64,000 nt of DNA, from the NCBI RefSeq assembly GCF_018408575.1, contig NZ_AP023418.1, positions 1,702,415 to 1,766,414 on the forward strand. The letters run 5' to 3'. Position numbers and translations under genes: made by a program. Positions 1 to 64,000 of the stretch are shown here, in pieces. The notes under the pieces were generated by a model. The model worked only from the letters and a program-made list of their open reading frames with translations, was not told the origin of the DNA and made no database searches. The stretch's first letter is position 1, and each line of letters opens with the position of its first letter. The DNA comes from Vescimonas coprocola. GTDB taxonomy: Bacteria; Bacillota; Clostridia; Oscillospirales; Oscillospiraceae.

Positions 1-181
1 GGGTGGAGGTACCATAGTGGGCGTAGTCACCGGTCATGGGGCCGATGAGGCCCAGCAGCAGAGTCTGGTCGCTTCCGCCGCCGTTGCTGTCATCGCCGCC
101 CTTGCCGCCGCATCCGGCCAGCAGGCCCAGCAGCATGGCCAGCGTCAATACCATACATACAAGTTTCATTCCCTTTTTCAT
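1..181 (-). CDS. Substrate-binding lipoprotein of a branched-chain amino acid type ABC transporter, N-terminal part only
   Basis: The minus-strand reading frame starts at an ATG at 181 with GAGGA nine bases upstream and runs off the window edge. The first 60 residues show a lipoprotein signal: two basic residues, a hydrophobic stretch and the lipobox LLAGC, then a Gly/Ser-rich linker. The mature part opens with LLLGLIGPMTGDYAHYGTST, the typical start of periplasmic-binding-protein type I domains of LivK/LivJ-like receptors. The protein would be tethered outside the membrane and capture a small solute, probably an amino acid or peptide, for an ABC importer lying left of the window. The family call rests on about 20 residues; the ligand cannot be inferred. 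Confidence 0.7.
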   Translation of the reverse strand, partial: MKKGMKLVCMVLTLAMLLGLLAGCGGKGGDDSNGGGSDQTLLLGLIGPMTGDYAHYGTST

Positions 182-240
182 GTTTCTTTCCTCGATTCTT
201 GTGGGTTTTATTTTCAGCCGGTGGGCTTAAAAATACAAAA

Positions 241-273
241 GAAAAACGGCCTTGCTCTTGCAGCAAAGCCGTC
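241..273 (-). terminator. Rho-independent terminator
   Basis: An 11-bp stem (ACGGCTTTGCT / AGCAAGGCCGT, one G-U pair) with a 5-base loop is followed on the minus strand by TTTTT. It sits just after the stop of the small membrane protein at 294-545. Confidence 0.8.
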
Positions 274-293
274 AGCCAAGTTTCTGTCCCGGA

Positions 294-545
294 CTATTCT
301 GCCGGAAACCACTCGACGCTGCGCCTTACTGCGGGATGCGGGATAATTCGTACCAGTACGATCAGAACCAGCAGAACCGCCAGAGCCACCAGTACCCCCA
401 GCAGAATGGACAGCAAAATGGACACCGCCAGAATGGCAGTGTCCAGAGCAAACAGATAGGAAGCGGTGCAGGAGGCAGACTGAGTGGCCGGTGCGCAGCA
501 CGCATCGGCAGCATGAGTACGGTTGCAGGTGGAAGTGTACCTCAT
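294..545 (-). CDS. Small single-pass membrane protein of unknown function (83 residues)
   Basis: I do not recognise this protein. The chosen start is the ATG at 545, eight bases after AAAGGAG; a longer frame to 602 lacks such a site. The N-terminal 30 residues carry five cysteines (positions 7, 16, 17, 26 and nearby), followed by one long hydrophobic segment at about 31-66 and a short basic tail. It is flanked by its own promoter (603-631) and terminator (241-273), so it looks like an independent transcription unit rather than a shadow frame. The layout suggests a one-helix membrane protein with a Cys-rich N-terminal side. Confidence 0.55.
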   Translation of the reverse strand: MRYTSTCNRTHAADACCAPATQSASCTASYLFALDTAILAVSILLSILLGVLVALAVLLVLIVLVRIIPHPAVRRSVEWFPAE

Positions 546-602
546 GACGTCTGTCTCCTTTCCAAAGGCTGGCCCACACGGGCGGGCCGCTTGATGTTGC
601 AT

Positions 603-631
603 AGTTTACCGGTTTTATATGCAAAAGTCAA
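603..631 (-). promoter_or_regulatory. Sigma-A-type promoter for the 83-residue membrane protein
   Basis: Minus strand TTGACT, 17-base spacer, TAAACT, about 58 bases before the chosen ATG. Confidence 0.65.
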
Positions 632-773
632 TGGGGGGTATGTCGAATTTACTGCCCCGCAGCCCCGCATTTTATACAGTTTTCACAAACTTGCAGGAAA
701 CTTTACGGAAAGTAAGTTTCCTTAGGCGAAATGTTTTGTGGACGCTCTCTTTCCATGTCGCCCGGAAGGTCGA

Positions 774-824
774 AAAAAGGGGATGCTCCTCCCTGGAAGA
801 GCATCCCTCAGAGCATCCCCTTTT
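774..824 (-). terminator. Terminator after the first SipW-type protein
   Basis: AAGGGGATGCTC pairs with GAGCATCCCCTT across a 26-base loop that repeats GAGCATCCCTC. The minus-strand side ends in a T run. It lies 19 bases after the stop at 843. Confidence 0.75.
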
Positions 825-842
825 ATACGAAAGCATCAGCGT

Positions 843-2048
843 TTAGTTCTTGACTACGGTGTACCAATCGCCGTTCTGTTCAACATGGTAGCCGTCAGCA
901 ACGAAAACTTCGTTTTCGCCCATAGCGGGATGAGACGGGTCATACTTGTAGAAAGAACCACCACTGACGATGATCTTGGCAACGCCTCTTGCAGAATCGA
1001 TCACATTCAGCGTATTCGCCGGGGTAACCGCCTTGAAGGTACCGCCTTGAATCTCAATCGTAGCCTTATCGGTTGCATAGATCAGATCGCAAACGGGATC
1101 GTCTGCCGGAACGCCAACCTGACGGAAGTCACCGCCTTTGATGATAACCTTACTGGTGCCACCGGCTTCAACGGCCATGGCTGCATTCTGTCCGTCCGCA
1201 CCCTTGGTATACACGGCGTACACATCGGCGTCGATCGTAATCTGCGCTGTCTTTTCAGCCTGCACTGCACCATATCTGCCGTTGGCCTGAATATTCTTGG
1301 TGATTTCATGCGTGCCATGAGAAAAGCTCTCGGCATAAAACAGCTCCGGTGCAGCATGGTCGTATGTATTGTCATACGAATCGTTTTCATACTCTGCCTG
1401 CGTCGCATTCACGCTAATACCGAAAGAAAACTTTGATGCCCAATACGGATCGTTGTTTTTCGGATTTGCCTCGTTGCCGACTTCCGTGGGCATATACAGC
1501 ACCAGTGCATACGTCTTAGCATCAGCCTCAGGCGCAAGCATTACCATCTGATCTTCACCAATAATAGCACTGGAACCGATGGACTTAAGCGTCCTAGCTT
1601 CTGCATTCACAGCATTGATTGCCGCTTCACGATCTGCATATGCAGCAGTGGTTTCCACTGCGCCCAATTTCACATAGTTGCTGAGGTAATAAAACTCGCC
1701 TGCGACATTTTTTCCTCTGCCTTCATTGATGTTATACATACCAACGGTATACTTCAGAGCAAGTGTTCCTGCGTTTTTGACACGTAGATACACAACCTCT
1801 GTACGACCGGGTTCCCATACAGTGCTTTCCTCAAACAGCTTGGTCGTGTCGGTTACCTTGTTCCAGGTCTTAAAATCTGTGCTGTACTCCAACGCCACAT
1901 CCAGATTACCGGCCTGAATCTTGTTGACGCCGGTACTTGCGGTGTCGGTGAACCATGCGAAGGTAGCGCCTACCAGCATAGCCAGACACAGGACCATGGC
2001 CACGACGCTGCCCAGCAAGGCCCGTTTGGTGCTCTTGCGGTTTGTCAT
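843..2048 (-). CDS. Secreted TasA-like protein with SipW-type signal peptide and beta-helix-like tail (401 residues)
   Basis: Residues 1-51 form a SipW-cognate signal peptide: a basic N-terminus (MTNRKSTKRA), a hydrophobic core and a GATFAWFTDT cleavage region, then the AGNLDV segment that opens TasA/camelysin-like domains. Residues 52-235 read as the TasA-like domain (WEPG, LRVKNAGTLALKYTV). The last 150 residues carry short beta-strand repeats with GGxF turns, as in right-handed beta helices. The first 51 residues are identical to those of the 584-residue paralogue at 2419-4173, but the rest diverges. ATG at 2048 has GGAGGAGATACTT in front. It is probably processed by the SipW peptidase at 5714-6259 and assembled at the surface; the exact structural role is inferred. 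Confidence 0.8.
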   Translation of the reverse strand: MTNRKSTKRALLGSVVAMVLCLAMLVGATFAWFTDTASTGVNKIQAGNLDVALEYSTDFKTWNKVTDTTKLFEESTVWEPGRTEVVYLRVKNAGTLALKYTVGMYNINEGRGKNVAGEFYYLSNYVKLGAVETTAAYADREAAINAVNAEARTLKSIGSSAIIGEDQMVMLAPEADAKTYALVLYMPTEVGNEANPKNNDPYWASKFSFGISVNATQAEYENDSYDNTYDHAAPELFYAESFSHGTHEITKNIQANGRYGAVQAEKTAQITIDADVYAVYTKGADGQNAAMAVEAGGTSKVIIKGGDFRQVGVPADDPVCDLIYATDKATIEIQGGTFKAVTPANTLNVIDSARGVAKIIVSGGSFYKYDPSHPAMGENEVFVADGYHVEQNGDWYTVVKN

Positions 2049-2117
2049 AAGTATCTCCTCCTATTTTTTGCGTGTGGGGCTCTTGGCTGGCAGGCTTTTG
2101 TAGCGGGACGCTGCAAA

Positions 2118-2165
2118 GGGGAATACGGATCCTCACGTCGGGGCTGCGCCTCTCCTCAGGATGAC
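2118..2165. repeat. Dispersed intergenic repeat, copy 1
   Basis: A roughly 48-base GC-rich segment (GGGGAATACGGATC, ACGTCGGGGCTGCGCC, CCTCAGGATGAC) recurs in the leader of the paralogue at 4235-4282. Both copies lie between promoter and start codon. Confidence 0.7.
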
Positions 2166-2182
2166 ACTCCCTTTGAACACCC

Positions 2183-2222
2183 TTTATCGTTTCATTGAAA
2201 CGATAAAAAGCCCACGGGCTTT
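2183..2222 (-). promoter_or_regulatory. Two adjacent leader hairpins, copy 1
   Basis: A perfect inverted repeat (arms TTTATCGTTTC and GAAACGATAAA, 3-base loop, 2183-2207) follows AAAAGCCC/GGGCTTTT at about 2206-2222. Both are downstream of the promoter at 2245-2273, so they should be transcribed. The same layout occurs at 4302-4339. They could be an RNA attenuator or a DNA operator. Confidence 0.55.
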
Positions 2223-2244
2223 TGGCCGCACGCTTGATAGTTGT

Positions 2245-2273
2245 ATCATAGCACCGTGATCGGCAGAACGCAA
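2245..2273 (-). promoter_or_regulatory. Sigma-A-type promoter of the 401-residue SipW-type gene
   Basis: Minus strand TTGCGT, 17-base spacer, TATGAT. It implies a leader of about 190 bases. Confidence 0.65.
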
Positions 2274-2357
2274 GAGGTTTCTGCAAAATCTGTCGGTTTT
2301 TACAGGTCATTTACCGCTGTCTGCGGGTACCCACACAGGGGCCTTTCCAGTACCGCA

Positions 2358-2392
2358 AACAAGGGCCTCCGGCAATGCCGGAGGCCCTTGTT
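2358..2392 (-). terminator. Terminator after the 584-residue SipW-type gene
   Basis: A 16-bp perfect stem (AACAAGGGCCTCCGGC with its complement) and 3-base loop lies 26 bases after the stop at 2419. The T run is short (GTTTG on the minus strand). Confidence 0.75.
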
Positions 2393-2418
2393 CTTCTCAG
2401 ATACTTTCGGGAGAGCGC

Positions 2419-4173
2419 TTACTTGCTCACCGTGTACCAAGTGTCGCTGCCTTCAACAGTGGAGGTCGTGGTGCAGCCGGCACCCAGAGTGATCTTGCCG
2501 GTTTTGGCATTGACCGGGTCTACCGTTGTCACGCCGGGATTATAATTTTTGAAGCTGCCGCCGTTTACCGTAATGGTGCAGCCGGCGGTAGCATTATCCT
2601 GGTGGTTCAGCACATAATACGTCCCATTGCTGGGGGTGGCCGTCTCGAACTTACCGCCGTTGATGGTCACCGTAGCCTTGCTTCCACTGCTCATGCTGGT
2701 GTAGACGAAGATACAGGAGGTCCCCTCGCTGGTACCATAGAAATGGCCGCCGTTGATGGTCAGCCTGCCATAGTTGCCCGCACGAACCGCAGAGGTCACC
2801 TTGTTGGTGTAGGTCTTATCCGAGCCGTATACCGCGCCGGTCTGGCCCTCGCTGCTGTCATTGATAGTCAGGTTGCCCTTCTTGCCGCCGATATAAAACA
2901 CGCTGCCGTTATTAGGCTTTGCGCCCGCTGCATACTCCAGCCGGATGGAGTGGCCGTTCAGATCCACGGTCACTGTCTTGCCGGACAGATAGATCTCGTC
3001 GGTGACCACGATATCGTCCACCAGCTTGAAGTAGCCCTTGGCATCTTCCATCTTCAACGCCTGCTCACCGGTAGCCACCAGATAGGGGTTCGCCTTGGTG
3101 CCATTGCCGCCGTTGAAAACACTGCTGGAGGTCACCACAGTGAAGGGAGAGAAATCATCGGTGCTGAAGGTCAGCAGGCCGGTGGCAGCATCATAATAGT
3201 AGGTGTCGTTGGCCGCCTTGACCGCCTCGGCGCTCTCCGCCTTGGTCAGCGGTGTCTCGGAGTGATAGAACCCGATCACGTTCAGCTTCTTCTCCAGCTG
3301 CAGGGCGATGGTAAAGAACTTGCCGCCCGCTGCCGTGACCTTGTTGCCGTTCTGATCCTCCAGACGGACCTCGGTGGTAACGGCGTCGGTGCCGGTGACG
3401 ATCTCAATGTTGGCCGGAGTCTGCCCTTCTGTCTTGACCAGCGTCAGCTTTCCGGCATCGGTGCTGCCTGCGGGAATGGTAGCGATCACAGTGGGGTCCT
3501 TCTCACGGTCCTGGATCACCGTGTCGCCGTCGGTATTCACATCGCCCACAGCCACCACGGGATAGGTGGCGTTGGCATCGTAGGTGTTGTTGAAGCTGTC
3601 GCTCTCCACGGTGTTCTGGGTGGCCACCACGGTGATGGCAATGCCGTCGATAGACTCGTTCATGTAGTCGTTGCCGGCGGACTCCTGCATATGACCCTTG
3701 ATGGTGAAGGCGGCGCCCTCTTCCCCGGCCTTCAGCTGCATCTCGGTCAGGTTGATATCCGCATCATTGATGGTCCAGTCGATGACATCATTCAGCTTGG
3801 CGCTGCCGTTGATGCCGGTGATGGCCACCTTGTACTTCAGGGCCAGATTGCCCTTGTTCACCACACGCAGCTCCGGCAGCTCATAGGTGCAGCCCGGCTC
3901 CCACAGAACGGCCTCGTTTTCAGCGCCAGCGGCCTTCTTGAATTCCAGCTGCTTGCCCTGTGCATCGGCCCAGGTGGTGACATTGCCTTTCTCGTCCCAT
4001 GCAGTGGCGTACTGGAGCTGAACATCCAGATTGCCGGCCTGGATCTTGTTGACACCGGTGCTTGCGGTGTCGGTGAACCATGCAAAGGTAGCGCCTACCA
4101 GCATGGCCAGGCACAGGACCATGGCCACGACGCTGCCCAGCAAGGCCCGTTTGGTGCTCTTGCGGTTTGTCAT
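2419..4173 (-). CDS. Secreted TasA-like protein with SipW-type signal peptide and parallel beta-helix domain (584 residues)
   Basis: The first 51 residues match the neighbouring paralogue exactly and form the SipW-type signal peptide. Residues 52-215 are TasA-like (WEPGCTYELPELRVVNKGNLALKYKV). Residues about 215-355 form a beta-rich linker, ending SPFTVVTSSSVFNGGNGTKA. Residues about 365-560 are a right-handed beta helix with repeated turns (VTINGGKFET, ITVNGGSFKN, LTINGGHFYG) that follow a VDLNGHSI strand. This C-terminal half resembles bacterial surface adhesins. It has no sorting signal, so it is probably held in a fibre or released. Its own promoter, hairpin leader and terminator make it a monocistronic unit. 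Adhesion as a role is inferred from the fold. Confidence 0.8.
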   Translation of the reverse strand: MTNRKSTKRALLGSVVAMVLCLAMLVGATFAWFTDTASTGVNKIQAGNLDVQLQYATAWDEKGNVTTWADAQGKQLEFKKAAGAENEAVLWEPGCTYELPELRVVNKGNLALKYKVAITGINGSAKLNDVIDWTINDADINLTEMQLKAGEEGAAFTIKGHMQESAGNDYMNESIDGIAITVVATQNTVESDSFNNTYDANATYPVVAVGDVNTDGDTVIQDREKDPTVIATIPAGSTDAGKLTLVKTEGQTPANIEIVTGTDAVTTEVRLEDQNGNKVTAAGGKFFTIALQLEKKLNVIGFYHSETPLTKAESAEAVKAANDTYYYDAATGLLTFSTDDFSPFTVVTSSSVFNGGNGTKANPYLVATGEQALKMEDAKGYFKLVDDIVVTDEIYLSGKTVTVDLNGHSIRLEYAAGAKPNNGSVFYIGGKKGNLTINDSSEGQTGAVYGSDKTYTNKVTSAVRAGNYGRLTINGGHFYGTSEGTSCIFVYTSMSSGSKATVTINGGKFETATPSNGTYYVLNHQDNATAGCTITVNGGSFKNYNPGVTTVDPVNAKTGKITLGAGCTTTSTVEGSDTWYTVSK

Positions 4174-4234
4174 AATATCTGCCTCCTATTTTTTGCGTGT
4201 GCGGGTCTTGGCCGTTGGGCTTTGTGGGGGATGC

Positions 4235-4282
4235 GGGGAATACGGATCGCCACGTCGGGGCTGCGCCCCTCCTCAGAATGAC
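4235..4282. repeat. Dispersed intergenic repeat, copy 2
   Basis: Near-identical to 2118-2165 and in the same place between leader hairpins and start codon. Confidence 0.7.
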
Positions 4283-4301
4283 GCCTTCTTTGACCCCTCC
4301 C

Positions 4302-4339
4302 TATCGTTTCTCTGAAACGATAGACGCCCATGGGCGTCC
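4302..4339 (-). promoter_or_regulatory. Two adjacent leader hairpins, copy 2
   Basis: TATCGTTTC / GAAACGATA with a 3-base loop at 4302-4322 and a perfect 16-base palindrome GACGCCCATGGGCGTC at 4324-4339. Arms and order match copy 1 at 2183-2222. Confidence 0.55.
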
Positions 4340-4361
4340 CGGCGCGCACTTTTACGCAGGC

Positions 4362-4390
4362 ATATTACCACTTATATGGACACAATGCAA
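4362..4390 (-). promoter_or_regulatory. Sigma-A-type promoter of the 584-residue SipW-type gene
   Basis: Minus strand TTGCAT, 17-base spacer, TAATAT; implies a leader of about 180 bases. Confidence 0.7.
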
Positions 4391-4454
4391 GTCCCTTTTT
4401 GCCAAAAACTGTCATTTTTTCTGGAATTTTCTGCATCCCATTCCCCGGCACGAC

Positions 4455-4490
4455 AAAAGGGCCTTGCTCCTCGCCGCAAGGCCCTTATTT
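4455..4490. terminator. Bidirectional terminator
   Basis: AAGGGCCTTGC / GCAAGGCCCTT with an 8-base loop; T-rich on both strands. It follows the histidine kinase remnant on the minus strand. Confidence 0.7.
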
Positions 4491-4510
4491 TTCTGGAAAC
4501 TTCGCTGCCA

Positions 4511-5080
4511 TTACCGCAGCTGCGCCGTGAACACGATCTCACCCGGCTGAGGGCATTGGGCCCGGATGAAGCCGTGGTGTCCCTCGGCAATGCTCCGGGC
4601 GATGGACAGCCCCACACCGAAGCTGCCGTCGGCGGAGCGGGCCTGATCCGACCGATAGAACCGGTCAAAGAGCTTCTCTGTCTCCCCCTCGGCCAGCGGT
4701 GTACAGGCATTGCTGCACCGCAGGACGACGCCCCGTTTTCCCTTCTCCAGCACAAACCGGATGGGTGTCTCCGGCAGGGCATACTTCACGGCGTTATCCA
4801 GCAGGATAGACACCAGCTGCCGCACGGCGTACTCATCGCCGCAGTAGGTAAGCCCCGGCACGATAGCAAGCTCCAGCGGATGGCCCTGAGACCGGGCAAA
4901 ATCCCGGAAGGACTCCGCCGTCTCCTCCACCGCCTCGCTGACGGCGAAGTCCGACAGCTTCAGCGGCGACTCCTCCTCGTCCATGCGGGAGAGCGTCACC
5001 GTGGTCCTGCGGAAGCAGAAAAAAAGCCTGACCTCTTCTCTCTTCCCTCTTTTATAAACAGGACAGGGTCCGGTTCCCAA
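4511..5080 (-). pseudogene. Sensor histidine kinase remnant: catalytic ATPase domain only
   Basis: The last 150 residues are a clear HATPase_c domain: N box (LLDNAVKYALPE), FDRFYRSDQ, and the G2 box GVGLSIARSIAEGHHG. The conserved phosphoacceptor histidine and all transmembrane and sensor segments are missing. The frame turns into unrelated residues upstream of about LSRMDEEES, and its nominal ATG lies inside the 23-bp hairpin at 5056-5107. No response regulator gene is adjacent. I read this as the 3' end of a deleted two-component kinase. An alternative is a standalone anti-sigma-like ATPase, but the two-component-style sequence and missing start argue against it. Confidence 0.75.
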
Positions 5081-5107
5081 GGGAACCGGACCCTGTCCTG
5101 TTTTTTT
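5056..5107. terminator. Very long perfect hairpin with T run on the plus strand
   Basis: A 23-bp stem (arms begin AAACAGGACAGGGTCC) with an AA centre is followed on the plus strand by T7. On the minus strand the tail is weaker (TTTAT). No plus-strand gene ends here. It may terminate the XRE gene on the minus strand or block antisense reading. Confidence 0.6.
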
Positions 5108-5182
5108 GACGCCTCATCTACTCGCCAAGGCTGCGGGAGAACCCCCCATCCTCACAGGATGGAGAGCTGTCCCGGATCCTCG

Positions 5183-5404
5183 TCAGCCTCTGGGCCAGTC
5201 CAGATCTCTGGGCAGCCCCAGAATGTAGTCGGCGCTGACGTGATAATACCGGCACAGCTTCTCCAGCTTTTCGATGCCCATTTCGCTGGTACCGTCCCGC
5301 CAGCGCCGGATCTGCTTGGTGCTGACGCCGATGACCTTCGCCAGATCCTGCACCTTGGTGTCGCTGTCCTCGATAATGGCATCAATGTTTGGATATTGCT
5401 TCAT
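5183..5404 (-). CDS. XRE-family DNA-binding regulator (73 residues)
   Basis: The protein is one helix-turn-helix domain: helices around DLAKVIGVSTKQIRRWRDGT (HTH, residues 20-39) and GIEKLEKLCRYYHVSADYILG, the usual end of XRE repressors. There is no second domain, so it is a minimal Cro/CI-type regulator. ATG at 5404 follows AAGGAGG by six bases. It is divergent from sipW, and the space between holds three copies of GACATATATGTC overlapping the sipW promoter. The simplest reading is that it controls the fibre operon and possibly itself; binding has not been shown. Confidence 0.8.
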   Translation of the reverse strand: MKQYPNIDAIIEDSDTKVQDLAKVIGVSTKQIRRWRDGTSEMGIEKLEKLCRYYHVSADYILGLPRDLDWPRG

Positions 5405-5478
5405 GTGCGACCTCCTTACGGCCCATTGTGTCTCATCGACCTTTTGTCGAATTATGTCGAAAATTTTACACTTACAAC

Positions 5479-5539
5479 GACATATAAGTCTTGACTTTGG
5501 ACATATATGTCATTTATAATATGTAAAGACATATATGTC
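5479..5539. promoter_or_regulatory. Three operator-like 12-base palindromes in the XRE/sipW intergenic region
   Basis: GACATATAAGTC (5479-5490, one mismatch), GACATATATGTC (5500-5511) and GACATATATGTC (5528-5539). Starts are 21 and 28 bases apart. The middle copy fills the spacer of the sipW promoter; the others flank it. They are probable sites for the adjacent XRE regulator. Confidence 0.65.
5491..5520 (+). promoter_or_regulatory. Promoter of the sipW fibre operon
   Basis: TTGACT, 18-base spacer, perfect TATAAT at 5515-5520. The leader to the sipW ATG is about 185 bases and contains the third palindrome. Confidence 0.75.
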
Positions 5540-5713
5540 CCACATTTGTTTGTTCGTTCTGCCCTCATCACCGTCATTGTTTGACATTCTCCACGCAATA
5601 TGACTGGAAATTTCAGGACAGTTGCTCTGTTTCGACGTTCTTCATGAGCAAAAGATGCTTTAATAGTTCTGCACCCGCCAAGTGCTCCAAGCTATCTCCG
5701 GGAGGAACCCCCT

Positions 5714-6259
5714 ATGACCGCAAAAAAGCTCTTACAGATCATCAGCACCATTCTGGTGGCGCTGGTAGTACTTCTGGCCGTGGCGCTGGTCGGCGTCCGA
5801 CTGGCCGGCATCCGCACCTTCACCGTTCTGTCCGGGTCCATGGAACCCACTTACCACGTAGGCTCCCTCATCTACGTGAAAAAAGTGGACCCCACCACCA
5901 TCCAGCCGGGACAGGTCATCACCTTCATGCTGGATGAGAACACCGTGGCCACCCACCGGGTGGTGGAGGTGGTCCCCGACGAGGACGATCCCTCCACTCT
6001 GCGCTTCCGCACCAAGGGCGACGCCAACGACGCCGAGGACGGCAGCCTCGTCCACTACAAAAACGTCATCGGCACCCCGGTGTTTGCCATTCCCAAGCTG
6101 GGCTACGCAGCCAATTACATCCAGCATCCCCCCGGCCTGTACGTGGCCATCTCCGCCGGGGCCGTCCTGCTGCTGCTGACCTTCCTGCCGGACCTGCTCT
6201 CCGGCGGCTCCGACAAGGGGCAGGGCAAGCGCATCCGTCAGGACAGTCAAAAGGCATAG
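5714..6259 (+). CDS. sipW: SipW-type signal peptidase I (181 residues)
   Basis: This is an ER-type (S26B) signal peptidase. An N-terminal membrane helix (residues 8-33) is followed by VLSGSMEPTYHVGSLIYV with the catalytic serine, and ATHRVVEV with histidine in place of the lysine of ordinary bacterial enzymes, the hallmark of SipW. The GDAND-type box (TKGDANDAEDG) and a second membrane helix near the C-terminus complete the family layout. In Bacillus SipW cleaves the TasA and TapA precursors of biofilm fibres. Here it heads an operon whose next members carry matching signal peptides. ATG at 5714 has GGGAGGAA in front. Confidence 0.9.
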   Translation: MTAKKLLQIISTILVALVVLLAVALVGVRLAGIRTFTVLSGSMEPTYHVGSLIYVKKVDPTTIQPGQVITFMLDENTVATHRVVEVVPDEDDPSTLRFRTKGDANDAEDGSLVHYKNVIGTPVFAIPKLGYAANYIQHPPGLYVAISAGAVLLLLTFLPDLLSGGSDKGQGKRIRQDSQKA

Positions 6260-6326
6260 ATCCGTCGATCCTGCCGCAAGGCTCACCATATCATTTGTTA
6301 TCATTTTTTATGCAGGAGGAAAAACC

Positions 6327-7067
6327 ATGAAAGCAAGGAACCGCATCAAACCCCTGTTGACCCTGTGCTGCGCCCTGCTGCTGGTAGCCGCCGGTGTGTT
6401 CGGCACGCTGGCCTACCTCACCGGCACAGACACGGTCAACAACACCTTCACCGTCGGCAACGTGAAGATCACGCTGGACGAGGCCAAGGTGACCACCGAC
6501 GGCACGCCTGTGGAGGGCGCTGACCGTGTGAAGGCCAACGAGTACCATCTGCTCCCCGGCCACACCTACACCAAGGACCCCACCGTCACCGTTGAGGAGG
6601 GCAGCGACCTGAGCTACGTCCGCATGAAGGTCACCTTCAACAACGCCAAGGCCATCATCGCCCTGTGTACTGACCCCGAGTTTGCCGAGGACGGCCCCAC
6701 CGGCGTGGAGAACGCCTATCCCCTGATCCGCATGGTGAAGTTTGTGGAAGCCAATGCCCCCAAGTGGGACGGCATCATCCCCGATAACATGGTGGAGACA
6801 GAGGAAATGCTGGCCAATGCCAAGTACTTCGTCTACGACAAGCCCACTGACACTCTGACCTACTATTTCTATTACAACGAGACCGTTGCCGCCCCCGACG
6901 GTGATGTGGTCCTGCCTGTCCTGTTTGACAAAGTGACCCTGCCCGAGTGGGTCACCAACGACCAGCTGGCCACTCTGGAGAATTTCCAGATCACCGTGGT
7001 GGCCGAGGCCATTCAGGCCGACGGCTTCGCCAATGCCGGCGCCGCTTGGGCCGCCTTCAACGGCTGA
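6327..7067 (+). CDS. SipW-dependent TasA/camelysin-like secreted subunit (246 residues)
   Basis: A SipW-type signal peptide covers residues 1-30 (basic start, hydrophobic core, GVFGTLAYLTGTDTVNNTF), followed by the TVGNVKITLDE motif that opens TasA-like domains. The rest is a beta-rich domain with no repeats or membrane anchor. There is a GGAGG ribosome site six bases before ATG 6327. It is the first structural gene after sipW, which fits an abundant fibre or matrix subunit. Camelysin relatives were once called metalloproteases (M73), but no HExxH motif is visible. The family is well supported; polymer formation is inferred from the setting. Confidence 0.8.
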   Translation: MKARNRIKPLLTLCCALLLVAAGVFGTLAYLTGTDTVNNTFTVGNVKITLDEAKVTTDGTPVEGADRVKANEYHLLPGHTYTKDPTVTVEEGSDLSYVRMKVTFNNAKAIIALCTDPEFAEDGPTGVENAYPLIRMVKFVEANAPKWDGIIPDNMVETEEMLANAKYFVYDKPTDTLTYYFYYNETVAAPDGDVVLPVLFDKVTLPEWVTNDQLATLENFQITVVAEAIQADGFANAGAAWAAFNG

Positions 7068-7154
7068 TTTTTCCCCCCCCGGTTTCGACGGCACATGGGC
7101 TGCGCCCCACGCCGTGGAAATAAATCATAGTTTGTAAGAAAGGAAGAAGCGAGT

Positions 7155-7682
7155 ATGAAAAAGAAAACTCTGGCGCTGGTTCTGGCTCTGACCCTGTTGG
7201 TGGCCGGTGTCGTCGGCGGCACGCTGGCTTGGCTGACCGATCAGACCGCCGAGGTGAAGAACACCTTCACCGTGGGCGATATCAACATCGGCCTCACCGA
7301 GACCACCGCAGACTACAAGATGGTTCCCGGCAACACCATCGCCAAGGACCCCACCGTCACCGTTCAGGCCAACTCTGAGGCCTGCTGGCTGTTCGTGCAG
7401 GTCACGAAGTCCGAGAATCTGGACACTTTCATCACCTATGCCATCGCAGAGGGTTGGACGGAGCTGCAAGACGGCGTTTACTACCGTGAGGTTCCCGCCT
7501 CCGCCGCCGACCAGACCTTCTCTGTGCTGGCAGGTAACACCGTCACTGTGAACAACACTGTTACCAAGACTATGCTCGAAACCGCCAAGACGGATGCCCC
7601 CACCCTGACCTTTAAGGCCTACGCCGTGCAGAAGGACAATGTTGCCTCTGCCTCCGATGCTTGGGCCAAGGTCAACCCCTAA
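7155..7682 (+). CDS. SipW-dependent TasA-like secreted subunit (175 residues)
   Basis: The signal region is short (MKKKTLALVLALTLLVAGVV, then GGTLAWLTDQTAEVKNTF). TVGDINIGLTET follows, with a compact beta-rich domain ending AYAVQKDNV. It is smaller than its neighbours and has KDPTVTVQANSEA, like the KDPTVTVEEGSD segment of the gene before it, so the two probably share a core fold. ATG 7155 follows AAAGGAAG. The 87-base space upstream contains a hairpin-forming stretch (7088-7117), and the stop of the preceding gene is followed by TTTTTCCCCCCCC. A minor subunit or cap is possible; no direct evidence. Confidence 0.75.
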   Translation: MKKKTLALVLALTLLVAGVVGGTLAWLTDQTAEVKNTFTVGDINIGLTETTADYKMVPGNTIAKDPTVTVQANSEACWLFVQVTKSENLDTFITYAIAEGWTELQDGVYYREVPASAADQTFSVLAGNTVTVNNTVTKTMLETAKTDAPTLTFKAYAVQKDNVASASDAWAKVNP

Positions 7683-7742
7683 CCAAGTGATCCCTTGCAC
7701 ATTCTGATACCCAAAAAATCAAACAAAAAGGAGAGCAATTAC

Positions 7743-8540
7743 ATGAAAAAGAAGATCACTGCCCTGTTCCTGTGCGTGGCGCTGGCCGCCATCGCCATCG
7801 TCGGTGCCTCTCTGGCCTACTTCACCGACACCGACAACGAAACCAATACCTTTGCCGTGGGCAACGTCAAGATCGACCTGATCGAGCAGGAGCGTGGCGA
7901 GAATGGCCTTCAGCCCTTCACGCAGAACAAGAAGCTGTCCCCCATCGTCGGCTCTGCACAGGGCGAGAAGGATGAGCTGGGTATGCCCACCGCCAAGAAC
8001 TACGTGGACAAGATGGTCACCGTCCAGAACACCGGCTCCGAGAAGGCCTATATCCGTGCCTACTTCGCCATCCCCGCCGCTCTGGACGACGGCTATGAGA
8101 CCTTCAACGCCGGCATGAACGTCCTGCACTTCAACTTCGGCAACAAGGTCGTTGACGGCAATATCACCTCCACGGAGGGCGTTGAGTGGAACTGGATGCA
8201 TGACGGCAAGTGGAACTACTTCGAGACCACCATGGACGGCATCAAGTACAATGTCTACTTCGCCGACTACTATCAGGCCGTTGAGGCCGGTGCCACCACC
8301 GAGCAGCTCGTTCAGGGCGTGTATCTCGACAAGTCCGTCGATTTCGGCAAGGATGGCAAGTGCTACGCCTTTGGCAAGGAAGTCACTCTGGACGAGGGCT
8401 GGGATTGGAGCAGCGTCTCCTGCCCCGTGTTCGCCGTAGCCTGTCAGGCAGAGGGCTTTGACAGCGCTGCCGAGGCTATGGATGCCGCCTTCGGCGCCAA
8501 CTACAATCCTTGGGGCGGTACCGCCACCAACTGGCAGTAA
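7743..8540 (+). CDS. SipW-dependent TasA-like secreted subunit (265 residues)
   Basis: ATG 7743 is chosen because AAAAAGGAGAGC lies in front of it and the SipW-type signal peptide starts there (MKKKITALFLCVALAAIAIV, then GASLAYFTDTDNETNTF). AVGNVKIDLIEQE starts the TasA-like domain. Residues 90-110 contain a KMVTVQNTGSEKAYIRAYFAI strand pair, the pattern for subunits that pass a strand to a neighbour. Several Trp residues occur in the C-terminal half (EWNWMHDGKWNYF). It ends the first half of the operon: its stop is followed by TTTTCCCCCCC and then the hairpin array at 8610-8833. Probably a main fibre subunit by size and position. Confidence 0.8.
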   Translation: MKKKITALFLCVALAAIAIVGASLAYFTDTDNETNTFAVGNVKIDLIEQERGENGLQPFTQNKKLSPIVGSAQGEKDELGMPTAKNYVDKMVTVQNTGSEKAYIRAYFAIPAALDDGYETFNAGMNVLHFNFGNKVVDGNITSTEGVEWNWMHDGKWNYFETTMDGIKYNVYFADYYQAVEAGATTEQLVQGVYLDKSVDFGKDGKCYAFGKEVTLDEGWDWSSVSCPVFAVACQAEGFDSAAEAMDAAFGANYNPWGGTATNWQ

Positions 8541-8609
8541 TTTTCCCCCCCAACAGGAAGCAGATCGGCTTCCCTGACTCTACTATCTCCTCCCTATTTT
8601 TTTGCGGCA

Positions 8610-8833
8610 CGGGTCCTGTGACCCGACCAACCCCGACACGCCTGTTACCAGCGGGTCGTGTCGGGTGGCAGAAAGCCCCCCTATAGGCTCCCTGCCGCCC
8701 CGGTGAACCTGTTACCAGCGGAAACACCGGCGGCCGTGGCCTCTTAGAGGCCCGGCCAAACCAGTGCAGCTGTTACCGCAGCTGCACCGGTTTGACCGCT
8801 GCGGTCAACCACCTTCTCTGTCCTCCCTATGGA
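8610..8833 (+). other. Array of seven or more consecutive hairpins inside the fibre operon
   Basis: The 324-base gap between two subunit genes holds hairpins at 8610-8625 (CGGGTC/GACCCG), 8632-8665 (CCCGACACG/CGTGTCGGG), 8667-8696 (GGCAG/CTGCC with an inner GCC/GGC), 8694-8734 (GCCGCC..CGGTG/CACCGGCGGC), 8738-8752 (GGCCTC/GAGGCC), 8758-8793 (15-base arms, one mismatch) and 8792-8808 (TTGACCG/CGGTCAA), with a weak CTCC/GGAG at the end. CTGTTACC recurs in loops at 8642, 8709 and 8770. No run of T follows the last stem, so this is not a simple terminator. It may be a structured intercistronic RNA. Confidence 0.6.
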
Positions 8834-8864
8834 GGCTGACCATAGACAGGAAAGGAGCAACCAC

Positions 8865-9422
8865 ATGAAACGAAAGCTGTTATTACTGTCGGTGCTGGCC
8901 ATCTGCGTGGCCACGCTGGCAGCCGGAACGCTGGCGTATTTCAGCGCCGACGGAACGGCACGCAATGTCATCACCACCGGCAATGTCTCCATTGCTGTGG
9001 AGGAGTGGGCGGATGCGGATAAGACCCAGCCCTTCGAGGATCTTACCGGCATCATGCCCGGCACCACCGTCACCAAAATTGCCGAGGTCCGCAACACCGG
9101 CGAAGCCGACGCATGGATCCGTGTCCGCCTCACCAGCGACATCCGCCTCACCGGCGACGGCACGCCGGACCCCTCGCTGGTAAAGCCCGACCTCAACACC
9201 ACCGACTGGACGCTGGGTCCCGACGGCTACCTCTACTGCAACAAGGCCATCCGCCCCGGCGAGACCACCGCCCCTCTGTTCACCTGCGTCACCTTTGACG
9301 CCGGTATGGGCAACGAGTATCAGGATGCCACCGCCACAGTCCATGTGGCCGCCGAGGCTGTCCAGACTGCCAACAACGGCGTCACCGCTCTGGAGGCGCT
9401 GGGCTGGCCAACGCAGGGTTAA
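8865..9422 (+). CDS. SipW-dependent TasA-like secreted subunit (185 residues)
   Basis: ATG 8865 follows AAAGGAG by seven bases; a longer frame to 8829 lacks a ribosome site. The signal peptide reads MKRKLLLLSVLAICVATLAA with GTLAYFSADGTARNV after it, then ITTGNVSIAVEEW. The domain has a TKIAEVRNTGEADAWIRVRL segment typical of this family. The gene ends 13 bases before the start of the large vWA protein, with the AAGGAGG for that gene overlapping its stop. It therefore begins the second part of the operon after the hairpin array and may be a dedicated partner of the adhesin. Confidence 0.75.
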   Translation: MKRKLLLLSVLAICVATLAAGTLAYFSADGTARNVITTGNVSIAVEEWADADKTQPFEDLTGIMPGTTVTKIAEVRNTGEADAWIRVRLTSDIRLTGDGTPDPSLVKPDLNTTDWTLGPDGYLYCNKAIRPGETTAPLFTCVTFDAGMGNEYQDATATVHVAAEAVQTANNGVTALEALGWPTQG

Positions 9423-9435
9423 GGAGGTGCGGCAC

Positions 9436-12400
9436 ATGAAAAAAATGCGGCATATGAAGAGAAAAGCCCTTGTGGCGCTGGTGCTGTCTGTCACCATGCT
9501 GCTGACCCTGATGCCCGGTCTGGTCTTTGGTGTCTCCGACGATCAGGGTGACCCGGACACCGTCAGCTCCTCCATCGACTACCCCACCGTGAATTTCACC
9601 GACGTGGCCCCCTTCCTGCCCCCGGTCAGCGGCACTGCCCTCCGGCGCTCCCCGGCCCGTGACGCCGGTGATGCCAATACCGGCAGCGATAACGGCAATA
9701 ACGGCATGGTGGTCAACAAGACCTCCGTTTATAACGAGGAGACCGGCGCCTATGACATTACGCTGGAGGCCTACGCCACCGGCAGCAAGGTCATCAGCAC
9801 CGTCACCAGCGATGTTCCCACGGACGTCATTCTGGTTCTGGATCAGTCCGGCTCTATGGGGGATGATATGGGGCAACTGGTCTACACGGCCTACTCCGGC
9901 AATACCCGTCAGAACAGTGATCTCTATGAGAAGCAGGATAACCTCTGGTATAAGCTCTCCGATGGCAGCTATGTCGCCGTTACCGTCACCTCCCGGAACG
10001 ACAGCATCCAATACACCCCCATCACCAACGGAAGAAATAACGAGGATTATGATTGGTGGTCCGACTCAACGTACACAAATCTCTGGGATAACAAAGACAA
10101 CCTTTACGCCAAGATCAATGGCGAATACCAGAAGGTCACCGTGAGTCGTTCCGGTTACGGAAACAACCGCACCTACACCTATACCCTCCCGGATGGCACG
10201 CAGATCGCATCCAGTCGAGGCGATGATGCAGCACCTACCATCAGCAGCACAGACGATGGCTATCTCTATCTCGCATCCATCGATACCACTCAGACCGTCT
10301 ATACCTACACCTATACCGATGCCAACGGCACGGTGCAGACCATCGGCACCTCCACAGGCGACAGCACCAACTTCACGGCTGCCACGCTTTACAGCCGCAG
10401 CACCACAGATAGCGGCATCACCCGTCTGGAAGCCCTGAAAAATGCCGCCGCCACCTTTGCAAATGCCGTGGAGGAGAAGGCCAAGGGCGCTGACGGTACC
10501 CTCGGCACCGAGGACGACATCTCCCACCGCATCGCCGTGGTGGGCTTCGCCAGCAAGTCCGGCTACGGCGACAACACGGAGCTGCTGTCCATCGCCGGAA
10601 GCAACAGCGGCAGCGTGGGTGTGGCCTATCACAACATCACCGACCAGAACCTCAAGGACGTTCTTCAGGAAGTGGACACCTCCGCCGGTCAGACTATGGT
10701 CTCCACCGCCATTGATGCTCTGGCCGCCAGCGGCGCCACCCAAACGGATCTGGGTCTGGACATGGCCCAGCGCATCCTCTCCGCCAACCCCGTGCAGCCT
10801 AACGAAACGCACAACCGTGTGGTCATCGTCTTTACGGACGGCGCCCCCACCAGCTTCAACGGCTTTGAGAAGGATGTCGCCAACGACGCCATCACCCATG
10901 CCGGCGCCATCAAGACCGCCGGAGCCACCGTCTACACCATCGGCATCTTCGCTGGAGCCGACGCCACTAGTGCCGGCACCGAGCCAAGCGGCGACCTTGG
11001 TCAGAACAGCAGCTCCCTGAACAGCGCCTGCAACTGGTTCATGCAGCAGGTGTCCTCCAACAACGGCACGCCCTGCACCCCCAGCTACTACTTGTCTGCG
11101 GCGGACGCCGGTTCCCTCAGCAACATCTTCCAGCAGATCTCCGACAACATCGAGACCGGCGGCTCCTCCTCCACCCTGACGGAGGAATCCGTAGTCCGGG
11201 ATATCATCTCCCCCCAGTTCACCCTTCCGGCCGGAAGCACCGCCTCTGATATCACGCTGGAGACCTACGCCTGCACCGGCAAGGACGGCGACACCTACAC
11301 ATGGCGCCAAAACGACACCGCCATGGGCGCCACTGCCACGATAGACGGCAATAACGTCAGCGTCACAGGCTTTGACTTCTCCGATAACTACGTGGGCACC
11401 GTTACGAATAACGGCATCGTCACCTACCGGGGCCATAAACTGGTCATCCGCTTCAGCGTCAAGCCCCAGCCCGACTTTCTGGGCGGCAACAATGTCCCCA
11501 CCAACGCCGGGGCCGGCGTCTATGAAAACAAAGACTCCGAGACCCCTGTCCGGGAGTTCCCCCAGCCCACGGTAAACGTCCCCATCCGGCCCGTCACCGT
11601 TGCAGCGCAGGACTATAACGTCTATCTGCTGGGCGGTCTCACTGCCAGCCAGCTGCAAAGCGACTCCACTGTGCAGGTAGGCAGCGTTAAGCTGGATCTG
11701 ACCAAGGCCACCGACTCCGATCACCCCTACGGCTTGGAGCCGTGGCAGACCGCCTACGTGGATATCACCGTCTCCCTCACAGGCCCGGACGGCAGCCCCG
11801 TCACTGACCTGACTCAGCTGCGGGAGGACACCTCCTACACCGTCTCCGTCACGGTATCCCCCAAAACGGAGCCGCAGGCAGACGTCAGCGGCACACCGGC
11901 CAGCGAGCAAACGGGCAGCGCCACCGGCAAGGTCAACGTCTTTAAACCGACGCTCACCTACGAGGACGGCACCGTCTACTACGGCGACACCTTCGATAGG
12001 GCCACGCTGCCCGGTTACCGCACCTCCACCAGCTGGTTCCACGGCACCACCGAGGATACCACCGTAACCATGACCGGCACTGCTCCGGCGCTGACCTACG
12101 GCTACACCTACGACACCACCCTTCTGACGGACATCGTGAACACCAAGCAGGACATCCCCGTGAAGGCCACCATCTCCATCGGTGACACCAACATCACCGG
12201 CGACACCACCTTCCTGCACACGGACTGCGCCGGAGAGACCTGGAGCCACACCAGCGGCGACCCCGCCTTCCTGCTCCACGTCAGGACCTGCGCCCTGACC
12301 GTCACCAAGACCGGCGGCGCTGACGGTGAGCCCTATGTGTTCAACGTCTACCGCAACGGCGATCTCTACACCCAAGTCACGGTGGTGGGCAGCAGCAGTG

Positions 12401-12621
12401 TCTCCCTCTATGAGCTTCCGGTGGGCAAATACACCATTGCGGAGGACACCGGCTGGAGCTGGCGCTATGACGCCGCCTACGACCCCGATAAGCCGGACGG
12501 CTGCACCCTCACCGCCGACCACAATAGCGGCAGCATCACCTGCACCAACACCCTGAAGAATGACCGCTGGCTCAACGGCTTCAGTGATGTCATCGCCAAC
12601 ATCTTCGGAATCCGACACTGA
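9436..12621 (+). CDS. Large secreted von Willebrand factor A adhesin (1061 residues)
   Basis: ATG 9436 has AAGGAGG eight bases upstream. A signal peptide covers about residues 1-35. A vWA domain lies at about 110-590: DVILVLDQSGSMGDD holds the DxSxS part of the metal-binding MIDAS site and VVIVFTDGAPTSF its distal Asp. A long beta-rich region with Thr/Asp-rich strands follows, and the last 120 residues contain a Cna-B/SpaA-like domain (LTVTKTGGADGEPYVFNVYRNG). It ends WLNGFSDVIANIFGIRH with no sorting signal and no terminal membrane helix. As in pilus-tip adhesins, MIDAS proteins bind host or matrix ligands. Here SipW-type subunits surround it, so it is probably the tip of that fibre; attachment is not shown. 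Confidence 0.8.
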   Translation: MKKMRHMKRKALVALVLSVTMLLTLMPGLVFGVSDDQGDPDTVSSSIDYPTVNFTDVAPFLPPVSGTALRRSPARDAGDANTGSDNGNNGMVVNKTSVYNEETGAYDITLEAYATGSKVISTVTSDVPTDVILVLDQSGSMGDDMGQLVYTAYSGNTRQNSDLYEKQDNLWYKLSDGSYVAVTVTSRNDSIQYTPITNGRNNEDYDWWSDSTYTNLWDNKDNLYAKINGEYQKVTVSRSGYGNNRTYTYTLPDGTQIASSRGDDAAPTISSTDDGYLYLASIDTTQTVYTYTYTDANGTVQTIGTSTGDSTNFTAATLYSRSTTDSGITRLEALKNAAATFANAVEEKAKGADGTLGTEDDISHRIAVVGFASKSGYGDNTELLSIAGSNSGSVGVAYHNITDQNLKDVLQEVDTSAGQTMVSTAIDALAASGATQTDLGLDMAQRILSANPVQPNETHNRVVIVFTDGAPTSFNGFEKDVANDAITHAGAIKTAGATVYTIGIFAGADATSAGTEPSGDLGQNSSSLNSACNWFMQQVSSNNGTPCTPSYYLSAADAGSLSNIFQQISDNIETGGSSSTLTEESVVRDIISPQFTLPAGSTASDITLETYACTGKDGDTYTWRQNDTAMGATATIDGNNVSVTGFDFSDNYVGTVTNNGIVTYRGHKLVIRFSVKPQPDFLGGNNVPTNAGAGVYENKDSETPVREFPQPTVNVPIRPVTVAAQDYNVYLLGGLTASQLQSDSTVQVGSVKLDLTKATDSDHPYGLEPWQTAYVDITVSLTGPDGSPVTDLTQLREDTSYTVSVTVSPKTEPQADVSGTPASEQTGSATGKVNVFKPTLTYEDGTVYYGDTFDRATLPGYRTSTSWFHGTTEDTTVTMTGTAPALTYGYTYDTTLLTDIVNTKQDIPVKATISIGDTNITGDTTFLHTDCAGETWSHTSGDPAFLLHVRTCALTVTKTGGADGEPYVFNVYRNGDLYTQVTVVGSSSVSLYELPVGKYTIAEDTGWSWRYDAAYDPDKPDGCTLTADHNSGSITCTNTLKNDRWLNGFSDVIANIFGIRH

Positions 12622-12638
12622 GAAAGGAGGAACTGTTT

Positions 12639-13193
12639 GTGGCACGCAGAAAAGATCCTTCGCCCCGGAAACCGGGAGCACTGCTTCTGACGCTGGTTCT
12701 GCTGGCGCTGGCCCTCACCGGCGCCACGCTGGCGTATCTCATCACCCATACGGACCCCGTCCCCAACCGGTTCACTCCCGCCCATGTGTCCTGCAACGTC
12801 ACGGAGGACTTTGACGGCACGACCAAGAAGAACGTCAACGTCACCAACACCGGTGACATTGACGCCTACCTCCGGGTGAAGCTGGTGACCTACCGGGTCA
12901 ATGACGACGGCCAACACATCGGCGGCACGGCAGCCATCCCCGCCTTCACCCCCGGCGACGGCTGGGTAAAGTATGGCGACTATTACTACTACACCTACCC
13001 CGTGGCCCCCGGTCAACAGCCCGAAACCCCGCTCATTGACAGCCTGACCCTCACCGGCAGCTACAGCGATGCCGACGGCGGCAAGCAGGCGCTGGAGATC
13101 ATGGCGGAGGCTATCCAGAGCGCCCCGACAGACGCCTTGGGTCAGGCTTGGGGCGTCACCATCACGCCGGGCCGAGTGGCCCAGTATCAGTAA
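12639..13193 (+). CDS. SipW-dependent type secreted protein, GTG start (184 residues)
   Basis: The start is a GTG at 12639, eight bases after AAAGGAGG. The N-terminus is unusually basic (ARRKDPSPRKPG) before the hydrophobic core and GATLAYLITHTDPVPNRF, the SipW-type cleavage area. The FDGTTKKNVNVTNTGDIDAYLRVKL segment is family-typical. It is 17 bases after the adhesin stop and 12 bases before the next gene, so it is translated with them. A linker or base-proximal subunit is a reasonable guess from its place between the adhesin and the anchored protein. Confidence 0.7.
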   Translation: MARRKDPSPRKPGALLLTLVLLALALTGATLAYLITHTDPVPNRFTPAHVSCNVTEDFDGTTKKNVNVTNTGDIDAYLRVKLVTYRVNDDGQHIGGTAAIPAFTPGDGWVKYGDYYYYTYPVAPGQQPETPLIDSLTLTGSYSDADGGKQALEIMAEAIQSAPTDALGQAWGVTITPGRVAQYQ

Positions 13194-13205
13194 GGAGGGG
13201 ACGGC

Positions 13206-13832
13206 ATGAAACGAAAAACCATCTGTTCTCTGGCGTTGACGCTGCTGATGCTCCTGTCATGCCTCTGCGCCGCCTATGCGGACACCGGCTCCGTCACCTA
13301 TGACGGCGACGCTCAGAGCTTCGTGTTCCTCCCCGGCAGTGACTACTCCCCCTCCGACCTGTTCCCGGACTTTAAGGGCGTCATGCCCGGCGACCGGCTG
13401 ACCCAGACCCTGCGTCTGCGAAACGACAGCGACCATCGGGTGCGGCTGTACCTGCGCTCTCTGGGGTCCGAGTCCGGTTCCGAGGAATTTCTCTCCCAGA
13501 TGACCCTGACGGTGCAGACTCCCACCTCCTCTCTCTTCGATGCGCCCGCCCACGAGACGGCACAGCTGACGGATTGGACGGAGCTGGGGACCATCGCCCC
13601 CGGCGGCGATCTGGAGCTCACCGTGACCCTGAACGTCCCCCTGACCATGGGCAATGACTTCCAGTCCGGCATTGGCTATCTGGACTGGCAGTTCAAGGCC
13701 CAGGAGCTGGAGGACCCCACACCCCCCACCGGCGACACCTACGCCCCCACCCTGTGGCCGCTGATGGCCACGCTCTCCATGGGCGCCATCGCCTTCCTCC
13801 TGAGCCGCAGAAAGCACCGGGAGGAGCCGTAA
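13206..13832 (+). CDS. Membrane-anchored secreted protein with PPTGD-type C-terminal signal (208 residues)
   Basis: A conventional signal peptide ends at CAAYA (residues 1-25), not a SipW-type one. Residues 30-165 form a beta-rich domain with VMPGDRLTQTLRLRNDSDHR, similar to extracellular strand-swap domains. The tail has PTPPTGDTYAP, a hydrophobic helix and SRRKHREEP, the pattern of sortase sorting signals with PPTGD for LPxTG. It is the last gene of the operon (GGAGGGG before ATG 13206). I infer that it anchors the fibre to wall or membrane. A sortase would be needed for wall linkage and none is in the window. Confidence 0.7.
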   Translation: MKRKTICSLALTLLMLLSCLCAAYADTGSVTYDGDAQSFVFLPGSDYSPSDLFPDFKGVMPGDRLTQTLRLRNDSDHRVRLYLRSLGSESGSEEFLSQMTLTVQTPTSSLFDAPAHETAQLTDWTELGTIAPGGDLELTVTLNVPLTMGNDFQSGIGYLDWQFKAQELEDPTPPTGDTYAPTLWPLMATLSMGAIAFLLSRRKHREEP

Positions 13833-13847
13833 TTTTCCACATGAAAA

Positions 13848-14110
13848 GAGACTGCCGAACCCCTTCGGCAGTCTCAGCGTGTCAAAAAAGCCTCGCAGAG
13901 TTTGCCGCCCGCAGGCGGCAAAGAAGTAAAATCATTTTCTCTCACGACATGTGCGTGAGAGAAAATACTTCTCAGGCTGCAAGTGTGGAATTTGTGTGCC
14001 ATAGGCGCACAAATTATGCACGCAGCAGACTGCAAGCTTTCTGTCGGAAAACCCGGAGGGTTTTTCCGACAGTCTCAGACTGCCGAACCCCTTCGGCAGT
14101 CTCTTTTTCT
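13848..14110. terminator. Multi-hairpin terminator array between convergent genes
   Basis: Six stems in 263 bases: 13848-13875 (GAGACTGCCGAA), 13901-13922 (TTTGCCGCC), 13934-13966 (ATTTTCTCTCACG), 13989-14015 (AATTTGTGTGCC), 14041-14072 (CTGTCGGAAAACCC) and 14077-14102 (AGACTGCCGAA), the last followed by CTTTTTCTG. The first and last stems are copies of one sequence. The array ends the fibre operon on the plus strand and probably the RluA-type gene on the minus strand. It may be a repetitive element. Confidence 0.7.
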
Positions 14111-14112
14111 GT

Positions 14113-14754
14113 CTATCTCCCTGTCAGGGGCATGGGAAAGCCCAGCCACGGGGTCTCCCTGGGCGGCAGTTTGGAAAACCGCATGGCCGCCCCGGTCTGG
14201 GGATGGGCGAACTCCAGCCGCCACGACCACAGGGCGATGCTTTCCCCTTCCTCTCCCCCGCCGTATTTCCGGTCCCCCACCAGTGGAAACCCACGGGAGG
14301 CAAACTGCACCCGAATTTGATGGGTCCGCCCGGTGTGCAGCCGGATACGCACCAGTGACAGCCCCTCCCGGCTCCCCAGCACCTCATAGGACAGCTCCGC
14401 CGGGCGCACATCCTTCCCCGGCTCCGCCGCCACATAGGTGCGCCGCCGGACGGGATCCCGCCCCAGCAGGTCCGTCATCACGCCCCCCTCCGGCACGCCG
14501 TGGACCACCGCCAGATACTCCTTGCCGAAGGTGCGGCTGCGAATCTGCTCCGACAGCAGGGACGCCGCCTTGGCCGACCGGGCGTAGACCATCAGCCCGC
14601 TGACGGCGGCGTCCAGCCGGTGTACCGTGCGGATGCAGGGAGTCCCCAGCTCCTGCCGCAGCAGCTGGGGCATCCCGCCGGGCTCGTCGGTGCTCAGCAC
14701 CCCGGCAGGCTTCACCGCCACCACGATGCGTGGGTCTGCGTAAACGATCTCCAT
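14113..14754 (-). CDS. RluA-family RNA pseudouridine synthase (213 residues)
   Basis: The protein isomerises uridine to pseudouridine in RNA. HRLDAAVSGLMVYARS contains the catalytic aspartate motif, and LHTGRTHQIRVQFASRGFPLVGDRKYG is the second signature. The start is taken at ATG 14754 because AAGGGAGAG lies ten bases before it; a frame seven residues longer has no site. No S4 domain is present, so it is a short RluA/RluF-like form and the RNA target (23S rRNA or tRNA) cannot be named. It stands alone between the fibre operon and the aminopeptidase. Confidence 0.9.
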   Translation of the reverse strand: MEIVYADPRIVVAVKPAGVLSTDEPGGMPQLLRQELGTPCIRTVHRLDAAVSGLMVYARSAKAASLLSEQIRSRTFGKEYLAVVHGVPEGGVMTDLLGRDPVRRRTYVAAEPGKDVRPAELSYEVLGSREGLSLVRIRLHTGRTHQIRVQFASRGFPLVGDRKYGGGEEGESIALWSWRLEFAHPQTGAAMRFSKLPPRETPWLGFPMPLTGR

Positions 14755-14828
14755 GGGGCATCTCTCCCTTACCATTCATCTTCTATCCTCTATCCTACCA
14801 CATCCCGTCTCCGCTTGCAAGAAAGCCC

Positions 14829-14857
14829 TTTCCATCTGCCGTCAGGCGTGCTATAAT
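14829..14857 (+). promoter_or_regulatory. Promoter of the M29 aminopeptidase gene
   Basis: TTTCCA, 17-base spacer, TATAAT at 14852-14857, 35 bases before the GTG start. The -35 is weak. Confidence 0.5.
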
Positions 14858-14892
14858 GGCACCAAACCATCAGAATACAGGAGGGGATTGCC

Positions 14893-16116
14893 GTGAAAAA
14901 GACCGTTTTGAGGAAATATGCCCAGCTGATCGCCGCCTCCGGCGTCAATGTGCAGCCGGGTCAGGAGGTATTCATCGCCGCCGATCTGGATCAGCCGGAG
15001 TTTGTGAAGCTGCTGGTGGAGGAATGCTATAAGCGCAAGGCCAAGAAGGTGGTGGTGGACTGGAGCTATCAGCCCCTGCAAAAGCTCCACTACCGCTATC
15101 GTACCCTGACCACTCTCTCCAAGCTTGATAACTACGAGGAGGCCCGCTGGCAGCACTATGTGGATACCATTCCCTGCCGCATCTACCTGCTCAGCGAGGA
15201 CCCCGACGGTCTGAAGGGCATCAATCAGGAGAAGATGGCCAAGAGTCAGCAGCGGCTATACCCCGTCATCAAGAAATACCGGGATCAGATCGAGAATAAG
15301 TACCAGTGGTGCATCGCCGCCGTCCCAGGCGCCGCATGGGCCAAGAAGCTGTTCCCGGAGCTGCGGACCAGTCAGGCCATTGAGAAGCTGTGGGAGGCCA
15401 TTCTCTCCACCAGCCGGGTGGACGAGGACCCCGTGGCGGCGTGGGAGGCCCATAACAAGGACCTCCACGACCGGTGCCAGTACCTCAGCGGTCTGGGCAT
15501 CCGGGAGCTGCGCTACAAGAGCGCCAACGGCACGGACTTCACCGTGGGCATGATCCCGGAGGCGCAGTTCTGCGGCGGCGGCGAGACCAGCCTGCAAGGC
15601 ATCTTCTTCAATCCCAATATCCCCACGGAGGAGTGCTTCATCTCCCCCATGAAGGGTGTGGCCGAGGGCATTGTCTACGCCACCAAGCCCCTGAGCTATC
15701 AGGGTCAGCTCATCGACGGCTTCTGGATCCGCTTCCACGAGGGCAAGGCGGTGGAGTGGCACGCCGAGGTCAACAACGACCTGCTGACCAAGCTCATCAC
15801 CATGGACGAGGGCAGCTGCTATCTGGGCGAGTGCGCTCTGGTCCCCTTCGACTCCCCCATCAATCAAACGGGCCTGCTGTTTTATAACACCCTCTTTGAT
15901 GAAAACGCCTGCTGCCATCTGGCGCTGGGCATGGGCTTTGCCGATACCATCCGGGACTTCCAGAGCAAGACGCTGGAGGAGTGCCGGGCGCTGGGCGTCA
16001 ACGACTCCATGATCCACGAGGACTTCATGATCGGCTCGGCGGACCTCTCCATCGACGCCGTGTGCGACGGCGGCAAGGTGGTCCCCATCTTCCGCAATGG
16101 TACATGGGCTTTTTGA
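14893..16116 (+). CDS. M29-family aminopeptidase, AmpS/PepS type (407 residues)
   Basis: The protein matches the thermophilic M29 aminopeptidase family over its full length, with a Rossmann-like N-terminal half (VQPGQEVFIAADLD) and a metal-binding C-terminal half: NGTDFTVGM, EECFISP, EWHAEVNND, LGECALVPFDSP, ENACCHLALG and MIHEDFMIGSADLSIDA supply conserved Glu, His and Asp ligands. These cytosolic dimers take amino acids off peptide N-termini using two metal ions. The start is GTG 14893, after GGAGGGG. It has its own promoter and terminator and is probably a housekeeping peptide-recycling enzyme. Confidence 0.9.
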   Translation: MKKTVLRKYAQLIAASGVNVQPGQEVFIAADLDQPEFVKLLVEECYKRKAKKVVVDWSYQPLQKLHYRYRTLTTLSKLDNYEEARWQHYVDTIPCRIYLLSEDPDGLKGINQEKMAKSQQRLYPVIKKYRDQIENKYQWCIAAVPGAAWAKKLFPELRTSQAIEKLWEAILSTSRVDEDPVAAWEAHNKDLHDRCQYLSGLGIRELRYKSANGTDFTVGMIPEAQFCGGGETSLQGIFFNPNIPTEECFISPMKGVAEGIVYATKPLSYQGQLIDGFWIRFHEGKAVEWHAEVNNDLLTKLITMDEGSCYLGECALVPFDSPINQTGLLFYNTLFDENACCHLALGMGFADTIRDFQSKTLEECRALGVNDSMIHEDFMIGSADLSIDAVCDGGKVVPIFRNGTWAF

Positions 16117-16207
16117 CCGTCGCCTTTTTCAGAGACTGTACCCTGTTTTTGCAAAGAAGGATCAGGAGAAAGAAAATGGATGATGCGTTCATCCAATCAT
16201 TGCAGAT

Positions 16208-16257
16208 AACCCAAGGGAGGGAGGAGCGCTGCTCCTCCCTCCCTTGGGTTTGCTTTT
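16208..16257 (+). terminator. Terminator after the aminopeptidase
   Basis: A 20-bp perfect stem (AACCCAAGGGAGGGAGGAGC) with GCT loop, then TGCTTTTCG and further T. Confidence 0.9.
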
Positions 16258-16495
16258 CGTTTTTTATGCTGCTTTTTCTCTTCCACGAAATTTTTTCTCC
16301 GAACGGAGGATCTTCCACCGCAGAAAAAAATCCTCCGTGGGAAAATGGCTCACCGGCGGGGCAAATCTTTCTATGTGGAACAAGTCCCGGTTTGGGAGAC
16401 GGCGGCGTGTCCCATGGGACAAAAACGGTATTCCTTCGGACGTCAGGTCCCGGTCCGATATGGGGCGAGTGGACGTCCAAAAAATGTCCAATCTC
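16258..16495. other. Intergenic stretch without a recognisable gene
   Basis: The 238 bases between the aminopeptidase terminator and the obg stop codon show small inverted repeats (GTCCCATGGGAC at 16411, GGACGTCC at 16470) but no frame with a ribosome site or a recognisable product, and no clear terminator for obg. Confidence 0.5.
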
Positions 16496-17776
16496 TCAGC
16501 GCTGATACTCAAATTCCAGATCGTACATGGAGACGATATCCCCGTCCTGGATCCCCATCTGCTCCAGCTGATCGAACAGACCCGACTGGCGCAGAACCTT
16601 ATCGAAGTACATCCGGCTCTCATAGTCGGAAAAATTGATGTTGCCCATGAGCCGCTGGAGCCACGGCCCCTCCACCAGCCAGGTGTGGTCGTCCCGGTGG
16701 ATATCCAGCGGGGCGGTGGTATCCACCTCCGGCGGGCGGGGTACATACTCCGGCTCATAGACCGTCACCGGCGGCAGCTCCGCCAAGCGGCGGGCGATAG
16801 CCTGCACCAACTCACGGGTCCCCTGATGGGTGGCGGCGGACATGGCCATGAACTCATAGCCCGCCTCCTGCACATGGCAGCGGAAGGCTTCCAGCTGCTC
16901 AGGGTCCGCCAGCAGATCCGTCTTGTTGGCCACCACGATCTGGGGCCGCTGAGCCAGTTCCGGGCTGTACTGCTTCAGCTCGGCATTGATGGCGTCAAAG
17001 TCCGCTATGGGGTCCCGGCCCTCGCTGCCGGAGACATCCACCAGATGCACCAGCAGGCGGCAGCGGTCAATGTGCCGCAGGAAGTCATGGCCCAGCCCGG
17101 CTCCCTCGCTGGCCCCCTCAATGATGCCGGGGATATCCGCCATAACGAAGGACACGCCCTCATCCACATACACCACGCCCAGATTGGGATAGAGGGTGGT
17201 GAAATGGTAGTTGGCGATCTTGGGATGGGCCTTGCTGACCACGCTCAGAAGGGTGCTCTTGCCCACGTTGGGAAAGCCCACCAGACCCACGTCCGCCAAC
17301 AGCTTCAGCTCCAGCACCACGTCGTGGCTCTCACCGGGAAGGCCCGCCTTGGCGAAGCGGGGTACCTGCCGGGTGGGGGTGGCGAAGTGCTGGTTGCCCC
17401 AGCCGCCCCGGCCGCCTTTACAGAGGACGAAGGGCTCGCTGTCGGACATATCCTTGATGATCTCGCCGGTCTCGGCGTCCCGGATGAGAGTCCCTCTGGG
17501 GACCCGGATGGTGAGACTCTCTCCGTCCTTGCCGCTTTTGCGGCCGCCCTGCCCATCTACGCCGGGAGAAGCCACATATTTGCGCTTGTAGCGGAAGTCC
17601 ATCAGCGTGGACATATTGTCATCCACCTGCACGATGATGCTGCCGCCGTCGCCGCCGTCGCCGCCGTCGGGGCCACCGGCGGCCACGTATTTCTCCCGGT
17701 GGAAGGCCACGGCTCCGTTGCCGCCGTTGCCGGCCCGGACGGTGATGCGGGCTTTATCGATGAATCCATTTGCCAT
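16496..17776 (-). CDS. obg: Obg family GTPase (426 residues)
   Basis: Obg is an essential GTPase linked to large ribosomal subunit assembly, stress and, in spore formers, sporulation onset. The Gly-rich Obg fold (residues 1-158) is followed by the G domain: G1 GFPNVGKS, G3 DIPG and G4 NKTD, with the switch region YHFTTLYPNLG. A C-terminal OCT domain is present (residues about 345-426). The start is ATG 17776 with GAGGTAGC before it; the longer frame to 17881 has no conserved residues. Downstream is an intergenic gap, and upstream comes the small XRE module. Confidence 0.95.
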   Translation of the reverse strand: MANGFIDKARITVRAGNGGNGAVAFHREKYVAAGGPDGGDGGDGGSIIVQVDDNMSTLMDFRYKRKYVASPGVDGQGGRKSGKDGESLTIRVPRGTLIRDAETGEIIKDMSDSEPFVLCKGGRGGWGNQHFATPTRQVPRFAKAGLPGESHDVVLELKLLADVGLVGFPNVGKSTLLSVVSKAHPKIANYHFTTLYPNLGVVYVDEGVSFVMADIPGIIEGASEGAGLGHDFLRHIDRCRLLVHLVDVSGSEGRDPIADFDAINAELKQYSPELAQRPQIVVANKTDLLADPEQLEAFRCHVQEAGYEFMAMSAATHQGTRELVQAIARRLAELPPVTVYEPEYVPRPPEVDTTAPLDIHRDDHTWLVEGPWLQRLMGNINFSDYESRMYFDKVLRQSGLFDQLEQMGIQDGDIVSMYDLEFEYQR

Positions 17777-17903
17777 AATGCTACCTCGTTTATCTGAAAA
17801 TGTGTATTCTACTCCAGTATGTCCTATTTTAACGGAAAAACGCCCCACCGTCAAGGGCGGGGCGCAGGAGAAAACGGTCACTGCTGCACTGGCAGGACAC
17901 AGA

Positions 17904-17936
17904 AAAGGAGGACAGGCGTTTGCCTGCCCTCCTTTT
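17904..17936 (-). terminator. Terminator after the small XRE gene
   Basis: AAAAGGAGG-CAGGC / GCCTG-CCTCCTTTT with a short loop; T-rich on both strands. Its left arm shares 22 bases with 18426-18447. Confidence 0.75.
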
Positions 17937-17956
17937 GAAGTCAGAAGGTAACGCCG

Positions 17957-18160
17957 TCAGCGGGGCTCATCGGAGAAGCGGATGACGTCATTGGGGGTGC
18001 AGCCGATGATGCGGCAGAGCTTTTCCAGCGTGACCATGGTGATATTGCGGCCCTTTTTCAAAGCGTCCAGCGTCTTGTTATCCACGCCGCTCTTCAGCAG
18101 CTGGTACTGGGAGACGCCACGGCGCTGCATAGTTTCCCACAGGGGGCTGTAATCAAACAT
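17957..18160 (-). CDS. Minimal XRE/HTH_26-type repressor (67 residues)
   Basis: The protein starts at ATG 18160 (AAAGGTGG upstream) and is a single helix-turn-helix domain: MQRRGVSQYQLLKSGVDNKTLDALKKGRNITMVTLEKLCRIIGCTPNDVIRF. This is the compact Cro-like family (YozG and related) common on mobile elements and chromosomes of Clostridia. It is divergent from a 54-residue gene, and a 28-bp palindrome covers both -35 regions, so autoregulation is likely. It lies between direct repeats that also act as terminators, suggesting it is an inserted module. Confidence 0.8.
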   Translation of the reverse strand: MFDYSPLWETMQRRGVSQYQLLKSGVDNKTLDALKKGRNITMVTLEKLCRIIGCTPNDVIRFSDEPR

Positions 18161-18187
18161 CACGGTCACCACCTTTCTTCTCAAATC

Positions 18188-18245
18188 ATTATAGAAAGAA
18201 AAGCAGAAAAACCATATTGTGGATATATCCACAATATGGTATAAT
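18188..18245. promoter_or_regulatory. Divergent promoters sharing a perfect 28-bp operator
   Basis: The palindrome CCATATTGTGGATA / TATCCACAATATGG spans 18212-18239. To the right, TTGTGG (18217), a 17-base spacer and TATAAT (18240-18245) form the plus-strand promoter. To the left, TATAAT on the minus strand lies at 18188-18193 with a weak -35 (TATGGT) inside the palindrome. A repressor bound here would cover both start regions. Confidence 0.75.
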
Positions 18246-18262
18246 AGAAAAGGGTGATTATT

Positions 18263-18427
18263 TTGGCTGATTATAAAGAGATGTATTTGACCATGATGCG
18301 GGCAGCTGAACAAGCGATCAATATTCTGATCGCCGCACAGCAGGCGTGTGAAGAAGCCTATTTGCAGGAAGATGCTCCCCATATATTTATCTTGGAAAGT
18401 GAATCCGATAACGCAAAACAGGAATAA
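18263..18427 (+). CDS. Conserved small protein, divergent to the XRE gene (54 residues)
   Basis: The likely start is TTG 18263 (AAAAGGGTG seven bases upstream); an inner ATG at 18281 lacks a site. The product begins MADYKEMYLTMMRAAEQAIN and continues as a single amphipathic helix (ILIAAQQACEEAYLQEDAP) and acidic tail. Short proteins beginning like this are familiar from Clostridia mobile elements and chromosomes, but I know no assigned function. No membrane segment or metal motif is present. Because it pairs with a Cro-like repressor under a shared operator, an antitoxin- or anti-repressor-like role is possible but unsupported by sequence. Confidence 0.65.
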   Translation: MADYKEMYLTMMRAAEQAINILIAAQQACEEAYLQEDAPHIFILESESDNAKQE

Positions 18428-18452
18428 GGAGGACAGGCGTTTGCCTGTCCTC
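18426..18452 (+). terminator. Terminator-like hairpin overlapping the small gene stop codon
   Basis: GAGGACAGGC / GCCTGTCCTC with GTTT loop; T content is modest. The region repeats 22 bases of 17905-17926 exactly. Confidence 0.6.
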
Positions 18453-18495
18453 ATTCCTGTTGGGTAAAGGATATACGGTTTTCATGCCAAGGGCG

Positions 18496-21039
18496 TTACT
18501 CCAGTGCGTCACGGCTCTCGAACACATCACGGATAGAGCCGCTGCGGTCGATCTCCGGCTCAGGCTGGGGCTGCTTGCTCATTTGCAGCTCCTGCCACTT
18601 GGCCTTGTCGATGAGCAGCTGACGGGGCTTGGAACCCTCGAAGGGGCCGACAATGCCCCGTTCCTCCATCTGATCCACCAGACGGGCGGCACGGGAATAG
18701 CCCAGCTTCAGGCGGCGCTGGAGCATGGAGACGGATGCCTGTCCCGTTTCCAGAACCACCTCCACGGCGGCGGGCAGCAGCTCGTCGCCATCCTCCTGTG
18801 CCTCGGCGGGTTCGGCAGAGGTCTTTCCTCCGCTGCCCTTTTCCTTCTCCTTCACCGCCTGCTCGATCTTGTCCATGACTTCACGGGAGTACTCCGCCTC
18901 GCCGGTGGTCTTGACGAAGCCCACTACCCGCTCGATCTCCTCCGGAGTGATGAAGCAGCCCTGCACACGGGTGGGCTTTCCGGCCCCCAGCGGGGCATAG
19001 AGCATATCGCCCTTGCCCACCAGCTTTTCGGCGCCGGTGGTATCCAGAATGATGCGGGACTCCAGTGAGGAGGCCACAGCGAAGGCGATGCGGCTGGGGA
19101 TATTGGCCTTCATCAGGCCGGTGATGACGTCGGAGGAGGGTCGCTGGGTGGCAATGACCAGATGCATCCCGGCGGCACGGCCCATCTGGGCCACCCGGCA
19201 GATGGACTCCTCCACCTCCTTAGCGGCCACCAGCATCAGGTCTGCCAGCTCGTCGATGACCACCACCACCGTGGGCATGGTCTTGAGCTCCTCATCCTGC
19301 CGGGCCAGCGCATTATAACCCGCCAGATCCTTGACCCCGTGCTCGGAGAACAGCTTATAGCGCTTCATCATCTCGAACACCGCCCATTGCAGGGCTCCGG
19401 CGGCCTTTTTGGGGTCCGTCACCACGGGGATCAGCAGGTGGGGGATGCCGTTATAGGGGGCCAGCTCCACCATTTTGGGGTCCACCATGATAAAGCGGAC
19501 CTCCTCCGGGGTGGACTTATAGAGGATGCTGACGATGAGGGAGTTGGTACACACGGACTTACCGGAGCCGGTGGTACCGGCGATGAGCACATGAGGAAGC
19601 TTGCCGATATCCCCCACGATGCAGCTGCCGCCGATGTCCTTGCCCACGGCGAAGGCCACCGGGGACTTATGCTCCGTGAAGGTACGGGACTCCACCACGT
19701 CCCGGATGCGAACCGGGGTGACGGCCCGGTTAGGGACCTCGATGCCCACCACGGAAATTTTATTGGGGATGGGGGCGATGCGGACGCCGCTGGCCCCCAG
19801 TGCCAGCGCAATGTCATCGGCGAGGTTGGTGATCTTGGACAGCTTCACCCCCTGCTCCAGCGTAAATTCATAGCGGGTGACGCTGGGGCCGTGGACCACA
19901 GCGCCGGGGCGGGCGTCCACACCGAAGCTCTGAAGGGTCTGGGCCAAGCGCTGGGAGTTGCTCCGCAGCTCAGCCCCCACCTCCGTATAGTTGTCGGCGG
20001 TATTCTCATCCAGAAGCGTGATGGGGGGATACTGGTACGCCTCCTCCGGCTGGGCCAGCTCCTGCTCCACCGCAGCGGTCACCTCCTCGGTGGCGTCCTG
20101 CACCTCCTGCGCCGTGACGGAAGGCTTGGCCGCTTCACGGGGCTTAGCCACAGGGGCGGGGGCAGCAGACGCTGCCGGTGGGGAGGTAACGGGAGCGGCG
20201 GGGGCCACGGGGGTGGCTTCCTCCGCAGGCTCCCCCCGCAGCACCTGATCCGGGGTGCGGACGGTGCTGCTCTTACGGGAGAAGAAGGGTTTCTTCTCCT
20301 TAGGGGTAAAGGTGGGTTCCTCCGGCTGGGGCTGCGGCTGCTTGGCGGGTGGCTCGTCGTCCAGGGGGATATCGATGGCGGCACGGCGGCGGGGCCGCTT
20401 CTCCGCCGGTTTCTCCTTTTCACGGGCGGGGGGTGCTTCCTCCGGGATGTCCTCCCGCTCCGCCTCCCGGCGCTCCTGCGCCCGGCGGACGGCGTCCTTG
20501 GGGGAGAAGTGCAGCGCCAGACACAGGGCCGCCAGCAGCATGAGGAGGAACAGGATCAGGGACAGCACCTTGCCGAATACGGCGGAGAAGCCCACGGCCA
20601 AACCGCCGGACAGGGCGCCGCCGCTTTGCAGGGACCGGCCGGAGAGCCACAGTTCCCGCAGGCCGGTGAGGCCCGGCTCATAGGAGCGGGCGCACAGCAG
20701 CAGATGCAGGCCGCAGCCGGTGAGCACCGGCACCAGCAGCGTACATACGGAGCGCAGGGTGGCGGGGCGGTCCCGGTGGGTCAGCAGCAGGAGGCCCGTC
20801 AGCAGCAGGGCCGGGGCCGACAGCCAGTAGCCGTAACCCAGCAGCCCCTTCAGCAGGCCGCCGAAGAAGGTGATGAACAGGGCCTCCTCCTGAAAATAGG
20901 ACACGACGGCGCACAGGGCCAGCAGCAGGCAGACACCGCCGGCGATCTCCCGGCCGTAGGTAGGGGCAGGAGGGGGCGGCGTGCGGGTATTCTTTTTTGC
21001 GGGTTGCGAGGTTTTCTTCTTTTTGGGTGCAGCAGCCAT
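18496..21039 (-). CDS. ftsK: DNA translocase FtsK/SpoIIIE (847 residues)
   Basis: The N-terminal 190 residues hold four membrane helices; a Pro/Glu-rich linker follows to about 320. The motor domain has Walker A GTTGSGKS and Walker B VVVVIDELADLM, with HVLIAG before and VIATQRPSSDVITG after them. The C-terminal gamma winged helix (residues about 745-810, ASVSMLQRRLKLGYSRAARLVDQMEERGI) recognises KOPS/SRS-like sites. The protein pumps DNA through the septum during division and, in spore formers, into the forespore. It lies directly downstream of uppP on the same strand with a 31-base gap. FtsK versus SpoIIIE cannot be settled from one copy. Confidence 0.95.
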   Translation of the reverse strand: MAAAPKKKKTSQPAKKNTRTPPPPAPTYGREIAGGVCLLLALCAVVSYFQEEALFITFFGGLLKGLLGYGYWLSAPALLLTGLLLLTHRDRPATLRSVCTLLVPVLTGCGLHLLLCARSYEPGLTGLRELWLSGRSLQSGGALSGGLAVGFSAVFGKVLSLILFLLMLLAALCLALHFSPKDAVRRAQERREAEREDIPEEAPPAREKEKPAEKRPRRRAAIDIPLDDEPPAKQPQPQPEEPTFTPKEKKPFFSRKSSTVRTPDQVLRGEPAEEATPVAPAAPVTSPPAASAAPAPVAKPREAAKPSVTAQEVQDATEEVTAAVEQELAQPEEAYQYPPITLLDENTADNYTEVGAELRSNSQRLAQTLQSFGVDARPGAVVHGPSVTRYEFTLEQGVKLSKITNLADDIALALGASGVRIAPIPNKISVVGIEVPNRAVTPVRIRDVVESRTFTEHKSPVAFAVGKDIGGSCIVGDIGKLPHVLIAGTTGSGKSVCTNSLIVSILYKSTPEEVRFIMVDPKMVELAPYNGIPHLLIPVVTDPKKAAGALQWAVFEMMKRYKLFSEHGVKDLAGYNALARQDEELKTMPTVVVVIDELADLMLVAAKEVEESICRVAQMGRAAGMHLVIATQRPSSDVITGLMKANIPSRIAFAVASSLESRIILDTTGAEKLVGKGDMLYAPLGAGKPTRVQGCFITPEEIERVVGFVKTTGEAEYSREVMDKIEQAVKEKEKGSGGKTSAEPAEAQEDGDELLPAAVEVVLETGQASVSMLQRRLKLGYSRAARLVDQMEERGIVGPFEGSKPRQLLIDKAKWQELQMSKQPQPEPEIDRSGSIRDVFESRDALE

Positions 21040-21070
21040 GCGGACTTCCTTTCGTGCAAGAGAACGGGTG

Positions 21071-21898
21071 TTACTTGACGGCGTTCAGAATGAGGGTCAG
21101 CGCACCAGCGGCCCAGCAATAGTAGGCGAAGGCACCGAAGCGGCCCTTGTCAGCGATCATCTTCAGCAGGCGGATGCACAGGTAGCCGGAGACGGCAGCC
21201 ACCACCACGCCCGCCAGATACACCGGCAGTTGGCTCCAGTCCACGCCGCCGGTGAGGGCATCCTTCAGACTGAGGATGTTGGCACCCAGCACGGCGGGGA
21301 TGGACAGCAGGAAGGAGAAGCGCACGGCAAACCTCCGCTCGAAGCCCACGAAGCAGCCGGTGGTGATGGTCATGCCGGAGCGGGAGATGCCGGGGACCGT
21401 GGCAATAGCCTGACTGACGCCCACCACCAACACATCCAGCACCGTGGCGCTGCGGGCATCCTTGCGGCCCTTGCGGGCCCGGTCGCTGAAAAACAGCAGG
21501 AAGCCGGTGACGATCAGGGCGGCGCCGATGAATACCATACTGCTCTTCAGGCCCTCCACCGTGTCCTTGATGGGCAGGATGGCAAACAGAGGCAGCGTAC
21601 CCAGAATGATCAGCAGGATCAGGCGGCGGGCCGGGGGTACCGGCGTAGGGGTGCTGTGGTGGACCAGATCACCGATGCCGCAGAAAAATTCCCGCACCAT
21701 ATCGCAGATGTCCTGCCAATAGGCCACGAACACCGCCACCAGCGTACCCAGATGCAGCAGTACGTCGTAGAAGGCGGGGACCTCGGCGTTGATGTTCAGC
21801 AGATTCTGGGCGATGGCCAGATGGCCAGAGCTGGAGATGGGCAGAAATTCCGCCACGCCCTGGATCAAGCCCAGAAGAATAGATTGCAGAAAGGTCAT
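21071..21898 (-). CDS. uppP: Undecaprenyl-diphosphatase UppP/BacA (275 residues)
   Basis: The multipass membrane enzyme recycles the carrier lipid of peptidoglycan synthesis by removing a phosphate from undecaprenyl diphosphate, and confers bacitracin tolerance. Signatures GVAEFLPISSSGHL (residues 15-28) and PGISRSGMTI (about 167) hold the catalytic Glu, His, Ser and Arg residues. Start ATG 21898 follows AAGGAGAA; a longer frame to 22081 overlaps the upstream terminator and is not credible. The gene may share a transcript with ftsK (31-base gap). Confidence 0.95.
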   Translation of the reverse strand: MTFLQSILLGLIQGVAEFLPISSSGHLAIAQNLLNINAEVPAFYDVLLHLGTLVAVFVAYWQDICDMVREFFCGIGDLVHHSTPTPVPPARRLILLIILGTLPLFAILPIKDTVEGLKSSMVFIGAALIVTGFLLFFSDRARKGRKDARSATVLDVLVVGVSQAIATVPGISRSGMTITTGCFVGFERRFAVRFSFLLSIPAVLGANILSLKDALTGGVDWSQLPVYLAGVVVAAVSGYLCIRLLKMIADKGRFGAFAYYCWAAGALTLILNAVK

Positions 21899-22047
21899 AG
21901 GTTTTCTCCTTATTTGAAGTTCTATCAGGGGGTATGGCCCCGTATTGTTGGAAGGGGTACGTTTTATCATACCACAGGCGGACAAAAAATACCACCCCTT
22001 TTCCTCGACAATCTGCGGGATGGCCGCGGAGCCATTCTTATCAAAGG

Positions 22048-22080
22048 AAAGAAGGCCCACCGGATGGCGGGCCTTCTTCA
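22048..22080 (-). terminator. Terminator after the AbrB-type gene
   Basis: AGAAGGCCC / GGGCCTTCT with an inner CC/GG pair, followed on the minus strand by TTCCTTTG. It lies 20 bases after the stop at 22100. Confidence 0.7.
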
Positions 22081-22099
22081 CCGTGTGCGGTACACGGGG

Positions 22100-22348
22100 T
22101 CAGAATGTGACGGACTGAAGCTCTTTCAGGCACTTCTGACACACGTTCTTCCCCCGAAACTCCGATACGCCCCGGCTGCTGTTGCAGAAAATGCAGTTGG
22201 GCCGGAATTTTCGCAGGACAATGGATGCGCCGTCCACATAGATCTCCAGCGGATCACGCTCGGAAATATCCAGCGTGCGCCGCAGCTCTACGGGCAGGAC
22301 GATGCGTCCCAACTCATCCACTCTTCTGACGATACCGGTTGCTTTCAC
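22100..22348 (-). CDS. AbrB/SpoVT-type transition-state regulator (82 residues)
   Basis: The N-terminal 50 residues are an AbrB swapped-hairpin DNA-binding fold (VRRVDELGRIVLPVELRRTLDI, DPLEIYVDGASIVLRKF). The C-terminal 30 residues hold two CxxC pairs (CIFC and CQKC), a feature of clostridial AbrB proteins that may bind zinc. The start is a GTG at 22348 with AAGGGGAGATC before it. Such proteins act as global regulators of stationary-phase and sporulation genes; the targets here are unknown. It stands upstream of and divergent from the spmAB operon. Confidence 0.85.
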   Translation of the reverse strand: MKATGIVRRVDELGRIVLPVELRRTLDISERDPLEIYVDGASIVLRKFRPNCIFCNSSRGVSEFRGKNVCQKCLKELQSVTF

Positions 22349-22507
22349 AGTGATCTCCCCTTCTTTGCCCCTCGATTTTAGCGTCTACGTGGGATTCGTT
22401 TATATTATGCCGTAAATTTACATATTTGTCAACCAAATGATAAAATCTGTCTGGATAGATGTAATAAAATATGTCGGTGCGGCGTATACATCCATGAGGT
22501 GACAAGG

Positions 22508-23092
22508 ATGGCGATGGCGTGGATCTGGACGGGAATGGCTGTGGTCAGCGTGGTGTGCGGCGCCGTATACGGGCGCATGGAGGCCGTCAGTGCGGCGGCG
22601 CTGGAGGGGGCCGGGCAGGCGGTTCGGCTGTGTCTCTCCATGGCGGGGATGCTGTGCCTGTGGACGGGGCTTATGGAGGTCATGGATCGGTGCGGGCTGT
22701 CCCGGCGGCTGGGACGGCTGTTCCGTCCGGTGCTGCGGCGGCTGCTGCCCCAGGCCAGCCGGGATCCGGAGACGCTGGCAGCGGTGACGGCCAATGTGTC
22801 GGCCAATCTGCTGGGGCTGGGCAACGCCGCCACTCCCATGGGTATCCGGGCGGCCTGCCGTATGGCACGGGGGACGGAGGGCGTGGCCAGTGACGAGCTG
22901 TGCCGGCTGGTGGTGCTGAACACCGCCTCCATCCAGCTGCTGCCCACCACGGTGGCCAGCATCCGGGCCGTCTGCGGCAGCGCCGCGCCGCTGGATATCC
23001 TGCCGGCGGTGTGGGTCAGCTCTCTGCTGTCGGTAGCGGCGGGGCTGGCGGCGGCGAAGCTGCTGGAGCGGCTGGGAAGGCGGCGGACATGA
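22508..23092 (+). CDS. spmA: Spore maturation protein SpmA (194 residues)
   Basis: The gate-domain membrane protein of the nucleoside-recognition family has about five membrane segments. GLGNAATPMGIRAACRM and NTASIQLLPTTVASIRA are the SpmA signatures. In Bacillus it is needed with SpmB for spore core dehydration. ATG 22508 sits seven bases after GAGGTG; a GTG nine bases upstream is too close to the same site. It overlaps the spmB start by four bases (ATGA), so the two are translated together. Confidence 0.9.
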   Translation: MAMAWIWTGMAVVSVVCGAVYGRMEAVSAAALEGAGQAVRLCLSMAGMLCLWTGLMEVMDRCGLSRRLGRLFRPVLRRLLPQASRDPETLAAVTANVSANLLGLGNAATPMGIRAACRMARGTEGVASDELCRLVVLNTASIQLLPTTVASIRAVCGSAAPLDILPAVWVSSLLSVAAGLAAAKLLERLGRRRT

Positions 23093-23601
23093 CGGACTGG
23101 GTGATCCCCTGTCTGCTGGCGGGGGTGGCGGCGGCAGCCATGGGGCGGAGGACCGATGTCTACGGCGCCCTCACCGACGGGGCGGCGGAGGGGCTGCGGG
23201 TGCTGGGGCGCATCCTGCCGGCGCTGGTGGTACTGCTGTCGGCGGTGCAGATGTTCCGGGCCTCCGGAGCCATGGAGCTGCTGACGGGGCTGCTGTCACC
23301 GGTGCTGGAAGGGCTGGGCATCCCGCCGGAGACGGCGGTGCTGCTGTTGGTGCGGCCCGTCAGCGGCTCCGGGGCGCTGGCGGTGGGCAGCCAGCTGATG
23401 GAGCAGTACGGGCCGGACTCCTACATCGGGCGGGTGACGGCGGTGATGCTGGGATGCTCGGAGACGACGTTTTATACCGTGGCGGTCTACTACGGCGCTG
23501 CGGGCATCCGCCGCACCCGCCACACCATTCCGGCGGCGCTGGCGGCGGATGCGGCGGCCTTCATTGCCGCCGCATGGGCGGTGCGGGTGTTCTTTCCGTA
23601 A
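23089..23601 (+). CDS. spmB: Spore maturation protein SpmB (170 residues)
   Basis: The protein begins MTDWVIPCLLAGVAAAAMGR at ATG 23089, which overlaps the spmA stop. The nucleoside-recognition gate core is visible in RPVSGSGALAVGSQLMEQYG and VMLGCSETTFYTVAVYYGAAGIRRTRHT, the SpmB signature. It is probably a membrane partner of SpmA in lowering spore core water. The longer frame back to 22900 is a shadow of spmA. A strong terminator follows at 23631. Confidence 0.9.
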   Translation: MTDWVIPCLLAGVAAAAMGRRTDVYGALTDGAAEGLRVLGRILPALVVLLSAVQMFRASGAMELLTGLLSPVLEGLGIPPETAVLLLVRPVSGSGALAVGSQLMEQYGPDSYIGRVTAVMLGCSETTFYTVAVYYGAAGIRRTRHTIPAALAADAAAFIAAAWAVRVFFP

Positions 23602-23630
23602 GGCCGGCTCTCCCGGTGGTGGGGCAGAAA

Positions 23631-23667
23631 AAAGGAGGCTGGGGACTCGTAGTCCCCAGTCTCCTTT
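23631..23667. terminator. Bidirectional terminator between spmB and the ECF gene
   Basis: AAAGGAGxCTGGGGACT / AGTCCCCAGxCTCCTTT with CGT loop, A/T-rich on both sides. Confidence 0.9.
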
Positions 23668-23684
23668 TGTATCTCGATCGTTTT

Positions 23685-24224
23685 TCAGGGCTTATCTGCC
23701 GATGGGCAGTTAGCGGTGCAGCGCTTCCACAGGCCACGCAGCAGCAGATCCTCGTCGCAGACGGCCTCCCGGCGGCACAGGGGCGCCACGAAGCGGCCCA
23801 AGCCACCGGTGAACACCAGTGTGCAGGGACAGCCCAGCAGGAACACCCCTGTATTAGTCAGTGGGGCGGCCAGTGCCGACAGCAGAATGGAAAGTCTCGG
23901 ATACCGTGGGTGCAGCCACCGGCAGCACAGGCCCGCCGCTGCGCCGCAGGCAATGCCCTTGCTCGGCACCGTCACAATGGCCCCTCCCGGATCTGCCGCC
24001 AGAAAGAGACCGGCATCCCCCGACAGAAGCACCACGGCCCCGAATACCAGCCCCAGCCAGCAGCCCATGCCCCAGCCGTACAGGGCGGCGCCCAGCACGA
24101 TGGGAATCAGAACCAGTGAGACGGAAAAGGGGCCGAAACGGATGGCGCTGCCCACAAACTGGAGCACCGCAGCGATGGCGGCAAGGTGTCCGCCTCCTGC
24201 GAGATACTGTGTGGTTTTTTCCAT
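23685..24224 (-). CDS. ECF transporter S component, substrate unknown (179 residues)
   Basis: The protein has about six hydrophobic segments and the layout of energy-coupling-factor substrate-binding (S) subunits, including GAALYGWGMGCWLGLVFGAV and VPSKGIACGAAAGLCCRWL, where conserved Gly/Ala faces contact the coupling module. The start is ATG 24224 (AGAGGAAAG upstream); a frame 15 residues longer has no site. No EcfA or EcfT genes are nearby, so it probably shares a distant module. The ligand, for example a vitamin or nucleobase, is not readable from sequence. Confidence 0.65.
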   Translation of the reverse strand: MEKTTQYLAGGGHLAAIAAVLQFVGSAIRFGPFSVSLVLIPIVLGAALYGWGMGCWLGLVFGAVVLLSGDAGLFLAADPGGAIVTVPSKGIACGAAAGLCCRWLHPRYPRLSILLSALAAPLTNTGVFLLGCPCTLVFTGGLGRFVAPLCRREAVCDEDLLLRGLWKRCTANCPSADKP

Positions 24225-24302
24225 AGGACTTTCCTCTGCTGCCGCTCCGCCGGAGCGGATGCAGCGCATTTCTTTTTGATTTTTATAGGTTGGGTCAGCG
24301 GG

Positions 24303-25967
24303 TCACCGGGCCGCTGCGGGGAAGGTGATGCGGATGACAGTCCCCTCGCCGGGCTTACTGGTGAGGCGGATGTCGCCGTGGTGATACTGCACGGCGTGCT
24401 TCACGATGGAGAGGCCCAGCCCCGTGCCGCCGGAGGCCTTGGAGTGGCTCTTATCCACCCGGTAGAACCGCTCGAACACCCGGCTCTGGTGCTCCGGGGC
24501 GATGCCGATGCCGGTATCCGACACCGTGACGGAGGAGATCCCGTTCTCCGAGGACACCTGCACCTTCACGGTGCCATCCGGGACATTATACTTGATGGCG
24601 TTGTCGCAGAGGTTGAAGATCACCTCATACAGCAGCCGCCGCACGCCGGTGACCGGAGCGTGATCCCCGTCCACCGACAGGGACACCCGCCGCTTGGCGG
24701 CGGCATCCTGTAGATTGGCCACGGCTTCTTGGCTCAGCGCCAGCAGGTCCACCGTCTCCGTGGGCATGGCATCCCCCTCGTCCAGCTGGGACAGGCGGAT
24801 GATATCCTCCACCAGCGTCACCATCCGGGAGGCTTCGTCGTGGATATGGCCCACGAAGCGGGGCATATCCTCCGGCTTCACCATGCCGCTCTGGATCAGC
24901 TCGGCACTGCCCACGATGCCCTGCAGGGGGGTCTTCAGTTCGTGGGAGACATTGGCGGTGAACTCCCGGCGGTTGCGCTCGGCGTACTCCTGCTCTGTCA
25001 CGTCGAAGGCCAGCAGCACTGTACCCACCGTCTCGCCGCCGGACTGGATGCGGCTCATATCCAGCTGATACTCCCGGCCATTACGCTGGCAGCGCAGCTG
25101 GCTGTGGCCCTTCTCACGGGCTGTCTCCATCGCAAGGCACAGCTCATGGCTGCGGTCCACCGTCAGGAAGTCACGGCCCACACAACCCTCGTCCGCCTGA
25201 AAGAGCCTGCAGGCGGCGTGGTTGATGCTGAGCACCGTCCCCTTCTCGTCCAGCAGCACCAGACCCTCCTGCATACTGCCGGTGATCTGGGTGAACTCGT
25301 CGGTCTTTTGCCGCAGGGTCCGCAGTTGGGCGTCGATCTCCTTGTGCTGGTAGTTGATGCGGCTCAGAAGAGGAGCCAGCTCCTCGTAGGCGTCGTTTTC
25401 CAGCGGATGCTCCAAGTCCAGCCGGTTCAAGGGATCCACGATGCGGCGGGACAGGCGCCCGGCCATGAGCCCGGCGAAGATCAACGCCGCCACCAGCACC
25501 ACCAGCATGGGCTGGATCATTCCCAGCGCCAGCATCCCGGCGGTGGCACGGCTGACGGAGATACGCAGCACCGTGCCGTCCGTCAGGCGGCGGGCCACAT
25601 ACAGGGTCTGCTGCAGAAGGGTATCAGAGTAGCGGCTACTTTCGCCGCTGCCGTTTTCCAGCGCCTCCTGCACCTCCTGACGGCCGGCGTGGTTCTCCAT
25701 GGAGGCCACGTCCGTCACCTGCGTATCATACAGCACCCGGCCGTCGGAGGCGATCCACGTCAAGCGGAACCGCTCCGCCGGAAGGCGCTCCAGATAGGCC
25801 GTACCGCCGTTTTCCACGCCGCTGACGGCGAGGCTCAATTCATCCTGTAATTGCTGCTCCTGCACACCGCCGAAGTAGCTGTACAGGCAGCCGGTCATGA
25901 TGACCATGCCCGCCGCCAGCACTACGCCCGCCACCAGCAGAATGGAACGGAAAATTTTTCTTGTCAT
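24303..25967 (-). CDS. phoR: Phosphate-responsive sensor histidine kinase PhoR (554 residues)
   Basis: Two membrane helices (residues 7-32 and 142-168) enclose an extracellular sensor. A PAS domain follows (LVLLDEKGTVLSINHAACRLF, about 240-340). The kinase core has FTANVSHELKTPLQGI with the phosphorylated His, N box FNLCDNAIKYN, G1 DTGIGIAPEHQS and G2 GTGLGLSIV. PhoR phosphorylates PhoB when phosphate is scarce, normally held in check by the Pst-PhoU complex. The ATG overlaps the phoB stop by four bases. The position at the end of pstSCAB-phoU-phoB supports the phosphate assignment. Confidence 0.9.
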   Translation of the reverse strand: MTRKIFRSILLVAGVVLAAGMVIMTGCLYSYFGGVQEQQLQDELSLAVSGVENGGTAYLERLPAERFRLTWIASDGRVLYDTQVTDVASMENHAGRQEVQEALENGSGESSRYSDTLLQQTLYVARRLTDGTVLRISVSRATAGMLALGMIQPMLVVLVAALIFAGLMAGRLSRRIVDPLNRLDLEHPLENDAYEELAPLLSRINYQHKEIDAQLRTLRQKTDEFTQITGSMQEGLVLLDEKGTVLSINHAACRLFQADEGCVGRDFLTVDRSHELCLAMETAREKGHSQLRCQRNGREYQLDMSRIQSGGETVGTVLLAFDVTEQEYAERNRREFTANVSHELKTPLQGIVGSAELIQSGMVKPEDMPRFVGHIHDEASRMVTLVEDIIRLSQLDEGDAMPTETVDLLALSQEAVANLQDAAAKRRVSLSVDGDHAPVTGVRRLLYEVIFNLCDNAIKYNVPDGTVKVQVSSENGISSVTVSDTGIGIAPEHQSRVFERFYRVDKSHSKASGGTGLGLSIVKHAVQYHHGDIRLTSKPGEGTVIRITFPAAAR

Positions 25968-26638
25968 GCGCCTACCTCCAGCCGGTATCCCACATTCCGC
26001 ACGGTCTGGATCATGCTGCCGCAGCTGCCCAGCTTCTGGCGCAGGGTGCGGATGTGCATATCCACCGTCCGGGTCTCGCCGCAGTAATCCATGCCCCAGA
26101 TCTCGTTGAACAGCTGGTCCCGTGTGAAGGCCATGCCCGGATGGGACAGAAACAGCCGCAGCAGCTCAAACTCCTTATAGGTCAGTGTCACTCGCTGACC
26201 CTCCACCGTGACGATGCGCTCCTCCGGGTGCAGTACGATGCCCCCGGCCCGCAGCACCGGCTCCTGCTCCGTCCGGCAGCGCCGCAGCACCGCCTTGACG
26301 CAGGACACCAGCTCCATGACCCCGAAGGGCTTGGCCAGATAATAGTCCGCCCCCAGATCCAGACCCTGTATCTTGTCATACTCTGCGCCCTTGGCGGTAG
26401 CCATCACTACCGGGATGCGGCGCAGGGCCGCCGAGGCCCGCATCCGGCGCAGCAGCTCCATGCCGTCCACGCCGGGCAGCATCACATCCAGCACCACCAG
26501 CTCCGGCTGCTCCTCCGTCTGGAGGGCCTGCCAGAAGGCGGCACCGTCGGCAAAGCCACAGGCCTCGAAGCCGGTGGAACGCAGGGCGTATACTTCGATA
26601 TCCCGGATACTGGCATCGTCCTCTACGCACCAGATCAT
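25964..26638 (-). CDS. phoB: Response regulator PhoB/PhoP (224 residues)
   Basis: The receiver domain has ED at residues 6-7, phosphoacceptor Asp in VVLDVMLPGVDG, the switch Thr in VVMATAKG and Lys in YLAKPFG. The OmpR/PhoB winged helix follows (LTYKEFELLRLFLSHPGMAFTRDQL, RTVDMHIRTLRQKLG). It activates the phosphate regulon by binding Pho boxes such as the one at 30804-30843. ATG 26638 is next to the phoU stop with AAGGAGGG just before it. Firmicutes often name this protein PhoP. Confidence 0.9.
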   Translation of the reverse strand: MIWCVEDDASIRDIEVYALRSTGFEACGFADGAAFWQALQTEEQPELVVLDVMLPGVDGMELLRRMRASAALRRIPVVMATAKGAEYDKIQGLDLGADYYLAKPFGVMELVSCVKAVLRRCRTEQEPVLRAGGIVLHPEERIVTVEGQRVTLTYKEFELLRLFLSHPGMAFTRDQLFNEIWGMDYCGETRTVDMHIRTLRQKLGSCGSMIQTVRNVGYRLEVGA

Positions 26639-26639
26639 G

Positions 26640-27272
26640 CTATCCCTCCTTGTGCGTACCGGTGACGGAGAAAATCACCCACTGGGCGACGTTCACCGCA
26701 TGGTCCCCGATGCGCTCAAAATATTTGGCAATCATCAGCAGGTCCACCGCCCGCTCCCCCTCACCGGGGTCTGTGGTCATGCGGCGGATCAGCGTATGCT
26801 TCACCCTGTCGAACCAGTCATCCACAATATCGTCCTCTGCGATGACTTTTTCCGCCAACATTGTATCATGTTTCACGTAGGCGTCAACACTTTCCGTCAC
26901 CATTTTTATGGTGGAAGCGGCCATATCCCGCAGCAGCTCCTCCCCCTCGTTGACCTGACCACTGATGACGATCTCGGCAATGTCCTCCGCCTGATCCCCG
27001 ATGCGCTCCAGATCCGTGATCATTTTCAGGGCCGCCGAGATCTGCCGCAGATCCCGTGCCACCGGCTGCTGCTGCAAAAGCAGCTTCAGGCACAGGGACT
27101 CGATGTCCCGCTCCTTGCGGTCGATCTCCGTATCCAGCGGGGCCACCTGACGGGCCAGTCTGCCGTCTCCCAGCGATTTAGCCGCCAGAGCGATGCTCTC
27201 CTCGCACAGTGCGCCCATTTCAATGAGCTCCCGCTCCAGCTGGGCCAGCTGTTCATCAAACCGGCTTCTCAT
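26640..27272 (-). CDS. phoU: Phosphate regulon accessory protein PhoU (210 residues)
   Basis: Two copies of the PhoU three-helix repeat are visible, each with the metal-binding ExxxD signature: LERIGDQAEDIAE at about 92 and FERIGDHAVNVAQ at about 190. PhoU links Pst transporter activity to PhoR and limits phosphate uptake. It overlaps the pstB stop by one base and shares a transcript with phoB. Confidence 0.95.
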   Translation of the reverse strand: MRSRFDEQLAQLERELIEMGALCEESIALAAKSLGDGRLARQVAPLDTEIDRKERDIESLCLKLLLQQQPVARDLRQISAALKMITDLERIGDQAEDIAEIVISGQVNEGEELLRDMAASTIKMVTESVDAYVKHDTMLAEKVIAEDDIVDDWFDRVKHTLIRRMTTDPGEGERAVDLLMIAKYFERIGDHAVNVAQWVIFSVTGTHKEG

Positions 27273-28027
27273 TATCCGAACCTCCCCGTGATGTAGTCCT
27301 CTGTCCGCTTCTCCGCCGGGGCGGAGAACACCTGCTCCGTAGCGCCGTACTCCACCAGCTCACCCAGCAGGAAGAAGGCCGTGCGGTCGGAGATACGCAC
27401 CGCCTGCTGCATATTGTGGGTGACGATGACGATGGTATAGCGCTCCTTCAGTTCCATGGTCAGCTCCTCGATGCGGGAGGTGGAGATGGGGTCCAGTGCG
27501 CTGGTGGGTTCGTCCATCAGCAGCACCGCCGGCTCCACCGCCAGCGCCCGTGCGATACACAGGCGCTGCTGCTGGCCGCCGGAAAGGCCCAGCGCATTCT
27601 TCTTCAGCCGGTCCTTTACCTCGTCCCAGATGGCGGCGCCCCGCAGGGAGCGCTCCACCAGCTCGTCCAGCCTGGCCTTGCTGCGGATGCCGTGGGTCCG
27701 GGGGCCGTAGGCGATGTTGTCATAGATGCTCATGGGGAAGGGATTGGGTTTTTGAAACACCATACCGATCTCACGGCGCAGGCGGCACACGTCCGTCCCC
27801 GGCGCATAGATATCCTCGCCCCGATAGCGGACCTCGCCGGTGATCTTCACCCCCGGCACCAGATCGTTCATGCGGTTCATGGTTTTCAGAAATGTGGACT
27901 TGCCGCAGCCGGAGGGACCGATAAAGGCGGTGATGCTTTTCTCCGGGATGTCCATGGAGACGCTGTGCAGCGCCTGATGAGCGCCGTACCACAGGTCCAG
28001 ATCCTTCACTTGCAGAATAGGGTCCAT
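27272..28027 (-). CDS. pstB: Phosphate ABC transporter ATPase PstB (251 residues)
   Basis: Walker [11 protein letters not shown]-loop [11 protein letters not shown], signature [15 protein letters not shown], Walker [13 protein letters not shown] and His switch VTHNMQQA are all intact. [18 protein letters not shown] is distinctive of PstB. It powers phosphate import through PstA and PstC. ATG 28027 follows AAGGAAGTG, six bases after the pstA stop. Confidence 0.95.
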
Positions 28028-28033
28028 TGTCGT

Positions 28034-28885
28034 TCACTTCCTTTTCAGCTTCCGCCCGATGATCCCGGCGGTGAGGTTAATGAGCAGGGTCAGCACCATG
28101 AGGATGGTGGCAATGGAGAAGGCCAGCGCCGTCTCCCCTCCCTCGGTGGCGTAGACGTACAGAGCCACCGTCAGGGTGGCGGAGGAGGTGTGCAGGGAGT
28201 CGAAGAGACTCACCAGCGCCATGCCGAAGCCTGCCGTATACAGCAGGGCGGCGCTCTCCCCCACGATGCGGCCGATGGCCAGAATACAGCCGGTGACGAT
28301 GCCGTCCACCGCTCCCGGCAGCACCACCGTGCGGACCATGTGCCATTTGCCGGCACCCAGCGCCAGCGCCCCCTCCCGGTAGGACTGGGGGACGGTCTTC
28401 AGGCTCTCCTGCGTGGTGCGGATGATGGTGGGCAGGATCATCATCACCAGCGTCAGGCCGCCGGCCAGAATTCCCGCCTGAAGGCCCAGCTTCTGCACGA
28501 ACAGCATCATGCCCACCAGTCCGAAGATGATGGAGGGAATACCCGTCAGGGTCTCGGCGGCGAACTCGATGATGCGGACCAGCCACCCGCTGGCGGCATA
28601 CTCCGTCAGGTAGATGGCGGCACCCACGCCCAGCGGCAGCACCACCACCATGGCCACAAGAATGATATACAGCGTATTCAATAGGTTGGGCAGGATGCCC
28701 ACGGTATTGCGGATATAACTGGTCTGGCCGGAGATCAGCTGCCAGCTGAGGCCCGGCACGCCACGATAAAAGATATAGCCGATGAGAAAGATCAGCAGGG
28801 CGCAGGTCAGTCCGGCGCACAGCCACACCAGCCCCCGCATCCCGCCGTTATACAGTCTCCGGCGAAGCGTCCATTGCTGCTTCAT
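28034..28885 (-). CDS. pstA: Phosphate ABC transporter permease PstA (283 residues)
   Basis: Six membrane segments and the permease EAA-like loop (SLKTVPQSYREGALALGAGKW) that contacts PstB are seen, plus GRIVGESAALLYTAG near the C-terminus, typical of PstA. It forms the channel with PstC. Ribosome site AAGGAGGAC precedes ATG 28885. Order pstS-pstC-pstA-pstB is standard. Confidence 0.95.
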   Translation of the reverse strand: MKQQWTLRRRLYNGGMRGLVWLCAGLTCALLIFLIGYIFYRGVPGLSWQLISGQTSYIRNTVGILPNLLNTLYIILVAMVVVLPLGVGAAIYLTEYAASGWLVRIIEFAAETLTGIPSIIFGLVGMMLFVQKLGLQAGILAGGLTLVMMILPTIIRTTQESLKTVPQSYREGALALGAGKWHMVRTVVLPGAVDGIVTGCILAIGRIVGESAALLYTAGFGMALVSLFDSLHTSSATLTVALYVYATEGGETALAFSIATILMVLTLLINLTAGIIGRKLKRK

Positions 28886-28888
28886 GGT

Positions 28889-29791
28889 TCAGTCCTCCTT
28901 CCTGCGTTTGATGCAGACATTCAGCAGGACGTTAATGAGCATGATGAACAGAAACAGCACCAGCCCGATGGAAAACAGCGCCTGCTGATACAGGCTCCCC
29001 ACGGCGGCATCGGACATTCCGGAGATGATGCCGGTGGTGAGGAAGCGCACCGAGGTGAAAAGCCCCGGCATATTGGCCACGTTTCCGGCCACCATGATGA
29101 TGGCCATGGCCTCTCCGATGGCACGGCCTACGCCCAGCACCACCGCCGCCGCTACGCCGCTGCGGGCAGCGGGCAGGCTCACCCGGAAATAGGTCTCCGT
29201 CTCCGTGGCGCCCAGTGCCAGACTGGCCTCCTCATACTCCCTCGGCACGGCCTGAAGGGCCGTCTCCGCCACGTTGATGATGGAGGGCAGCACCATGACC
29301 GTCAGCACCAGAATGGCCGCCAGCAGGCAGGCCCCGGAGCCAAGACCGAAGGCACGGCGGATGGCGGGGACCAGTACGATCATGCCCACCAGACCGTACA
29401 CCACCGACGGGATGCCCGCCAGCAGCTGCACCGCCGTGCGGATCACCGCCGCCAGACGGGGCGGGGCCGCTTTGGCCAGAAAGATGGCGGTCATCAGACC
29501 CACCGGCACCCCCAGCAGCAGCGCTCCCGCCGTGCCGTAGACAGAGGTGAGGAGGAAGGGCAGAATGCCGAATTGCGGGCCGGTGGTGGCGTTGGTAGGC
29601 GCCCACACCTTGCCGAAGAGGAATTTGGTCAGTCCGATCTCCCGGATAGCCGGCAGACCGGAGATCACCAGATACACGCTGATGCACAGCACGAAGCCCA
29701 CCGCCACGATGCCGCACAGCAGGAAGATCAGGTGGATGGCCTGCTCCATGGCCCTGCGGGTGCGGAGGCTTTTGCCTGCTGTCCGCTTCAT
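28889..29791 (-). CDS. pstC: Phosphate ABC transporter permease PstC (300 residues)
   Basis: Six membrane segments with the coupling loop ALQAVPREYEEASLALGATET and GVGRAIGEAMAIIMVAGNV, typical of PstC. The N-terminal SLRTRRAMEQAIHLIF is a common start for this subunit. It pairs with PstA. Start ATG 29791 has AAAGGAGAA before it. A hairpin separates it from pstS, which often makes pstS the more abundant product. Confidence 0.95.
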   Translation of the reverse strand: MKRTAGKSLRTRRAMEQAIHLIFLLCGIVAVGFVLCISVYLVISGLPAIREIGLTKFLFGKVWAPTNATTGPQFGILPFLLTSVYGTAGALLLGVPVGLMTAIFLAKAAPPRLAAVIRTAVQLLAGIPSVVYGLVGMIVLVPAIRRAFGLGSGACLLAAILVLTVMVLPSIINVAETALQAVPREYEEASLALGATETETYFRVSLPAARSGVAAAVVLGVGRAIGEAMAIIMVAGNVANMPGLFTSVRFLTTGIISGMSDAAVGSLYQQALFSIGLVLFLFIMLINVLLNVCIKRRKED

Positions 29792-29814
29792 AGAGTTCTC
29801 CTTTCTCGATGACG

Positions 29815-29855
29815 GGGAAGCCCCCTCACCCGCCGCAGCAGATGAGGGCCTCCCG
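29815..29855 (-). terminator. Hairpin between pstS and pstC
   Basis: CCCTCA / TGAGGG with a flanking GGGA/TCCC pair and no T run. More likely an mRNA stabiliser or partial terminator than a full stop. Confidence 0.5.
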
Positions 29856-29863
29856 ATTCGTTT

Positions 29864-30733
29864 TTACTTGGCGGTAGGCACGGCACCCGCATTCTGAATG
29901 AGGGAGGCAGCGTCCTTGGAGGTGGCGAAGTCGAAGAAGGCCTGCGCCGCCGGGGACAGGGCCGTGCCGTCCTTGGTCACCAGCACGAAGGGCCGCTGAA
30001 TGGCGTAGCTGCCGTCCAGCACAGCGGCCTCGGTGCAGGCCACACCGCCTACGGTGACGGCCTTCACGGTGTCCTTGCCCTCCACAGCGGAGAGGGAGGC
30101 ATAGCCGATGGCGTTGGGGTTGCCGGCCACGGCCTCGATGACGCCGCCGGTAGAGGTCAGCTCCTGATCCAGCTTGCAGGAGTCCTTGGTCCCGGTGATG
30201 GACTCAAAGCCGTCACGGGTACCGCTGCCGGACTCACGGCCGATGCAGGAGATGGCGCCGGGGTCGCCGCCCACCTGACTCCAGTCGGTGATCTCACCGG
30301 TGAAGATCTTGGCGATCTGCTCCACGGTCAGGTCCGTGACCTTGCTCTGGGCATTGACAATGACGGCGATGCCGTCCAGGGCGATGACCGTCTCGGTCAG
30401 GCCGTCGGCCTTCTCCTCGTCCTTCAGGCTGCGGGAGGCCAGACCGATGTCCGCCGTGCCGTTCTTCACGGCCTCGATGCCGGAGCCGGAGCCGGTGGGA
30501 TCATAGGTGACGGTGACGTTCTTGTGGTCCGTCATGAACTGCTCCCGCAAAGCGCCGATGACCTTGTCCATGGAGGTGGAGCCGTTGGTGGCCACGGAAC
30601 CGCTGAGCTCGGTGGTCTGATTATTGTTAGGGGTGTTGTTGTCGTTGGTGCTGCCGCTGTTTTTGCTGCCGCAGCCGGCCAGAAGGGCCATGACCATAAC
30701 GGCGGCCAGCAGGATACTGATGATCTTTTTCAT
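29864..30733 (-). CDS. pstS: Phosphate-binding lipoprotein PstS (289 residues)
   Basis: A lipoprotein signal with LLAGC at residues 17-21 is followed by an Asn/Thr-rich linker and the phosphate-binding fold. SVATNGSTSMDKV, YDPTGSGSGIEAVKNG and GRESGSGTRDGFES are the anion-binding loops. It captures phosphate outside the cell. ATG 30733 follows AAAGGAGAT. The promoter region carries TTTACA repeats of a Pho box. Confidence 0.95.
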   Translation of the reverse strand: MKKIISILLAAVMVMALLAGCGSKNSGSTNDNNTPNNNQTTELSGSVATNGSTSMDKVIGALREQFMTDHKNVTVTYDPTGSGSGIEAVKNGTADIGLASRSLKDEEKADGLTETVIALDGIAVIVNAQSKVTDLTVEQIAKIFTGEITDWSQVGGDPGAISCIGRESGSGTRDGFESITGTKDSCKLDQELTSTGGVIEAVAGNPNAIGYASLSAVEGKDTVKAVTVGGVACTEAAVLDGSYAIQRPFVLVTKDGTALSPAAQAFFDFATSKDAASLIQNAGAVPTAK

Positions 30734-30788
30734 ATGAAGATCTCCTTTCGTTTTTCATGTTTGGACTTGCTTTCTTGCTACAGTCCCC

Positions 30789-30843
30789 ATGATAAAAGGG
30801 CGGTGTAAAGGGCAAAAGTCTCCTCGTGTAAAGTCCGTGTAAA
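30789..30843 (-). promoter_or_regulatory. Pho box and -10 of the pst operon
   Basis: On the minus strand TTTACA occurs at 30838-30843, 30827-30832 and 30804-30809, that is 11 and 23 bases apart, followed nine bases later by TATCAT (30789-30794). The spacing fits PhoB/PhoP direct repeats of two half-sites plus a displaced one. Confidence 0.65.
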
Positions 30844-30874
30844 AAAGCGGCCGAGGGGGATCTTCCCGGCAAAA

Positions 30875-30915
30875 AGAAGGAGCGCCGGAAAAGGCAAAGG
30901 CTTTTCCGGCGCTCC
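30875..30915 (-). terminator. Terminator after the DMT exporter
   Basis: 15-bp perfect stem (GGAGCGCCGGAAAAG) with 7-base loop; minus strand continues TTCTTTTTGCC. Confidence 0.9.
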
Positions 30916-30957
30916 TCCCAACGAAAGGACACCTAATGGTATATAGTTTATGATATC

Positions 30958-31863
30958 TCAGGCCCGGCGCACGGCGGGGACGGCATGACGGGGCAGCAGG
31001 GTGATGCCCTTCTTCTCCGCCAGCTGCCACAGCTGCGGTACCAGCAGGCTCAGCAGGATCAGGGCGATGCCGCACATTCCCATGACGCTGATGTGCTCCC
31101 GCAGCACGGCGGCACCCAGCAGGGTGGCGCAGGCGGGGCTCAGAGCGCAGAACAAGCCTGCACGCTGGGCGGTGGTGTGGCTCTGGGCCACAGGCTGGAG
31201 GGTGAAGCCGAAGCCGGTGCAGATGACGGCAAGGCCGGCGATCATCAGCCACTGGGTACCGGACTGGGGCAGGTGGGGTGCCTCGAACACGAAGGAGGAC
31301 ACCAGCGCCAGCAGGCCCAGCGTACCCACCTGAACGATGCCCAGGGTCAGGGGATCGTCCTCGTGGGAGAAGCGGTCGGTGGTGATGATGGCTGCGGCGT
31401 ACAGCACGGCGGCCATGACCGCCAGCACCATACCGGGGGTGAAGCCGCCGGACTGGCCGGTCAGCAGTGCCACGCCGCCGATGGCCACCAGTGCGCTGAC
31501 GGCGGTGACGGCCTTGGGCAGCTTATGCCGCAGCACGGCCTCCGCCATGGGCACAAGAATGATGGCGGTATTCTCCAGCAGGGAGACGGTGGAGGAGGGG
31601 GTGCTCTTGAGCCCCGTCAGCTCCGTGGAGAGCATCAGGAAGAACAGAGCGCCCATGGTGGCGCCACGCACCAGCGTATGGCGCTTGATGTGGCGCAGGC
31701 GCTTGAAAAACACCACCGCCAGCAGCACAAAGGCCATCAAAAACCGGGCCGCCAGCAGGTTGAAGATCCCCATGCCGTTCATGGCGATCTTGCTGAACAG
31801 AAGGGACGTAGCCCGTGCTGCGATAACTGCCGCCAAAAGGATCTCCGCTTTTTTCTGAGTCAT
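30958..31863 (-). CDS. EamA/DMT-family transporter (301 residues)
   Basis: Ten predicted membrane segments in two EamA repeats (residues 5-135 and 140-285) mark a drug/metabolite transporter superfamily exporter. Typical pieces are AARFLMAFVLLAVVFFKRLR and LSPACATLLGAAVLREHIS. Substrates of this family range from amino acids to dyes, so none is assigned. It is divergent from a LysR regulator at 32013, which probably controls it. ATG 31863 has GGAGGAAC upstream. Confidence 0.85.
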   Translation of the reverse strand: MTQKKAEILLAAVIAARATSLLFSKIAMNGMGIFNLLAARFLMAFVLLAVVFFKRLRHIKRHTLVRGATMGALFFLMLSTELTGLKSTPSSTVSLLENTAIILVPMAEAVLRHKLPKAVTAVSALVAIGGVALLTGQSGGFTPGMVLAVMAAVLYAAAIITTDRFSHEDDPLTLGIVQVGTLGLLALVSSFVFEAPHLPQSGTQWLMIAGLAVICTGFGFTLQPVAQSHTTAQRAGLFCALSPACATLLGAAVLREHISVMGMCGIALILLSLLVPQLWQLAEKKGITLLPRHAVPAVRRA

Positions 31864-31921
31864 GATGCCTGTTCCTCCGAAGGTTTCTGTCCGTTCTTAA
31901 TCGGGGGTTTCTCTCCTACCC

Positions 31922-31996
31922 TTGACAGAGTATAGCACTTGGTGTATCCTTGCGTAAAGCGATACTATTTCAAATTTTGTTTGACAAAATGTCAAA
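31922..31996. promoter_or_regulatory. Divergent promoter region of the DMT exporter and LysR genes
   Basis: Plus strand TTGACA (31922-31927), 17-base spacer, TATCCT (31945-31950). Minus strand TATACT -10 at 31929-31934 with TTTACG 18 bases before. An inverted repeat TTTGAC-AAAAT-GTCAAA at 31980-31996 overlaps the LysR leader and could be a LysR site or a mRNA hairpin. Confidence 0.55.
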
Positions 31997-32012
31997 GAAG
32001 GAGCGAAATTTC

Positions 32013-32891
32013 ATGGACACCGAAAAATGCCGGGTTTTGCTCACTGTACTCCACGAGAGAAGTCTGTCCGCTGCCGCCGAGGCGCTGGGCTACACCCCCT
32101 CCGGTGTCAGCCGGTTGGTGGACAGTCTGGAGCGGGAGACGGGCTTTCCCCTGCTGCACCGGGGGCGGGGCGGGGTATCCGCCACACGGGCCTGTCAGGA
32201 GCTGCTGCCGCTGATGCGGCGGATGGCGGAGCTGGACGAGCAGTACCAGCAGCTGGCCCACCGGATCCAGGGGCTGGATGTGGGCCGGGTGGTGGCCGGC
32301 ACCAATTACGCCGCCTTCTACCCGTGGCTGTCGGAGGTCATTGCCGGGTTCCATCACGCTTATCCCGGCATCCGGGTGGAACTGCGGGAGGGCAGCTCTA
32401 CTCAGCTGGGGGAGCTGGTGGATCACCGGCGGGCGGACTTCTGCCTTATCAGCCAGCGGCCGGGGCGGCACGAATGGGTGCCGCTGAAGGACGACCAGCT
32501 GATGGCCATTCTCCCCCCTACCCACCCGCTGGTGGAGGCGGACCGCTTCCCCGTGGAGCGGCTGCGGCAGGAGCCCTTCATCGAGTTTCTGCCGGGGCAG
32601 GAGACAGATAACTCCCGGATGCTCCAGCAGCTGCAGATCCGGCCTAAGGTCCGCTTCGCAACCAGCGACAGCCGGGCCGCCATTGCCATGGTGCGGGCGG
32701 GGCTGGGCATCACCTTATTAAACGATATTCTCACCGCCGATCTGGCGGACGGGGTGGCGGTGCTGCCGCTGGACCCGCCCCAGTCGGTGCATCTGGGCAT
32801 CGCCCTGCCGGAGGAGGAGCACGTCTCCCCCGCCGCCAAGCGGTTCATCACCTATGCTCTGGACCGGCTGCCGGAGCTGGATGTCCTATAG
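32013..32891 (+). CDS. LysR-family transcriptional regulator (292 residues)
   Basis: The N-terminal winged helix-turn-helix (residues 1-60) has SLSAAAEALGYTPSGVSRLV as its recognition part. The rest is a two-lobed effector domain. The start ATG 32013 follows GAAGGAGCG; a frame 21 residues longer overlaps the promoter. It is divergent from the EamA exporter, which is the natural target. The effector cannot be told. A strong terminator follows at 32982. Confidence 0.85.
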   Translation: MDTEKCRVLLTVLHERSLSAAAEALGYTPSGVSRLVDSLERETGFPLLHRGRGGVSATRACQELLPLMRRMAELDEQYQQLAHRIQGLDVGRVVAGTNYAAFYPWLSEVIAGFHHAYPGIRVELREGSSTQLGELVDHRRADFCLISQRPGRHEWVPLKDDQLMAILPPTHPLVEADRFPVERLRQEPFIEFLPGQETDNSRMLQQLQIRPKVRFATSDSRAAIAMVRAGLGITLLNDILTADLADGVAVLPLDPPQSVHLGIALPEEEHVSPAAKRFITYALDRLPELDVL

Positions 32892-32981
32892 GTACTTCGA
32901 TACCAGACAGGGCGTCCAAAAGTGACAAAAATGTTAGTCAGTTATACAAACCATCCATTTTTGTGTGGATTTTCTGTGAAA

Positions 32982-33024
32982 AGCCTGAAAATTCCCTTCT
33001 TTCAGGGAATTTTCAGGCTCTTTT
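32982..33024 (+). terminator. Terminator after lysR
   Basis: 15-bp perfect stem (AGCCTGAAAATTCCC) with an 8-base loop, then CTTTTG. Confidence 0.9.
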
Positions 33025-33102
33025 GCCGCCGGTCTGCGGCAGACGTTGATTTTTCTTAGTACAGCCGGACGGACATTCCTCATAAACCGACTGCTTCTCC
33101 CG

Positions 33103-33131
33103 TTGACATTCCCGCCGGAACGTGGTATAGT
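33103..33131 (+). promoter_or_regulatory. Strong promoter of the O-antigen-ligase-like gene
   Basis: TTGACA, 17-base spacer, TATAGT. The leader to ATG 33305 is about 165 bases and shows no clear structure that I could identify. Confidence 0.75.
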
Positions 33132-33304
33132 ACCGCTTACGCCCAGAGAAGGGCGGTATATACCTCGGTAAAAAGGTTCCCTAAAAAACCTATTATTCAC
33201 AAAAATTTCACATTTTTCAGGGATCATTTGTTTTGGTATGTGCATGGAGGGAAGGGAAGCCGTCCATGTACCTGTCTGGATGAAAAAAGGAGTAAAACAA
33301 TTCT

Positions 33305-34771
33305 ATGTGGGATCTGTCTTTCAGCGCACTGAATCAGGACAGCGGCTTTTGGCCCCGTCTGCAGCGCCGCTGCTATGGGGGCTTCCGCCGTCTGTCCGGC
33401 CTAAGCCAGCGGTTTTGGCTCAGCCGTGCCTATTTTCCGTTTTTGCTGTGGGTGGCGCTGGGCTTTGCCGCTCTGCGTCAGCCGGTCTATGGGGCCATGG
33501 CCCTGCTGGGGATCTGTATTTGGTTGCTGGTGTTCTGCCGGGATCTGCTGGCGTCGGTGACGCCGTTCCTGCTGGTATTTCTGCTGTCGACCCAGCGATA
33601 TGAAAGTCTGGGGGATTTCCTCCCCTGCGCCGTGCTGGCGGCGCCGTTCTTTGCGGCGCTGATCTGGCACCTGATGGTCTGGCCCGTCACCTTCCGGGTG
33701 GGACGCAGCGCCACGGGGCTGCTGCTGGTGTCGGCGGCCACCCTGTTGGGGGGCTGCGGGATCCTGTCCATGCATCAGCTGCTTCAGCCGCTGAGCTTGT
33801 ACTACGTCGGGTGTCTCGGCGGCGGGATGCTGGTTTTCTATGTGCTGCTGCGGTCCTGCCTGACTTATTCCAAGGGCTACGACCTGCACCGGCGGTTCGC
33901 CGCCATCTTCTGCGTGCTGGGTGTGTGCATGGCGTGTCTGGTGATGCTGGATTACGCCGTGCGGTGGCAGGAATTTCTGCAGGTACATACTACCCTCTAT
34001 CTCAAGTACCGCAACTTTGCCACGGCGCTGCTGCTGACTACCCTGCCCATGTCCTTTTATCTGTCGCTGAAAAAGCCCGCCCATCTGCTGGGGGTGGCGG
34101 TGCAGGCGGCAGGGCTGGCCCTTACCGGCAGCCGCAGCGCTCTGCTGTTCGGTGTGGCGCTGCTGGGACTGGGCTTCGTATATCTGGTGCGGTGGGGTCT
34201 CATTCCCCGGAAGGCCGTGCTGCCTCTGTGCGTGGCCGGTGCGGTGCTGGCGGTGCTGGTGGGCCCGGAGCTGCTGTCGCTGATGATGGACAGCCGCATG
34301 GAGGACGGTCATCTGTTCCATCAGGGGGACTCCGTCCGGGTGCAGCTGTTCCTGCGGGGCATCACGGACTTCCTGCACAACCCCGTGTTTGGTATCGGCC
34401 TCATCAGCCAGCGCAACAGCGACCTCTTCACCGGCGTGGAGGGGAGCATGGTGTTCTACCACAACAGCATCGCCCAGATCATGGGCAGCATGGGTCTGGT
34501 GGGCATTGCCGCCTACGGCGTGCTGATGCGGGATCGTATCGCCCTGCTGCGGGCCGGAAAAACGCCCTTTGTCCGGGCGCTGGCTCTGAGCTATCTGGGG
34601 ATGCTGCTGATCTCCCTGACCAACCCCGGCGAGTTCTGCCCCTTCCCCAATGCGGCGCTGATGGTGATGGTCTTTACTCTGGCAGAGGAGGCCACCGGCG
34701 ACGTGGCCGTCCCCGTAGGAGAGATGCTGGGGTTTCGGCCTGCACGGCGGATATATCTGCCCCAGAAATAA
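33305..34771 (+). CDS. O-antigen ligase/Wzy-like polymerase membrane protein (488 residues)
   Basis: Some twelve hydrophobic segments and the Wzy_C/RfaL pattern in the middle: YRNFATALLLTTLPMSFYLS and LTGSRSALLFGVALLG, then a long extracellular loop (GDSVRVQLFLRGITDFLHNPVFGIG, with EGSMVFYHNSIAQIMGSMG after it). Proteins of this type join or polymerise glycans on a lipid carrier, or glycosylate proteins. No glycosyltransferases surround it, so the substrate is open. ATG 33305 is preceded by AAAAAAGGAG. Confidence 0.75.
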   Translation: MWDLSFSALNQDSGFWPRLQRRCYGGFRRLSGLSQRFWLSRAYFPFLLWVALGFAALRQPVYGAMALLGICIWLLVFCRDLLASVTPFLLVFLLSTQRYESLGDFLPCAVLAAPFFAALIWHLMVWPVTFRVGRSATGLLLVSAATLLGGCGILSMHQLLQPLSLYYVGCLGGGMLVFYVLLRSCLTYSKGYDLHRRFAAIFCVLGVCMACLVMLDYAVRWQEFLQVHTTLYLKYRNFATALLLTTLPMSFYLSLKKPAHLLGVAVQAAGLALTGSRSALLFGVALLGLGFVYLVRWGLIPRKAVLPLCVAGAVLAVLVGPELLSLMMDSRMEDGHLFHQGDSVRVQLFLRGITDFLHNPVFGIGLISQRNSDLFTGVEGSMVFYHNSIAQIMGSMGLVGIAAYGVLMRDRIALLRAGKTPFVRALALSYLGMLLISLTNPGEFCPFPNAALMVMVFTLAEEATGDVAVPVGEMLGFRPARRIYLPQK

Positions 34772-34780
34772 CGCTTTTCT

Positions 34781-34820
34781 TTCCCGGAACCGGACTTCCC
34801 CCGGTTCCGGGAATTTTTTT
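34781..34820 (+). terminator. Terminator after the ligase-like gene
   Basis: TTCCCGGAACCGG / CCGGTTCCGGGAA with 7-base loop and T7. Confidence 0.95.
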
Positions 34821-34872
34821 GGCACGGGACGAAGCAAGCTGCATAGGATAGGAAAAAAGGAGGTCTTTGCCT

Positions 34873-35250
34873 ATGCAGTCAGCACAACCAACACCTGTGG
34901 ACGTTTTCCTCAGGACCCACCCGGACCGGGGCGGCCTGCGCGTGCAGGTCACCTGCGGCGGCGGGCGCTTCCCCGTGGCCGGGGCGCAGGTAGTCATCAG
35001 CCGGGCCTTCGGCACGGAGGAACACATATTTTACCGGGGCGTCACCGACGGCTCCGGTATCCTATCCGGCATCCGCCTGCCCGCCCCGCCCTTTGCCTGG
35101 TCTCAAGCCTCGGACACCGCCGCCCTCAGCGGGCTGGACTATCAGGTGTCGGTACAGCATCCCATGTTCCAGCCGGTGGCTGGCCGGACGGCGACGGTAT
35201 TCGACGGAGTGGAGACCATCCTGCCGGTGATGCTGGAGCCAGTGGTGTGA
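34873..35250 (+). CDS. Small beta-sandwich protein of unknown function (125 residues)
   Basis: I do not recognise a named family. The sequence looks like a carboxypeptidase-regulatory or Cna-B-like beta sandwich: LRVQVTCGGGRFPVAGAQVV, then ISRAFGTEEHIFYRGVTDGS and ILSGIRLPAP, a strand-turn-strand with a Gly-Asp-Ser turn often seen in such domains, and a C-terminal VFDGVETILPVMLEP. There is no signal peptide or membrane segment. ATG 34873 lies nine bases after GGAGG. It is 13 bases before the SpoIID-like gene, so the pair is probably co-transcribed and may act together in the spore or mother cell. Confidence 0.6.
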   Translation: MQSAQPTPVDVFLRTHPDRGGLRVQVTCGGGRFPVAGAQVVISRAFGTEEHIFYRGVTDGSGILSGIRLPAPPFAWSQASDTAALSGLDYQVSVQHPMFQPVAGRTATVFDGVETILPVMLEPVV

Positions 35251-35263
35251 GAAAGGAGCGTGC

Positions 35264-36610
35264 ATGATGCCCTATCCCTATCCCGTGGTGCCGGAGACCA
35301 TCACGGTGCATCTGGGGGCGCCGGGGGAGTCCGCCCGGAACGTGGTGGTACCCTTCGCCCAGTACATCAAGAACGTGGCCTCCCACGAAATTTATCCCAC
35401 CTGGCCGGAGAGTGCCATCCGAGCCAACATTCTGGCCCAGATCTCCTACGCCCTGAACCGGGTGTACACGGAGTATTACCGGGCCAGAGGGTACGACTTC
35501 GACATCACCTCCACCACCCGGTACGATCAGGCCTATGTGGAGGACGGCGACATATTCGAGAACATCAGCCGCATCGTGGACGATATTTTCAACAACTACA
35601 TCGTGCGGCAGGGCAGTGTAGAGCCGCTGTTCGCCCAGTTCTGCGACGGGGTGCGGACCCGGTGCGGTGGCCTGTCCCAATGGGGCAGCGTGGATCTGGC
35701 GGAGGAGGGCATGACACCCTACGAAATTTTGCAGTACTACTACGGTGGCGACATCAATCTGGTGATGAATGCGCCGGTAGGCGGGAACGTGGCCTCCTAT
35801 CCGGGGCGGCCCCTGCGGCGGGGCGACGCCGGCAACGACGTGCAGACCCTGAAGCGGCAGCTCAACCGCATCGGGAAGAACTACCCCGCCATCCCGGCGC
35901 TGGACGACAGCTTCGTCTTTGACGAGGACATGGAGGAGGCGGTGCGGGTCTTTCAGCAGATCTTCAATCTGGCGCAGGACGGCATCGTGGGCAAGGCCAC
36001 ATGGTACAAGATCAAGCAGATCTACAACGGCGTCAAGCAGCTGTCGGAGCTCAGCAGCGAGGGACTCACCATCCCCGAGGTGCAGCGGCGGTACGCCGAG
36101 GATCTGCGGCTGGGAGACAGCGGCATCGACGTGCGGACGGTGCGGTTCTATCTGGCGTTTCTGGGGTACTTTCTGCCGGAACTGCCCATGATCTCTCTGT
36201 CCGACGACTTCGATCAGGAGCTGCTGGATGCGGTGTACACCTTCCAGCGGGTCTACGGTCTGCCAGTGGACGGCGTGGTGGGCCGGGAGACGTGGAACGC
36301 TCTGCAGACGGCCTATCGGAAGGTGCTGGCGGAGCTGCCGGAGGATTACCGGCAATTCGCCGGGGAGGTCTATCCGGGACGGTTTCTGGTGCGGGGCGAC
36401 CGGGGCGAACAGGTGGCCCTGATGCAGGAGCGGCTCAACCAGATCAGTCGGGAGGACGAGACTCTGCCCAGTCTGGTGGTGGACGGTATCTTCGGCCCCG
36501 CCACTCAGCAGGCGGTGCTGACCCTCCAGCGGCAGCTGGGCTTCGACCCCACCGGGGCCGTGGGGCCAGTGCTGTGGTCGCAGATCATTACGCTGGGCGA
36601 GGAGTACTGA
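35264..36610 (+). CDS. SpoIID-like protein with three peptidoglycan-binding domains (448 residues)
   Basis: Residues about 20-150 match the SpoIID lytic/amidase-enhancer core: VVPFAQYIKNVASHEIYPTW, ESAIRANILAQISYALNRVY and a long loop with CDGVRTRCGGLSQWGS near its end. Three PG_binding_1 modules follow (residues 178-255, 275-350, 370-448) with the DGIVGKATW, DGVVGRETW and DGIFGPATQQAV signatures. SpoIID cleaves the glycan during engulfment; this family may act on spore or vegetative wall. No N-terminal signal peptide is apparent, which is unusual for a wall protein. ATG 35264 has AAAGGAGCG in front. Confidence 0.7.
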   Translation: MMPYPYPVVPETITVHLGAPGESARNVVVPFAQYIKNVASHEIYPTWPESAIRANILAQISYALNRVYTEYYRARGYDFDITSTTRYDQAYVEDGDIFENISRIVDDIFNNYIVRQGSVEPLFAQFCDGVRTRCGGLSQWGSVDLAEEGMTPYEILQYYYGGDINLVMNAPVGGNVASYPGRPLRRGDAGNDVQTLKRQLNRIGKNYPAIPALDDSFVFDEDMEEAVRVFQQIFNLAQDGIVGKATWYKIKQIYNGVKQLSELSSEGLTIPEVQRRYAEDLRLGDSGIDVRTVRFYLAFLGYFLPELPMISLSDDFDQELLDAVYTFQRVYGLPVDGVVGRETWNALQTAYRKVLAELPEDYRQFAGEVYPGRFLVRGDRGEQVALMQERLNQISREDETLPSLVVDGIFGPATQQAVLTLQRQLGFDPTGAVGPVLWSQIITLGEEY

Positions 36611-36615
36611 AAAAT

Positions 36616-36650
36616 GGGAGGAAGGGGCAAAGACCCTTCCTCCCGTTTTT
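36616..36650. terminator. Bidirectional terminator
   Basis: GGGAGGAAGGG / CCCTTCCTCCC with a 7-base loop and GTTTTT on the plus strand. It separates the SpoIID-like gene from the convergent lipoprotein gene. Confidence 0.85.
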
Positions 36651-37070
36651 CTATGTGTTCTCCGCCGGATAGAGGAGGGATGCCTGAAAGCCGTTTTCCC
36701 CCAAGGCCATGATGTCCCCACCCACGATGACGTCGCCGCAGAGATAGAGGTTCACCTGCACATCTCCGGTGCGGCCGGGGTAATTGGTGACGGTGTAGGT
36801 GCAGCGGGTGACGGTCTGACCGTCGTAGTCCGCCAAGGGCAGGCCCGCCTCCTGCTGGAGGGCCAGATAGTCCTCCTGCCCCGCCAGCGACAGCTGCACC
36901 GTCAGGGTGCGCACCGGCTGCTCCTCCGTCTGCCAGCCCTGCTGCTCCAGCCATGCCCGGCGGGCGGCATCGTCCTTGGCGGTCACCGGGGTCTGGGAGG
37001 GACGGGCGGTACAGGCGGTCAGCAGCATCAGCAGCAGGCACAGCCCCGCAAGACAGCGCTTCACAGGCAC
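36651..37070 (-). CDS. Small lipoprotein, DUF4830-like (139 residues)
   Basis: A lipoprotein signal with LLTAC at residues 16-20 is followed by a compact domain. RRAWLEQQGWQTEEQPVRTL and YTVTNYPGRTGDVQVNLYLC resemble DUF4830 proteins, which are often found near peptidoglycan or sporulation genes in Clostridia. No active-site motif is visible. ATG 37070 has AAAGGAGC before it. It converges with the SpoIID-like gene and is divergent from a pseudouridine synthase. Confidence 0.6.
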   Translation of the reverse strand: MPVKRCLAGLCLLLMLLTACTARPSQTPVTAKDDAARRAWLEQQGWQTEEQPVRTLTVQLSLAGQEDYLALQQEAGLPLADYDGQTVTRCTYTVTNYPGRTGDVQVNLYLCGDVIVGGDIMALGENGFQASLLYPAENT

Positions 37071-37168
37071 GCAGCTCCTTTCGTTTTTTCCATCGCTTTG
37101 TCCTCAGCTTATTCCGTTTCCCGGTGGGATATGCTATAATGAGAAAAACTGCGGCAGGAGGGCTGGTT

Positions 37169-37894
37169 ATGGAGCGCTTGGACAAGATCATCGCCGGGAC
37201 GGGCAAATACTCCCGGCGGGAGGTAAAGGAGCTGGTGCGGCAGGGCCGGGTGATAGTGGACGGACGGTTGGCCTCCTCCCCAGAGGAAAAGGTGGACGCC
37301 GACGCCGCCTGCCTGCTGGTGGACGGTCAGTCACTGGACTGCCGCCGGTACACCTATCTCATGCTCCACAAGCCCGCCGGGGTCCTGTCGGCACGAGTGG
37401 ACGGACGGCAGCAGACGGTGCTGGACCTGCTGCCGCCGGAGCTGCGCAAACGGGATCTGTCCCCAGTGGGGCGGCTGGATAAGGACACGGAGGGACTGCT
37501 GCTGCTGACCAACCACGGGGAGCTGACCCATCGGCTGCTGAGCCCCCGCTATCACGTGGACAAGGTGTACTGCGCCCGTGTGGAGGGCGTGCTGACGGCG
37601 GCGGACACGGCGGCCTTCGCCGGCGGGATGGTGCTGGCCGACGGGCTGGAGTGCCTGCCGGCGGGGCTGGAACTCCTCTCGCCGCAGGAGGCGCTGGTGA
37701 CGCTGCGGGAGGGGAAATTCCATCAGGTGAAGCGGATGCTGGCCGCTTGCGGAAAACCGGTGACGTACCTGAAGCGGCTTTCCATGGGGCCGCTGCGGCT
37801 GGATGAAGCGCTGGCGCCAGGGGCCTTCCGGCCCCTGGCCGAGAGGGAGATACACACCCTTCTTGACATATGTGGGCTGAATGCCTCGACATAA
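37169..37894 (+). CDS. rsuA: RsuA-type 16S rRNA pseudouridine synthase (241 residues)
   Basis: An S4 RNA-binding domain (residues 1-60, MERLDKIIAGTGKYSRREVK) precedes the catalytic domain, with the RLDKDTEGLLLLTNHGEL motif holding the catalytic Asp and GKFHQVKRMLAACGKPVTYLKR after it. It modifies a uridine of small-subunit rRNA. The start is ATG 37169 with CAGGAGGG in front, although the frame extends further upstream. The gene has a TATAAT -10 at about 37131-37136. Confidence 0.9.
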   Translation: MERLDKIIAGTGKYSRREVKELVRQGRVIVDGRLASSPEEKVDADAACLLVDGQSLDCRRYTYLMLHKPAGVLSARVDGRQQTVLDLLPPELRKRDLSPVGRLDKDTEGLLLLTNHGELTHRLLSPRYHVDKVYCARVEGVLTAADTAAFAGGMVLADGLECLPAGLELLSPQEALVTLREGKFHQVKRMLAACGKPVTYLKRLSMGPLRLDEALAPGAFRPLAEREIHTLLDICGLNAST

Positions 37895-37940
37895 CGCCAA
37901 AAAATGCCCCAAAATTTTTGTGAAAAATACAAGAAAATAC

Positions 37941-37969
37941 TTGCAAAATCGTGATTCTGACGATATAAT
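37941..37969 (+). promoter_or_regulatory. Promoter of the CdaR-like regulator gene
   Basis: TTGCAA, 17-base spacer, TATAAT, 64 bases before the start. Confidence 0.75.
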
Positions 37970-38032
37970 AGAGCACGAAGCTAAGTAGTTTGCACAAAAT
38001 ATCCATCAGCTCTATATCAGGAGGGACTGACT

Positions 38033-39127
38033 ATGTCCGGGAGAATTTTTCAGAACGTCGTTTTACAGTTCAAGGATACCACCGATCGCACCGTGGGCGT
38101 CATTGACGCCGAGGGTACCGTCATCGCTTGCAGCGAGTTGACGGGTATCGGCAAGAAGTGGGCCAAGTATGTGGAGGCCATCGACTCCGCCGAGGGCGGC
38201 TGCATTGCGCTGGAGGGCAAGACCTTCAAGGCGCTGCCCGGCTGGGGCGGACATTTTGACTATGCCGTGTTCGCCACCGGCGATGACAGCGTAGGCCGCA
38301 CCGTGTGCGCCATGGCCTGCGTGGCCCTGAACTCCGCCAAGACGTACTATGAGGAGAAGCACGACAAGGGCTCCTTCATCAAGAACATCATCTCCGACAA
38401 CATCCTTATCAGCGACATCTATATGCGGGCCAAGGAGCTGCACGTGGCCGCCGAGGTACCCCGCGGCGTATTCGTGATTCGGCCTGTAGAGGGCCGCAGC
38501 GAGGGCATCTCTCTGGAGGTGGTGCAGAATCTCTTCCCCGACCGGCAGAATGACTTCGTCATCAGCGTGGGTGAGACGGACGTGGCGCTGATCCACCAGA
38601 TGCCGGAGAGCACCACCAACAAGGATCTGGAGAAGGTGGCCACCACCATCGAGGAGGCCCTGCGGGAGGACGGCGAGAGCCGTGTGTTCGTGGGCATCGG
38701 TACGCTGGCCCTGCATCTACGGGATCTGGCCAAGTCCTATAAGGAGGCCCAGATCGCCATCGAGGTGGGCAAGGTGTTCGACACCGAGCGCTATGTCATC
38801 AACTACGAGAATCTGGGCATCGGCCGCCTGATCTATCAGCTGCCCACCACCCTGTGCGAGATGTTTTTGCAGGAGGTGTTCAAGAAGAACCCCATCGATG
38901 CGCTGGATCAGGAGACGCTGTTCACCATCTACAAGTTCTTTGAGAACAACCTGAACGTCTCCGAGACCGCTCGGAAGCTGTTCGTCCACCGGAACACGCT
39001 GGTGTACCGGCTGGAGAAGATCAAGAAGCTGACGGGTCTGGATCTGCGGGAGTTTGACGACGCCATCACCTTCAAGGTAGCGCTGATGGTGAAGAAGTAC
39101 CTCACCAGCCGGGGCATCGACGCCTGA
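38033..39127 (+). CDS. CdaR/PucR-family transcriptional regulator (364 residues)
   Basis: The N-terminal part (residues 1-130) is a ligand-sensing domain like that of sugar-diacid regulators (VGVIDAEGTVIACSELTGIG). A GGDEF-like middle domain (about 140-280) and a C-terminal HTH_30 (FFENNLNVSETARKLFVHRN, TLVYRLEKIKKLTGLDLREF) follow. Such proteins activate genes for uptake or use of sugar acids or purines. The neighbours do not point to a target. ATG 38033 has TCAGGAGGGAC in front. Confidence 0.8.
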   Translation: MSGRIFQNVVLQFKDTTDRTVGVIDAEGTVIACSELTGIGKKWAKYVEAIDSAEGGCIALEGKTFKALPGWGGHFDYAVFATGDDSVGRTVCAMACVALNSAKTYYEEKHDKGSFIKNIISDNILISDIYMRAKELHVAAEVPRGVFVIRPVEGRSEGISLEVVQNLFPDRQNDFVISVGETDVALIHQMPESTTNKDLEKVATTIEEALREDGESRVFVGIGTLALHLRDLAKSYKEAQIAIEVGKVFDTERYVINYENLGIGRLIYQLPTTLCEMFLQEVFKKNPIDALDQETLFTIYKFFENNLNVSETARKLFVHRNTLVYRLEKIKKLTGLDLREFDDAITFKVALMVKKYLTSRGIDA

Positions 39128-39148
39128 CGGCTGCATAGAAAACCAAAG

Positions 39149-39185
39149 AAAAGACAGGCAGTGCCTCCGGCACTGCCTGTCTTTT
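39149..39185. terminator. Bidirectional terminator
   Basis: AAAAGACAGGCAGTGCC / GGCACTGCCTGTCTTTT with TCC loop; A/T on both ends. Ends the CdaR-like gene and the TSUP pair. Confidence 0.9.
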
Positions 39186-39206
39186 GTCGTGGAAGGAGAT
39201 CGCCGG

Positions 39207-39575
39207 TCACGGCTTGGTGGGCTTTTGCAAAAGGATACAGATACCCGCCGCCAGCAGATAGACGCCGAAGGGGCGGCGCAGCAGCTCTGTATCCACAGAG
39301 AAGGACAGCCATGCCGCCAGCGCTGCCGCTATCAGTCCGGCGGGGATGGCGCTGCGAAGCACCGACTTTTCCAGCAGGCCACTTTTCCCGTGGGACAGCA
39401 GCCCCATACCGGCGGTGGGCAGGAAGTACAGCAGGTTGATGGTCTGGGCGGTGCGCTGATCCACCCCCAGCAGCAGCGTCATGCACAGCAGCAGAAGGGT
39501 CCCGCCGCCGACGCCCCACGCCGAGAGGATACCGGTGGCGAAGCCCACCGCCAGCGGCAGCAGCCACGCCGTCAC
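39207..39575 (-). CDS. Half-size TSUP (TauE/SafE) membrane protein, second half (122 residues)
   Basis: The likely start is GTG 39575, whose GTGA overlaps the stop of the preceding half by four bases; TGAGGT lies upstream. About four hydrophobic segments are seen, with ILSAWGVGGGTLLLLCMTLL, the Gly-rich motif of this sulphite/sulphonate export family. Full-length TSUP proteins have eight segments with this motif twice. Here the gene is split in two half-size products that probably form a heterodimer. The longer frame back to 39818 overlaps the other half and is not credible. Confidence 0.75.
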   Translation of the reverse strand: MTAWLLPLAVGFATGILSAWGVGGGTLLLLCMTLLLGVDQRTAQTINLLYFLPTAGMGLLSHGKSGLLEKSVLRSAIPAGLIAAALAAWLSFSVDTELLRRPFGVYLLAAGICILLQKPTKP

Positions 39576-39925
39576 AGGAGATACCTCACACCGCCGTACA
39601 GCAGAAAGCAGGCGAAGATGCGCCGCAGCCACAGGTTGGATACCTTCTGAAACAGGCGGCCTCCCAAGAAGCCGCCGCCCAGTCCCCCCAACAGATAGGG
39701 CAGGGCCTGCATCCAGTCCAGTGGCTGCCGCCACAGGCTGATGACCGCCGACAGCAGGCACAAGGGCAGGATGGCTGCCACGCAGGTGGCCAGCGCCCGT
39801 TTCTGCTCCATATGGCACCAGCCTGTCAGGGCCGGGGCCAGCACCATACCGCCGCCCCCGCCGAACAGGCCGTTCACCGCCCCGGCGGCAGCGCCGGACA
39901 GGATATATTTCAGACGGTTTGTCAT
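39572..39925 (-). CDS. Half-size TSUP (TauE/SafE) membrane protein, first half (117 residues)
   Basis: Four hydrophobic segments with GAVNGLFGGGGGMVLAPAL, the same Gly-rich motif as in the partner. HMEQKRALATCVAAILPL is typical of the first half of the family. It may act with the overlapping second half in export of a small sulphur-containing or organic anion. ATG 39925 follows AAGGAGGG. Two half-length genes in tandem are known in Clostridia. Confidence 0.75.
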   Translation of the reverse strand: MTNRLKYILSGAAAGAVNGLFGGGGGMVLAPALTGWCHMEQKRALATCVAAILPLCLLSAVISLWRQPLDWMQALPYLLGGLGGGFLGGRLFQKVSNLWLRRIFACFLLYGGVRYLL

Positions 39926-39975
39926 GGCCCTCCCTCCTTCCTATGTAGCCGCCCGGCGCACCGGGCGGTGTGCCG

Positions 39976-40167
39976 TTACAGCTTGCGGTAGCTCTGGCAG
40001 TCGGTACACTGGTCCATGGAGGGGTTGGCCTCGTGGGTGCCTACCTGAATACTGGTCAGGCCGCAGTGATCCACATCCTGACAGTGGTGGGCGCAGTTGG
40101 TGACACTGCATTTGATGGCGGAGTTGGGGGTGCAGTTGCAGCCGTCGTTGGTACAGTTCTTGCTCAT
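39976..40167 (-). CDS. DUF1540 cysteine-rich small protein (63 residues)
   Basis: Nine cysteines fall in the DUF1540 pattern (CxxDxCNCTP, CSVTNCAHHCQDVDHCGLTS, QCTDCQSY). The protein is probably a metal-binding or structural miniprotein. The family is common in spore-forming Firmicutes and in B. subtilis is linked to spores, but function is unknown. ATG 40167 follows GGAGGAACG. Confidence 0.85.
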   Translation of the reverse strand: MSKNCTNDGCNCTPNSAIKCSVTNCAHHCQDVDHCGLTSIQVGTHEANPSMDQCTDCQSYRKL

Positions 40168-40185
40168 GATACGTTCCTCCAGAAA

Positions 40186-40220
40186 AATAGAGTCAGGCGC
40201 AAAGCCTGACTCTATTTTGT
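40186..40220 (-). terminator. Terminator after mgtE
   Basis: 13-bp perfect stem (AATAGAGTCAGGC) with GCAAA loop; minus strand continues TTTTTCTGG. Confidence 0.9.
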
Positions 40221-40243
40221 CTTGAAACGGATTTTTTATGCGT

Positions 40244-41629
40244 CTATATGCCCAGCAGCCACGAAGCGAAGCGGAAATAGATCAGCAGACTGGTGGCATC
40301 CACGATGGTGGTGATGAAGGGACTGGCCATCACCGCCGGGTCCAAGCCGATCTTCTCCGCCAGCAGCGGCAGCGAGCAGCCCACACACTTGGCGAATACC
40401 ACTACGAACATGATGGTCAGGCACACCACCAGACACACCACGGGGGTCACGGCGGCATTGCCCAACAGCAGACGGTCCACCAGCTGCATTTTCACGAAAT
40501 TGGCCGCCGCCAGACACGAACCGCACAGCAGCGACACCCGCAGCTCCTTCCACAGGACCTTCAGGATGTCAGAGAAATCCACCTCGTCCAGACTTAAGGC
40601 ACGGATGACCGCCACGCTGGCCTGCGTGCCGGAGTTACCGCCGGTGCCGGAGAGCATGGGGATATAGGAGTTCAGCACCAGACACGCCGCCAGAGCGCTC
40701 TCATAGTGGTTGAGGATCATGCCGGTGAAGGTGGCCGACAGCATGAGGATCATCAGCCACGGTAGGCGGGCCCGCCACGTGGCGAAGATACCGGCCTTCA
40801 GATAGGGCTTGTCGGAGGGCAGCATAGCGGCCATCTTCTCGAAGTCCTCGGTGGTCTCCTCCTCGATAACGTCCATAGCGTCGTCCACGGTGACGATGCC
40901 CACCAGACGGTTCTCCAGATCCACCACGGGCATGGCCAGAAAGCCGTATTTGCTCAGGGCCTGTGCGGCGTCCTCCTTGTCGTCCATGGTGCTGACCCAG
41001 ACCACGTTGGGATCCATGATGTCCTCGATGAGGTCATCCTCCTCCGCCAGCAGCAGGTCACGCACCGACAGCACCCCCAGCAGGCGGCGGGTGGGGTCGG
41101 TGACGTACAGGATGTTGATGGTCTCCAGCTCGCCGCCAATACGGCGGATGCGCTTGAAGGCGTCCTCCACCGTCATGTCCTTTTTCAGGGACAGGAACTC
41201 CATGTTCATGATGGAGCCGGTGGAGTCCTCCGGGTACTTCAAAATCTCGTTAATGGATTTTCGCATTTCCGGCGTCGCCTTATCCAGGATTCGGATCACC
41301 ACGCTGGCGGGCATCTCCTCCACGATGTCCACGGCATCGTCCAGATACAGCTCGTCCAGCACCTCCTTCAGCTCGGTGTTGGAAAAGCCGTTGATGAGCA
41401 TCTCCTGGGAGTCGGACTCCAGCTCCACGAACACCTCCGCCGCCAGCTCCTTGGGCAGCAGCCGGTACAGCAGGGGCATCAGCTCCCCGCCGGACTCCTC
41501 CAGCAGCAGAGCGATGTCGGCAGGCTCCATGGGGAGAAAGAGGTCCCGCAGGCGGGCATACTGTTTACTTCGGGCCAGCTCCTTGATCTCATCCAGATAT
41601 CGGTCCAGCTCTTCCTCGTAGTCTACCAT
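40244..41629 (-). CDS. mgtE: Magnesium transporter MgtE (461 residues)
   Basis: An N-terminal MgtE_N superhelical domain (1-130), two CBS domains (130-265) that sense Mg2+, and five membrane helices (290-461) match the family at its usual length. SGTGGNSGTQASVAVIRAL and FAKCVGCSLPLLAEKIGLDPAVMASPFITT carry the pore residues, including the Asp near LDPA. It forms a homodimer that imports Mg2+ when cell Mg2+ is low. A Mg2+ riboswitch and terminator precede it. ATG 41629 has GGAGGAGC in front. Confidence 0.95.
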   Translation of the reverse strand: MVDYEEELDRYLDEIKELARSKQYARLRDLFLPMEPADIALLLEESGGELMPLLYRLLPKELAAEVFVELESDSQEMLINGFSNTELKEVLDELYLDDAVDIVEEMPASVVIRILDKATPEMRKSINEILKYPEDSTGSIMNMEFLSLKKDMTVEDAFKRIRRIGGELETINILYVTDPTRRLLGVLSVRDLLLAEEDDLIEDIMDPNVVWVSTMDDKEDAAQALSKYGFLAMPVVDLENRLVGIVTVDDAMDVIEEETTEDFEKMAAMLPSDKPYLKAGIFATWRARLPWLMILMLSATFTGMILNHYESALAACLVLNSYIPMLSGTGGNSGTQASVAVIRALSLDEVDFSDILKVLWKELRVSLLCGSCLAAANFVKMQLVDRLLLGNAAVTPVVCLVVCLTIMFVVVFAKCVGCSLPLLAEKIGLDPAVMASPFITTIVDATSLLIYFRFASWLLGI

Positions 41630-41654
41630 ATCGGCTCCTCCTTCCCCGCATCAT

Positions 41655-41689
41655 AAAAAATCCCGCAGCCGGCGTTTGCCTGCTGCGGT
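41655..41689 (-). terminator. Riboswitch expression-platform terminator
   Basis: CCGCAGCxGG / CCxGCTGCGG with a 6-base loop, then ATTTTTT on the minus strand, 26 bases before the mgtE start. Confidence 0.85.
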
Positions 41690-41699
41690 CGCATTGCGA

Positions 41700-41870
41700 T
41701 CGGGTCACCGCCGTGACCTGAGCACCGTAACAAGCTTTAGCATCGTGGGGCGGTGAAGCTGCATTAGATGATACCTTGGTTTCGATATCGCCTGTTCAAA
41801 CCCTCTCATGGTGTCTCCACCACTCCGCGGCAGCAGCCCATATCCCTACGGTAGCCTTACCTACCGGGAA
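41700..41870 (-). promoter_or_regulatory. M-box (Mg2+-sensing) riboswitch
   Basis: On the minus strand the leader reads CCGGTAGGTAAGGCTACCG, then GGGATATGGGCTGCTGCCGC, CTAATGCAGCTTCACCG and ATGCTAAAGCTTG, the conserved blocks of the ykoK/M-box aptamer. High Mg2+ would favour the terminator at 41655-41689 and switch off mgtE. Limits are approximate. Confidence 0.9.
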
Positions 41871-41892
41871 ATATATCATGCAATATAAATGT

Positions 41893-41921
41893 ATCGTAAA
41901 GCAAAAATCACCAGATGTCAA
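41893..41921 (-). promoter_or_regulatory. Promoter of the mgtE riboswitch leader
   Basis: TTGACA, 17-base spacer, TACGAT on the minus strand, directly upstream of the M-box. Confidence 0.8.
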
Positions 41922-41975
41922 CCCTAAGATACAGAACATTCCGTGCATTTGTTCCATCAAATCCTTCGGTTAACC

Positions 41976-42004
41976 TTGCAATTCTCGGCGTGAGCCGTTA
42001 TAAT
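41976..42004 (+). promoter_or_regulatory. Promoter of the nucleoside-type ABC transporter
   Basis: TTGCAA, 17-base spacer, TATAAT; 56 bases before the first ATG. Confidence 0.8.
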
Positions 42005-42059
42005 AGCTTGTATATACAACCTGTATGGGTCTGTAAATCCTGAGAAAGTAGGTGGCGGC

Positions 42060-43607
42060 ATGGAAAATTCTCCTCAGTATGTGATCGAAATGCTTCACAT
42101 CACCAAGGAGTTTCCCGGCATCAAGGCCAATGACGACATCACCCTTCAGCTGCGGAAGGGCGAGATCCACGCCCTTCTGGGGGAAAATGGCGCCGGTAAA
42201 TCCACGCTGATGTCCGTCCTGTTCGGGCTGTACCAGCCGGAAGAAGGCGAGATTCGAAAAAATGGACAGACAGTAAAGATCAATGACCCCAACGACGCAA
42301 CAGCGCTGGGGATCGGCATGGTGCATCAGCACTTCCAGCTGGTGGACGTGTTCACGGTGCTGGACAATATCATTCTGGGTGCCGAGACCACGAAGATGGG
42401 CTTTCTGCAGAAGAAGGAGGCCCGGAAAAAGGTACAGGAGCTGTCGGAGCGGTACGGTCTGGCGGTAGATCTGGACGCCAAGGTGGAGGACATCACTGTC
42501 GGTATGCAGCAGCGTGTGGAGATCCTGAAGATGCTCTACCGGGACAACGAGATCCTCATCTTCGACGAGCCCACCGCCGTGCTGACGCCTCAGGAAATCG
42601 ATGAACTGCTGCTCATCATGAAGAATCTCACCAGGGAGGGCAAGTCCATCCTCTTCATCTCCCACAAGCTCAACGAGATCATGTCGGTGGCCGACCGGGT
42701 CACGGTGCTGCGCAAGGGCAAGTACATCGGCACTGTCAACACCAAGGACACCAACAAGCAGGAGCTGTCCAACATGATGGTGGGCCGCCCCGTACAGCTG
42801 CAGGTCAACAAGGACGAGGCCCATCCCGGCGATGTGGTGCTCAGTGTGAAGAACTTCACCGTCCCCTCCCACCTGCACAAGAAGGATGCCGTACATAATG
42901 TCAGCTTTGACGTGCGGGCCGGCGAGATCGTCTGCATCGCCGGTATCGACGGCAACGGCCAGACGGAGTTCATCCACGGTCTGACGGGCCTTGACAAGAG
43001 CTCCGGCGGCAGCATCACCGTCTGCGGCCACGACATCTCCCACTATTCCATCCACCACCGGGGCGAGTACATCAGCCACATCCCGGAGGACCGCCACAAG
43101 CACGGTCTGGTGCTGGATTTCACGCTGGAGCAGAATCTGGTGCTCCAGCGGTACAAGGAGCCACAGTTCGAGAAGGGGGGCTTCATCAAGCGGGACGCCG
43201 TCCGCAGCTATGCTCAGCAGCTGATCGAGAAATTCGACGTCCGCAGCGGTCAGGGCCCCATCACCGTGGTCCGCAGTATGTCCGGCGGCAACCAGCAGAA
43301 GGCCATCATCGCCCGTGAGCTGGACCGGGATAAGCCTCTGATCGTGGCCGTTCAGCCCACCCGTGGTCTGGACGTGGGCGCCATCGAGTATATCCACAGC
43401 CAGTTGGTGGCCGAGCGGGACCGTGGCAAGGCGGTGCTGCTGGTGTCTCTGGAGCTGGATGAGGTCATGAGCCTCTCCGACCGCATCCTCGTCATGTACG
43501 AGGGGGAGATCGTGGGCCAGTTGGACCCCAAAAAGACCACCGTATCCGAGCTGGGCCTGTATATGTCCGGCGCAAAGCGTGACAACAAAGGAGGCGATGA
43601 AGCGTGA
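42060..43607 (+). CDS. nupO: ABC transporter ATPase, nucleoside/simple-sugar type (515 residues)
   Basis: Two fused nucleotide-binding domains are present. The first has Walker [10 protein letters not shown], signature VGMQQRVEI and Walker [13 protein letters not shown], with the His switch in ISHKL. The second has a degenerate Walker A (GIDGNGQTE), signature [11 protein letters not shown] and Walker [13 protein letters not shown]. Duplicated ATPases of this kind serve nucleoside (NupNOPQ) and ribose-type importers. ATG 42060 follows AAGTAGGTGG. It overlaps the next gene by four bases. Confidence 0.85.
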
Positions 43608-44908
43608 AGCATTCCGCAGCCACTCTGTACCAAAAGGAAGGCACCAAAAAGGTGCTGGCGTCCCTGATCTCCATTCTTGCGGGTCTGCTGGTAGGCGGCA
43701 TCGCCGTCATTCTGGTGGGCTGCTTCAATGAAAAGATCTCCCTCTCCGGCGCATGGGACGGCTTCCGCATCATCTTCGCCGGCATCTTCAGCACCGGCCG
43801 CAATGCCGCCGGTGAGCTGACCTGGGGCTTCAACGCCGTCAACACCGGCGATATGCTGTTCCGGGCCACGCCCCTGATCATGACGGGTCTCTCCGTGGCC
43901 GTGGCCTTCAAGACGGGCCTGTTCAACATCGGCGCTCCCGGTCAGTACCTGATCTCCACCATGGCGACGCTGATGATCGCCCTGAGCATCCCCTCTTCCT
44001 CCGTCCCCACCTGGATCATCTGGATCCTGGCCTTTCTGGGCGGCTGTCTGGCGGGCGCTCTGTGGGGCGCTCTGCCGGGTCTGGCCAAGGCGTGTCTCAA
44101 CATCAATGAGGTGCTGGCCTGCATCATGACCAACTGGGTGGCCGCCAACCTTGTGACGTGGATGTTCGACATCAGCAACTTCAAGAACACCGTGGAGAAC
44201 ACCAAGTCCGGCTACATCTATAAGACCAGCTTCAACGGCGTGGCCACCCCCAAGCTGGGGCTGGATAAGCTGTTCCCCGGCTCTCAGGTCAACGCCGGTA
44301 TTCTGGTGGCCATTCTGCTGGCCATCGCCATGTACATCCTCATGACCAAGACCACGCTGGGCTACGAGCTGCAGGCCTGCGGCGCCAACCGCCATGCCGC
44401 CCGCTACGCCGGCATCAAGGATAAGCGCAACATCGTGCTGTCCATGGCCATCGCCGGTGCGCTGGCCGGAGCCGGTGCAGCGCTGTACTACCTGTCCGGC
44501 AACACGGAGTTCTACTGGTCCACCTATCAGTCTCTGCCCGCCGTGGGCTTTAACGGCATCCCCGTGGCGCTGCTGGCGCTGAATAACCCCATCGCCGTCA
44601 TCTTCGCCGGCATCTTCATGGCCATGCTGAAGATCGTTGGCCAGCAGCTGACCAACCTCACCGCCTACAACGAGTACATCACCGACGTCATCATCGCCGT
44701 CATCGTGTATCTAAGCGCTTTCTCTCTGGTGATCCGCATGATGCTCAGCGGCCGGAAGAAGAAAAAGGTCGTGGCAGCCGACACGGCTCCCATCCCTCAG
44801 AGCGCCGCTGTGGAGGATCAGACCTCCCTGCTGCCGGAGGAGGAGAAAGCACCCGTAGAGGCCGCTGTCACAGACAGCGATAACGCAGAAGGAGGCGATC
44901 AGGCATGA
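43604..44908 (+). CDS. nupP: ABC transporter permease, nucleoside type (434 residues)
   Basis: Start GTG 43604 overlaps the ATPase stop. Some ten hydrophobic segments of the BPD_transp_2 family are seen, with the EAA-like coupling loop around [20 protein letters not shown]. The C-terminal 60 residues are charged and acidic ([21 protein letters not shown]), longer than usual and of unknown use. It overlaps the second permease by four bases. Confidence 0.85.
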
Positions 44909-45936
44909 CATTTCTGGTACAGCAGACCCTGATCTATGCAGTGCCCCTGATGATCGTGGCGCTGGCCGGTGTGTTCGCCGAGCGCAGCGGTATCATCAAC
45001 CTGGCGCTGGAAGGTATCATGATCTTCGGTGCTTTCATCGGCGTGCTGTTCGTGCGCCTGATGCAGGGCAGCGCCGCCGTGCTGGCCGCTCAACAGACCG
45101 GGAACTGGGTGGCTATGCAGGGGCTGGAGCTTCTGGCTATGCTGGTGGCGGCAGCCATGGGTGCCGTGTTCTCCCTGCTGCTGAGCTTCGCCTCCATCAG
45201 CCTGCGGGCCGACCAGACCATCGGCGGTACGGCCCTGAACCTGATGGCTCCGGCTCTGGTGCTGTTTCTGGTGCGTATCATCGCCAACCAGAACACCCTG
45301 CAGCTTGCTACCGGCGACTCCGCTACGTGGTTCATGATCCGAAAGTCCACCTTCGGCATCGACAAAAACACCGATCTTGGCTTCTTCGGCGAGACGTTTC
45401 TGGTGAAAGTCTATCTGGCTACCTACGTCTGCATCATCCTGTTCGTCATCCTGTCCATCATTCTCTATAAGACCCGCTTCGGCCTGCGGCTGCGGGCCTG
45501 CGGTGAGAATCCTCAGGCGGCGGACTCTCTGGGCACCAATGTCTACAAGATGCGCTATATCGGCACCACCATCTCCGGTGCGCTGGCGGGCATGGGCGGC
45601 TTTGTGTACGCCCTGACCACCGCCAACTGCTCCTCCAACGGCGACGTGGCGGGCTTCGGCTTTCTGGCGCTGGCCGTGATGATTTTCGGTAACTGGCGGC
45701 CTCTGAACATCGCCGGGGCCTCCCTCCTGTTTGGCCTGTTCAAATGCATCGCCGCCGCCTACTCCAGCATCGATATCAACGGCGACGGTGTGTACTGGCT
45801 GGCAGAGATCGGCATCAGCTCCCACCTGTACCGGATGCTTCCGTACATCATCACCCTGCTGGTGCTGGCCTTCACCTCCAAGAAGTCCCGTGCCCCCAAG
45901 GCGGAGGGCATCCCCTACGACAAGGCTCGCAGATAA
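44905..45936 (+). CDS. nupQ: ABC transporter permease, nucleoside type, second subunit (343 residues)
   Basis: Family BPD_transp_2, with RSGIINLALEGIMIFGAFIG (typical of the YufQ/NupQ half), a coupling loop RLRACGENPQAADSLGTNVY and ten or so hydrophobic segments. ATG 44905 overlaps the stop of nupP. The lipoprotein receptor BmpA/NupN that feeds such systems is not in the window, so it must be encoded elsewhere. Confidence 0.85.
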   Translation: MTFLVQQTLIYAVPLMIVALAGVFAERSGIINLALEGIMIFGAFIGVLFVRLMQGSAAVLAAQQTGNWVAMQGLELLAMLVAAAMGAVFSLLLSFASISLRADQTIGGTALNLMAPALVLFLVRIIANQNTLQLATGDSATWFMIRKSTFGIDKNTDLGFFGETFLVKVYLATYVCIILFVILSIILYKTRFGLRLRACGENPQAADSLGTNVYKMRYIGTTISGALAGMGGFVYALTTANCSSNGDVAGFGFLALAVMIFGNWRPLNIAGASLLFGLFKCIAAAYSSIDINGDGVYWLAEIGISSHLYRMLPYIITLLVLAFTSKKSRAPKAEGIPYDKARR

Positions 45937-45997
45937 GAGCGGCAGCTGCCTGTATTTTCAGGCGGCGACAACCTGTAAAAAATGGCACCCGACCAAA

Positions 45998-46050
45998 GCT
46001 ACGGGCTGATAACGAAGTATTAAAAGAGCGTAGTTATCAGGCGGCGTAGC
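45998..46050. repeat. Imperfect inverted repeat at the left edge of the accessory island
   Basis: GCTACGxxCTGATAAC at 45998-46013 pairs with GTTATCAGxxxxCGTAGC at 46033-46050. No T run follows, so it is not a typical terminator. It lies 62 bases after nupQ. Confidence 0.5.
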
Positions 46051-46061
46051 AATGGCAAGGA

Positions 46062-46109
46062 AAATCACCGAGAAAGCCTCGTACGGGCTTTTCTCGGTGA
46101 TTTCTTTTT
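46062..46109 (+). terminator. Terminator of the nup operon
   Basis: AAATCACCGAGAAAGCC / GGCTTTTCTCGGTGATTT (one bulge) with a 7-base loop and CTTTTTCC. Confidence 0.9.
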
Positions 46110-46174
46110 CCGCATATTCGATTCCAGCCGTGCCTTTTGCTGCAATAATTACAGAACATTAAGGCGGGATCGTA

Positions 46175-46342
46175 ATGAAACGAAAACACTATGTTGAGCT
46201 AAATCGGCAAGAGCGGCGACTCGCTCTCAACGGGTTGAACCGTTTTCGCAACAAGCTGATTGCAGCCGGACGGTATACAGATGCCGTGAATGAGCTAAAG
46301 ATTGCGGCGGCTACTGTTTCCGGTAGCCGCCGCATAGGTTAA
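46175..46342 (+). CDS. Conserved small protein of Clostridia mobile elements (55 residues)
   Basis: ATG 46175 follows AAGGCGGG. The product reads MKRKHYVELNRQERRLALNG then LNRFRNKLIAAGRYTDAVNE and ends in LKIAAATVSGSRRIG. It is strongly basic and helical. Similar short basic proteins are encoded in many integrative elements of Clostridia, but I know no function. The codon usage is less G/C-biased than the core genes. Its 3' end overlaps the hairpin at 46304-46333, which ends both it and the convergent adhesin. Confidence 0.65.
   Translation: MKRKHYVELNRQERRLALNGLNRFRNKLIAAGRYTDAVNELKIAAATVSGSRRIG
46304..46333. terminator. Hairpin overlapping the end of the small gene
   Basis: GCGGCGGCTAC / GTAGCCGCCGC with an 8-base loop between the convergent small gene and the cell-wall protein. 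It has only weak T tails. Confidence 0.5.
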
Positions 46343-46351
46343 GCTGTTCTC

Positions 46352-47692
46352 TTACTTGTTATACGTTTTCTTTTTGCTGACAACCGTTGTACCAATGGCT
46401 GCACCGCCGCTGACGAACAACAGGGCAATCCACAAAGCAAAGTTGCTTGTGTCACCGGTCTGGGGGACATTGTCCAGCTTGTCATTATTGCTGGTGGTGC
46501 CGTTGGTCACGTTGCTGGAGGGGAGCACCGTGCCGGGCAGGGCTTTCCACTCTGCAGCATCCAGAGTGAATTCCATAGTGTCCATTTCGTTGTCATCCAC
46601 AAACAGCACGACTTTATTGGGGACAACATCATCTTTGGGAGTCCAGGGGGTCAGTGACCAGTACTCGTCAGCAGTCTCGGTTGCGATGCAGCAGGTCAGG
46701 TAAGAATACGAACCAGCTCCCAGCTTATCAGTATTCAACGTAGCCGTGGTCAGCAGGGTCTCACCACTGTACAGCTGCACCCTTACGCTGGACTCAAAGT
46801 TAACATTCTTCAGATCAACAGACACAGCGTTTTTCAGGACTCCGTTATCATGAGTCATGCCGGCGCGCTCGATGCTGCCGCTATAGGGGAACACAGTGCC
46901 GGGCAGGGCTGCCCATTCATCGGCATCAAGCGTGAAGGTCTTCGTATCCTCCTCGTGTCCATCGACAAACAGGACAGCTTTGTTGGGAACAATATTATCT
47001 TTGGGAGTCCAGGGGGTCAGTGACCAGTACTCGTCAGCAGTCTCGGTAGCGATGCAGCAGGTCAGGAAATCATAGCTGCCGGGAGTTACTCCCTGCAAGG
47101 TGGCAGTGGTCAGCAGGGTCTCATCACTGTACAGCTGCACCTGTACGCTGGACTCAAAGTTAACATTCTTCAGATCAACAGACACAGCGTTTTTCAGGAT
47201 TCCGTTATCATGAGTGATGGCGGCGCGCTCGATGCTGCAGGGGAGCACCGTGCCGGGCAGGGCTGCCCACTCATCGGCATCAAGCGTGAAGGTCTTTTCA
47301 GCCAGCTCGCGGCCATCGACAACCAGGACAGCCTTGTCGGGGACAACATCGTCCTTGGGAGTCCAGGGGGTCAGTGACCAGTACTCGTCAGCAGTCTCGG
47401 TTGCGATGCAGCAGGTCAGGAAACCATGGCTGCCGGGATTTACTCCCTGCAAGGTAGCCGTGGTCAGCAGAGTATCGCCGCTGTATAGTTTAACCGCAAC
47501 GCTCTCAGCGAAGGTAACGTCTTTCAGTTCAACGGAAACAGCATTTTTCAAGTAGCCGCCAGCATGGGTAATACCAGCACTCTCAATGCTACCGCTTGGT
47601 TCAGCCGCCAGCGCAATGATTGGCAGTAGTGTGCATACCATCACTACTGTCAGCAGAAGACAGAAAAATTTGCGTGACATACGTGCTTTCAT
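46352..47692 (-). CDS. Sortase-type cell-wall protein with three tandem double-Cys repeats (446 residues)
   Basis: A signal peptide (residues 1-30, ending IALAA) is followed by three repeats of about 118 residues (35-151, 152-271, 272-391). Each opens with SIExAxxTHxxGxLKNAVSV and contains LTCCIATETADEYWSLTPWT and a VLFVDG strand, ending ALPGTV. The adjacent cysteines at 94-95, 212-213 and 334-335 are conserved in every copy. The tail VPQTGDTSNFALWIALLFVS, then GGAAIGTTVVSKKKTYNK, is a sorting signal for sortase. Linker NVTNGTTSNNDK precedes it. I know no family with this repeat. Surface display is well supported; the ligand is unknown. Confidence 0.75.
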   Translation of the reverse strand: MKARMSRKFFCLLLTVVMVCTLLPIIALAAEPSGSIESAGITHAGGYLKNAVSVELKDVTFAESVAVKLYSGDTLLTTATLQGVNPGSHGFLTCCIATETADEYWSLTPWTPKDDVVPDKAVLVVDGRELAEKTFTLDADEWAALPGTVLPCSIERAAITHDNGILKNAVSVDLKNVNFESSVQVQLYSDETLLTTATLQGVTPGSYDFLTCCIATETADEYWSLTPWTPKDNIVPNKAVLFVDGHEEDTKTFTLDADEWAALPGTVFPYSGSIERAGMTHDNGVLKNAVSVDLKNVNFESSVRVQLYSGETLLTTATLNTDKLGAGSYSYLTCCIATETADEYWSLTPWTPKDDVVPNKVVLFVDDNEMDTMEFTLDAAEWKALPGTVLPSSNVTNGTTSNNDKLDNVPQTGDTSNFALWIALLFVSGGAAIGTTVVSKKKTYNK

Positions 47693-47825
47693 ATCTATAC
47701 CCCTTTCAAATTTGGACAGTGGACAGGAGGCGGCATCATACTGTGACAGAAAATTGAAAAGTATTCACACATAATTCCCGCCGCAGTGACCTTTCCTCAA
47801 TTCACCACCCATGTTACTAAAATAT

Positions 47826-47854
47826 AATATATTCTTAATCTTCGCTTTTGTCAA
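47826..47854 (-). promoter_or_regulatory. Promoter of the 446-residue cell-wall protein
   Basis: TTGACA, 17-base spacer, TATATT on the minus strand; leader of about 130 bases. Confidence 0.8.
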
Positions 47855-47969
47855 TAGAGCATACAAAAATAGCGATTTTTACATGGTACATTATTGGAAT
47901 AATACGAAAATGTGTAGGAGTAAGGTGAAGTGCAATCCTTGCCTAATTGCCGATTTGCTCCCGAAACGC

Positions 47970-48030
47970 AGAAACGCCCAAAACCTGACCCCGCTGTATG
48001 GTTTCGGGGCGATTCTGGGCGTTTTCTTTC
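47970..48030 (+). terminator. Plus-strand terminator without an upstream gene
   Basis: AAACGCCCA / TGGGCGTTT with an inner CCCCG / CGGGG pair, then TTCTTTC. No plus-strand gene ends before it; it may be left over from a lost gene. Confidence 0.6.
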
Positions 48031-48110
48031 GATATGAGCGGCTTTGTTTTGACGGCGGTATCCTTATCGTCCGTCATTCAAGCGCCGCTGTTTGTCGCTT
48101 CCGGGTAACA

Positions 48111-48139
48111 AAAAAGCGCCGTATTACTACGACGCTTTT
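48111..48139 (-). terminator. Terminator after the 1512-residue adhesin
   Basis: AAAAGCGxCGT / ACGxCGCTTTT with 6-base loop; minus strand continues into T6. Confidence 0.8.
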
Positions 48140-48177
48140 GTCTTGCTCGGAAGATGGAGCAAGGGAACGCTATTCAA

Positions 48178-51100
48178 TTATCTGTTGTACTTTTTCTTCC
48201 TGCTGACAACCGTTGTGCCAATGGCTGCACCGCCGCTGACAAACAGCAGGGCAATCCACAACAAAAGATTGGAGTTATCTCCCGTCTGCGGAGACTTGTC
48301 GGCGCCGGGTTTGACGGTGCCGCCGGACAGCTTTGCCGTTACGGTATCGGCCTGCTTGATTTCCTGTGTTGCCGTAGCGTCCTTGTAATACTTCTTGCAA
48401 CCGGAGCAATACCAGTATTCGATATTGCCCTCGGCAGTCTTGGTCGCCGCCTTTGCCGGGAAGTGCTTTAAGTTGGTGTGGTTCTTCGGATCAAGCTCGC
48501 CGTATTCGCCGCCGCAGACCGTACAGACAGCCTTGTGCGTGCAGGTCGCCGTGCCGCCGGTGCAATTCTCGGTTTCCGTATGGCTGGTGTCACGCTTACA
48601 GATTCGGGTGTGGGTCTTTTCATCGCTGTTCTGCGTCCAAGCGCCCCAGTCGTGGCCGAGCGCATTGCCGGAGAAGAAAGTCGCCTCATCCGCCGTGCCC
48701 TTGGAGCTCAGGCCGCAGGCTGCGCAGGACTTGTAGTAGATCGCCTTTTCGGTACAGGTTGCAGCAGACTTCAAATACTGCGCCTCTGCTTTTTCGGCAG
48801 TGAAGCTATGTGCCGCCATCTCGCCGTATTCGCCGCCGCAGACCGTACAGACAGCCTTGTGCGTGCAGTCTGCCGTGCCGCCGTGGCAGTTATTAGTCTC
48901 GGTGTGCGAGGCATCGTGCTTGCAGATGCGGGTATGGGTGCCGTCTTCGTTGGATGTCCAAGCGCCATAGTCATGGCCGAGCGGCTTGCCATTGGTAAAG
49001 GTTTCCGTGCCCTGTGCGCCGCAGGTGGAGCAGGACTGATAATATACCGCCGGGCTTGTGCAGGTGGCGGCGGACTTCAGCCGGTATTCGTTCACCTGAT
49101 CGACGAAATGGTGCGGGCCAAGCTCGCCGTAGGAGTGCTGGCAGACCTCGCAGAGCGCCGGGGCAAGGCAGTCGGCCGTGCCGCCCTGATGTGCGCCGCG
49201 ATCCACCTCCAACTGGCAGCAGGTGTAGAATCTCCAGTGGCTGTCGGCATCGGTCTGCCAAGCGCCCGGATATTCGGCGTGACGGTTCGGATTCTTGTCC
49301 CCGCTTGCAAAGGTCGCCTCGTCGGCTGTCCCCTTGGAGGACAGCATACAGATCTTGCAGGATTTGTAATAGAGTGCGGGAGAGAGGCAGTTTGCTTCCT
49401 TGTACAGAAGCGCCGTGATCGCAAGTTCTCCCGTGAAGTCGTGCTCGGTCATTTTGATGCCGCAGGTGTCGCAGAAATGGTTGCAGTCCGGGTCGGCGTG
49501 GTTGAGCCGCTCAGTCTCTCCGCCGCAGACGGTGCAGGTCTTCCAGTGACTGTCCTGGTTTGTGTTCCAGTCGCCGTAGGTGCAGCCGGCCATTTCGACA
49601 TGGCGGGCATCGTGGGTGCAGACGCACTTGTGTGTACCCTCCCCGTCGGGCATCCACGCACCCCAGTCATGGCCGAGCGGCTTTCCGGACGTGAAGGTCG
49701 CCTCGTCGGCGGTTCCCTTGGAGCTGGTACCGCAGACGGCGCAGGACTTGTAATACACCGCCTTTTCGGTGCAGGTCGCAGCGGATTTCAGATACTGCTC
49801 CTCGGCGGTTTCTGCCGTGAAGCTGTGCGCCGCCAGTGCGCCGTAGGACTGACCGCAGTGGTCGCAGATGGCCTGCTCCGTGCAGGTCGCCGTGCCGCCG
49901 GAGTGCTCACGGATGGTGATATCCTTGGAAACGCTGAAGCGGTAGCCCTCCGCCGTCGTGACAGAGGCGATAAAGCGGAAGCCGGTTTCTCCCGCTATGT
50001 AGGAAGCGGCAGGGATCGTCCCCGTGCAGAGGCCGTCGACCGGGGTGATGGGTCCGCCGTCGCCCGAGAAGGTGAACTCATAGCTGTAGGCGGGATTCGT
50101 GCAGCCCTCCGGCAGGTTGAAAGAGAATTTGAAGTCCTGCGTGCGGCAGACGGCATCCGGTGCGGTGATGGTCAGGGAGGGAACGTTCGTCTTTTCGACC
50201 TTGTCGCCGCAGAATTCGCAGTCGCCCCAATACTGGCCGTTCTCCGTCTGCCATTTGTAGGAATGGGACGAATGGACGGTCACGGTGAGCGTCGTGGAAT
50301 TGCCTGCCTTGTCTGTGGCGACGACGGTCTGCGGGGTTCTCGCATCGGTGAGGGTGATCTGACCCTGTTCGTTGGGGGTCACGGGCTTACCGTTGACGGT
50401 CACGGTGTCCAGATACAGGTCGGTCACGGTGAGGGTCTTGTTGCCCTCGCCACAGAAAACATCGCCGTTTTTCGCACCGGTGATCGCCGGGGCGGTCTTG
50501 TCGATGATGATTTTCTCCGTGCATACAACGCCGTAGCGAGCAAGGAGCTTCGTCCCCAACTGTGCATAGATCACATAGGGCTTTCCCTCCTCCAGATTCA
50601 GAGATGCCGTATTGAAGGCGCCGGTATAAGGATAGTGATCGTGCCCGCTGCTGAAAAGGACGTCCGCAGCTAGGCCATTCGAGTAGAACTGATCGCCGAC
50701 GGCGTACTCAAAATACGACAGTTCCTCCGGATGGGCGGTATTGATCTGTACGGTCTGATCTTCGTTGAAGAAGTGTTCCGTACCTTCGGAGCGGAAGCCG
50801 GTCCACTGGGAATCGCCCACGGAAATGGTGCTGTAATCAATGAAAACGCCGCTCCAAAAAGCAATGAAGGTAAGGCTGTCCTCGCCGCCCGTAGCAAAGT
50901 CGCCGTAGGTTTCTCCGCCCATGACTCTCCTATTGCCGATCAGCAGTGCTTGCAGCCTTTCATCATTTTCTCTTGTCGGCCTTGGCGTCAGGAGCTTCCA
51001 AATTTCATCCGTCCATTTGACGTTCTCAAAGTCCGTGACCGTCGAGCCGTCCTGGTTGACGATACGGACGGTATAGTCGCTGCGCTCCTCCCAGACGGGG

Positions 51101-52716
51101 TAGAGCGTAAGCGCCTCGTTTTGCTCATAAATCGCATTCAGGGAATAGTCCTTCTCGCCGCCGTCGGCCTTCGACCAGCCGACCTGCGTGTAGCCGAGGC
51201 GGGTAAAGAGCGCACCCTCCAGCTCCAGAGCGCTGTCGTGCTCCTTGTTCACCGTCTTGCTGTCGCCCGTGCCGTTTGCGCCGGGGGCGTAGGTCACGGG
51301 ATAGGTCATGGTTTGCAGCTGGAGCTGCTGCGCGGCGTTATAGCCGATGCTGTAGCCCGCGCTGTCCGGGGTAAAGCGGCTGGCGTAATCCGTGCCGTTG
51401 GCCTCGGCGAACACCACGGGGACTGCCGTGCTCTCGGTAGTAACGCCGATCTGCGCACCGCTGCCGAGCTTGTCGAGCGTGACGGTTTTTCCACTGGCAA
51501 GATAGAGATTTGCGCCGGAGTTTCCGGTGATCTTCACGTCGCCGGTAAGGGTCAGGGAGCCTGCACTCAGTGCGACCGCGCCCTTGCCGCCGGAGTTGCC
51601 GGTAATCAGGCCGGTGCCGAGGTTGGCGGTCGAGCCGTCCCGCGTCAGCGAGATCGCGCCGCCCTTGTTGTTCTTGATTTCGACGGGAATGGCGCTGCTC
51701 TGCTGCGCCATTGTCACTCTGCCGTAGGCTGCGTCGATGCCCGCACCGGTATTTTCCGAGATCGTACCGCCGTAGAGGTTGACATTGGTATAATAGTCGC
51801 TTGTCGCAATGGAGGGCATGGGCCAGTGGGTGGCCGAAATCCCCGCACCGGTATTGCCGGTGATGGTGCCGCCGTAGAGGTTGATGGTATCATCTGACCG
51901 GGTGATGGTGGACATCACACCGTTCCGCTCATTGCCGGAGATGATGCCGTCATACATATTGAAGGTTCCTCTGTTAATTACACCGGGGCCGTACTTGGTG
52001 TTGCGGATGTTGCTGATGACCGGGCGATCCGTGGGATAGTCGGAGCTTTTTTGATAGTAGCAGCCGCCGTACATATTGAACGTACCGCAGTTATAAATGC
52101 CGCAAACCGGGTCGTTGTAAATATCGCGGATGCCGTCCGTTTCCGAGCTGGTCATGCAGATGCTCACGCCGTAAAGCTCAAAGGTGGCAGTTTCGTCAGC
52201 AGAAACAGCGGCGCAGCTGTCGCCGGTGATGAGGCCGCGGTCGCCGGAGAGCTGGCAATCCGTAAATACCAGACGCGCATTATTCATCACAAGGAAGGCG
52301 CTTTGTGCACCCGGTACATTGCAGGTAAGGGTATGGCCATGCAAACAGATCACAAACGTGCAGCCCTCCCAAGCATGGATTCGTTTCGTGAGGGTGACAT
52401 CATTGGCAAGGTAATAGTAGAACGTTTTTCCCTTGTTGTTCGCTGCTTTATGGTTGATCTCCAGAAGGTCTGCTTCCGATCGGATCACGTTCATTTTTGA
52501 AATATCGCCGGAGGTATTTTCCTTCCCGTCCTTGGTGAAGTAGACCCCTTCATAGGCCGTGTGTCCGTTCATGGCCTGATGATTGCTGATTCCTCCTCCG
52601 CAGACGCAATGCGCAGACGGATGCGGCCAATCAAGGCGAACCGCGCTTGCCGTGAGCGGGAAGAGCTGTGCGAGCAGGCAGAGCGTCAGCAAAATGGCGA
52701 ACAGTCGCTTTTTCAT
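48178..52716 (-). CDS. Giant cell-wall adhesin: beta helix, Ig-like domain, Cys-rich repeats and PQTGD anchor (1512 residues)
   Basis: ATG 52716 (ACGGAGGAAACC upstream) overlaps the tetR stop by four bases. A signal peptide ends near residue 26. Residues about 75-480 form a right-handed beta helix (INLYGGTITGNTGAGIS, VNLYGGTISENTGAGID). Next come a Listeria-Bacteroides repeat (about 485-560) and a bacterial Ig-like domain (about 770-830, IDKTAPAITGAKNGDVFCGE). About 640 residues of Cys-rich repeats follow, each with CxxCG pairs and LGHDWGAW or LGHDYGAW, for example SAATCTEKAVYYKSCAVCGT. The tail KSPQTGDNSNLLLWIALLFVS is a sorting signal. The layout is that of host-associated gut adhesins; CxxC pairs may bind zinc or form disulfides. 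Confidence 0.8.
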   Translation of the reverse strand: MKKRLFAILLTLCLLAQLFPLTASAVRLDWPHPSAHCVCGGGISNHQAMNGHTAYEGVYFTKDGKENTSGDISKMNVIRSEADLLEINHKAANNKGKTFYYYLANDVTLTKRIHAWEGCTFVICLHGHTLTCNVPGAQSAFLVMNNARLVFTDCQLSGDRGLITGDSCAAVSADETATFELYGVSICMTSSETDGIRDIYNDPVCGIYNCGTFNMYGGCYYQKSSDYPTDRPVISNIRNTKYGPGVINRGTFNMYDGIISGNERNGVMSTITRSDDTINLYGGTITGNTGAGISATHWPMPSIATSDYYTNVNLYGGTISENTGAGIDAAYGRVTMAQQSSAIPVEIKNNKGGAISLTRDGSTANLGTGLITGNSGGKGAVALSAGSLTLTGDVKITGNSGANLYLASGKTVTLDKLGSGAQIGVTTESTAVPVVFAEANGTDYASRFTPDSAGYSIGYNAAQQLQLQTMTYPVTYAPGANGTGDSKTVNKEHDSALELEGALFTRLGYTQVGWSKADGGEKDYSLNAIYEQNEALTLYPVWEERSDYTVRIVNQDGSTVTDFENVKWTDEIWKLLTPRPTRENDERLQALLIGNRRVMGGETYGDFATGGEDSLTFIAFWSGVFIDYSTISVGDSQWTGFRSEGTEHFFNEDQTVQINTAHPEELSYFEYAVGDQFYSNGLAADVLFSSGHDHYPYTGAFNTASLNLEEGKPYVIYAQLGTKLLARYGVVCTEKIIIDKTAPAITGAKNGDVFCGEGNKTLTVTDLYLDTVTVNGKPVTPNEQGQITLTDARTPQTVVATDKAGNSTTLTVTVHSSHSYKWQTENGQYWGDCEFCGDKVEKTNVPSLTITAPDAVCRTQDFKFSFNLPEGCTNPAYSYEFTFSGDGGPITPVDGLCTGTIPAASYIAGETGFRFIASVTTAEGYRFSVSKDITIREHSGGTATCTEQAICDHCGQSYGALAAHSFTAETAEEQYLKSAATCTEKAVYYKSCAVCGTSSKGTADEATFTSGKPLGHDWGAWMPDGEGTHKCVCTHDARHVEMAGCTYGDWNTNQDSHWKTCTVCGGETERLNHADPDCNHFCDTCGIKMTEHDFTGELAITALLYKEANCLSPALYYKSCKICMLSSKGTADEATFASGDKNPNRHAEYPGAWQTDADSHWRFYTCCQLEVDRGAHQGGTADCLAPALCEVCQHSYGELGPHHFVDQVNEYRLKSAATCTSPAVYYQSCSTCGAQGTETFTNGKPLGHDYGAWTSNEDGTHTRICKHDASHTETNNCHGGTADCTHKAVCTVCGGEYGEMAAHSFTAEKAEAQYLKSAATCTEKAIYYKSCAACGLSSKGTADEATFFSGNALGHDWGAWTQNSDEKTHTRICKRDTSHTETENCTGGTATCTHKAVCTVCGGEYGELDPKNHTNLKHFPAKAATKTAEGNIEYWYCSGCKKYYKDATATQEIKQADTVTAKLSGGTVKPGADKSPQTGDNSNLLLWIALLFVSGGAAIGTTVVSRKKKYNR

Positions 52717-53438
52717 GTGGTTTCCTCCGTTTCTGAAATCAAGGGGGCTTCCATTTCCTGCAGTGAAAAATCGTAGTGCATCGCCAGCGTTTGGAACAAG
52801 GCATGCATCACGCGCTCGGCAATCGAGCGGATGTCCAGACGCTCGACGAAGCGAACTGTCTGCTCCAGCTCGTCCTCCGGCACCCGGTACACCCGCATCG
52901 CCGCCGTCAAAAAGCGGCTGAGCTTGCGTTCCAACGGGAAATGGATGTCGCATTTTCGTGCCATATAATTGCGCATCAGTCCTGCCGTGCCGATTTCCAT
53001 CTCGTAAAAGTCGCTGTCGCTGTAATCCGGGAAATTTGCGCTGAAGATCTGCTTCAGCTCTGCCGTGGTATGCAGGTAGATATACTCCGATGTTTCAGGC
53101 AGGGAGTAGGCTTCAATGTAAATTTCCCGCAGGTTCTCGTTCAGTTCGGTCAGGGTCAGCTGGATCGCCGTTTCCAACGCATAAGCGTAAACCGGCGGCA
53201 GCTTGGTGTCTGTAATGCTTCTTGCCATGCCGAACTGTCCGCCGAACATCGTTTCGGTCAAGTCCAGCAAAATTTTATCCTTGGTGGGAAACAGATTCAA
53301 ATAGCTTCCCCTTGCTACGCCCGCTTCGTCCACGATCTGACTGACAGAGGTGTTTTTATACCCCTGTTCCAAAAAGAGACGGACGCACACGGTCAGTATT
53401 TTCCGCTTCGTCTCGCTGCTGTCTCTCCGCAAATCCAT
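52713..53438 (-). CDS. TetR-family regulator coupled to the giant adhesin (241 residues)
   Basis: The N-terminal helix-turn-helix (residues 10-55: TVCVRLFLEQGYKNTSVSQI, VDEAGVARGSYLNLFPTKDK) is standard TetR; the remaining 185 residues are the ligand-binding part. The start is ATG 53438 with GAGGGGAGG in front; a GTG three bases upstream is an alternative. Its stop overlaps the adhesin start (ATGA), and a palindrome over the promoter suggests autoregulation. The ligand is unknown. It is thus a simple switch for adhesin expression. Confidence 0.85.
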   Translation of the reverse strand: MDLRRDSSETKRKILTVCVRLFLEQGYKNTSVSQIVDEAGVARGSYLNLFPTKDKILLDLTETMFGGQFGMARSITDTKLPPVYAYALETAIQLTLTELNENLREIYIEAYSLPETSEYIYLHTTAELKQIFSANFPDYSDSDFYEMEIGTAGLMRNYMARKCDIHFPLERKLSRFLTAAMRVYRVPEDELEQTVRFVERLDIRSIAERVMHALFQTLAMHYDFSLQEMEAPLISETEETT

Positions 53439-53456
53439 CACCTCCCCTCAAACGTT

Positions 53457-53500
53457 TTAGTATGTATACCAATAATATCATAACAAGAACAAAAAGGCAA
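53457..53500 (-). promoter_or_regulatory. Promoter and TetR operator of the adhesin operon
   Basis: Minus strand TTGCCT, 17-base spacer, TATTAT (53472-53500). Directly downstream is TTGGTATACATACTAA (53457-53472), a near-palindrome with one mismatch per arm, where a TetR dimer could bind and block transcription. Confidence 0.6.
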
Positions 53501-53568
53501 GTGGGATTTGAAGCTTTGCCTCCGTAAATTGTGACTTTTCCGCAAACGCTGGCTTCTTCCATTACTCA

Positions 53569-53904
53569 ATGACCGCCAACTACGAAAAGGAGCAGAAGGA
53601 TCTGCTGAAGCTCGTAGCTGACGGCAAGAAAAATCTGTTGGATGCGGAGCAAACCAAGGTGGATTTGAGGCTGCTGATGAAAGCGCTGCGGGATTATACG
53701 GACATTCGACAGCTTACGCCGGAGATTGCTAATGCGCTGATTCGGCGCATCGAGGTTCACAGCAAGGATAAGGAAACCAAGAAGGTTAAGGGGGACATTT
53801 ACTTCACAGCCATTGGGCTATTCTCTGTCCCTACGGGAAAAGAGATGCTGTCAGCAATGGGGGAGATCCGCCAAAACCCGCAGCAGTTCAAATTTTCTGC
53901 ATAA
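53569..53904 (+). pseudogene. C-terminal tail of a large serine recombinase (111 residues)
   Basis: The frame MTANYEKEQKDLLKLVADGK ... LTPEIANALIRRIEVHSKDK ... IRQNPQQFKFSA matches the end of large serine recombinases with a DUF4368-type tail (TnpX and conjugative-transposon integrases). The catalytic N-terminal domain, with its nucleophilic serine, and the zinc-ribbon region are absent. It must be the 3' end of a deleted recombinase. It marks the right edge of the accessory island, next to ylbJ. Confidence 0.85.
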
Positions 53905-53905
53905 A

Positions 53906-53951
53906 GCAGAACACGGTGCAGCCCCTTTTCAGAGACTGCACCGTATTCTGC
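53906..53951. repeat. Inverted repeat at the right edge of the accessory island
   Basis: GCAGAACACGGTGCAG pairs with CTGCACCGTATTCTGC, 15 of 16, around a 14-base loop. It lies just after the recombinase remnant and may be a terminator or element end. A related stretch, TTTTCAGAGACTGTACC, occurs at 16127. Confidence 0.55.
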
Positions 53952-54026
53952 ATAAAAACTTCGTTAACCGCTCATGTCTAATGCGGGTGCCATTTTTTGT
54001 CCGCCATAGGGGAAAGCAGCAACCCT

Positions 54027-54911
54027 TTACCGCACCCAGCGGCTTATGGGAACAGCCAATGCCGCTGATAGAACCGCCTGCGCTGCCTTTGCCGGCAGAT
54101 AGCCCCTCATGTGGAGTCCACTCCCCTCCAGCACCGCCGCCGTCTGACAGTGGACGCACACGCCGCCCCAGCCCATCAGTGCCGCCGCCAGCACGAAATC
54201 CCCCCGTGTGCCGGAGAGCCGCAGGATGCCGCCGGTAAGCTCCAGTAGTCCCAGCGGAAAGGGGTGCTCCAGCCCCGTCAGGGCCGTCAGCAGCCGGGTC
54301 AGCACCAGAAAGAACACCACGAAGCCGCAGACGTGGAGCATCCCCTCCCCCGCTCCCCGGACGGCCCCCGGAAAAGCGGAACCCAGAGCCTGCGGCGCAG
54401 ACGGCGAAGTCCGTCCCTCCGGGGACGAGGTGTGACGGGTCAGCAGAGCCGTCAGCACGGCGGCCGACACATGGATCAGCCAAAGCCATACCCCGGCCCG
54501 GAGACTGCCGAAGCAGCCCACTCCCGCCACACCCAAGGCAAAGGCCGGGCCGCAGTTGTTACAGAACAGCAGCAGCCGCTGCCCCTCCTGCCGGGAGATG
54601 GCTCCGGTGCGGACCAGCTCTCCCGCCGTCTGGGCGCCCACCGGATAGCCTCCCAGCAAGCCCAGCAGCACTGCCGTACCGCCGGGGCCGGAGATCCCCA
54701 GCATCCGGCGGGTCAAGGGGGCCAGCAGCCGCCCCAGCGCCGCTGCACTACCGGTGGCCACAAACAGCCGGGACACCACGAGGAAGGGAAACAGTGCCGG
54801 GATCACCGATCCGCCGCAGAGGGCCAGTCCCTCCCGCACCGCCTGCGCCGCCACATCCGATGCTGCCAGCAGCCCCGCCATGACCGCCAGCAGTCCCAGT
54901 GCCAAGCCCAT
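54027..54911 (-). CDS. ylbJ: Sporulation integral membrane protein YlbJ (294 residues)
   Basis: This nucleoside-recognition (gate) family membrane protein has about eight segments. GSVIPALFPFLVVSRLFVATG and LLGLLGGYPVGAQTAGELVR are the YlbJ signatures, with CNNCGPAFALGVAGVGCFGS in the centre. It is made in the mother cell and required for spore formation in Bacillus. The ATG at 54911 has GTGAGGGAGC in front. It is divergent from yqfC and next to the recombinase remnant, so the island sits at its 3' side. Confidence 0.85.
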   Translation of the reverse strand: MGLALGLLAVMAGLLAASDVAAQAVREGLALCGGSVIPALFPFLVVSRLFVATGSAAALGRLLAPLTRRMLGISGPGGTAVLLGLLGGYPVGAQTAGELVRTGAISRQEGQRLLLFCNNCGPAFALGVAGVGCFGSLRAGVWLWLIHVSAAVLTALLTRHTSSPEGRTSPSAPQALGSAFPGAVRGAGEGMLHVCGFVVFFLVLTRLLTALTGLEHPFPLGLLELTGGILRLSGTRGDFVLAAALMGWGGVCVHCQTAAVLEGSGLHMRGYLPAKAAQAVLSAALAVPISRWVR

Positions 54912-55025
54912 GCTCCCTCACCTCCCTTTACCCTGCCAGCTTATGACGGCGGGCAGAGGTCCATGCCACGGACAGGCAAGTTTTTCCGGCGGTACGCATA
55001 CAGTCCACCGTGGGAGGGATGCCTC

Positions 55026-55310
55026 ATGGGAGACAAAAAGCGGCTGGCTCGTGCCGGTCTGGAGGTCATGGACCGGCTGGATCTGCCAGGGGAGCTGGCG
55101 GCGGGGGTGGGCCGCATGGAGCTGGTGGGGGACCGCCAGTTCTATATGGAGCAGCACCGGGGCGTACTGCGGTACAGCACGGAGGTCATCGACATCGCCG
55201 CCGCAAACATGACGGTGCGGATCACAGGCCGGGAGCTGCAGCTGCTGGCCATGACGGACCGGGAGCTGCGGATCAGCGGCACCATCACCGCCATTGAGCT
55301 GCTGACATAG
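55026..55310 (+). CDS. yqfC: Sporulation protein YqfC (94 residues)
   Basis: A YabP/YqfC-family protein: MEQHRGVLRYSTEVIDIAAA and NMTVRITGRELQLLAMTDREL are the signature segments. In Bacillus it is produced in the mother cell by sigma E. ATG 55026 follows GGGAGGG by nine bases. The longer open frame to 54264 is a shadow of ylbJ. It stands eight bases before yqfD, its usual partner. Confidence 0.9.
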   Translation: MGDKKRLARAGLEVMDRLDLPGELAAGVGRMELVGDRQFYMEQHRGVLRYSTEVIDIAAANMTVRITGRELQLLAMTDRELRISGTITAIELLT

Positions 55311-55318
55311 GAGGGGCC

Positions 55319-56521
55319 ATGTATCGTCAGATCGTCCATTTTTTACAGGGGCAGGTGCTGGTGCGGATCGAGTGCGGCTGCCCGGAGCGGGTGCTGAACC
55401 TCTGCGGCGCACGGGGCATCCCCTTCTGGGAGCTGACATGGGAGTCGCCGGTGTGCCTGACCCTGCGGGCCGTGGGGCGAGATCTGCCCCGTCTGCGGCA
55501 GGCGGCGGAGGACGCCGGCGGCAGCCTGCACCTGTGCCGCAGCGGCGGCGTACCGGTGTTCTGGCGGCGTCTGCGCCGGCGGTACGTGCTGCTGGCCGGA
55601 GCGGTGCTGGCGCTGGTGCTGATGTTCGGCGGCAACCTCGTCATCTGGGACTTTCAGGTCAGCGGCAACGACACCGTCCCCACGGAAACCATTCTCCGGG
55701 CGCTGGAGGACTACGGCATCACCGTGGGGTCGCCGGGTCTGCACATCGATCAGGAGACCATGCGCAACCATGTGCTGCTGGCCCTGCCGGAGGTATCGTG
55801 GCTGGCGGTGAACGTCCGGGGCTGCGTGGCCCATGTGCAGGTGGTGGAGCGGCACCGTCCGCCGGAGGCGGCAGATCGGAGCGCCGTCACCAACATCGTG
55901 GCCCGGAGGGCGGGCCTTATCACCAAGGTGGAGGCGCTGGAGGGGCAGGCCATGGTACTGCCGGGGACCACCGTCACGGAGGGACAACTGCTGATCTCCG
56001 GAGTGTCAGAAACAGAACATATCGGCGCACGGTTTGTCCACAGCATGGGGGCCGTGTGGGCCAGAACGTGGTATGAGCTGTCGGTCAGCGTACCGCTGCA
56101 GATCACGCAGCCCGCCGCCGGAAGCCGCAGCCACAGCCGCTGGGCGCTGGATATCGGAAAACACCGGATAAAATTCTACGGAAAGGGTAGCATCACCGGG
56201 GTGGATTGTGATAAAATAACATATTATAAACCGTTCACCCTGCCCGGAGGGCTTCGCCTGCCTCTGACGCTGGTGCGGGAGCGCATCACCGCATGGGAGG
56301 GCGCCGCCGCAGAGCGCACGGAGCAGAGCGCCCGTCAGGAGGGAGAGCAGCAGCTGCTGGCCCTGCTGTCGGCCCGGCTGCCGGAGGGCAGCACCGTCAC
56401 CGACACCCGCTTCGCCGCTGTGCGGCAGGGGGACCGGCTGACGGTGGTGCTGAAGGCGGAGTGTCTGGAGCAGATCGGCCAGACCGTGACACTGCCGGAA
56501 ACGGAGACTACACAGAGATAA
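55319..56521 (+). CDS. yqfD: Sporulation protein YqfD (400 residues)
   Basis: One membrane helix (residues 88-108) separates an N-terminal cytoplasmic part from a large extracellular beta-rich domain with ERHRPPEAADRSAVTNIVAR, then RAGLITKVEALEG, the YqfD hallmark. It is essential for sporulation in related species. GGAGGGGCC precedes ATG 55319. It is followed by phoH as in Bacillus. Confidence 0.9.
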   Translation: MYRQIVHFLQGQVLVRIECGCPERVLNLCGARGIPFWELTWESPVCLTLRAVGRDLPRLRQAAEDAGGSLHLCRSGGVPVFWRRLRRRYVLLAGAVLALVLMFGGNLVIWDFQVSGNDTVPTETILRALEDYGITVGSPGLHIDQETMRNHVLLALPEVSWLAVNVRGCVAHVQVVERHRPPEAADRSAVTNIVARRAGLITKVEALEGQAMVLPGTTVTEGQLLISGVSETEHIGARFVHSMGAVWARTWYELSVSVPLQITQPAAGSRSHSRWALDIGKHRIKFYGKGSITGVDCDKITYYKPFTLPGGLRLPLTLVRERITAWEGAAAERTEQSARQEGEQQLLALLSARLPEGSTVTDTRFAAVRQGDRLTVVLKAECLEQIGQTVTLPETETTQR

Positions 56522-56536
56522 GGGGGCTTGTCCCGT

Positions 56537-57493
56537 ATGGAACAGCGTGTGAGCATCGAGCGAATGGAAGAGGCCATCAATCTGTTCGGCTCGTTTGATG
56601 AAAATATCCGGCTTCTGGAGGCGGAATTCCATGTGACGGTGGTGAACCGTGACGGGGAGCTGCGGATCTCCGGGGAGCCAGAGGAGGTGATGATGGCTGC
56701 CAAGGCAGTGGAGGCGCTGCTGACCCTCTCCGGCAAAGGGGAGTCCATTACCGAGCAGCACGTCCGCTACGTCATCGGTCTGTGCCGCAGCGGCCAGTCC
56801 GAGCGCATCGGGGAGCTGACGCAGGACGTGATCTGCATCACCTCCAAAGGCCGGCCCGTCAAGCCCAAGACCATCGGCCAGAAGCAGTATGTGCAGGCGG
56901 TGCTCCACAGCCCCGTCACCATCGGGGTGGGGCCCGCCGGCACCGGCAAGACGTATCTAGCGGTGGCGGCGGCCGTGGCGGCCTTCCGGGCCAAGCAGGT
57001 CAACCGCATCATCCTGACCCGCCCCGCCGTGGAGGCCGGAGAGCGGCTGGGCTTCCTGCCCGGCGACCTCCAGAGCAAGGTGGACCCCTACCTCCGGCCT
57101 CTATATGACGCCCTGTTCGATATGCTGGGGGCAGAGACGTACCAGAAATATCTGGAGCGTGGCAACATCGAGGTGGCCCCGCTGGCCTATATGCGTGGCC
57201 GGACGCTGGATGACAGCTTCATCATTCTGGACGAGGCCCAGAACACCAGCCGGGAGCAGATGAAGATGTTCCTGACCCGCATGGGCTTCGGCTCCAAAAT
57301 GGTCATCACCGGCGACATCACCCAGATCGACCTGCCGGGGGACAAGCCCAGCGGCCTGAAGGACGCCATGAAGATCCTGAAGGGCGTGGAGGGCGTCAGC
57401 ATCTGCCAGCTGACCCAGCAGGACGTGGTGCGCCATGTGATGGTGCAGCGGATCATCGAGGCCTACGCCCGATTCGAGGAGAAGCGCAAATGA
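56537..57493 (+). CDS. phoH: PhoH-like ATPase (318 residues)
   Basis: Walker A GPAGTGKT, Walker B FIILDEAQNT and the PhoH motif TRMGFGSKMVITGDITQIDL are complete. A KH-like domain lies in the first 100 residues. PhoH/YbeZ acts with YbeY in rRNA maturation. ATG 56537 follows GGGGGC by about ten bases; a TTG nine bases earlier is too close to the site. The stop overlaps ybeY by four bases. Confidence 0.95.
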   Translation: MEQRVSIERMEEAINLFGSFDENIRLLEAEFHVTVVNRDGELRISGEPEEVMMAAKAVEALLTLSGKGESITEQHVRYVIGLCRSGQSERIGELTQDVICITSKGRPVKPKTIGQKQYVQAVLHSPVTIGVGPAGTGKTYLAVAAAVAAFRAKQVNRIILTRPAVEAGERLGFLPGDLQSKVDPYLRPLYDALFDMLGAETYQKYLERGNIEVAPLAYMRGRTLDDSFIILDEAQNTSREQMKMFLTRMGFGSKMVITGDITQIDLPGDKPSGLKDAMKILKGVEGVSICQLTQQDVVRHVMVQRIIEAYARFEEKRK

Positions 57494-57984
57494 GAAAGAC
57501 ACACTATATCCCCATCACCGCCGACGTACCCGGCGCCGCCAACGACGCCAACTGCGCCCTGATCCGCCGGACCATCCGCACAGCGCTGGCGGCGGAGGGA
57601 CTCACGGCCCCCTGCGAGGTGGACGTGCTCCTGACGGATGACGACGGCATCCACGAGATCAACCGGGAGATGCGGCAGGTGGACCGGCCCACGGACGTCC
57701 TCAGCTTCCCGGAGTTTGAACTGACCCCCGGCCAGCTGCCCGGCCCGGAGGACGCCGACCCCGGCACGGGCCTTATCCCGCTGGGGGACATGGTGCTCTC
57801 CATGGAGCGGGTGGCGGCGCAGGCCAGGGAGTACGGTCACTCCAAGCGGCGGGAACTCTCCTATCTGGTAACCCACTCGGTGCTGCATCTGCTGGGCTAC
57901 GACCATCTGGACGAAGGGCCTATGAAGGCCCAGATGCGAGCCAGAGAGGAGGCCATCATGGCCCTGCTGGGGCTGGAGCGGTGA
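57490..57984 (+). CDS. ybeY: Endoribonuclease YbeY (164 residues)
   Basis: The zinc site THSVLHLLGYDH (HxxxHxxxxxH) is complete, after the DDDGIHEINREMRQVDRPTD and VLSFPEF motifs. YbeY trims the 3' end of 16S rRNA and polices ribosomes with PhoH and Era. The ATGA overlap with phoH shows translational coupling. The stop again overlaps a GTG start of the following ORF. Confidence 0.95.
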   Translation: MRKTHYIPITADVPGAANDANCALIRRTIRTALAAEGLTAPCEVDVLLTDDDGIHEINREMRQVDRPTDVLSFPEFELTPGQLPGPEDADPGTGLIPLGDMVLSMERVAAQAREYGHSKRRELSYLVTHSVLHLLGYDHLDEGPMKAQMRAREEAIMALLGLER

Positions 57985-58193
57985 GAAAGGCCGCTCTGGC
58001 CAAGCTCCGGCCGGAGTGCCGGGCGGACGCTGTGTCCTTTTCGAAAAGTCTCTGACAGGAGAAGGCGCAGCCCTGTCCCCCGTGCGGCGGGCCGCTGGAC
58101 TATTTCCACAAGAAAACCAAGAAAAGCAGCTGCAACTGGGCCTGCACGGCCTGCGGCGTGCGGTATGACACCATGCAGCTGCTGGATGAATGA
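57981..58193 (+). pseudogene. Zinc-ribbon ORF interrupted by an in-frame TGA (70 codons)
   Basis: From GTG 57981, whose GTGA overlaps the ybeY stop, the frame reads VRKAALAKLRPECRADAVSF, then SKSL and a TGA (58053-58055), and continues QEKAQPCPPCGGPLDYFHKK through NWACTACGVRYDTMQLLDE to TGA. CPPC and CTAC form a clear zinc ribbon, yet no start codon with a ribosome site precedes the second part. A nonsense mutation in a once intact gene is the simplest reading; readthrough or selenocysteine is possible but there is no supporting element in view. Diacylglycerol kinase (dgkA), usual at this place, is absent. Confidence 0.6.
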
Positions 58194-58224
58194 AGCGAGA
58201 AGGTAATTTCTCCCTGTCCCTATT

Positions 58225-58255
58225 CAAAATTGCTCACAGAAAGCTGAGGATCACC
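58225..58255 (+). repeat. 31-bp direct repeat, left copy
   Basis: CAAAATTGCTCACAG then AAAGCTGAGGATCACC, exact copy at 58783-58813. The two flank the GNAT pseudogene. Confidence 0.95.
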
Positions 58256-58279
58256 GGAAATTGCGGAAGGAGCTGCATT

Positions 58280-58782
58280 ATGGCCGAGGATAAGCTGTTT
58301 GTCGAGGCAACCGAAGAGGACGTACCGTCTATCATCGGCCTGCGGCAAAGGATCTGGAGCACCACATACCGAGGCATCTACCCGATTCCATGATAGATGA
58401 ATTTGACTGGGACCGGCACAGGGAAATGGAACTGCTGAGGGTCCATCACCCGGCATATTCGGTGTACCTTATCCGAAAGGGTCGGCAAAATATCGGTTAT
58501 CTGACGATAAATAAAGCCGACGTGATCACCCTGCAATCCCTTTATATTGTCTCTGAATACCAGCGACAGGGAATCGGTCGGCAAGCCTTCGATTTCATGA
58601 GTGCATATTGCCGGGAGCACCATGCCACCGCCTTCATCTGCCACTGTGTTCCGGAAAATTTCAATGCCCGAAGCTTCTATGAGCGCATGGGCGGCGAGGT
58701 GATCGGGGAGGACCTGACAAACGAGGAACGCTGGCAGAACTCTGTCACTTACCAGTTTACACTACCATCAAAAGTAACATAA
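58280..58782 (+). pseudogene. GNAT-family N-acetyltransferase broken by one frameshift
   Basis: ATG 58280 (AAGGAGCTG upstream) starts MAEDKLFVEATEEDVPSIIG and reads to YRGIYPIP before a stop. The next frame then continues SMIDEFDWDRHREMELLRVH and the GNAT acetyl-CoA site: LYIVSEYQRQGIGRQAFDFM, with the Q/RxxGxG/A motif. A one-base loss in the CCC run near 58380 would explain the shift: restoring C gives TAC CCC GAT TCC ATG. The rest of the gene is intact. It probably acetylated a small amine or antibiotic-like substrate; programmed frameshifting is unlikely without a slippery motif. Confidence 0.8.
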
Positions 58783-58813
58783 CAAAATTGCTCACAGAAA
58801 GCTGAGGATCACC
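58783..58813 (+). repeat. 31-bp direct repeat, right copy
   Basis: Identical to 58225-58255. It includes the GAGG ribosome site of era, whose ATG is three bases on. The GNAT insertion therefore copied, or was inserted by recombination at, the era leader. Confidence 0.95.
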
Positions 58814-58815
58814 TT

Positions 58816-59730
58816 ATGAACGAGAAAAACAACATCACCAAAACCGCTATGCTCACCGTGTGCGGACGGCCCAACGTGGGCAAGTCCAGTCTCACCAACG
58901 CCCTGGTGGGTGAGAAGATCGCCATCGTCTCCAACAAGCCCCAGACCACCAGAAACCGCATCTACGGCGTGGTGAACCGGGGCGACACCCAGTTCATCCT
59001 GCTGGATACGCCGGGCCTGCACAAGGCCCGCTCCCGGCTGGGGGACTACATGGTGAAGGTGGTGCGGGAGAGTCTGGCCAGTGTGGAGGCCGCCCTGCTG
59101 CTGGTGGAGCCCATCCCCCACGTGGGAGAGCCGGAGAAGATCCTTCTCCAGCGCATCCGGGAGGAGAAGCTGCCCTGCGTACTGTGCATCAACAAGATCG
59201 ACACCGTGGAGCGCAAGGACGATCTGCTGGCGGTCATCGCCGCATACAGCGAGGTCTACCCGGATTTCGACGCCATCATTCCCATCTCCGCCCGCACCGG
59301 CGACGGTCTGGAGGAGCTGCTGGCCCAGATGCAGCGGTACGCCGTGGAGGGGCCGCAGCTGTTCCCCGACGGCATGACCACCGACCAGCCGGATCAGCAG
59401 GTCTGCGCCGAGATCATCCGGGAGAAAATGCTGCTGTGTCTGGATAAGGAGATCCCCCACGGCACGGCGGTGGAGGTGACCCGCTTCACCGAGCGGGAGG
59501 ACTCCGGCATCATCGACCTGGACGTGACCATCTACTGCGAAAAGGCCAGCCACAAGGGCATCATCATCGGCAAGCACGGGGATATGCTCAAGCGCATCAG
59601 CACGCTGGCCCGGCAGGATATCGAAAAGTTCATGGGTACCAAGGTCTATCTGGAAACATGGGTGAAGGTCAAGGAAAACTGGCGGGACAATGTGAATTTC
59701 ATTCGTTCACAGGGCTACAACGAACAGTAA
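58816..59730 (+). CDS. era: GTPase Era (304 residues)
   Basis: The G domain has G1 GRPNVGKS, G2 TTRNRIYG, G3 DTPGLHK and G4 NKID. The C-terminal KH domain carries GIIIGKHGDMLKRISTLARQ, binding the 3' end of 16S rRNA. Era helps assemble the small ribosomal subunit. Start ATG 58816 uses the GAGG of the right repeat. It follows the ybeY group as in other Firmicutes. Confidence 0.95.
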   Translation: MNEKNNITKTAMLTVCGRPNVGKSSLTNALVGEKIAIVSNKPQTTRNRIYGVVNRGDTQFILLDTPGLHKARSRLGDYMVKVVRESLASVEAALLLVEPIPHVGEPEKILLQRIREEKLPCVLCINKIDTVERKDDLLAVIAAYSEVYPDFDAIIPISARTGDGLEELLAQMQRYAVEGPQLFPDGMTTDQPDQQVCAEIIREKMLLCLDKEIPHGTAVEVTRFTEREDSGIIDLDVTIYCEKASHKGIIIGKHGDMLKRISTLARQDIEKFMGTKVYLETWVKVKENWRDNVNFIRSQGYNEQ

Positions 59731-59816
59731 TTCCCGTTAGAAACATGAGCCGACCCTAAAACTTACCACTCATGTTTCGCCCCGGCGGCGGCAAGCTAAT
59801 GCCGGGGGTGGAGATC

Positions 59817-59945
59817 ATGTGCGATTACTGGAATCTTTTTCTGGAGACCGGAGCGCCGGAGCTGTATCTGCTGCACCGGTGGGAGGAGGAATCATGCCAA
59901 ACCAACCCATCGTCACCGCCGGACTGGTGCTGCGGGAGACCGTGA
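59817..59945 (+). CDS. yqzL: YqzL-like small protein (42 residues)
   Basis: ATG 59817 follows GGGGGTGGAGATC. The start MCDYWNLFLETGAPELYLLH resembles YqzL (M..W.LF..TG..E.YLL), which sits between era and recO in Bacillus. The short frame overlaps the recO start (59894) in another reading frame and ends in a Cys-rich tail (SCQTNPSSPPDWCCGRP) that may be an overlap by-product. Position and N-terminus support the call. Function is not known. Confidence 0.65.
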   Translation: MCDYWNLFLETGAPELYLLHRWEEESCQTNPSSPPDWCCGRP

Positions 59946-60664
59946 CCAGGGAGACGGACAAAATTCTGACGGTGCTGACCCCGGATCGGGGGAAGATCTC
60001 CCTCATTGCACGGGGCGCCCGGCGGAAAAACAGCCGTCTGGCGGCGGCGTGTCAGTTGCTGGCCTATTCGGAGCTGACCATCTACGAAAAGGGTCAGTGG
60101 TTCATGCTGGACGAGGCGGAGACGCTGGAGCTGTTCACCGGCCTGCGGACGGACTTCGTGGCTCTGAGCCTTGCCTCCTATCTGGCCGATCTGACGGACG
60201 CCACGGCACAGGGGGAGGACACGTCGCAGCTGCTGCGGCTGCTGCTGAACGCCCTGTACGCCCTCAGCGCCCTGCATAAGCCGCCCCAGCTGGTAAAGCC
60301 CGCCTTCGAGCTGCGGCTCATGGCGCTGTCGGGCTTTGAGCCTCTGGCTGACGGCTGCGCCGTGTGCGGGCGGCCGGAGCCGGAGAAGCCGGTGCTGGAC
60401 GCCGTCCACGGGGTGGTGTGCTGCGCCGCCTGCCGGGAAAAGGGCGGGCTGGCCATGCCCCTATCCCCCGCCGCTCTGGCGGCCCTGCGCCACGTGCTGT
60501 ACTGCCCGGATAAGAAGCTTTACAGCTTCACGCTGGATACCCCTGCCCTGCGCCAGCTGGGGCAGGCGGCGGAGGTCTATGTCGCCGCCCAGCTGGAGCG
60601 CAGCTTCCGGACGCTGGACTACTATAAATCCATTTTGCCGCAAGAGGAACCTACATATGACTGA
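59894..60664 (+). CDS. recO: DNA repair protein RecO (256 residues)
   Basis: The OB fold (residues 1-80: LRETVTRETDKILTVLTPDR, GKISLIARGARRKNSRLAAA) is followed by a helical domain with a zinc knuckle (CAVCGRPE and CCAACREK). RecO helps load RecA onto SSB-coated DNA with RecF and RecR. ATG 59894 follows GAGGAGGAATC. The longer frame to 59819 belongs to another start. It overlaps the mutS2 start by eight bases. Confidence 0.9.
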   Translation: MPNQPIVTAGLVLRETVTRETDKILTVLTPDRGKISLIARGARRKNSRLAAACQLLAYSELTIYEKGQWFMLDEAETLELFTGLRTDFVALSLASYLADLTDATAQGEDTSQLLRLLLNALYALSALHKPPQLVKPAFELRLMALSGFEPLADGCAVCGRPEPEKPVLDAVHGVVCCAACREKGGLAMPLSPAALAALRHVLYCPDKKLYSFTLDTPALRQLGQAAEVYVAAQLERSFRTLDYYKSILPQEEPTYD

Positions 60665-63038
60665 TTTGTTTGAAAAATCCATCCGCACGCTGGAGCTTCC
60701 GGCGGTGCTGGAAAAGCTGGCGGCCAAGGCGGTCAGCGACGCCGCCAAGGAGCGGTGCCTGCGCCTGACTCCCGCCACGGACACGCAGGAGGTGCTGCAC
60801 CTGCTGGACGAGACCGACGCCGCCAAGGAGCGGCTGGGCCTCCACGGCAGCCCCTCCTTCTCCGGGGTCAAGGATGTATCCGCCGCCCTGACCCGCGCCG
60901 ACCACGGCGGTATGCTGAACACCCGTGAACTGCTGGATGTGGCAGGCGTACTGACCGCCAGCCGCCGGGTCAGCGAATACGACGCCCAGCGGCAGGGAGA
61001 GGCTACGGTGCTGGACCGGCTGTTCTCCTCTCTGCACACCAACCGCTATCTGGAGGATAAGATACGCTCCGCCATTCTGGACGAGGAGACCATTGCCGAC
61101 ACCGCCAGCAGCGAGCTGGCGGATATCCGCCGGAAAATGCGGCTGGCGGCCACCAAGGGCCGGCAGATCCTGCAGCGCATCATCTCCTCCCCCTCCTATG
61201 CCAAGGTCCTGCAGGAGGCCCTCATCACCCAGCGGGACGGCCGCTTCGTGGTGCCGGTGAAGGCCGAGTGCAAGGGCAGTCTGCCGGGTCTGGTCCACGA
61301 CATCTCCTCCTCCGGTGCCACGCTGTTCGTGGAGCCTATGGGCGTAGTGCAGGCCAACAACGAGCTCAAGGAGCTGGAGGCCCGTGAGCAGAAGGAGATC
61401 GACCGCATCCTGCGCCAGCTCTCCGCCGAGTGCGCCGGCCAGATGGAGAACATCCTCTGGGACTACGATATTCTGGTGCAGCTGGATGTGATCTTTGCAC
61501 GGGCGCAGCTGAGCTATCAGCTCAACGCCAGCCGCCCGGAGGTGCGCCGCCGGGGCGGCATCACCCTGCGCCGGGCCCGGCATCCTCTGCTGGATCAGGC
61601 CAAGGCGGTGCCGATCACCGTGGAGCTGGGTGAGCAGTTCGACACCCTGGTCATCACCGGCCCCAACACCGGCGGCAAGACCGTGACCCTGAAAACCATC
61701 GGCCTGCTGAGCCTGATGGCTCAGTGCGGCCTGCACATCCCCGCCGACGGCGGCAGCGCCGTGCGGGTGTTCCGTCGGGTGCTGGCGGACGTAGGAGATG
61801 AGCAGAGCATCGAGCAGAGCCTGTCCACTTTCTCGGCCCATATGTCCAACATTGTCCAGATCCTGAAGGAAGTGGACGACCACAGTCTGCTGCTGTTCGA
61901 CGAGTTGGGCGCCGGCACAGACCCGGTGGAGGGTGCGGCTCTGGCCATCGCCATCATTCAGGAGGCCCGGAATCAGGGGGCTCTCATCGCCGCCACCACC
62001 CACTATGCCGAGCTGAAAACCTTCGCCATGACCACGGCGGGGGTGGAGAACGCCAGCTGCGAGTTCGACGTACAGACCCTGCGGCCCACCTACCGGCTCC
62101 TCATCGGCATCCCCGGAAAGTCCAACGCCTTCGCCATCTCCCGGCGGCTGGGGCTGGATGAGTCCGTCATTCAGGCGGCACAGGCCCAGATGGACAGCGA
62201 CTCCGTTCGCTTCGAGGATGTGCTGACCCAGCTGGAGGAGAAGCGCCAGCGGCTGGAGAAGGCCCAGAACGAGGCCGACCGACTGTGGCGGCAGCGGGAG
62301 GAGGACGCCCGGAAGGCCCGGACCTTCCGGGAGCAGATGGAAAAGGGCAAGGAAAGCGCACGGGCCAAGGGAGAGGCTGAGGCCAAGCGCATCGTCCGGC
62401 AGGCCCAGCAGCAGGCGGAGGAGATCTTCGCCCAGCTGGATCAGCTGCGGAAGGAGCAGCAGAAGCAGGCCAACGTGCAGGCCCTCAACGACGCCAAGGC
62501 CGCCGTGCGCCACCATCTGAAAACGGCGGAGGAGCAGCTGCACCTGCGGGACGAGGAGCAGGAGCCTGCCTATACGCCGCCCCGTCCCATCGCCGTGGAC
62601 GATCAGGTGGAGCTGCCCGGCGTGAAGATGGCCGCCACGGTGCTGGCCGTCAACGGCGACGGCACCCTGCTGCTGCAGGCGGGCCGCATGAAGATGACCG
62701 TCAAGGCCCAGCAGGTGCGCCTGCTGGAGGGCGCTCCCAAGAAGTCCAAGCCCGCACCCAGTCCCTCCGCCGCCACCCTGAACACCGTGTCCCGTGCCTC
62801 CTCGGAGCTGGATATCCGGGGCTATGAGACGCTGGAGGCCGAGAGCGTGGTGGAAAACTATCTGGACAGTGCCGTCATGGCCAAGCTGGGCACCGTCACC
62901 ATCATCCACGGAAAGGGTACCGGCGCTCTGCGAAAGGCCGTCCACGAGATCCTCAAGCGTAACAAGGCCGTCAAAAGCTTCCGGCTTGGCCGCTACGGCG
63001 AGGGTGAGGCCGGCGTCACCGTGGTGGAGCTGAAATAA
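60657..63038 (+). CDS. mutS2: Endonuclease MutS2 (793 residues)
   Basis: The MutS clamp and ATPase core have Walker A GPNTGGKT and Walker B LLFDELGAGTDP, followed by EGAALAIAIIQ. A long charged coiled coil (about residues 515-620) precedes the C-terminal Smr nuclease domain (LDIRGYETLEAESVVENYLD, GTVTIIHGKGTGALRKAV). MutS2 limits recombination and rescues stalled ribosomes in Firmicutes. ATG 60657 lies inside the end of recO, after AAGAGGAAC. The gene ends before a strong promoter for HPr. Confidence 0.95.
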   Translation: MTDLFEKSIRTLELPAVLEKLAAKAVSDAAKERCLRLTPATDTQEVLHLLDETDAAKERLGLHGSPSFSGVKDVSAALTRADHGGMLNTRELLDVAGVLTASRRVSEYDAQRQGEATVLDRLFSSLHTNRYLEDKIRSAILDEETIADTASSELADIRRKMRLAATKGRQILQRIISSPSYAKVLQEALITQRDGRFVVPVKAECKGSLPGLVHDISSSGATLFVEPMGVVQANNELKELEAREQKEIDRILRQLSAECAGQMENILWDYDILVQLDVIFARAQLSYQLNASRPEVRRRGGITLRRARHPLLDQAKAVPITVELGEQFDTLVITGPNTGGKTVTLKTIGLLSLMAQCGLHIPADGGSAVRVFRRVLADVGDEQSIEQSLSTFSAHMSNIVQILKEVDDHSLLLFDELGAGTDPVEGAALAIAIIQEARNQGALIAATTHYAELKTFAMTTAGVENASCEFDVQTLRPTYRLLIGIPGKSNAFAISRRLGLDESVIQAAQAQMDSDSVRFEDVLTQLEEKRQRLEKAQNEADRLWRQREEDARKARTFREQMEKGKESARAKGEAEAKRIVRQAQQQAEEIFAQLDQLRKEQQKQANVQALNDAKAAVRHHLKTAEEQLHLRDEEQEPAYTPPRPIAVDDQVELPGVKMAATVLAVNGDGTLLLQAGRMKMTVKAQQVRLLEGAPKKSKPAPSPSAATLNTVSRASSELDIRGYETLEAESVVENYLDSAVMAKLGTVTIIHGKGTGALRKAVHEILKRNKAVKSFRLGRYGEGEAGVTVVELK

Positions 63039-63112
63039 GCCGCTTTCGTGTAGAACGACGAATTTTTTCTTTGATTCTCTGCAATCGCCACAAATTTTTG
63101 TGGGATTGAATA

Positions 63113-63140
63113 TTGCTTTCTCCCCGTTATCCGTTATAAT
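63113..63140 (+). promoter_or_regulatory. Promoter of the HPr gene
   Basis: TTGCTT, 16-base spacer, TATAAT at 63135-63140. A leader hairpin GCAGTC / GACTGC lies at 63152-63171. Confidence 0.7.
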
Positions 63141-63191
63141 AGTATGTGTAGCAGTCGGCTTGAAGACTGCGAATAAAGGAGTGCTGGTTTG

Positions 63192-63455
63192 ATGTATACG
63201 CAGGAAATTACCGTTCAGAATGAGGTGGGGCTGCACGCACGTCCCGCTACGTATTTCATTCAGAAGGCCAACGAGTTCAAGAGCGGCATTTGGGTAGAGA
63301 AGGAAGAGCGCCGGGTCAACGCCAAGAGTCTGCTGGGCGTGCTGTCCCTGGGTATTGTGAAGGGAACCAACATCACCCTCATCGCTGACGGCTCTGATGA
63401 AAAGGAAGCCGTGGATGCTCTGGTATCTCTGATCCAGAACAACTTCGGTGAGTAA
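63192..63455 (+). CDS. ptsH: HPr, phosphocarrier protein of the PTS (87 residues)
   Basis: His15 in EVGLHARPA and Ser46 in NAKSLLGVLSLGIVKG occupy the two phosphorylation sites, for PEP-dependent transfer and for HPr kinase regulation. The length and order match HPr at 85-90 residues. The ATG at 63192 follows AAAGGAGTG. HPr takes phosphate from EI and passes it to sugar EIIA proteins, and as HPr-Ser-P it acts with CcpA in catabolite repression. No other PTS gene is adjacent. Confidence 0.9.
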   Translation: MYTQEITVQNEVGLHARPATYFIQKANEFKSGIWVEKEERRVNAKSLLGVLSLGIVKGTNITLIADGSDEKEAVDALVSLIQNNFGE

Positions 63456-63472
63456 CGACCGAACATGAAATG

Positions 63473-63517
63473 ACGCCGGTGTCTGCTGTCAGCAAGCACC
63501 GGCGTTGTTCTGCTTTT
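63473..63517 (+). terminator. Terminator after ptsH
   Basis: ACGCCGGTG / CACCGGCGT with a 15-base loop and a weak T tail (TGTTCTGCTTTTATC). Confidence 0.7.
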
Positions 63518-63605
63518 ATCCTCTCGGCGGGCAAGCGCAAGCACGCCTGACAGCGTGTCCTTCCGGCACTTTTTTCCTTGCTCATCGATGGTACGATCTC
63601 TGCAC

Positions 63606-63643
63606 AAAAGGACGCCCCCGGCGTGGCCGGAGGCGTCCCTTTC
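63606..63643 (-). terminator. Terminator after the Cys/Gly-rich miniprotein
   Basis: AAAGGACGCC / GGCGTCCxCTTT with inner GGCxxGCC-like bases; minus strand continues CTTTTGTGC. Confidence 0.75.
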
Positions 63644-63676
63644 ATGTGTTCCGCTGCCCCCTATGGGGCCGCCCGG

Positions 63677-63817
63677 TCAGCAGCCGCAACCGCAGCCGTT
63701 GTTATTCTGGGTGTTGCCGCAGCCGCAGCCGTTGCCGCCCCAGAACAGGCACAGGATGATGATGGCGATGATGATCCAGCAGCCGCAGCCGCCGAAGCAG
63801 GAGTTCTGATTGCACAT
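63677..63817 (-). CDS. Small Cys/Gly-rich membrane protein (46 residues)
   Basis: ATG 63817 has GGAGGTCAC in front; a longer frame to 63859 lacks a site. The product MCNQNSCFGGCGCWIIIAII then ILCLFWGGNGCGCGNTQNNN and GCGCGC has one membrane segment (about residues 14-25) between two Cys/Gly-rich ends with about nine cysteines. The organisation recalls YjcZ-type spore proteins of Firmicutes, but the cysteines are unusual. No function is assigned. It has its own terminator. Confidence 0.65.
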   Translation of the reverse strand: MCNQNSCFGGCGCWIIIAIIILCLFWGGNGCGCGNTQNNNGCGCGC

Positions 63818-63879
63818 AAGAACGTGACCTCCTATGAAAATTGGACCCGCAGGTCTCATTCCATAGTATGATCTGCCCC

Positions 63880-64000
63880 TTAATAGAGTTCCTCCGGCCG
63901 GGAGATACGGTAGCTGAGGGTCAGGAGGGTATCCACAAAGTGGATGTCCTCGAAGAATACCCCCTTGGTCTGGGTGGAGAGCTCCACATTGGTAAAGTTC
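63880..64000 (-). CDS. C-terminal end of an unrecognised protein, partial
   Basis: Minus-strand frame at the right edge ends with stop TAA at 63880-63882. The visible 39 residues read NFTNVELSTQTKGVFFEDIH, then FVDTLLTLSYRISRPEELY. I do not recognise the family; the rest lies beyond the window. Confidence 0.6.
   Translation of the reverse strand, partial: NFTNVELSTQTKGVFFEDIHFVDTLLTLSYRISRPEELY

Follow-up and report, generated by a model that had tools for sequence, protein, structure and literature searches.

The operon at positions 5714–13832 of the window (the whole 64,000-nucleotide stretch of Vescimonas coprocola DNA that was analysed) probably encodes a donor-strand fibre of the TasA/camelysin superfamily, with a tip adhesin held by a C-terminal plug and a wall anchor that acts only as an acceptor. 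An earlier note on this DNA had proposed a distinct surface fibre with a tip adhesin, a proposal that is strengthened by a conserved gene order, the pairing of the adhesin's C-terminal region with one subunit, the co-diversification of gene pairs and a donor-like tail on the adhesin; two further parts of it, export of the adhesin by SipW and the membership of two outlying genes, are not supported. From the genes we infer the fibre, the strand exchange, the order of the parts, the wall linkage and the role in adhesion.

Organization of the locus

The open reading frames are present at the coordinates that the earlier note had given. On the plus strand, sipW (5714–6259) is followed by three shaft-type subunit genes, S3 (6327–7067, 246 aa), S4 (7155–7682, 175 aa) and S5 (7743–8540, 265 aa), and by S6 (8865–9422, 185 aa), the proposed base adaptor. 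Next come the gene of the proposed tip adhesin (9436–12621, 1061 aa), whose product ends in a CnaB-like domain and a short tail, WLNGFSDVIANIF, together referred to here as the dock; S7 (12639–13193, 184 aa), the proposed tip adaptor, directly 3' of the dock gene; and the anchor gene ANC (13206–13832, 208 aa). Comparison with relatives, in which genes were called with a simple purpose-made caller, recovered the same order (sipW, shaft, S6, adhesin, S7, anchor) in other genera and families; culturable relatives that carry the locus include Cuneatibacter caecimuris DSM 29486 (L083) and Merdimmobilis hominis (L100). At some loci the set is incomplete: anchors were recognised near 48 of 66 dock–S7 pairs, and across 46 loci with such pairs S6 was found near 36 and sipW near 41.

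Two genes on the minus strand, HX1 (843–2048, 401 aa) and HX2 (2419–4173, 584 aa), encode SipW-type secreted proteins of one family, in which a leader and a TasA-like N-terminal domain precede a variable C-terminal part. Both exceed the cut-off of PF12389 and match TIGR04088, at 27.7 and 29.1 bits respectively, and the N-terminal M73 part is all that Pfam recognises above cut-off in either, so that the beta-helix fold given to them in the earlier note is at most putative. The family is dispersed, with six further TIGR04088 matches elsewhere in the genome; the leader and N-terminal domain are common to the five of these that were read. The earlier note had counted HX1 and HX2 with the fibre genes, an assignment we do not retain, as neither was among the best two matches of any gene in ten flanks.

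Divergent from sipW is a small ORF of 73 aa (5183–5404, minus strand) that looks HTH/XRE-like by eye and is a possible local regulator of the locus. Three GACATATATGTC palindromes, one with a single mismatch, lie at 5479–5539 around the likely sipW promoter, for which TTGACT (5491–5496) and TATAAT (5515–5520), 18 bp apart, are candidate elements picked by eye. No shuffled sequence reached three matches, and the only two places in the whole genome with the exact palindrome are those in the sipW promoter region.

SipW and the secreted subunits

The Ser–His peptidase described in the earlier note is well supported, with a TIGR02228 score of 109.8 bits against a cut-off of 51.85. In an alignment of SipW proteins from related loci, His81 does not vary in any of the 43 rows, and Ser42 is constant across the 40 rows that are filled at its position. 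Against the Bacillus SipW equivalog NF046067 the window protein reaches 106 bits, below the cut-off of 190. The seven SipW-type leaders can likewise be accepted: six pass the cut-off of TIGR04088 (cognate_SipW), that of S3 only just (19.5 vs 19 bits), and the seventh, that of S7, is assigned by homology. Profile comparison relates S7 to S6 (hhalign 99.8%), and the post-leader segment is shared by S7. The structure model of S7 is confident (pLDDT 94.5), and its comparison with the PDB gave no strong match.

The nearest named family for S3–S7 is BsaA (TIGR04090), whose cut-off of 60 bits is reached by none of them; the best is S6 at 49.3 bits, and S7 matches this family only, at 38.1 bits. For the M73/TasA-like family PF12389, S6 exceeds the cut-off as HX1 and HX2 do, S4 and S5 fall just below it, S3 is weak and S7 has no match. 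S6 is also the sole match listed for TapA (TIGR04087) among ten proteins, at 12.2 bits against a cut-off of 80.

TIGR04088 matched neither the vWA protein nor the anchor, both of which have non-SipW leaders, and the earlier suggestion that the adhesin leaves the cell through SipW is not upheld. Of 68 S7 proteins, 16 match the strict SipW leader regex; of 59 dock proteins, 17 are positive in a crude test for a hydrophobic run plus AxA. Since these tests fire in so few proteins, the assignment of ordinary Sec leaders relied on inspection by eye and on SipW motifs being absent.

The vWA protein and its donor-like tail

That the 1061-residue protein contains a MIDAS vWA domain, as the earlier note had it, is confirmed by two Pfam vWA cut-offs and by the MIDAS residues, with Asp136, Ser138, Ser140, Thr435 and Asp468 invariant among six aligned sequences; DQSGSM together with Thr435 and Asp468 is what we take to be the MIDAS motif. 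Among solved structures, the closest relatives found with the vWA profile include 2ww8 (E 1.6e-11) and 3txa (E 5.7e-11), the cell-wall-anchored pilus tip adhesins RrgA and GBS104. A stalk leads from the vWA domain to the dock (12193–12621, plus strand), a CnaB/SpaA-like domain with Lys958, Glu1003 and Asn1038 (a possible isopeptide bond, between Lys958 and Asn1038), plus WSWRY. The Lys/Glu/Asn triad is found in 54 of 68 dock proteins. A Pfam SpaA match is found in 4 of 26, the window protein having none at E<=1.

The bodies joined to the dock vary, and include vWA domains, InlB-type repeats and a sialidase-like domain, that is, binding or enzyme modules. A vWA domain is present in 28 of 68 dock proteins and absent from 35, the remaining 5 being truncated; at one locus (L120) it sits on a separate ORF preceding the dock ORF.

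The donor segments of the subunits follow the pattern [WYF][LF]T[DS]...N-T-F, and those of S3, S4 and S5 are YLTGTDTVNNTFTVG, WLTDQTAEVKNTFTVG and YFTDTDNETNTFAVG (donor scores 25.5, 37.9 and 30.6). Dock tails resemble these N-terminal segments, with the same two spacings: the distance from W to N is +9 or +10 in 63 of 66 tails, as in the subunits. The window adhesin's own tail, WLNGFSDVIANIFG (residues 1045–1058; 12568–12609, plus strand), is a moderate match, scoring 7.7 against 25–38 for S3–S5. For the donor score, a training set of 126 shaft segments was drawn from 207 regex-anchored segments out of 272 subunits, leaving out S7 above 90 bits and S6 above 100 bits; only those were used that had N at +9 (65) or +10 (52), with F, I or V two residues further on.

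With this score, 40 of 66 dock proteins have their best donor-motif window, over the entire length, in the tail; in the other 26 a window elsewhere scores higher. Permuting the columns brought the tail to the top in a mean of 0.1 proteins (maximum 8); when the first two columns were kept, the mean was 3.3 and the maximum 20, with 0 of 300 permutations reaching 40. A score with one spacing (+10) placed 21 best windows near the C-terminus, a number that column permutation can also produce (mean 4.9 over 200 permutations, with 22 reached at least once), so the claim about the tail is carried by the two-spacing test. The position of the segment also differs between classes of protein. An N-terminal donor score of at least 5 was found in 60 of 68 S7 and 33 of 38 S6 proteins and in 0 of 59 dock proteins; at the C-terminus, that score was reached by 29 of 68 dock proteins and by 6 of 823 gene calls unrelated to them. 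None of 48 anchors had an N-terminal donor score of at least 5.

Pairing of the dock with S7

Of 76 distinct S7 genes, 68 have a dock gene as their immediate upstream neighbour, regardless of the body that the dock protein carries. Conversely, the gene that follows next is S7 for 68 of 73 distinct dock proteins, the median gap being 17 bp. To be counted among the 76, a gene had to score at least 60 bits and have a gene call upstream of it; another three sit at contig edges. Loci with a vWA protein supplied the sequences for the S7 profile, and the matches of this profile at E<=1e-5, of which the window's genome has 4, include sister subunits too; flanks were taken for the strongest 39 places only. 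In the 8 S7 genes without a recognised dock directly upstream, another gene is upstream in L047, the dock is one gene further with sipW in between in L069, and no dock was seen in L077 or L079; L081, L121, L123 and L125 have large upstream proteins whose ends the dock model did not match, that of L125 with a vWA domain. Five dock places had no match in the S7 search: S7 is present in L137 and L138 and absent from L139 and L140, and L141 is a contig end. The dock and S7 gene pair is probably a cassette carrying different bodies in different bacteria.

The two genes also diversify together. Over 30 loci the partial correlation was 0.55 for dock and S7 and 0.48 for S6 and anchor, neither reached in 300 permutations; the cross pairs, which are neighbours in the usual order, were uncorrelated (S6–dock 0.01, S7–anchor -0.01). 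Weaker values were obtained for dock and SipW (0.24) and for dock and the first subunit (0.20). Both strong correlations recur in the vWA-only (15) and non-vWA (14) loci. The permutation tests leave shared ancestry in, and removal of near-duplicates dropped one locus. Because the dock and S7 genes are adjacent, joint transfer may explain part of their correlation.

These results bear on what the large protein does. It could be an initiator or chaperone like TapA, which would use its tail to start the fibre and remain close to the base while its vWA or repeat body holds the wall or matrix. According to the available parts of two papers (PMC10151520, PMC9674648), the N-terminus of B. subtilis TapA is donated to start TasA fibres and TapA is found near the cell, and the dock protein would be donor-only in the same sense. 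We nevertheless consider such a role unlikely: a sortase-type C-tail was matched by regex in 0 of 68 dock proteins and a hydrophobic-basic one in only 2 of 68, the bodies are variable binding or enzyme modules, and a separate anchored protein co-diversifies with S6, the subunit of the other end. Less probable again is that the operon only co-expresses an adhesin that acts on its own, secreted or at the surface, with its tail serving some other system as a signal for retention or sorting. In its shortness and conservation the tail does resemble a sorting signal, and the genome has a second signal-peptidase locus and one sortase, but this reading leaves aside the near-universal pairing with one particular SipW-type subunit, the joint diversification with S7 and not with the other neighbour, and a tail whose residues and their spacing are those of a donor segment.

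Anchor and proposed fibre assembly

The sorting-signal anchor of the earlier note was recovered: the 208-residue protein has a TasA-like domain and ends in TPPTGD (13719–13736) followed by a hydrophobic and basic tail, and it has no donor segment. It is probably an acceptor-only, sortase-linked base, judging from these sequence features; the xPxTG motif is present in only 28 of 48 anchors. The locus holds no pilin sortase, the genome's one PF04203 match (C1:562491) lying outside the window, about 1.1 Mb from the locus. A sortase-type pilus with a vWA tip of the SpaC/RrgA/GBS104 kind, for which the use of SipW is incidental, would suit the solved vWA relatives and the CnaB-like last domain of the adhesin, but the distant sortase, and the lack of sorting signals on the 68 dock proteins and, by eye, on the C-termini of S3–S7, make it highly improbable.

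The fibre that we prefer would be assembled as follows. SipW cleavage would free the N-terminus of S3–S7 and expose the donor segment, which in each subunit would enter the groove of the next. At the outer end would stand a large exported adhesin without a SipW leader, here the MIDAS vWA protein, whose CnaB-like domain and C-terminal copy of the donor segment would plug into the adaptor S7. The shaft of S3, S4 and S5 would come after S7, and S6, as the last donor, would enter the subunit-like domain of ANC. Since ANC has no donor segment it would end the chain, and its sorting signal would fix it to the cell wall.

Comparison with known systems

A close parallel is tapA-sipW-tasA of B. subtilis, which shares the SipW peptidase and the N-terminal donor segment on secreted beta-sandwich subunits. 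The distance of 10 from Phe29 to Phe39 of TasA, given in the available part of PMC9674648, equals that from L+1 to F+11 in the commoner motif here. The present system differs from the B. subtilis fibre in its multiple subunits, in an adhesin whose C-terminus carries a donor-like tail, and in having a dedicated adaptor and a sorting-signal anchor; among the ten proteins scanned there was no TapA above cut-off. As the donor-only TapA is reported near the cell, the polarity of the proposed fibre would be reversed.

The sipW-bsaABCRSD operon of Clostridium perfringens (BsaA polymer) is likewise a clostridial sipW operon with several secreted proteins, as described in the part of PMC7395162 available to us, and "von Willebrand" and "adhesin" are absent from the main text of that paper. 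The TasA–CalY–CapP filaments of B. cereus are similar in being a SipW-processed heteropolymer with an accessory protein; CapP, in contrast to the protein here, is not a large adhesin, and the text available (PMC13082335) contains none of the terms vWA, von Willebrand or tip. Archaeal bundling pili of AbpA/AbpX are also TasA-like donor-strand fibres, according to the accessible part of PMC9674648. A search of the PDB at E<=10 with the S6 profile returned only two rows, both for AbpX, a solved TasA-type fibre protein, and the likeness is weak (E 0.14–0.34). We know of no tip system in these pili.

RrgA and GBS104 of sortase pili and Mfa5 of P. gingivalis fimbriae, which are among the best solved vWA relatives, share a MIDAS vWA domain in a long exported protein. 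They are attached by means other than a donor-like tail, whereas the protein here has such a tail and lacks a sorting tail. TasA-type fibres are biofilm matrix polymers. In the literature that we found on this fibre family, no tip of the exchangeable-adhesin kind is described, and how, or whether, such fibres carry specific adhesins at an end is not answered.

We lean slightly towards a broader view, in which donor-strand fibres of Clostridia would present interchangeable proteins at the tip (vWA adhesins, repeat proteins and a sialidase-like enzyme), held by the plug of CnaB-like domain and tail. Since plug and adaptor would move between fibre operons as a cassette, the fibre would serve as a display platform of general use, its tip acting as donor only and its wall anchor as acceptor only. 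If this is correct, gut Clostridia would possess one more kind of pilus-like organelle of Gram-positive bacteria, one in which tip and base are both defined, and large surface proteins of a class that lacks wall-sorting signals would be accounted for. The short C-terminal tag could then also be used to attach other proteins to such fibres.

Organization and conservation of the operon

The operon (5714-13832) comprises sipW, the shaft-type SipW clients S3 (6327-7067), S4 (7155-7682) and S5 (7743-8540), the proposed base adaptor S6 (8865-9422), a vWA protein of 1061 residues proposed as the tip adhesin (9436-12621), the proposed tip adaptor S7 (12639-13193) and the anchor-like protein ANC (13206-13832). 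An earlier note had reported a SipW with a Ser-His pair and seven SipW-type leaders. The pair holds, with Ser42 kept in all 40 filled alignment rows and His81 in 43 of 43, and six leaders lie above the curated TIGR04088 cut-off; the seventh, that of S7, was assigned through homology to S6 (hhalign 99.8%). Neither the vWA protein nor ANC matches TIGR04088.

At E<=1e-10, a search of 149 genomes found the vWA protein in 11, one of them being the window's own. Four of these (L038, L039, L041 and L043) have it without the operon, and at L040 sipW was not recognised. The remaining vWA loci with enough contig share the gene order sipW - shaft - S6 - vWA - S7 - ANC, which is found in the same genus (L034, L035), in another genus (L037) and, from a wider search, in another family (L044, L045). 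An S7 profile, whose matches include sister subunits as well, has hits in 74 of the 394 genomes searched from the order (E<=1e-5) and in 34 of 391 from the class (E<=1e-10).

Expression may be controlled locally. Three GACATATATGTC palindromes, one with a mismatch, surround the likely sipW promoter, and the exact palindrome has no occurrence outside this region in the 2.56-Mb genome. A 73-residue HTH-like ORF divergent from sipW (5183-5404) would be the natural candidate regulator. Also nearby (4511-5080, minus strand) is a sensor histidine kinase fragment with HATPase_c only, whose start lies inside a strong hairpin (~5060-5100); it may be what is left of a two-component system that acted locally, as BsaS in C. 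perfringens.

A conserved dock paired with S7

In the order-wide search, the match in many genomes is confined to the final 110-130 positions of the vWA-protein profile and frequently adjoins an S7 match. The flanks there hold a large ORF with a conserved C terminus (LPxGxYTVxE..WSWRY...N...WLxG.....NxF) and a variable remainder. This C-terminal CnaB-like domain and its tail are here called the dock. Among the distinct S7 genes for which an upstream gene was called, 68 of 76 directly follow a dock ORF on the same strand; among the distinct dock proteins that have a gene downstream, 68 of 73 are directly followed by S7. The signature marks 63 of 68 docks versus 0 of 1389 other gene calls. Named carriers of dock and S7 include Cuneatibacter caecimuris, Merdimmobilis hominis, Hespellia stercorisuis and Pseudoflavonifractor phocaeensis. 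The rest of the operon set is less constant near these pairs, the anchor being recognised at 48/66, S6 at 36/46 and sipW at 41/46.

The bodies of these proteins vary. A vWA domain is carried by 28 of the 68, and its profile has as closest solved relatives 2ww8 and 3txa. Both entries are titled as surface anchor proteins of the cell wall and correspond to RrgA and GBS104, which are pilus tips; a further listed relative is the minor fimbrium subunit Mfa5. A Pfam survey of 26 dock proteins, picked mostly for absence of vWA, revealed 15 with InlB-type repeats (Flg_new), two that combine vWA and a GBS104-like domain (L069, L076), one with GH20 and one with sialidase-like BNR domains (L066). The last, a 2443-residue protein (L066:2395-9726), has its BNR domains N-terminal, placing an enzyme at the proposed tip position. 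Pfam SpaA matched four of the 26, and the window's vWA protein has no such match. Within the dock, and numbered as in the window's protein, Lys958 is conserved in 55 of 68, Glu1003 in 63 and Asn1038 in 58, with all three kept (Asn or Asp) in 54; we take this trio to be the triad of isopeptide-bond-forming CnaB domains.

Donor-strand likeness of the dock tail

The window's vWA protein runs 23 residues past Asn1038, and Trp1045, Leu1046, Gly1048 and Asn1055 of this tail are conserved in 66, 61, 53 and 65 of the 68 docks. TasA subunits are reported to join via a strand at the N terminus (residues 28-38), and Phe29, Ile32 and Phe39 make hydrophobic contacts to the next subunits (PMC9674648). At the matching place, the SipW clients here have [WYF][LF]T[DS]-x(5,6)-N-x-F, and the distance from L+1 to F+11 equals that from Phe29 to Phe39 in TasA. 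The Asn of this donor segment is at +9 in 65 and at +10 in 52 of 126 shaft segments; 63 of 66 dock tails have one or the other spacing.

A position-specific donor score, built from shaft subunits, was run along every dock protein from end to end. In 43 of 68 proteins the highest-scoring window fell within the C-terminal 52 residues, versus 3.8 expected by length. Scored at its Trp, the tail ranked first of all windows in 40 of 66 proteins and third or better in 51; permuted columns gave a mean of 0.1 (maximum 8), and permutations keeping the first two columns a mean of 3.3 (maximum 20), with 0 of 300 reaching 40. A score restricted to the +10 spacing was weaker (21, where 200 permutations averaged 4.9 and peaked at 22). 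In the window's vWA protein, the tail WLNGFSDVIANIF is the best donor window anywhere, its score of 7.7 being moderate against 25-38 for S3-S5. At a threshold of at least 5, donor segments were found in 60/68 S7, 33/38 S6 and 0/48 anchors, the latter scored over their first 90 and last 60 residues; the docks' proteins had them at the C terminus in 29/68 and at the N terminus in 0/59, versus 6/823 and 8/823 at these ends of unrelated gene calls. Judged by sequence, the dock tail imitates a donor strand.

Proposed tip and base modules

Co-diversification was assessed in 30 loci with all genes, using a partial r that measures distance agreement beyond what the other genes explain. Two pairs stand out, dock-S7 (0.55) and S6-ANC (0.48), each with 0 of 300 permutations as high. 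S6 and ANC, despite their correlation, flank the dock-S7 pair on opposite sides, and there was no agreement in these loci for S6-dock (0.01) or S7-ANC (-0.01), though the genes of each pair usually lie side by side. Smaller values were seen for dock-SipW (0.24, 7/300) and dock-first subunit (0.20, 4/300). The two main signals recur in 29 loci with one near-duplicate dropped, as well as in the vWA-only (15) and non-vWA (14) loci. Other values also rose in these small subsets: SipW-first subunit (0.49) and dock-SipW (0.32) in the former, dock-first subunit (0.41) and S6-SipW (0.30) in the latter. When plain identity distances were used, dock-S7 had 0.53 and S6-ANC 0.46 (0/500 each). The vWA label requires three changes on the tip tree (0/500 shuffles as low) and eight on the base tree (64/500 as low, mean 10.1), and so the tip type looks to have been exchanged between bases.

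With donor segments on S3-S7, a donor-like adhesin tail and a donor-less ANC domain that is subunit-like (hhalign 97.1% to S6), the simplest chain would be adhesin tail -> S7 -> shaft -> S6 -> ANC -> wall. The predicted model of S7 is confident (pLDDT 94.5), with no strong match among solved structures. Linkage of ANC to the wall is proposed from the xPxTG motif in 28 of 48 anchors, the hydrophobic-basic tail in 44 of 48 and the one sortase in the genome. Ten anchors lacking xPxTG (L034, L054, L074, L083, L087, L090, L091, L095, L107 and L119) end in L[IE][QHD]TGQ[LV]NWP followed by a hydrophobic tail, perhaps an alternative sorting signal.

Related loci and the HX1/HX2 family

Variant loci were also seen. 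Four (L056, L058, L071 and L075) have two sipW genes upstream of dock-S7, with an anchor-like gene between the two in three, and by their layout are mixed or fused fibre operons. An operon at L142 (G441:C33) has sipW, twelve consecutive subunit-model matches and an APPTGD anchor. In the window's own genome, L002 (C1:2449287) encodes another signal peptidase of SipW-like type (62.8 bits) alongside a 179-residue TasA-like protein and an APPTGD-tailed protein, apparently a separate, smaller fibre-like locus.

HX1 (843-2048) and HX2 (2419-4173), minus-strand SipW-type proteins that the earlier note had called beta-helix proteins, have their first 51 residues in common, and their genes are identical for 62 bases from the start codon. 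The whole genome has 12 TIGR04088 matches above cut-off, six within the window and six outside (C1:260669, 701196, 1998426, 2112833, 2133146 and 2377910; L004-L008 and L011). Five of the outside members could be read and have the leader and N-terminal domain of HX1/HX2 with differing C-terminal parts; at L011, the ORF filter gave no ORF, and the matching frame holds one TAG. The family is scattered across the genome, near-identical at the N terminus and unlike beyond it. HX1 and HX2 each score 8.0 for a donor-like segment and might be decorations on the proposed fibre of the operon subunits; no HX1/HX2-like genes were seen in the ten flanking regions compared.

Relation to known fibres

The known kind is that of the TasA, CalY/CapP and BsaA fibres, for which no tip adhesin was found in literature searches limited to open-licence full texts. 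The dock plug mechanism, if shown, would be new.
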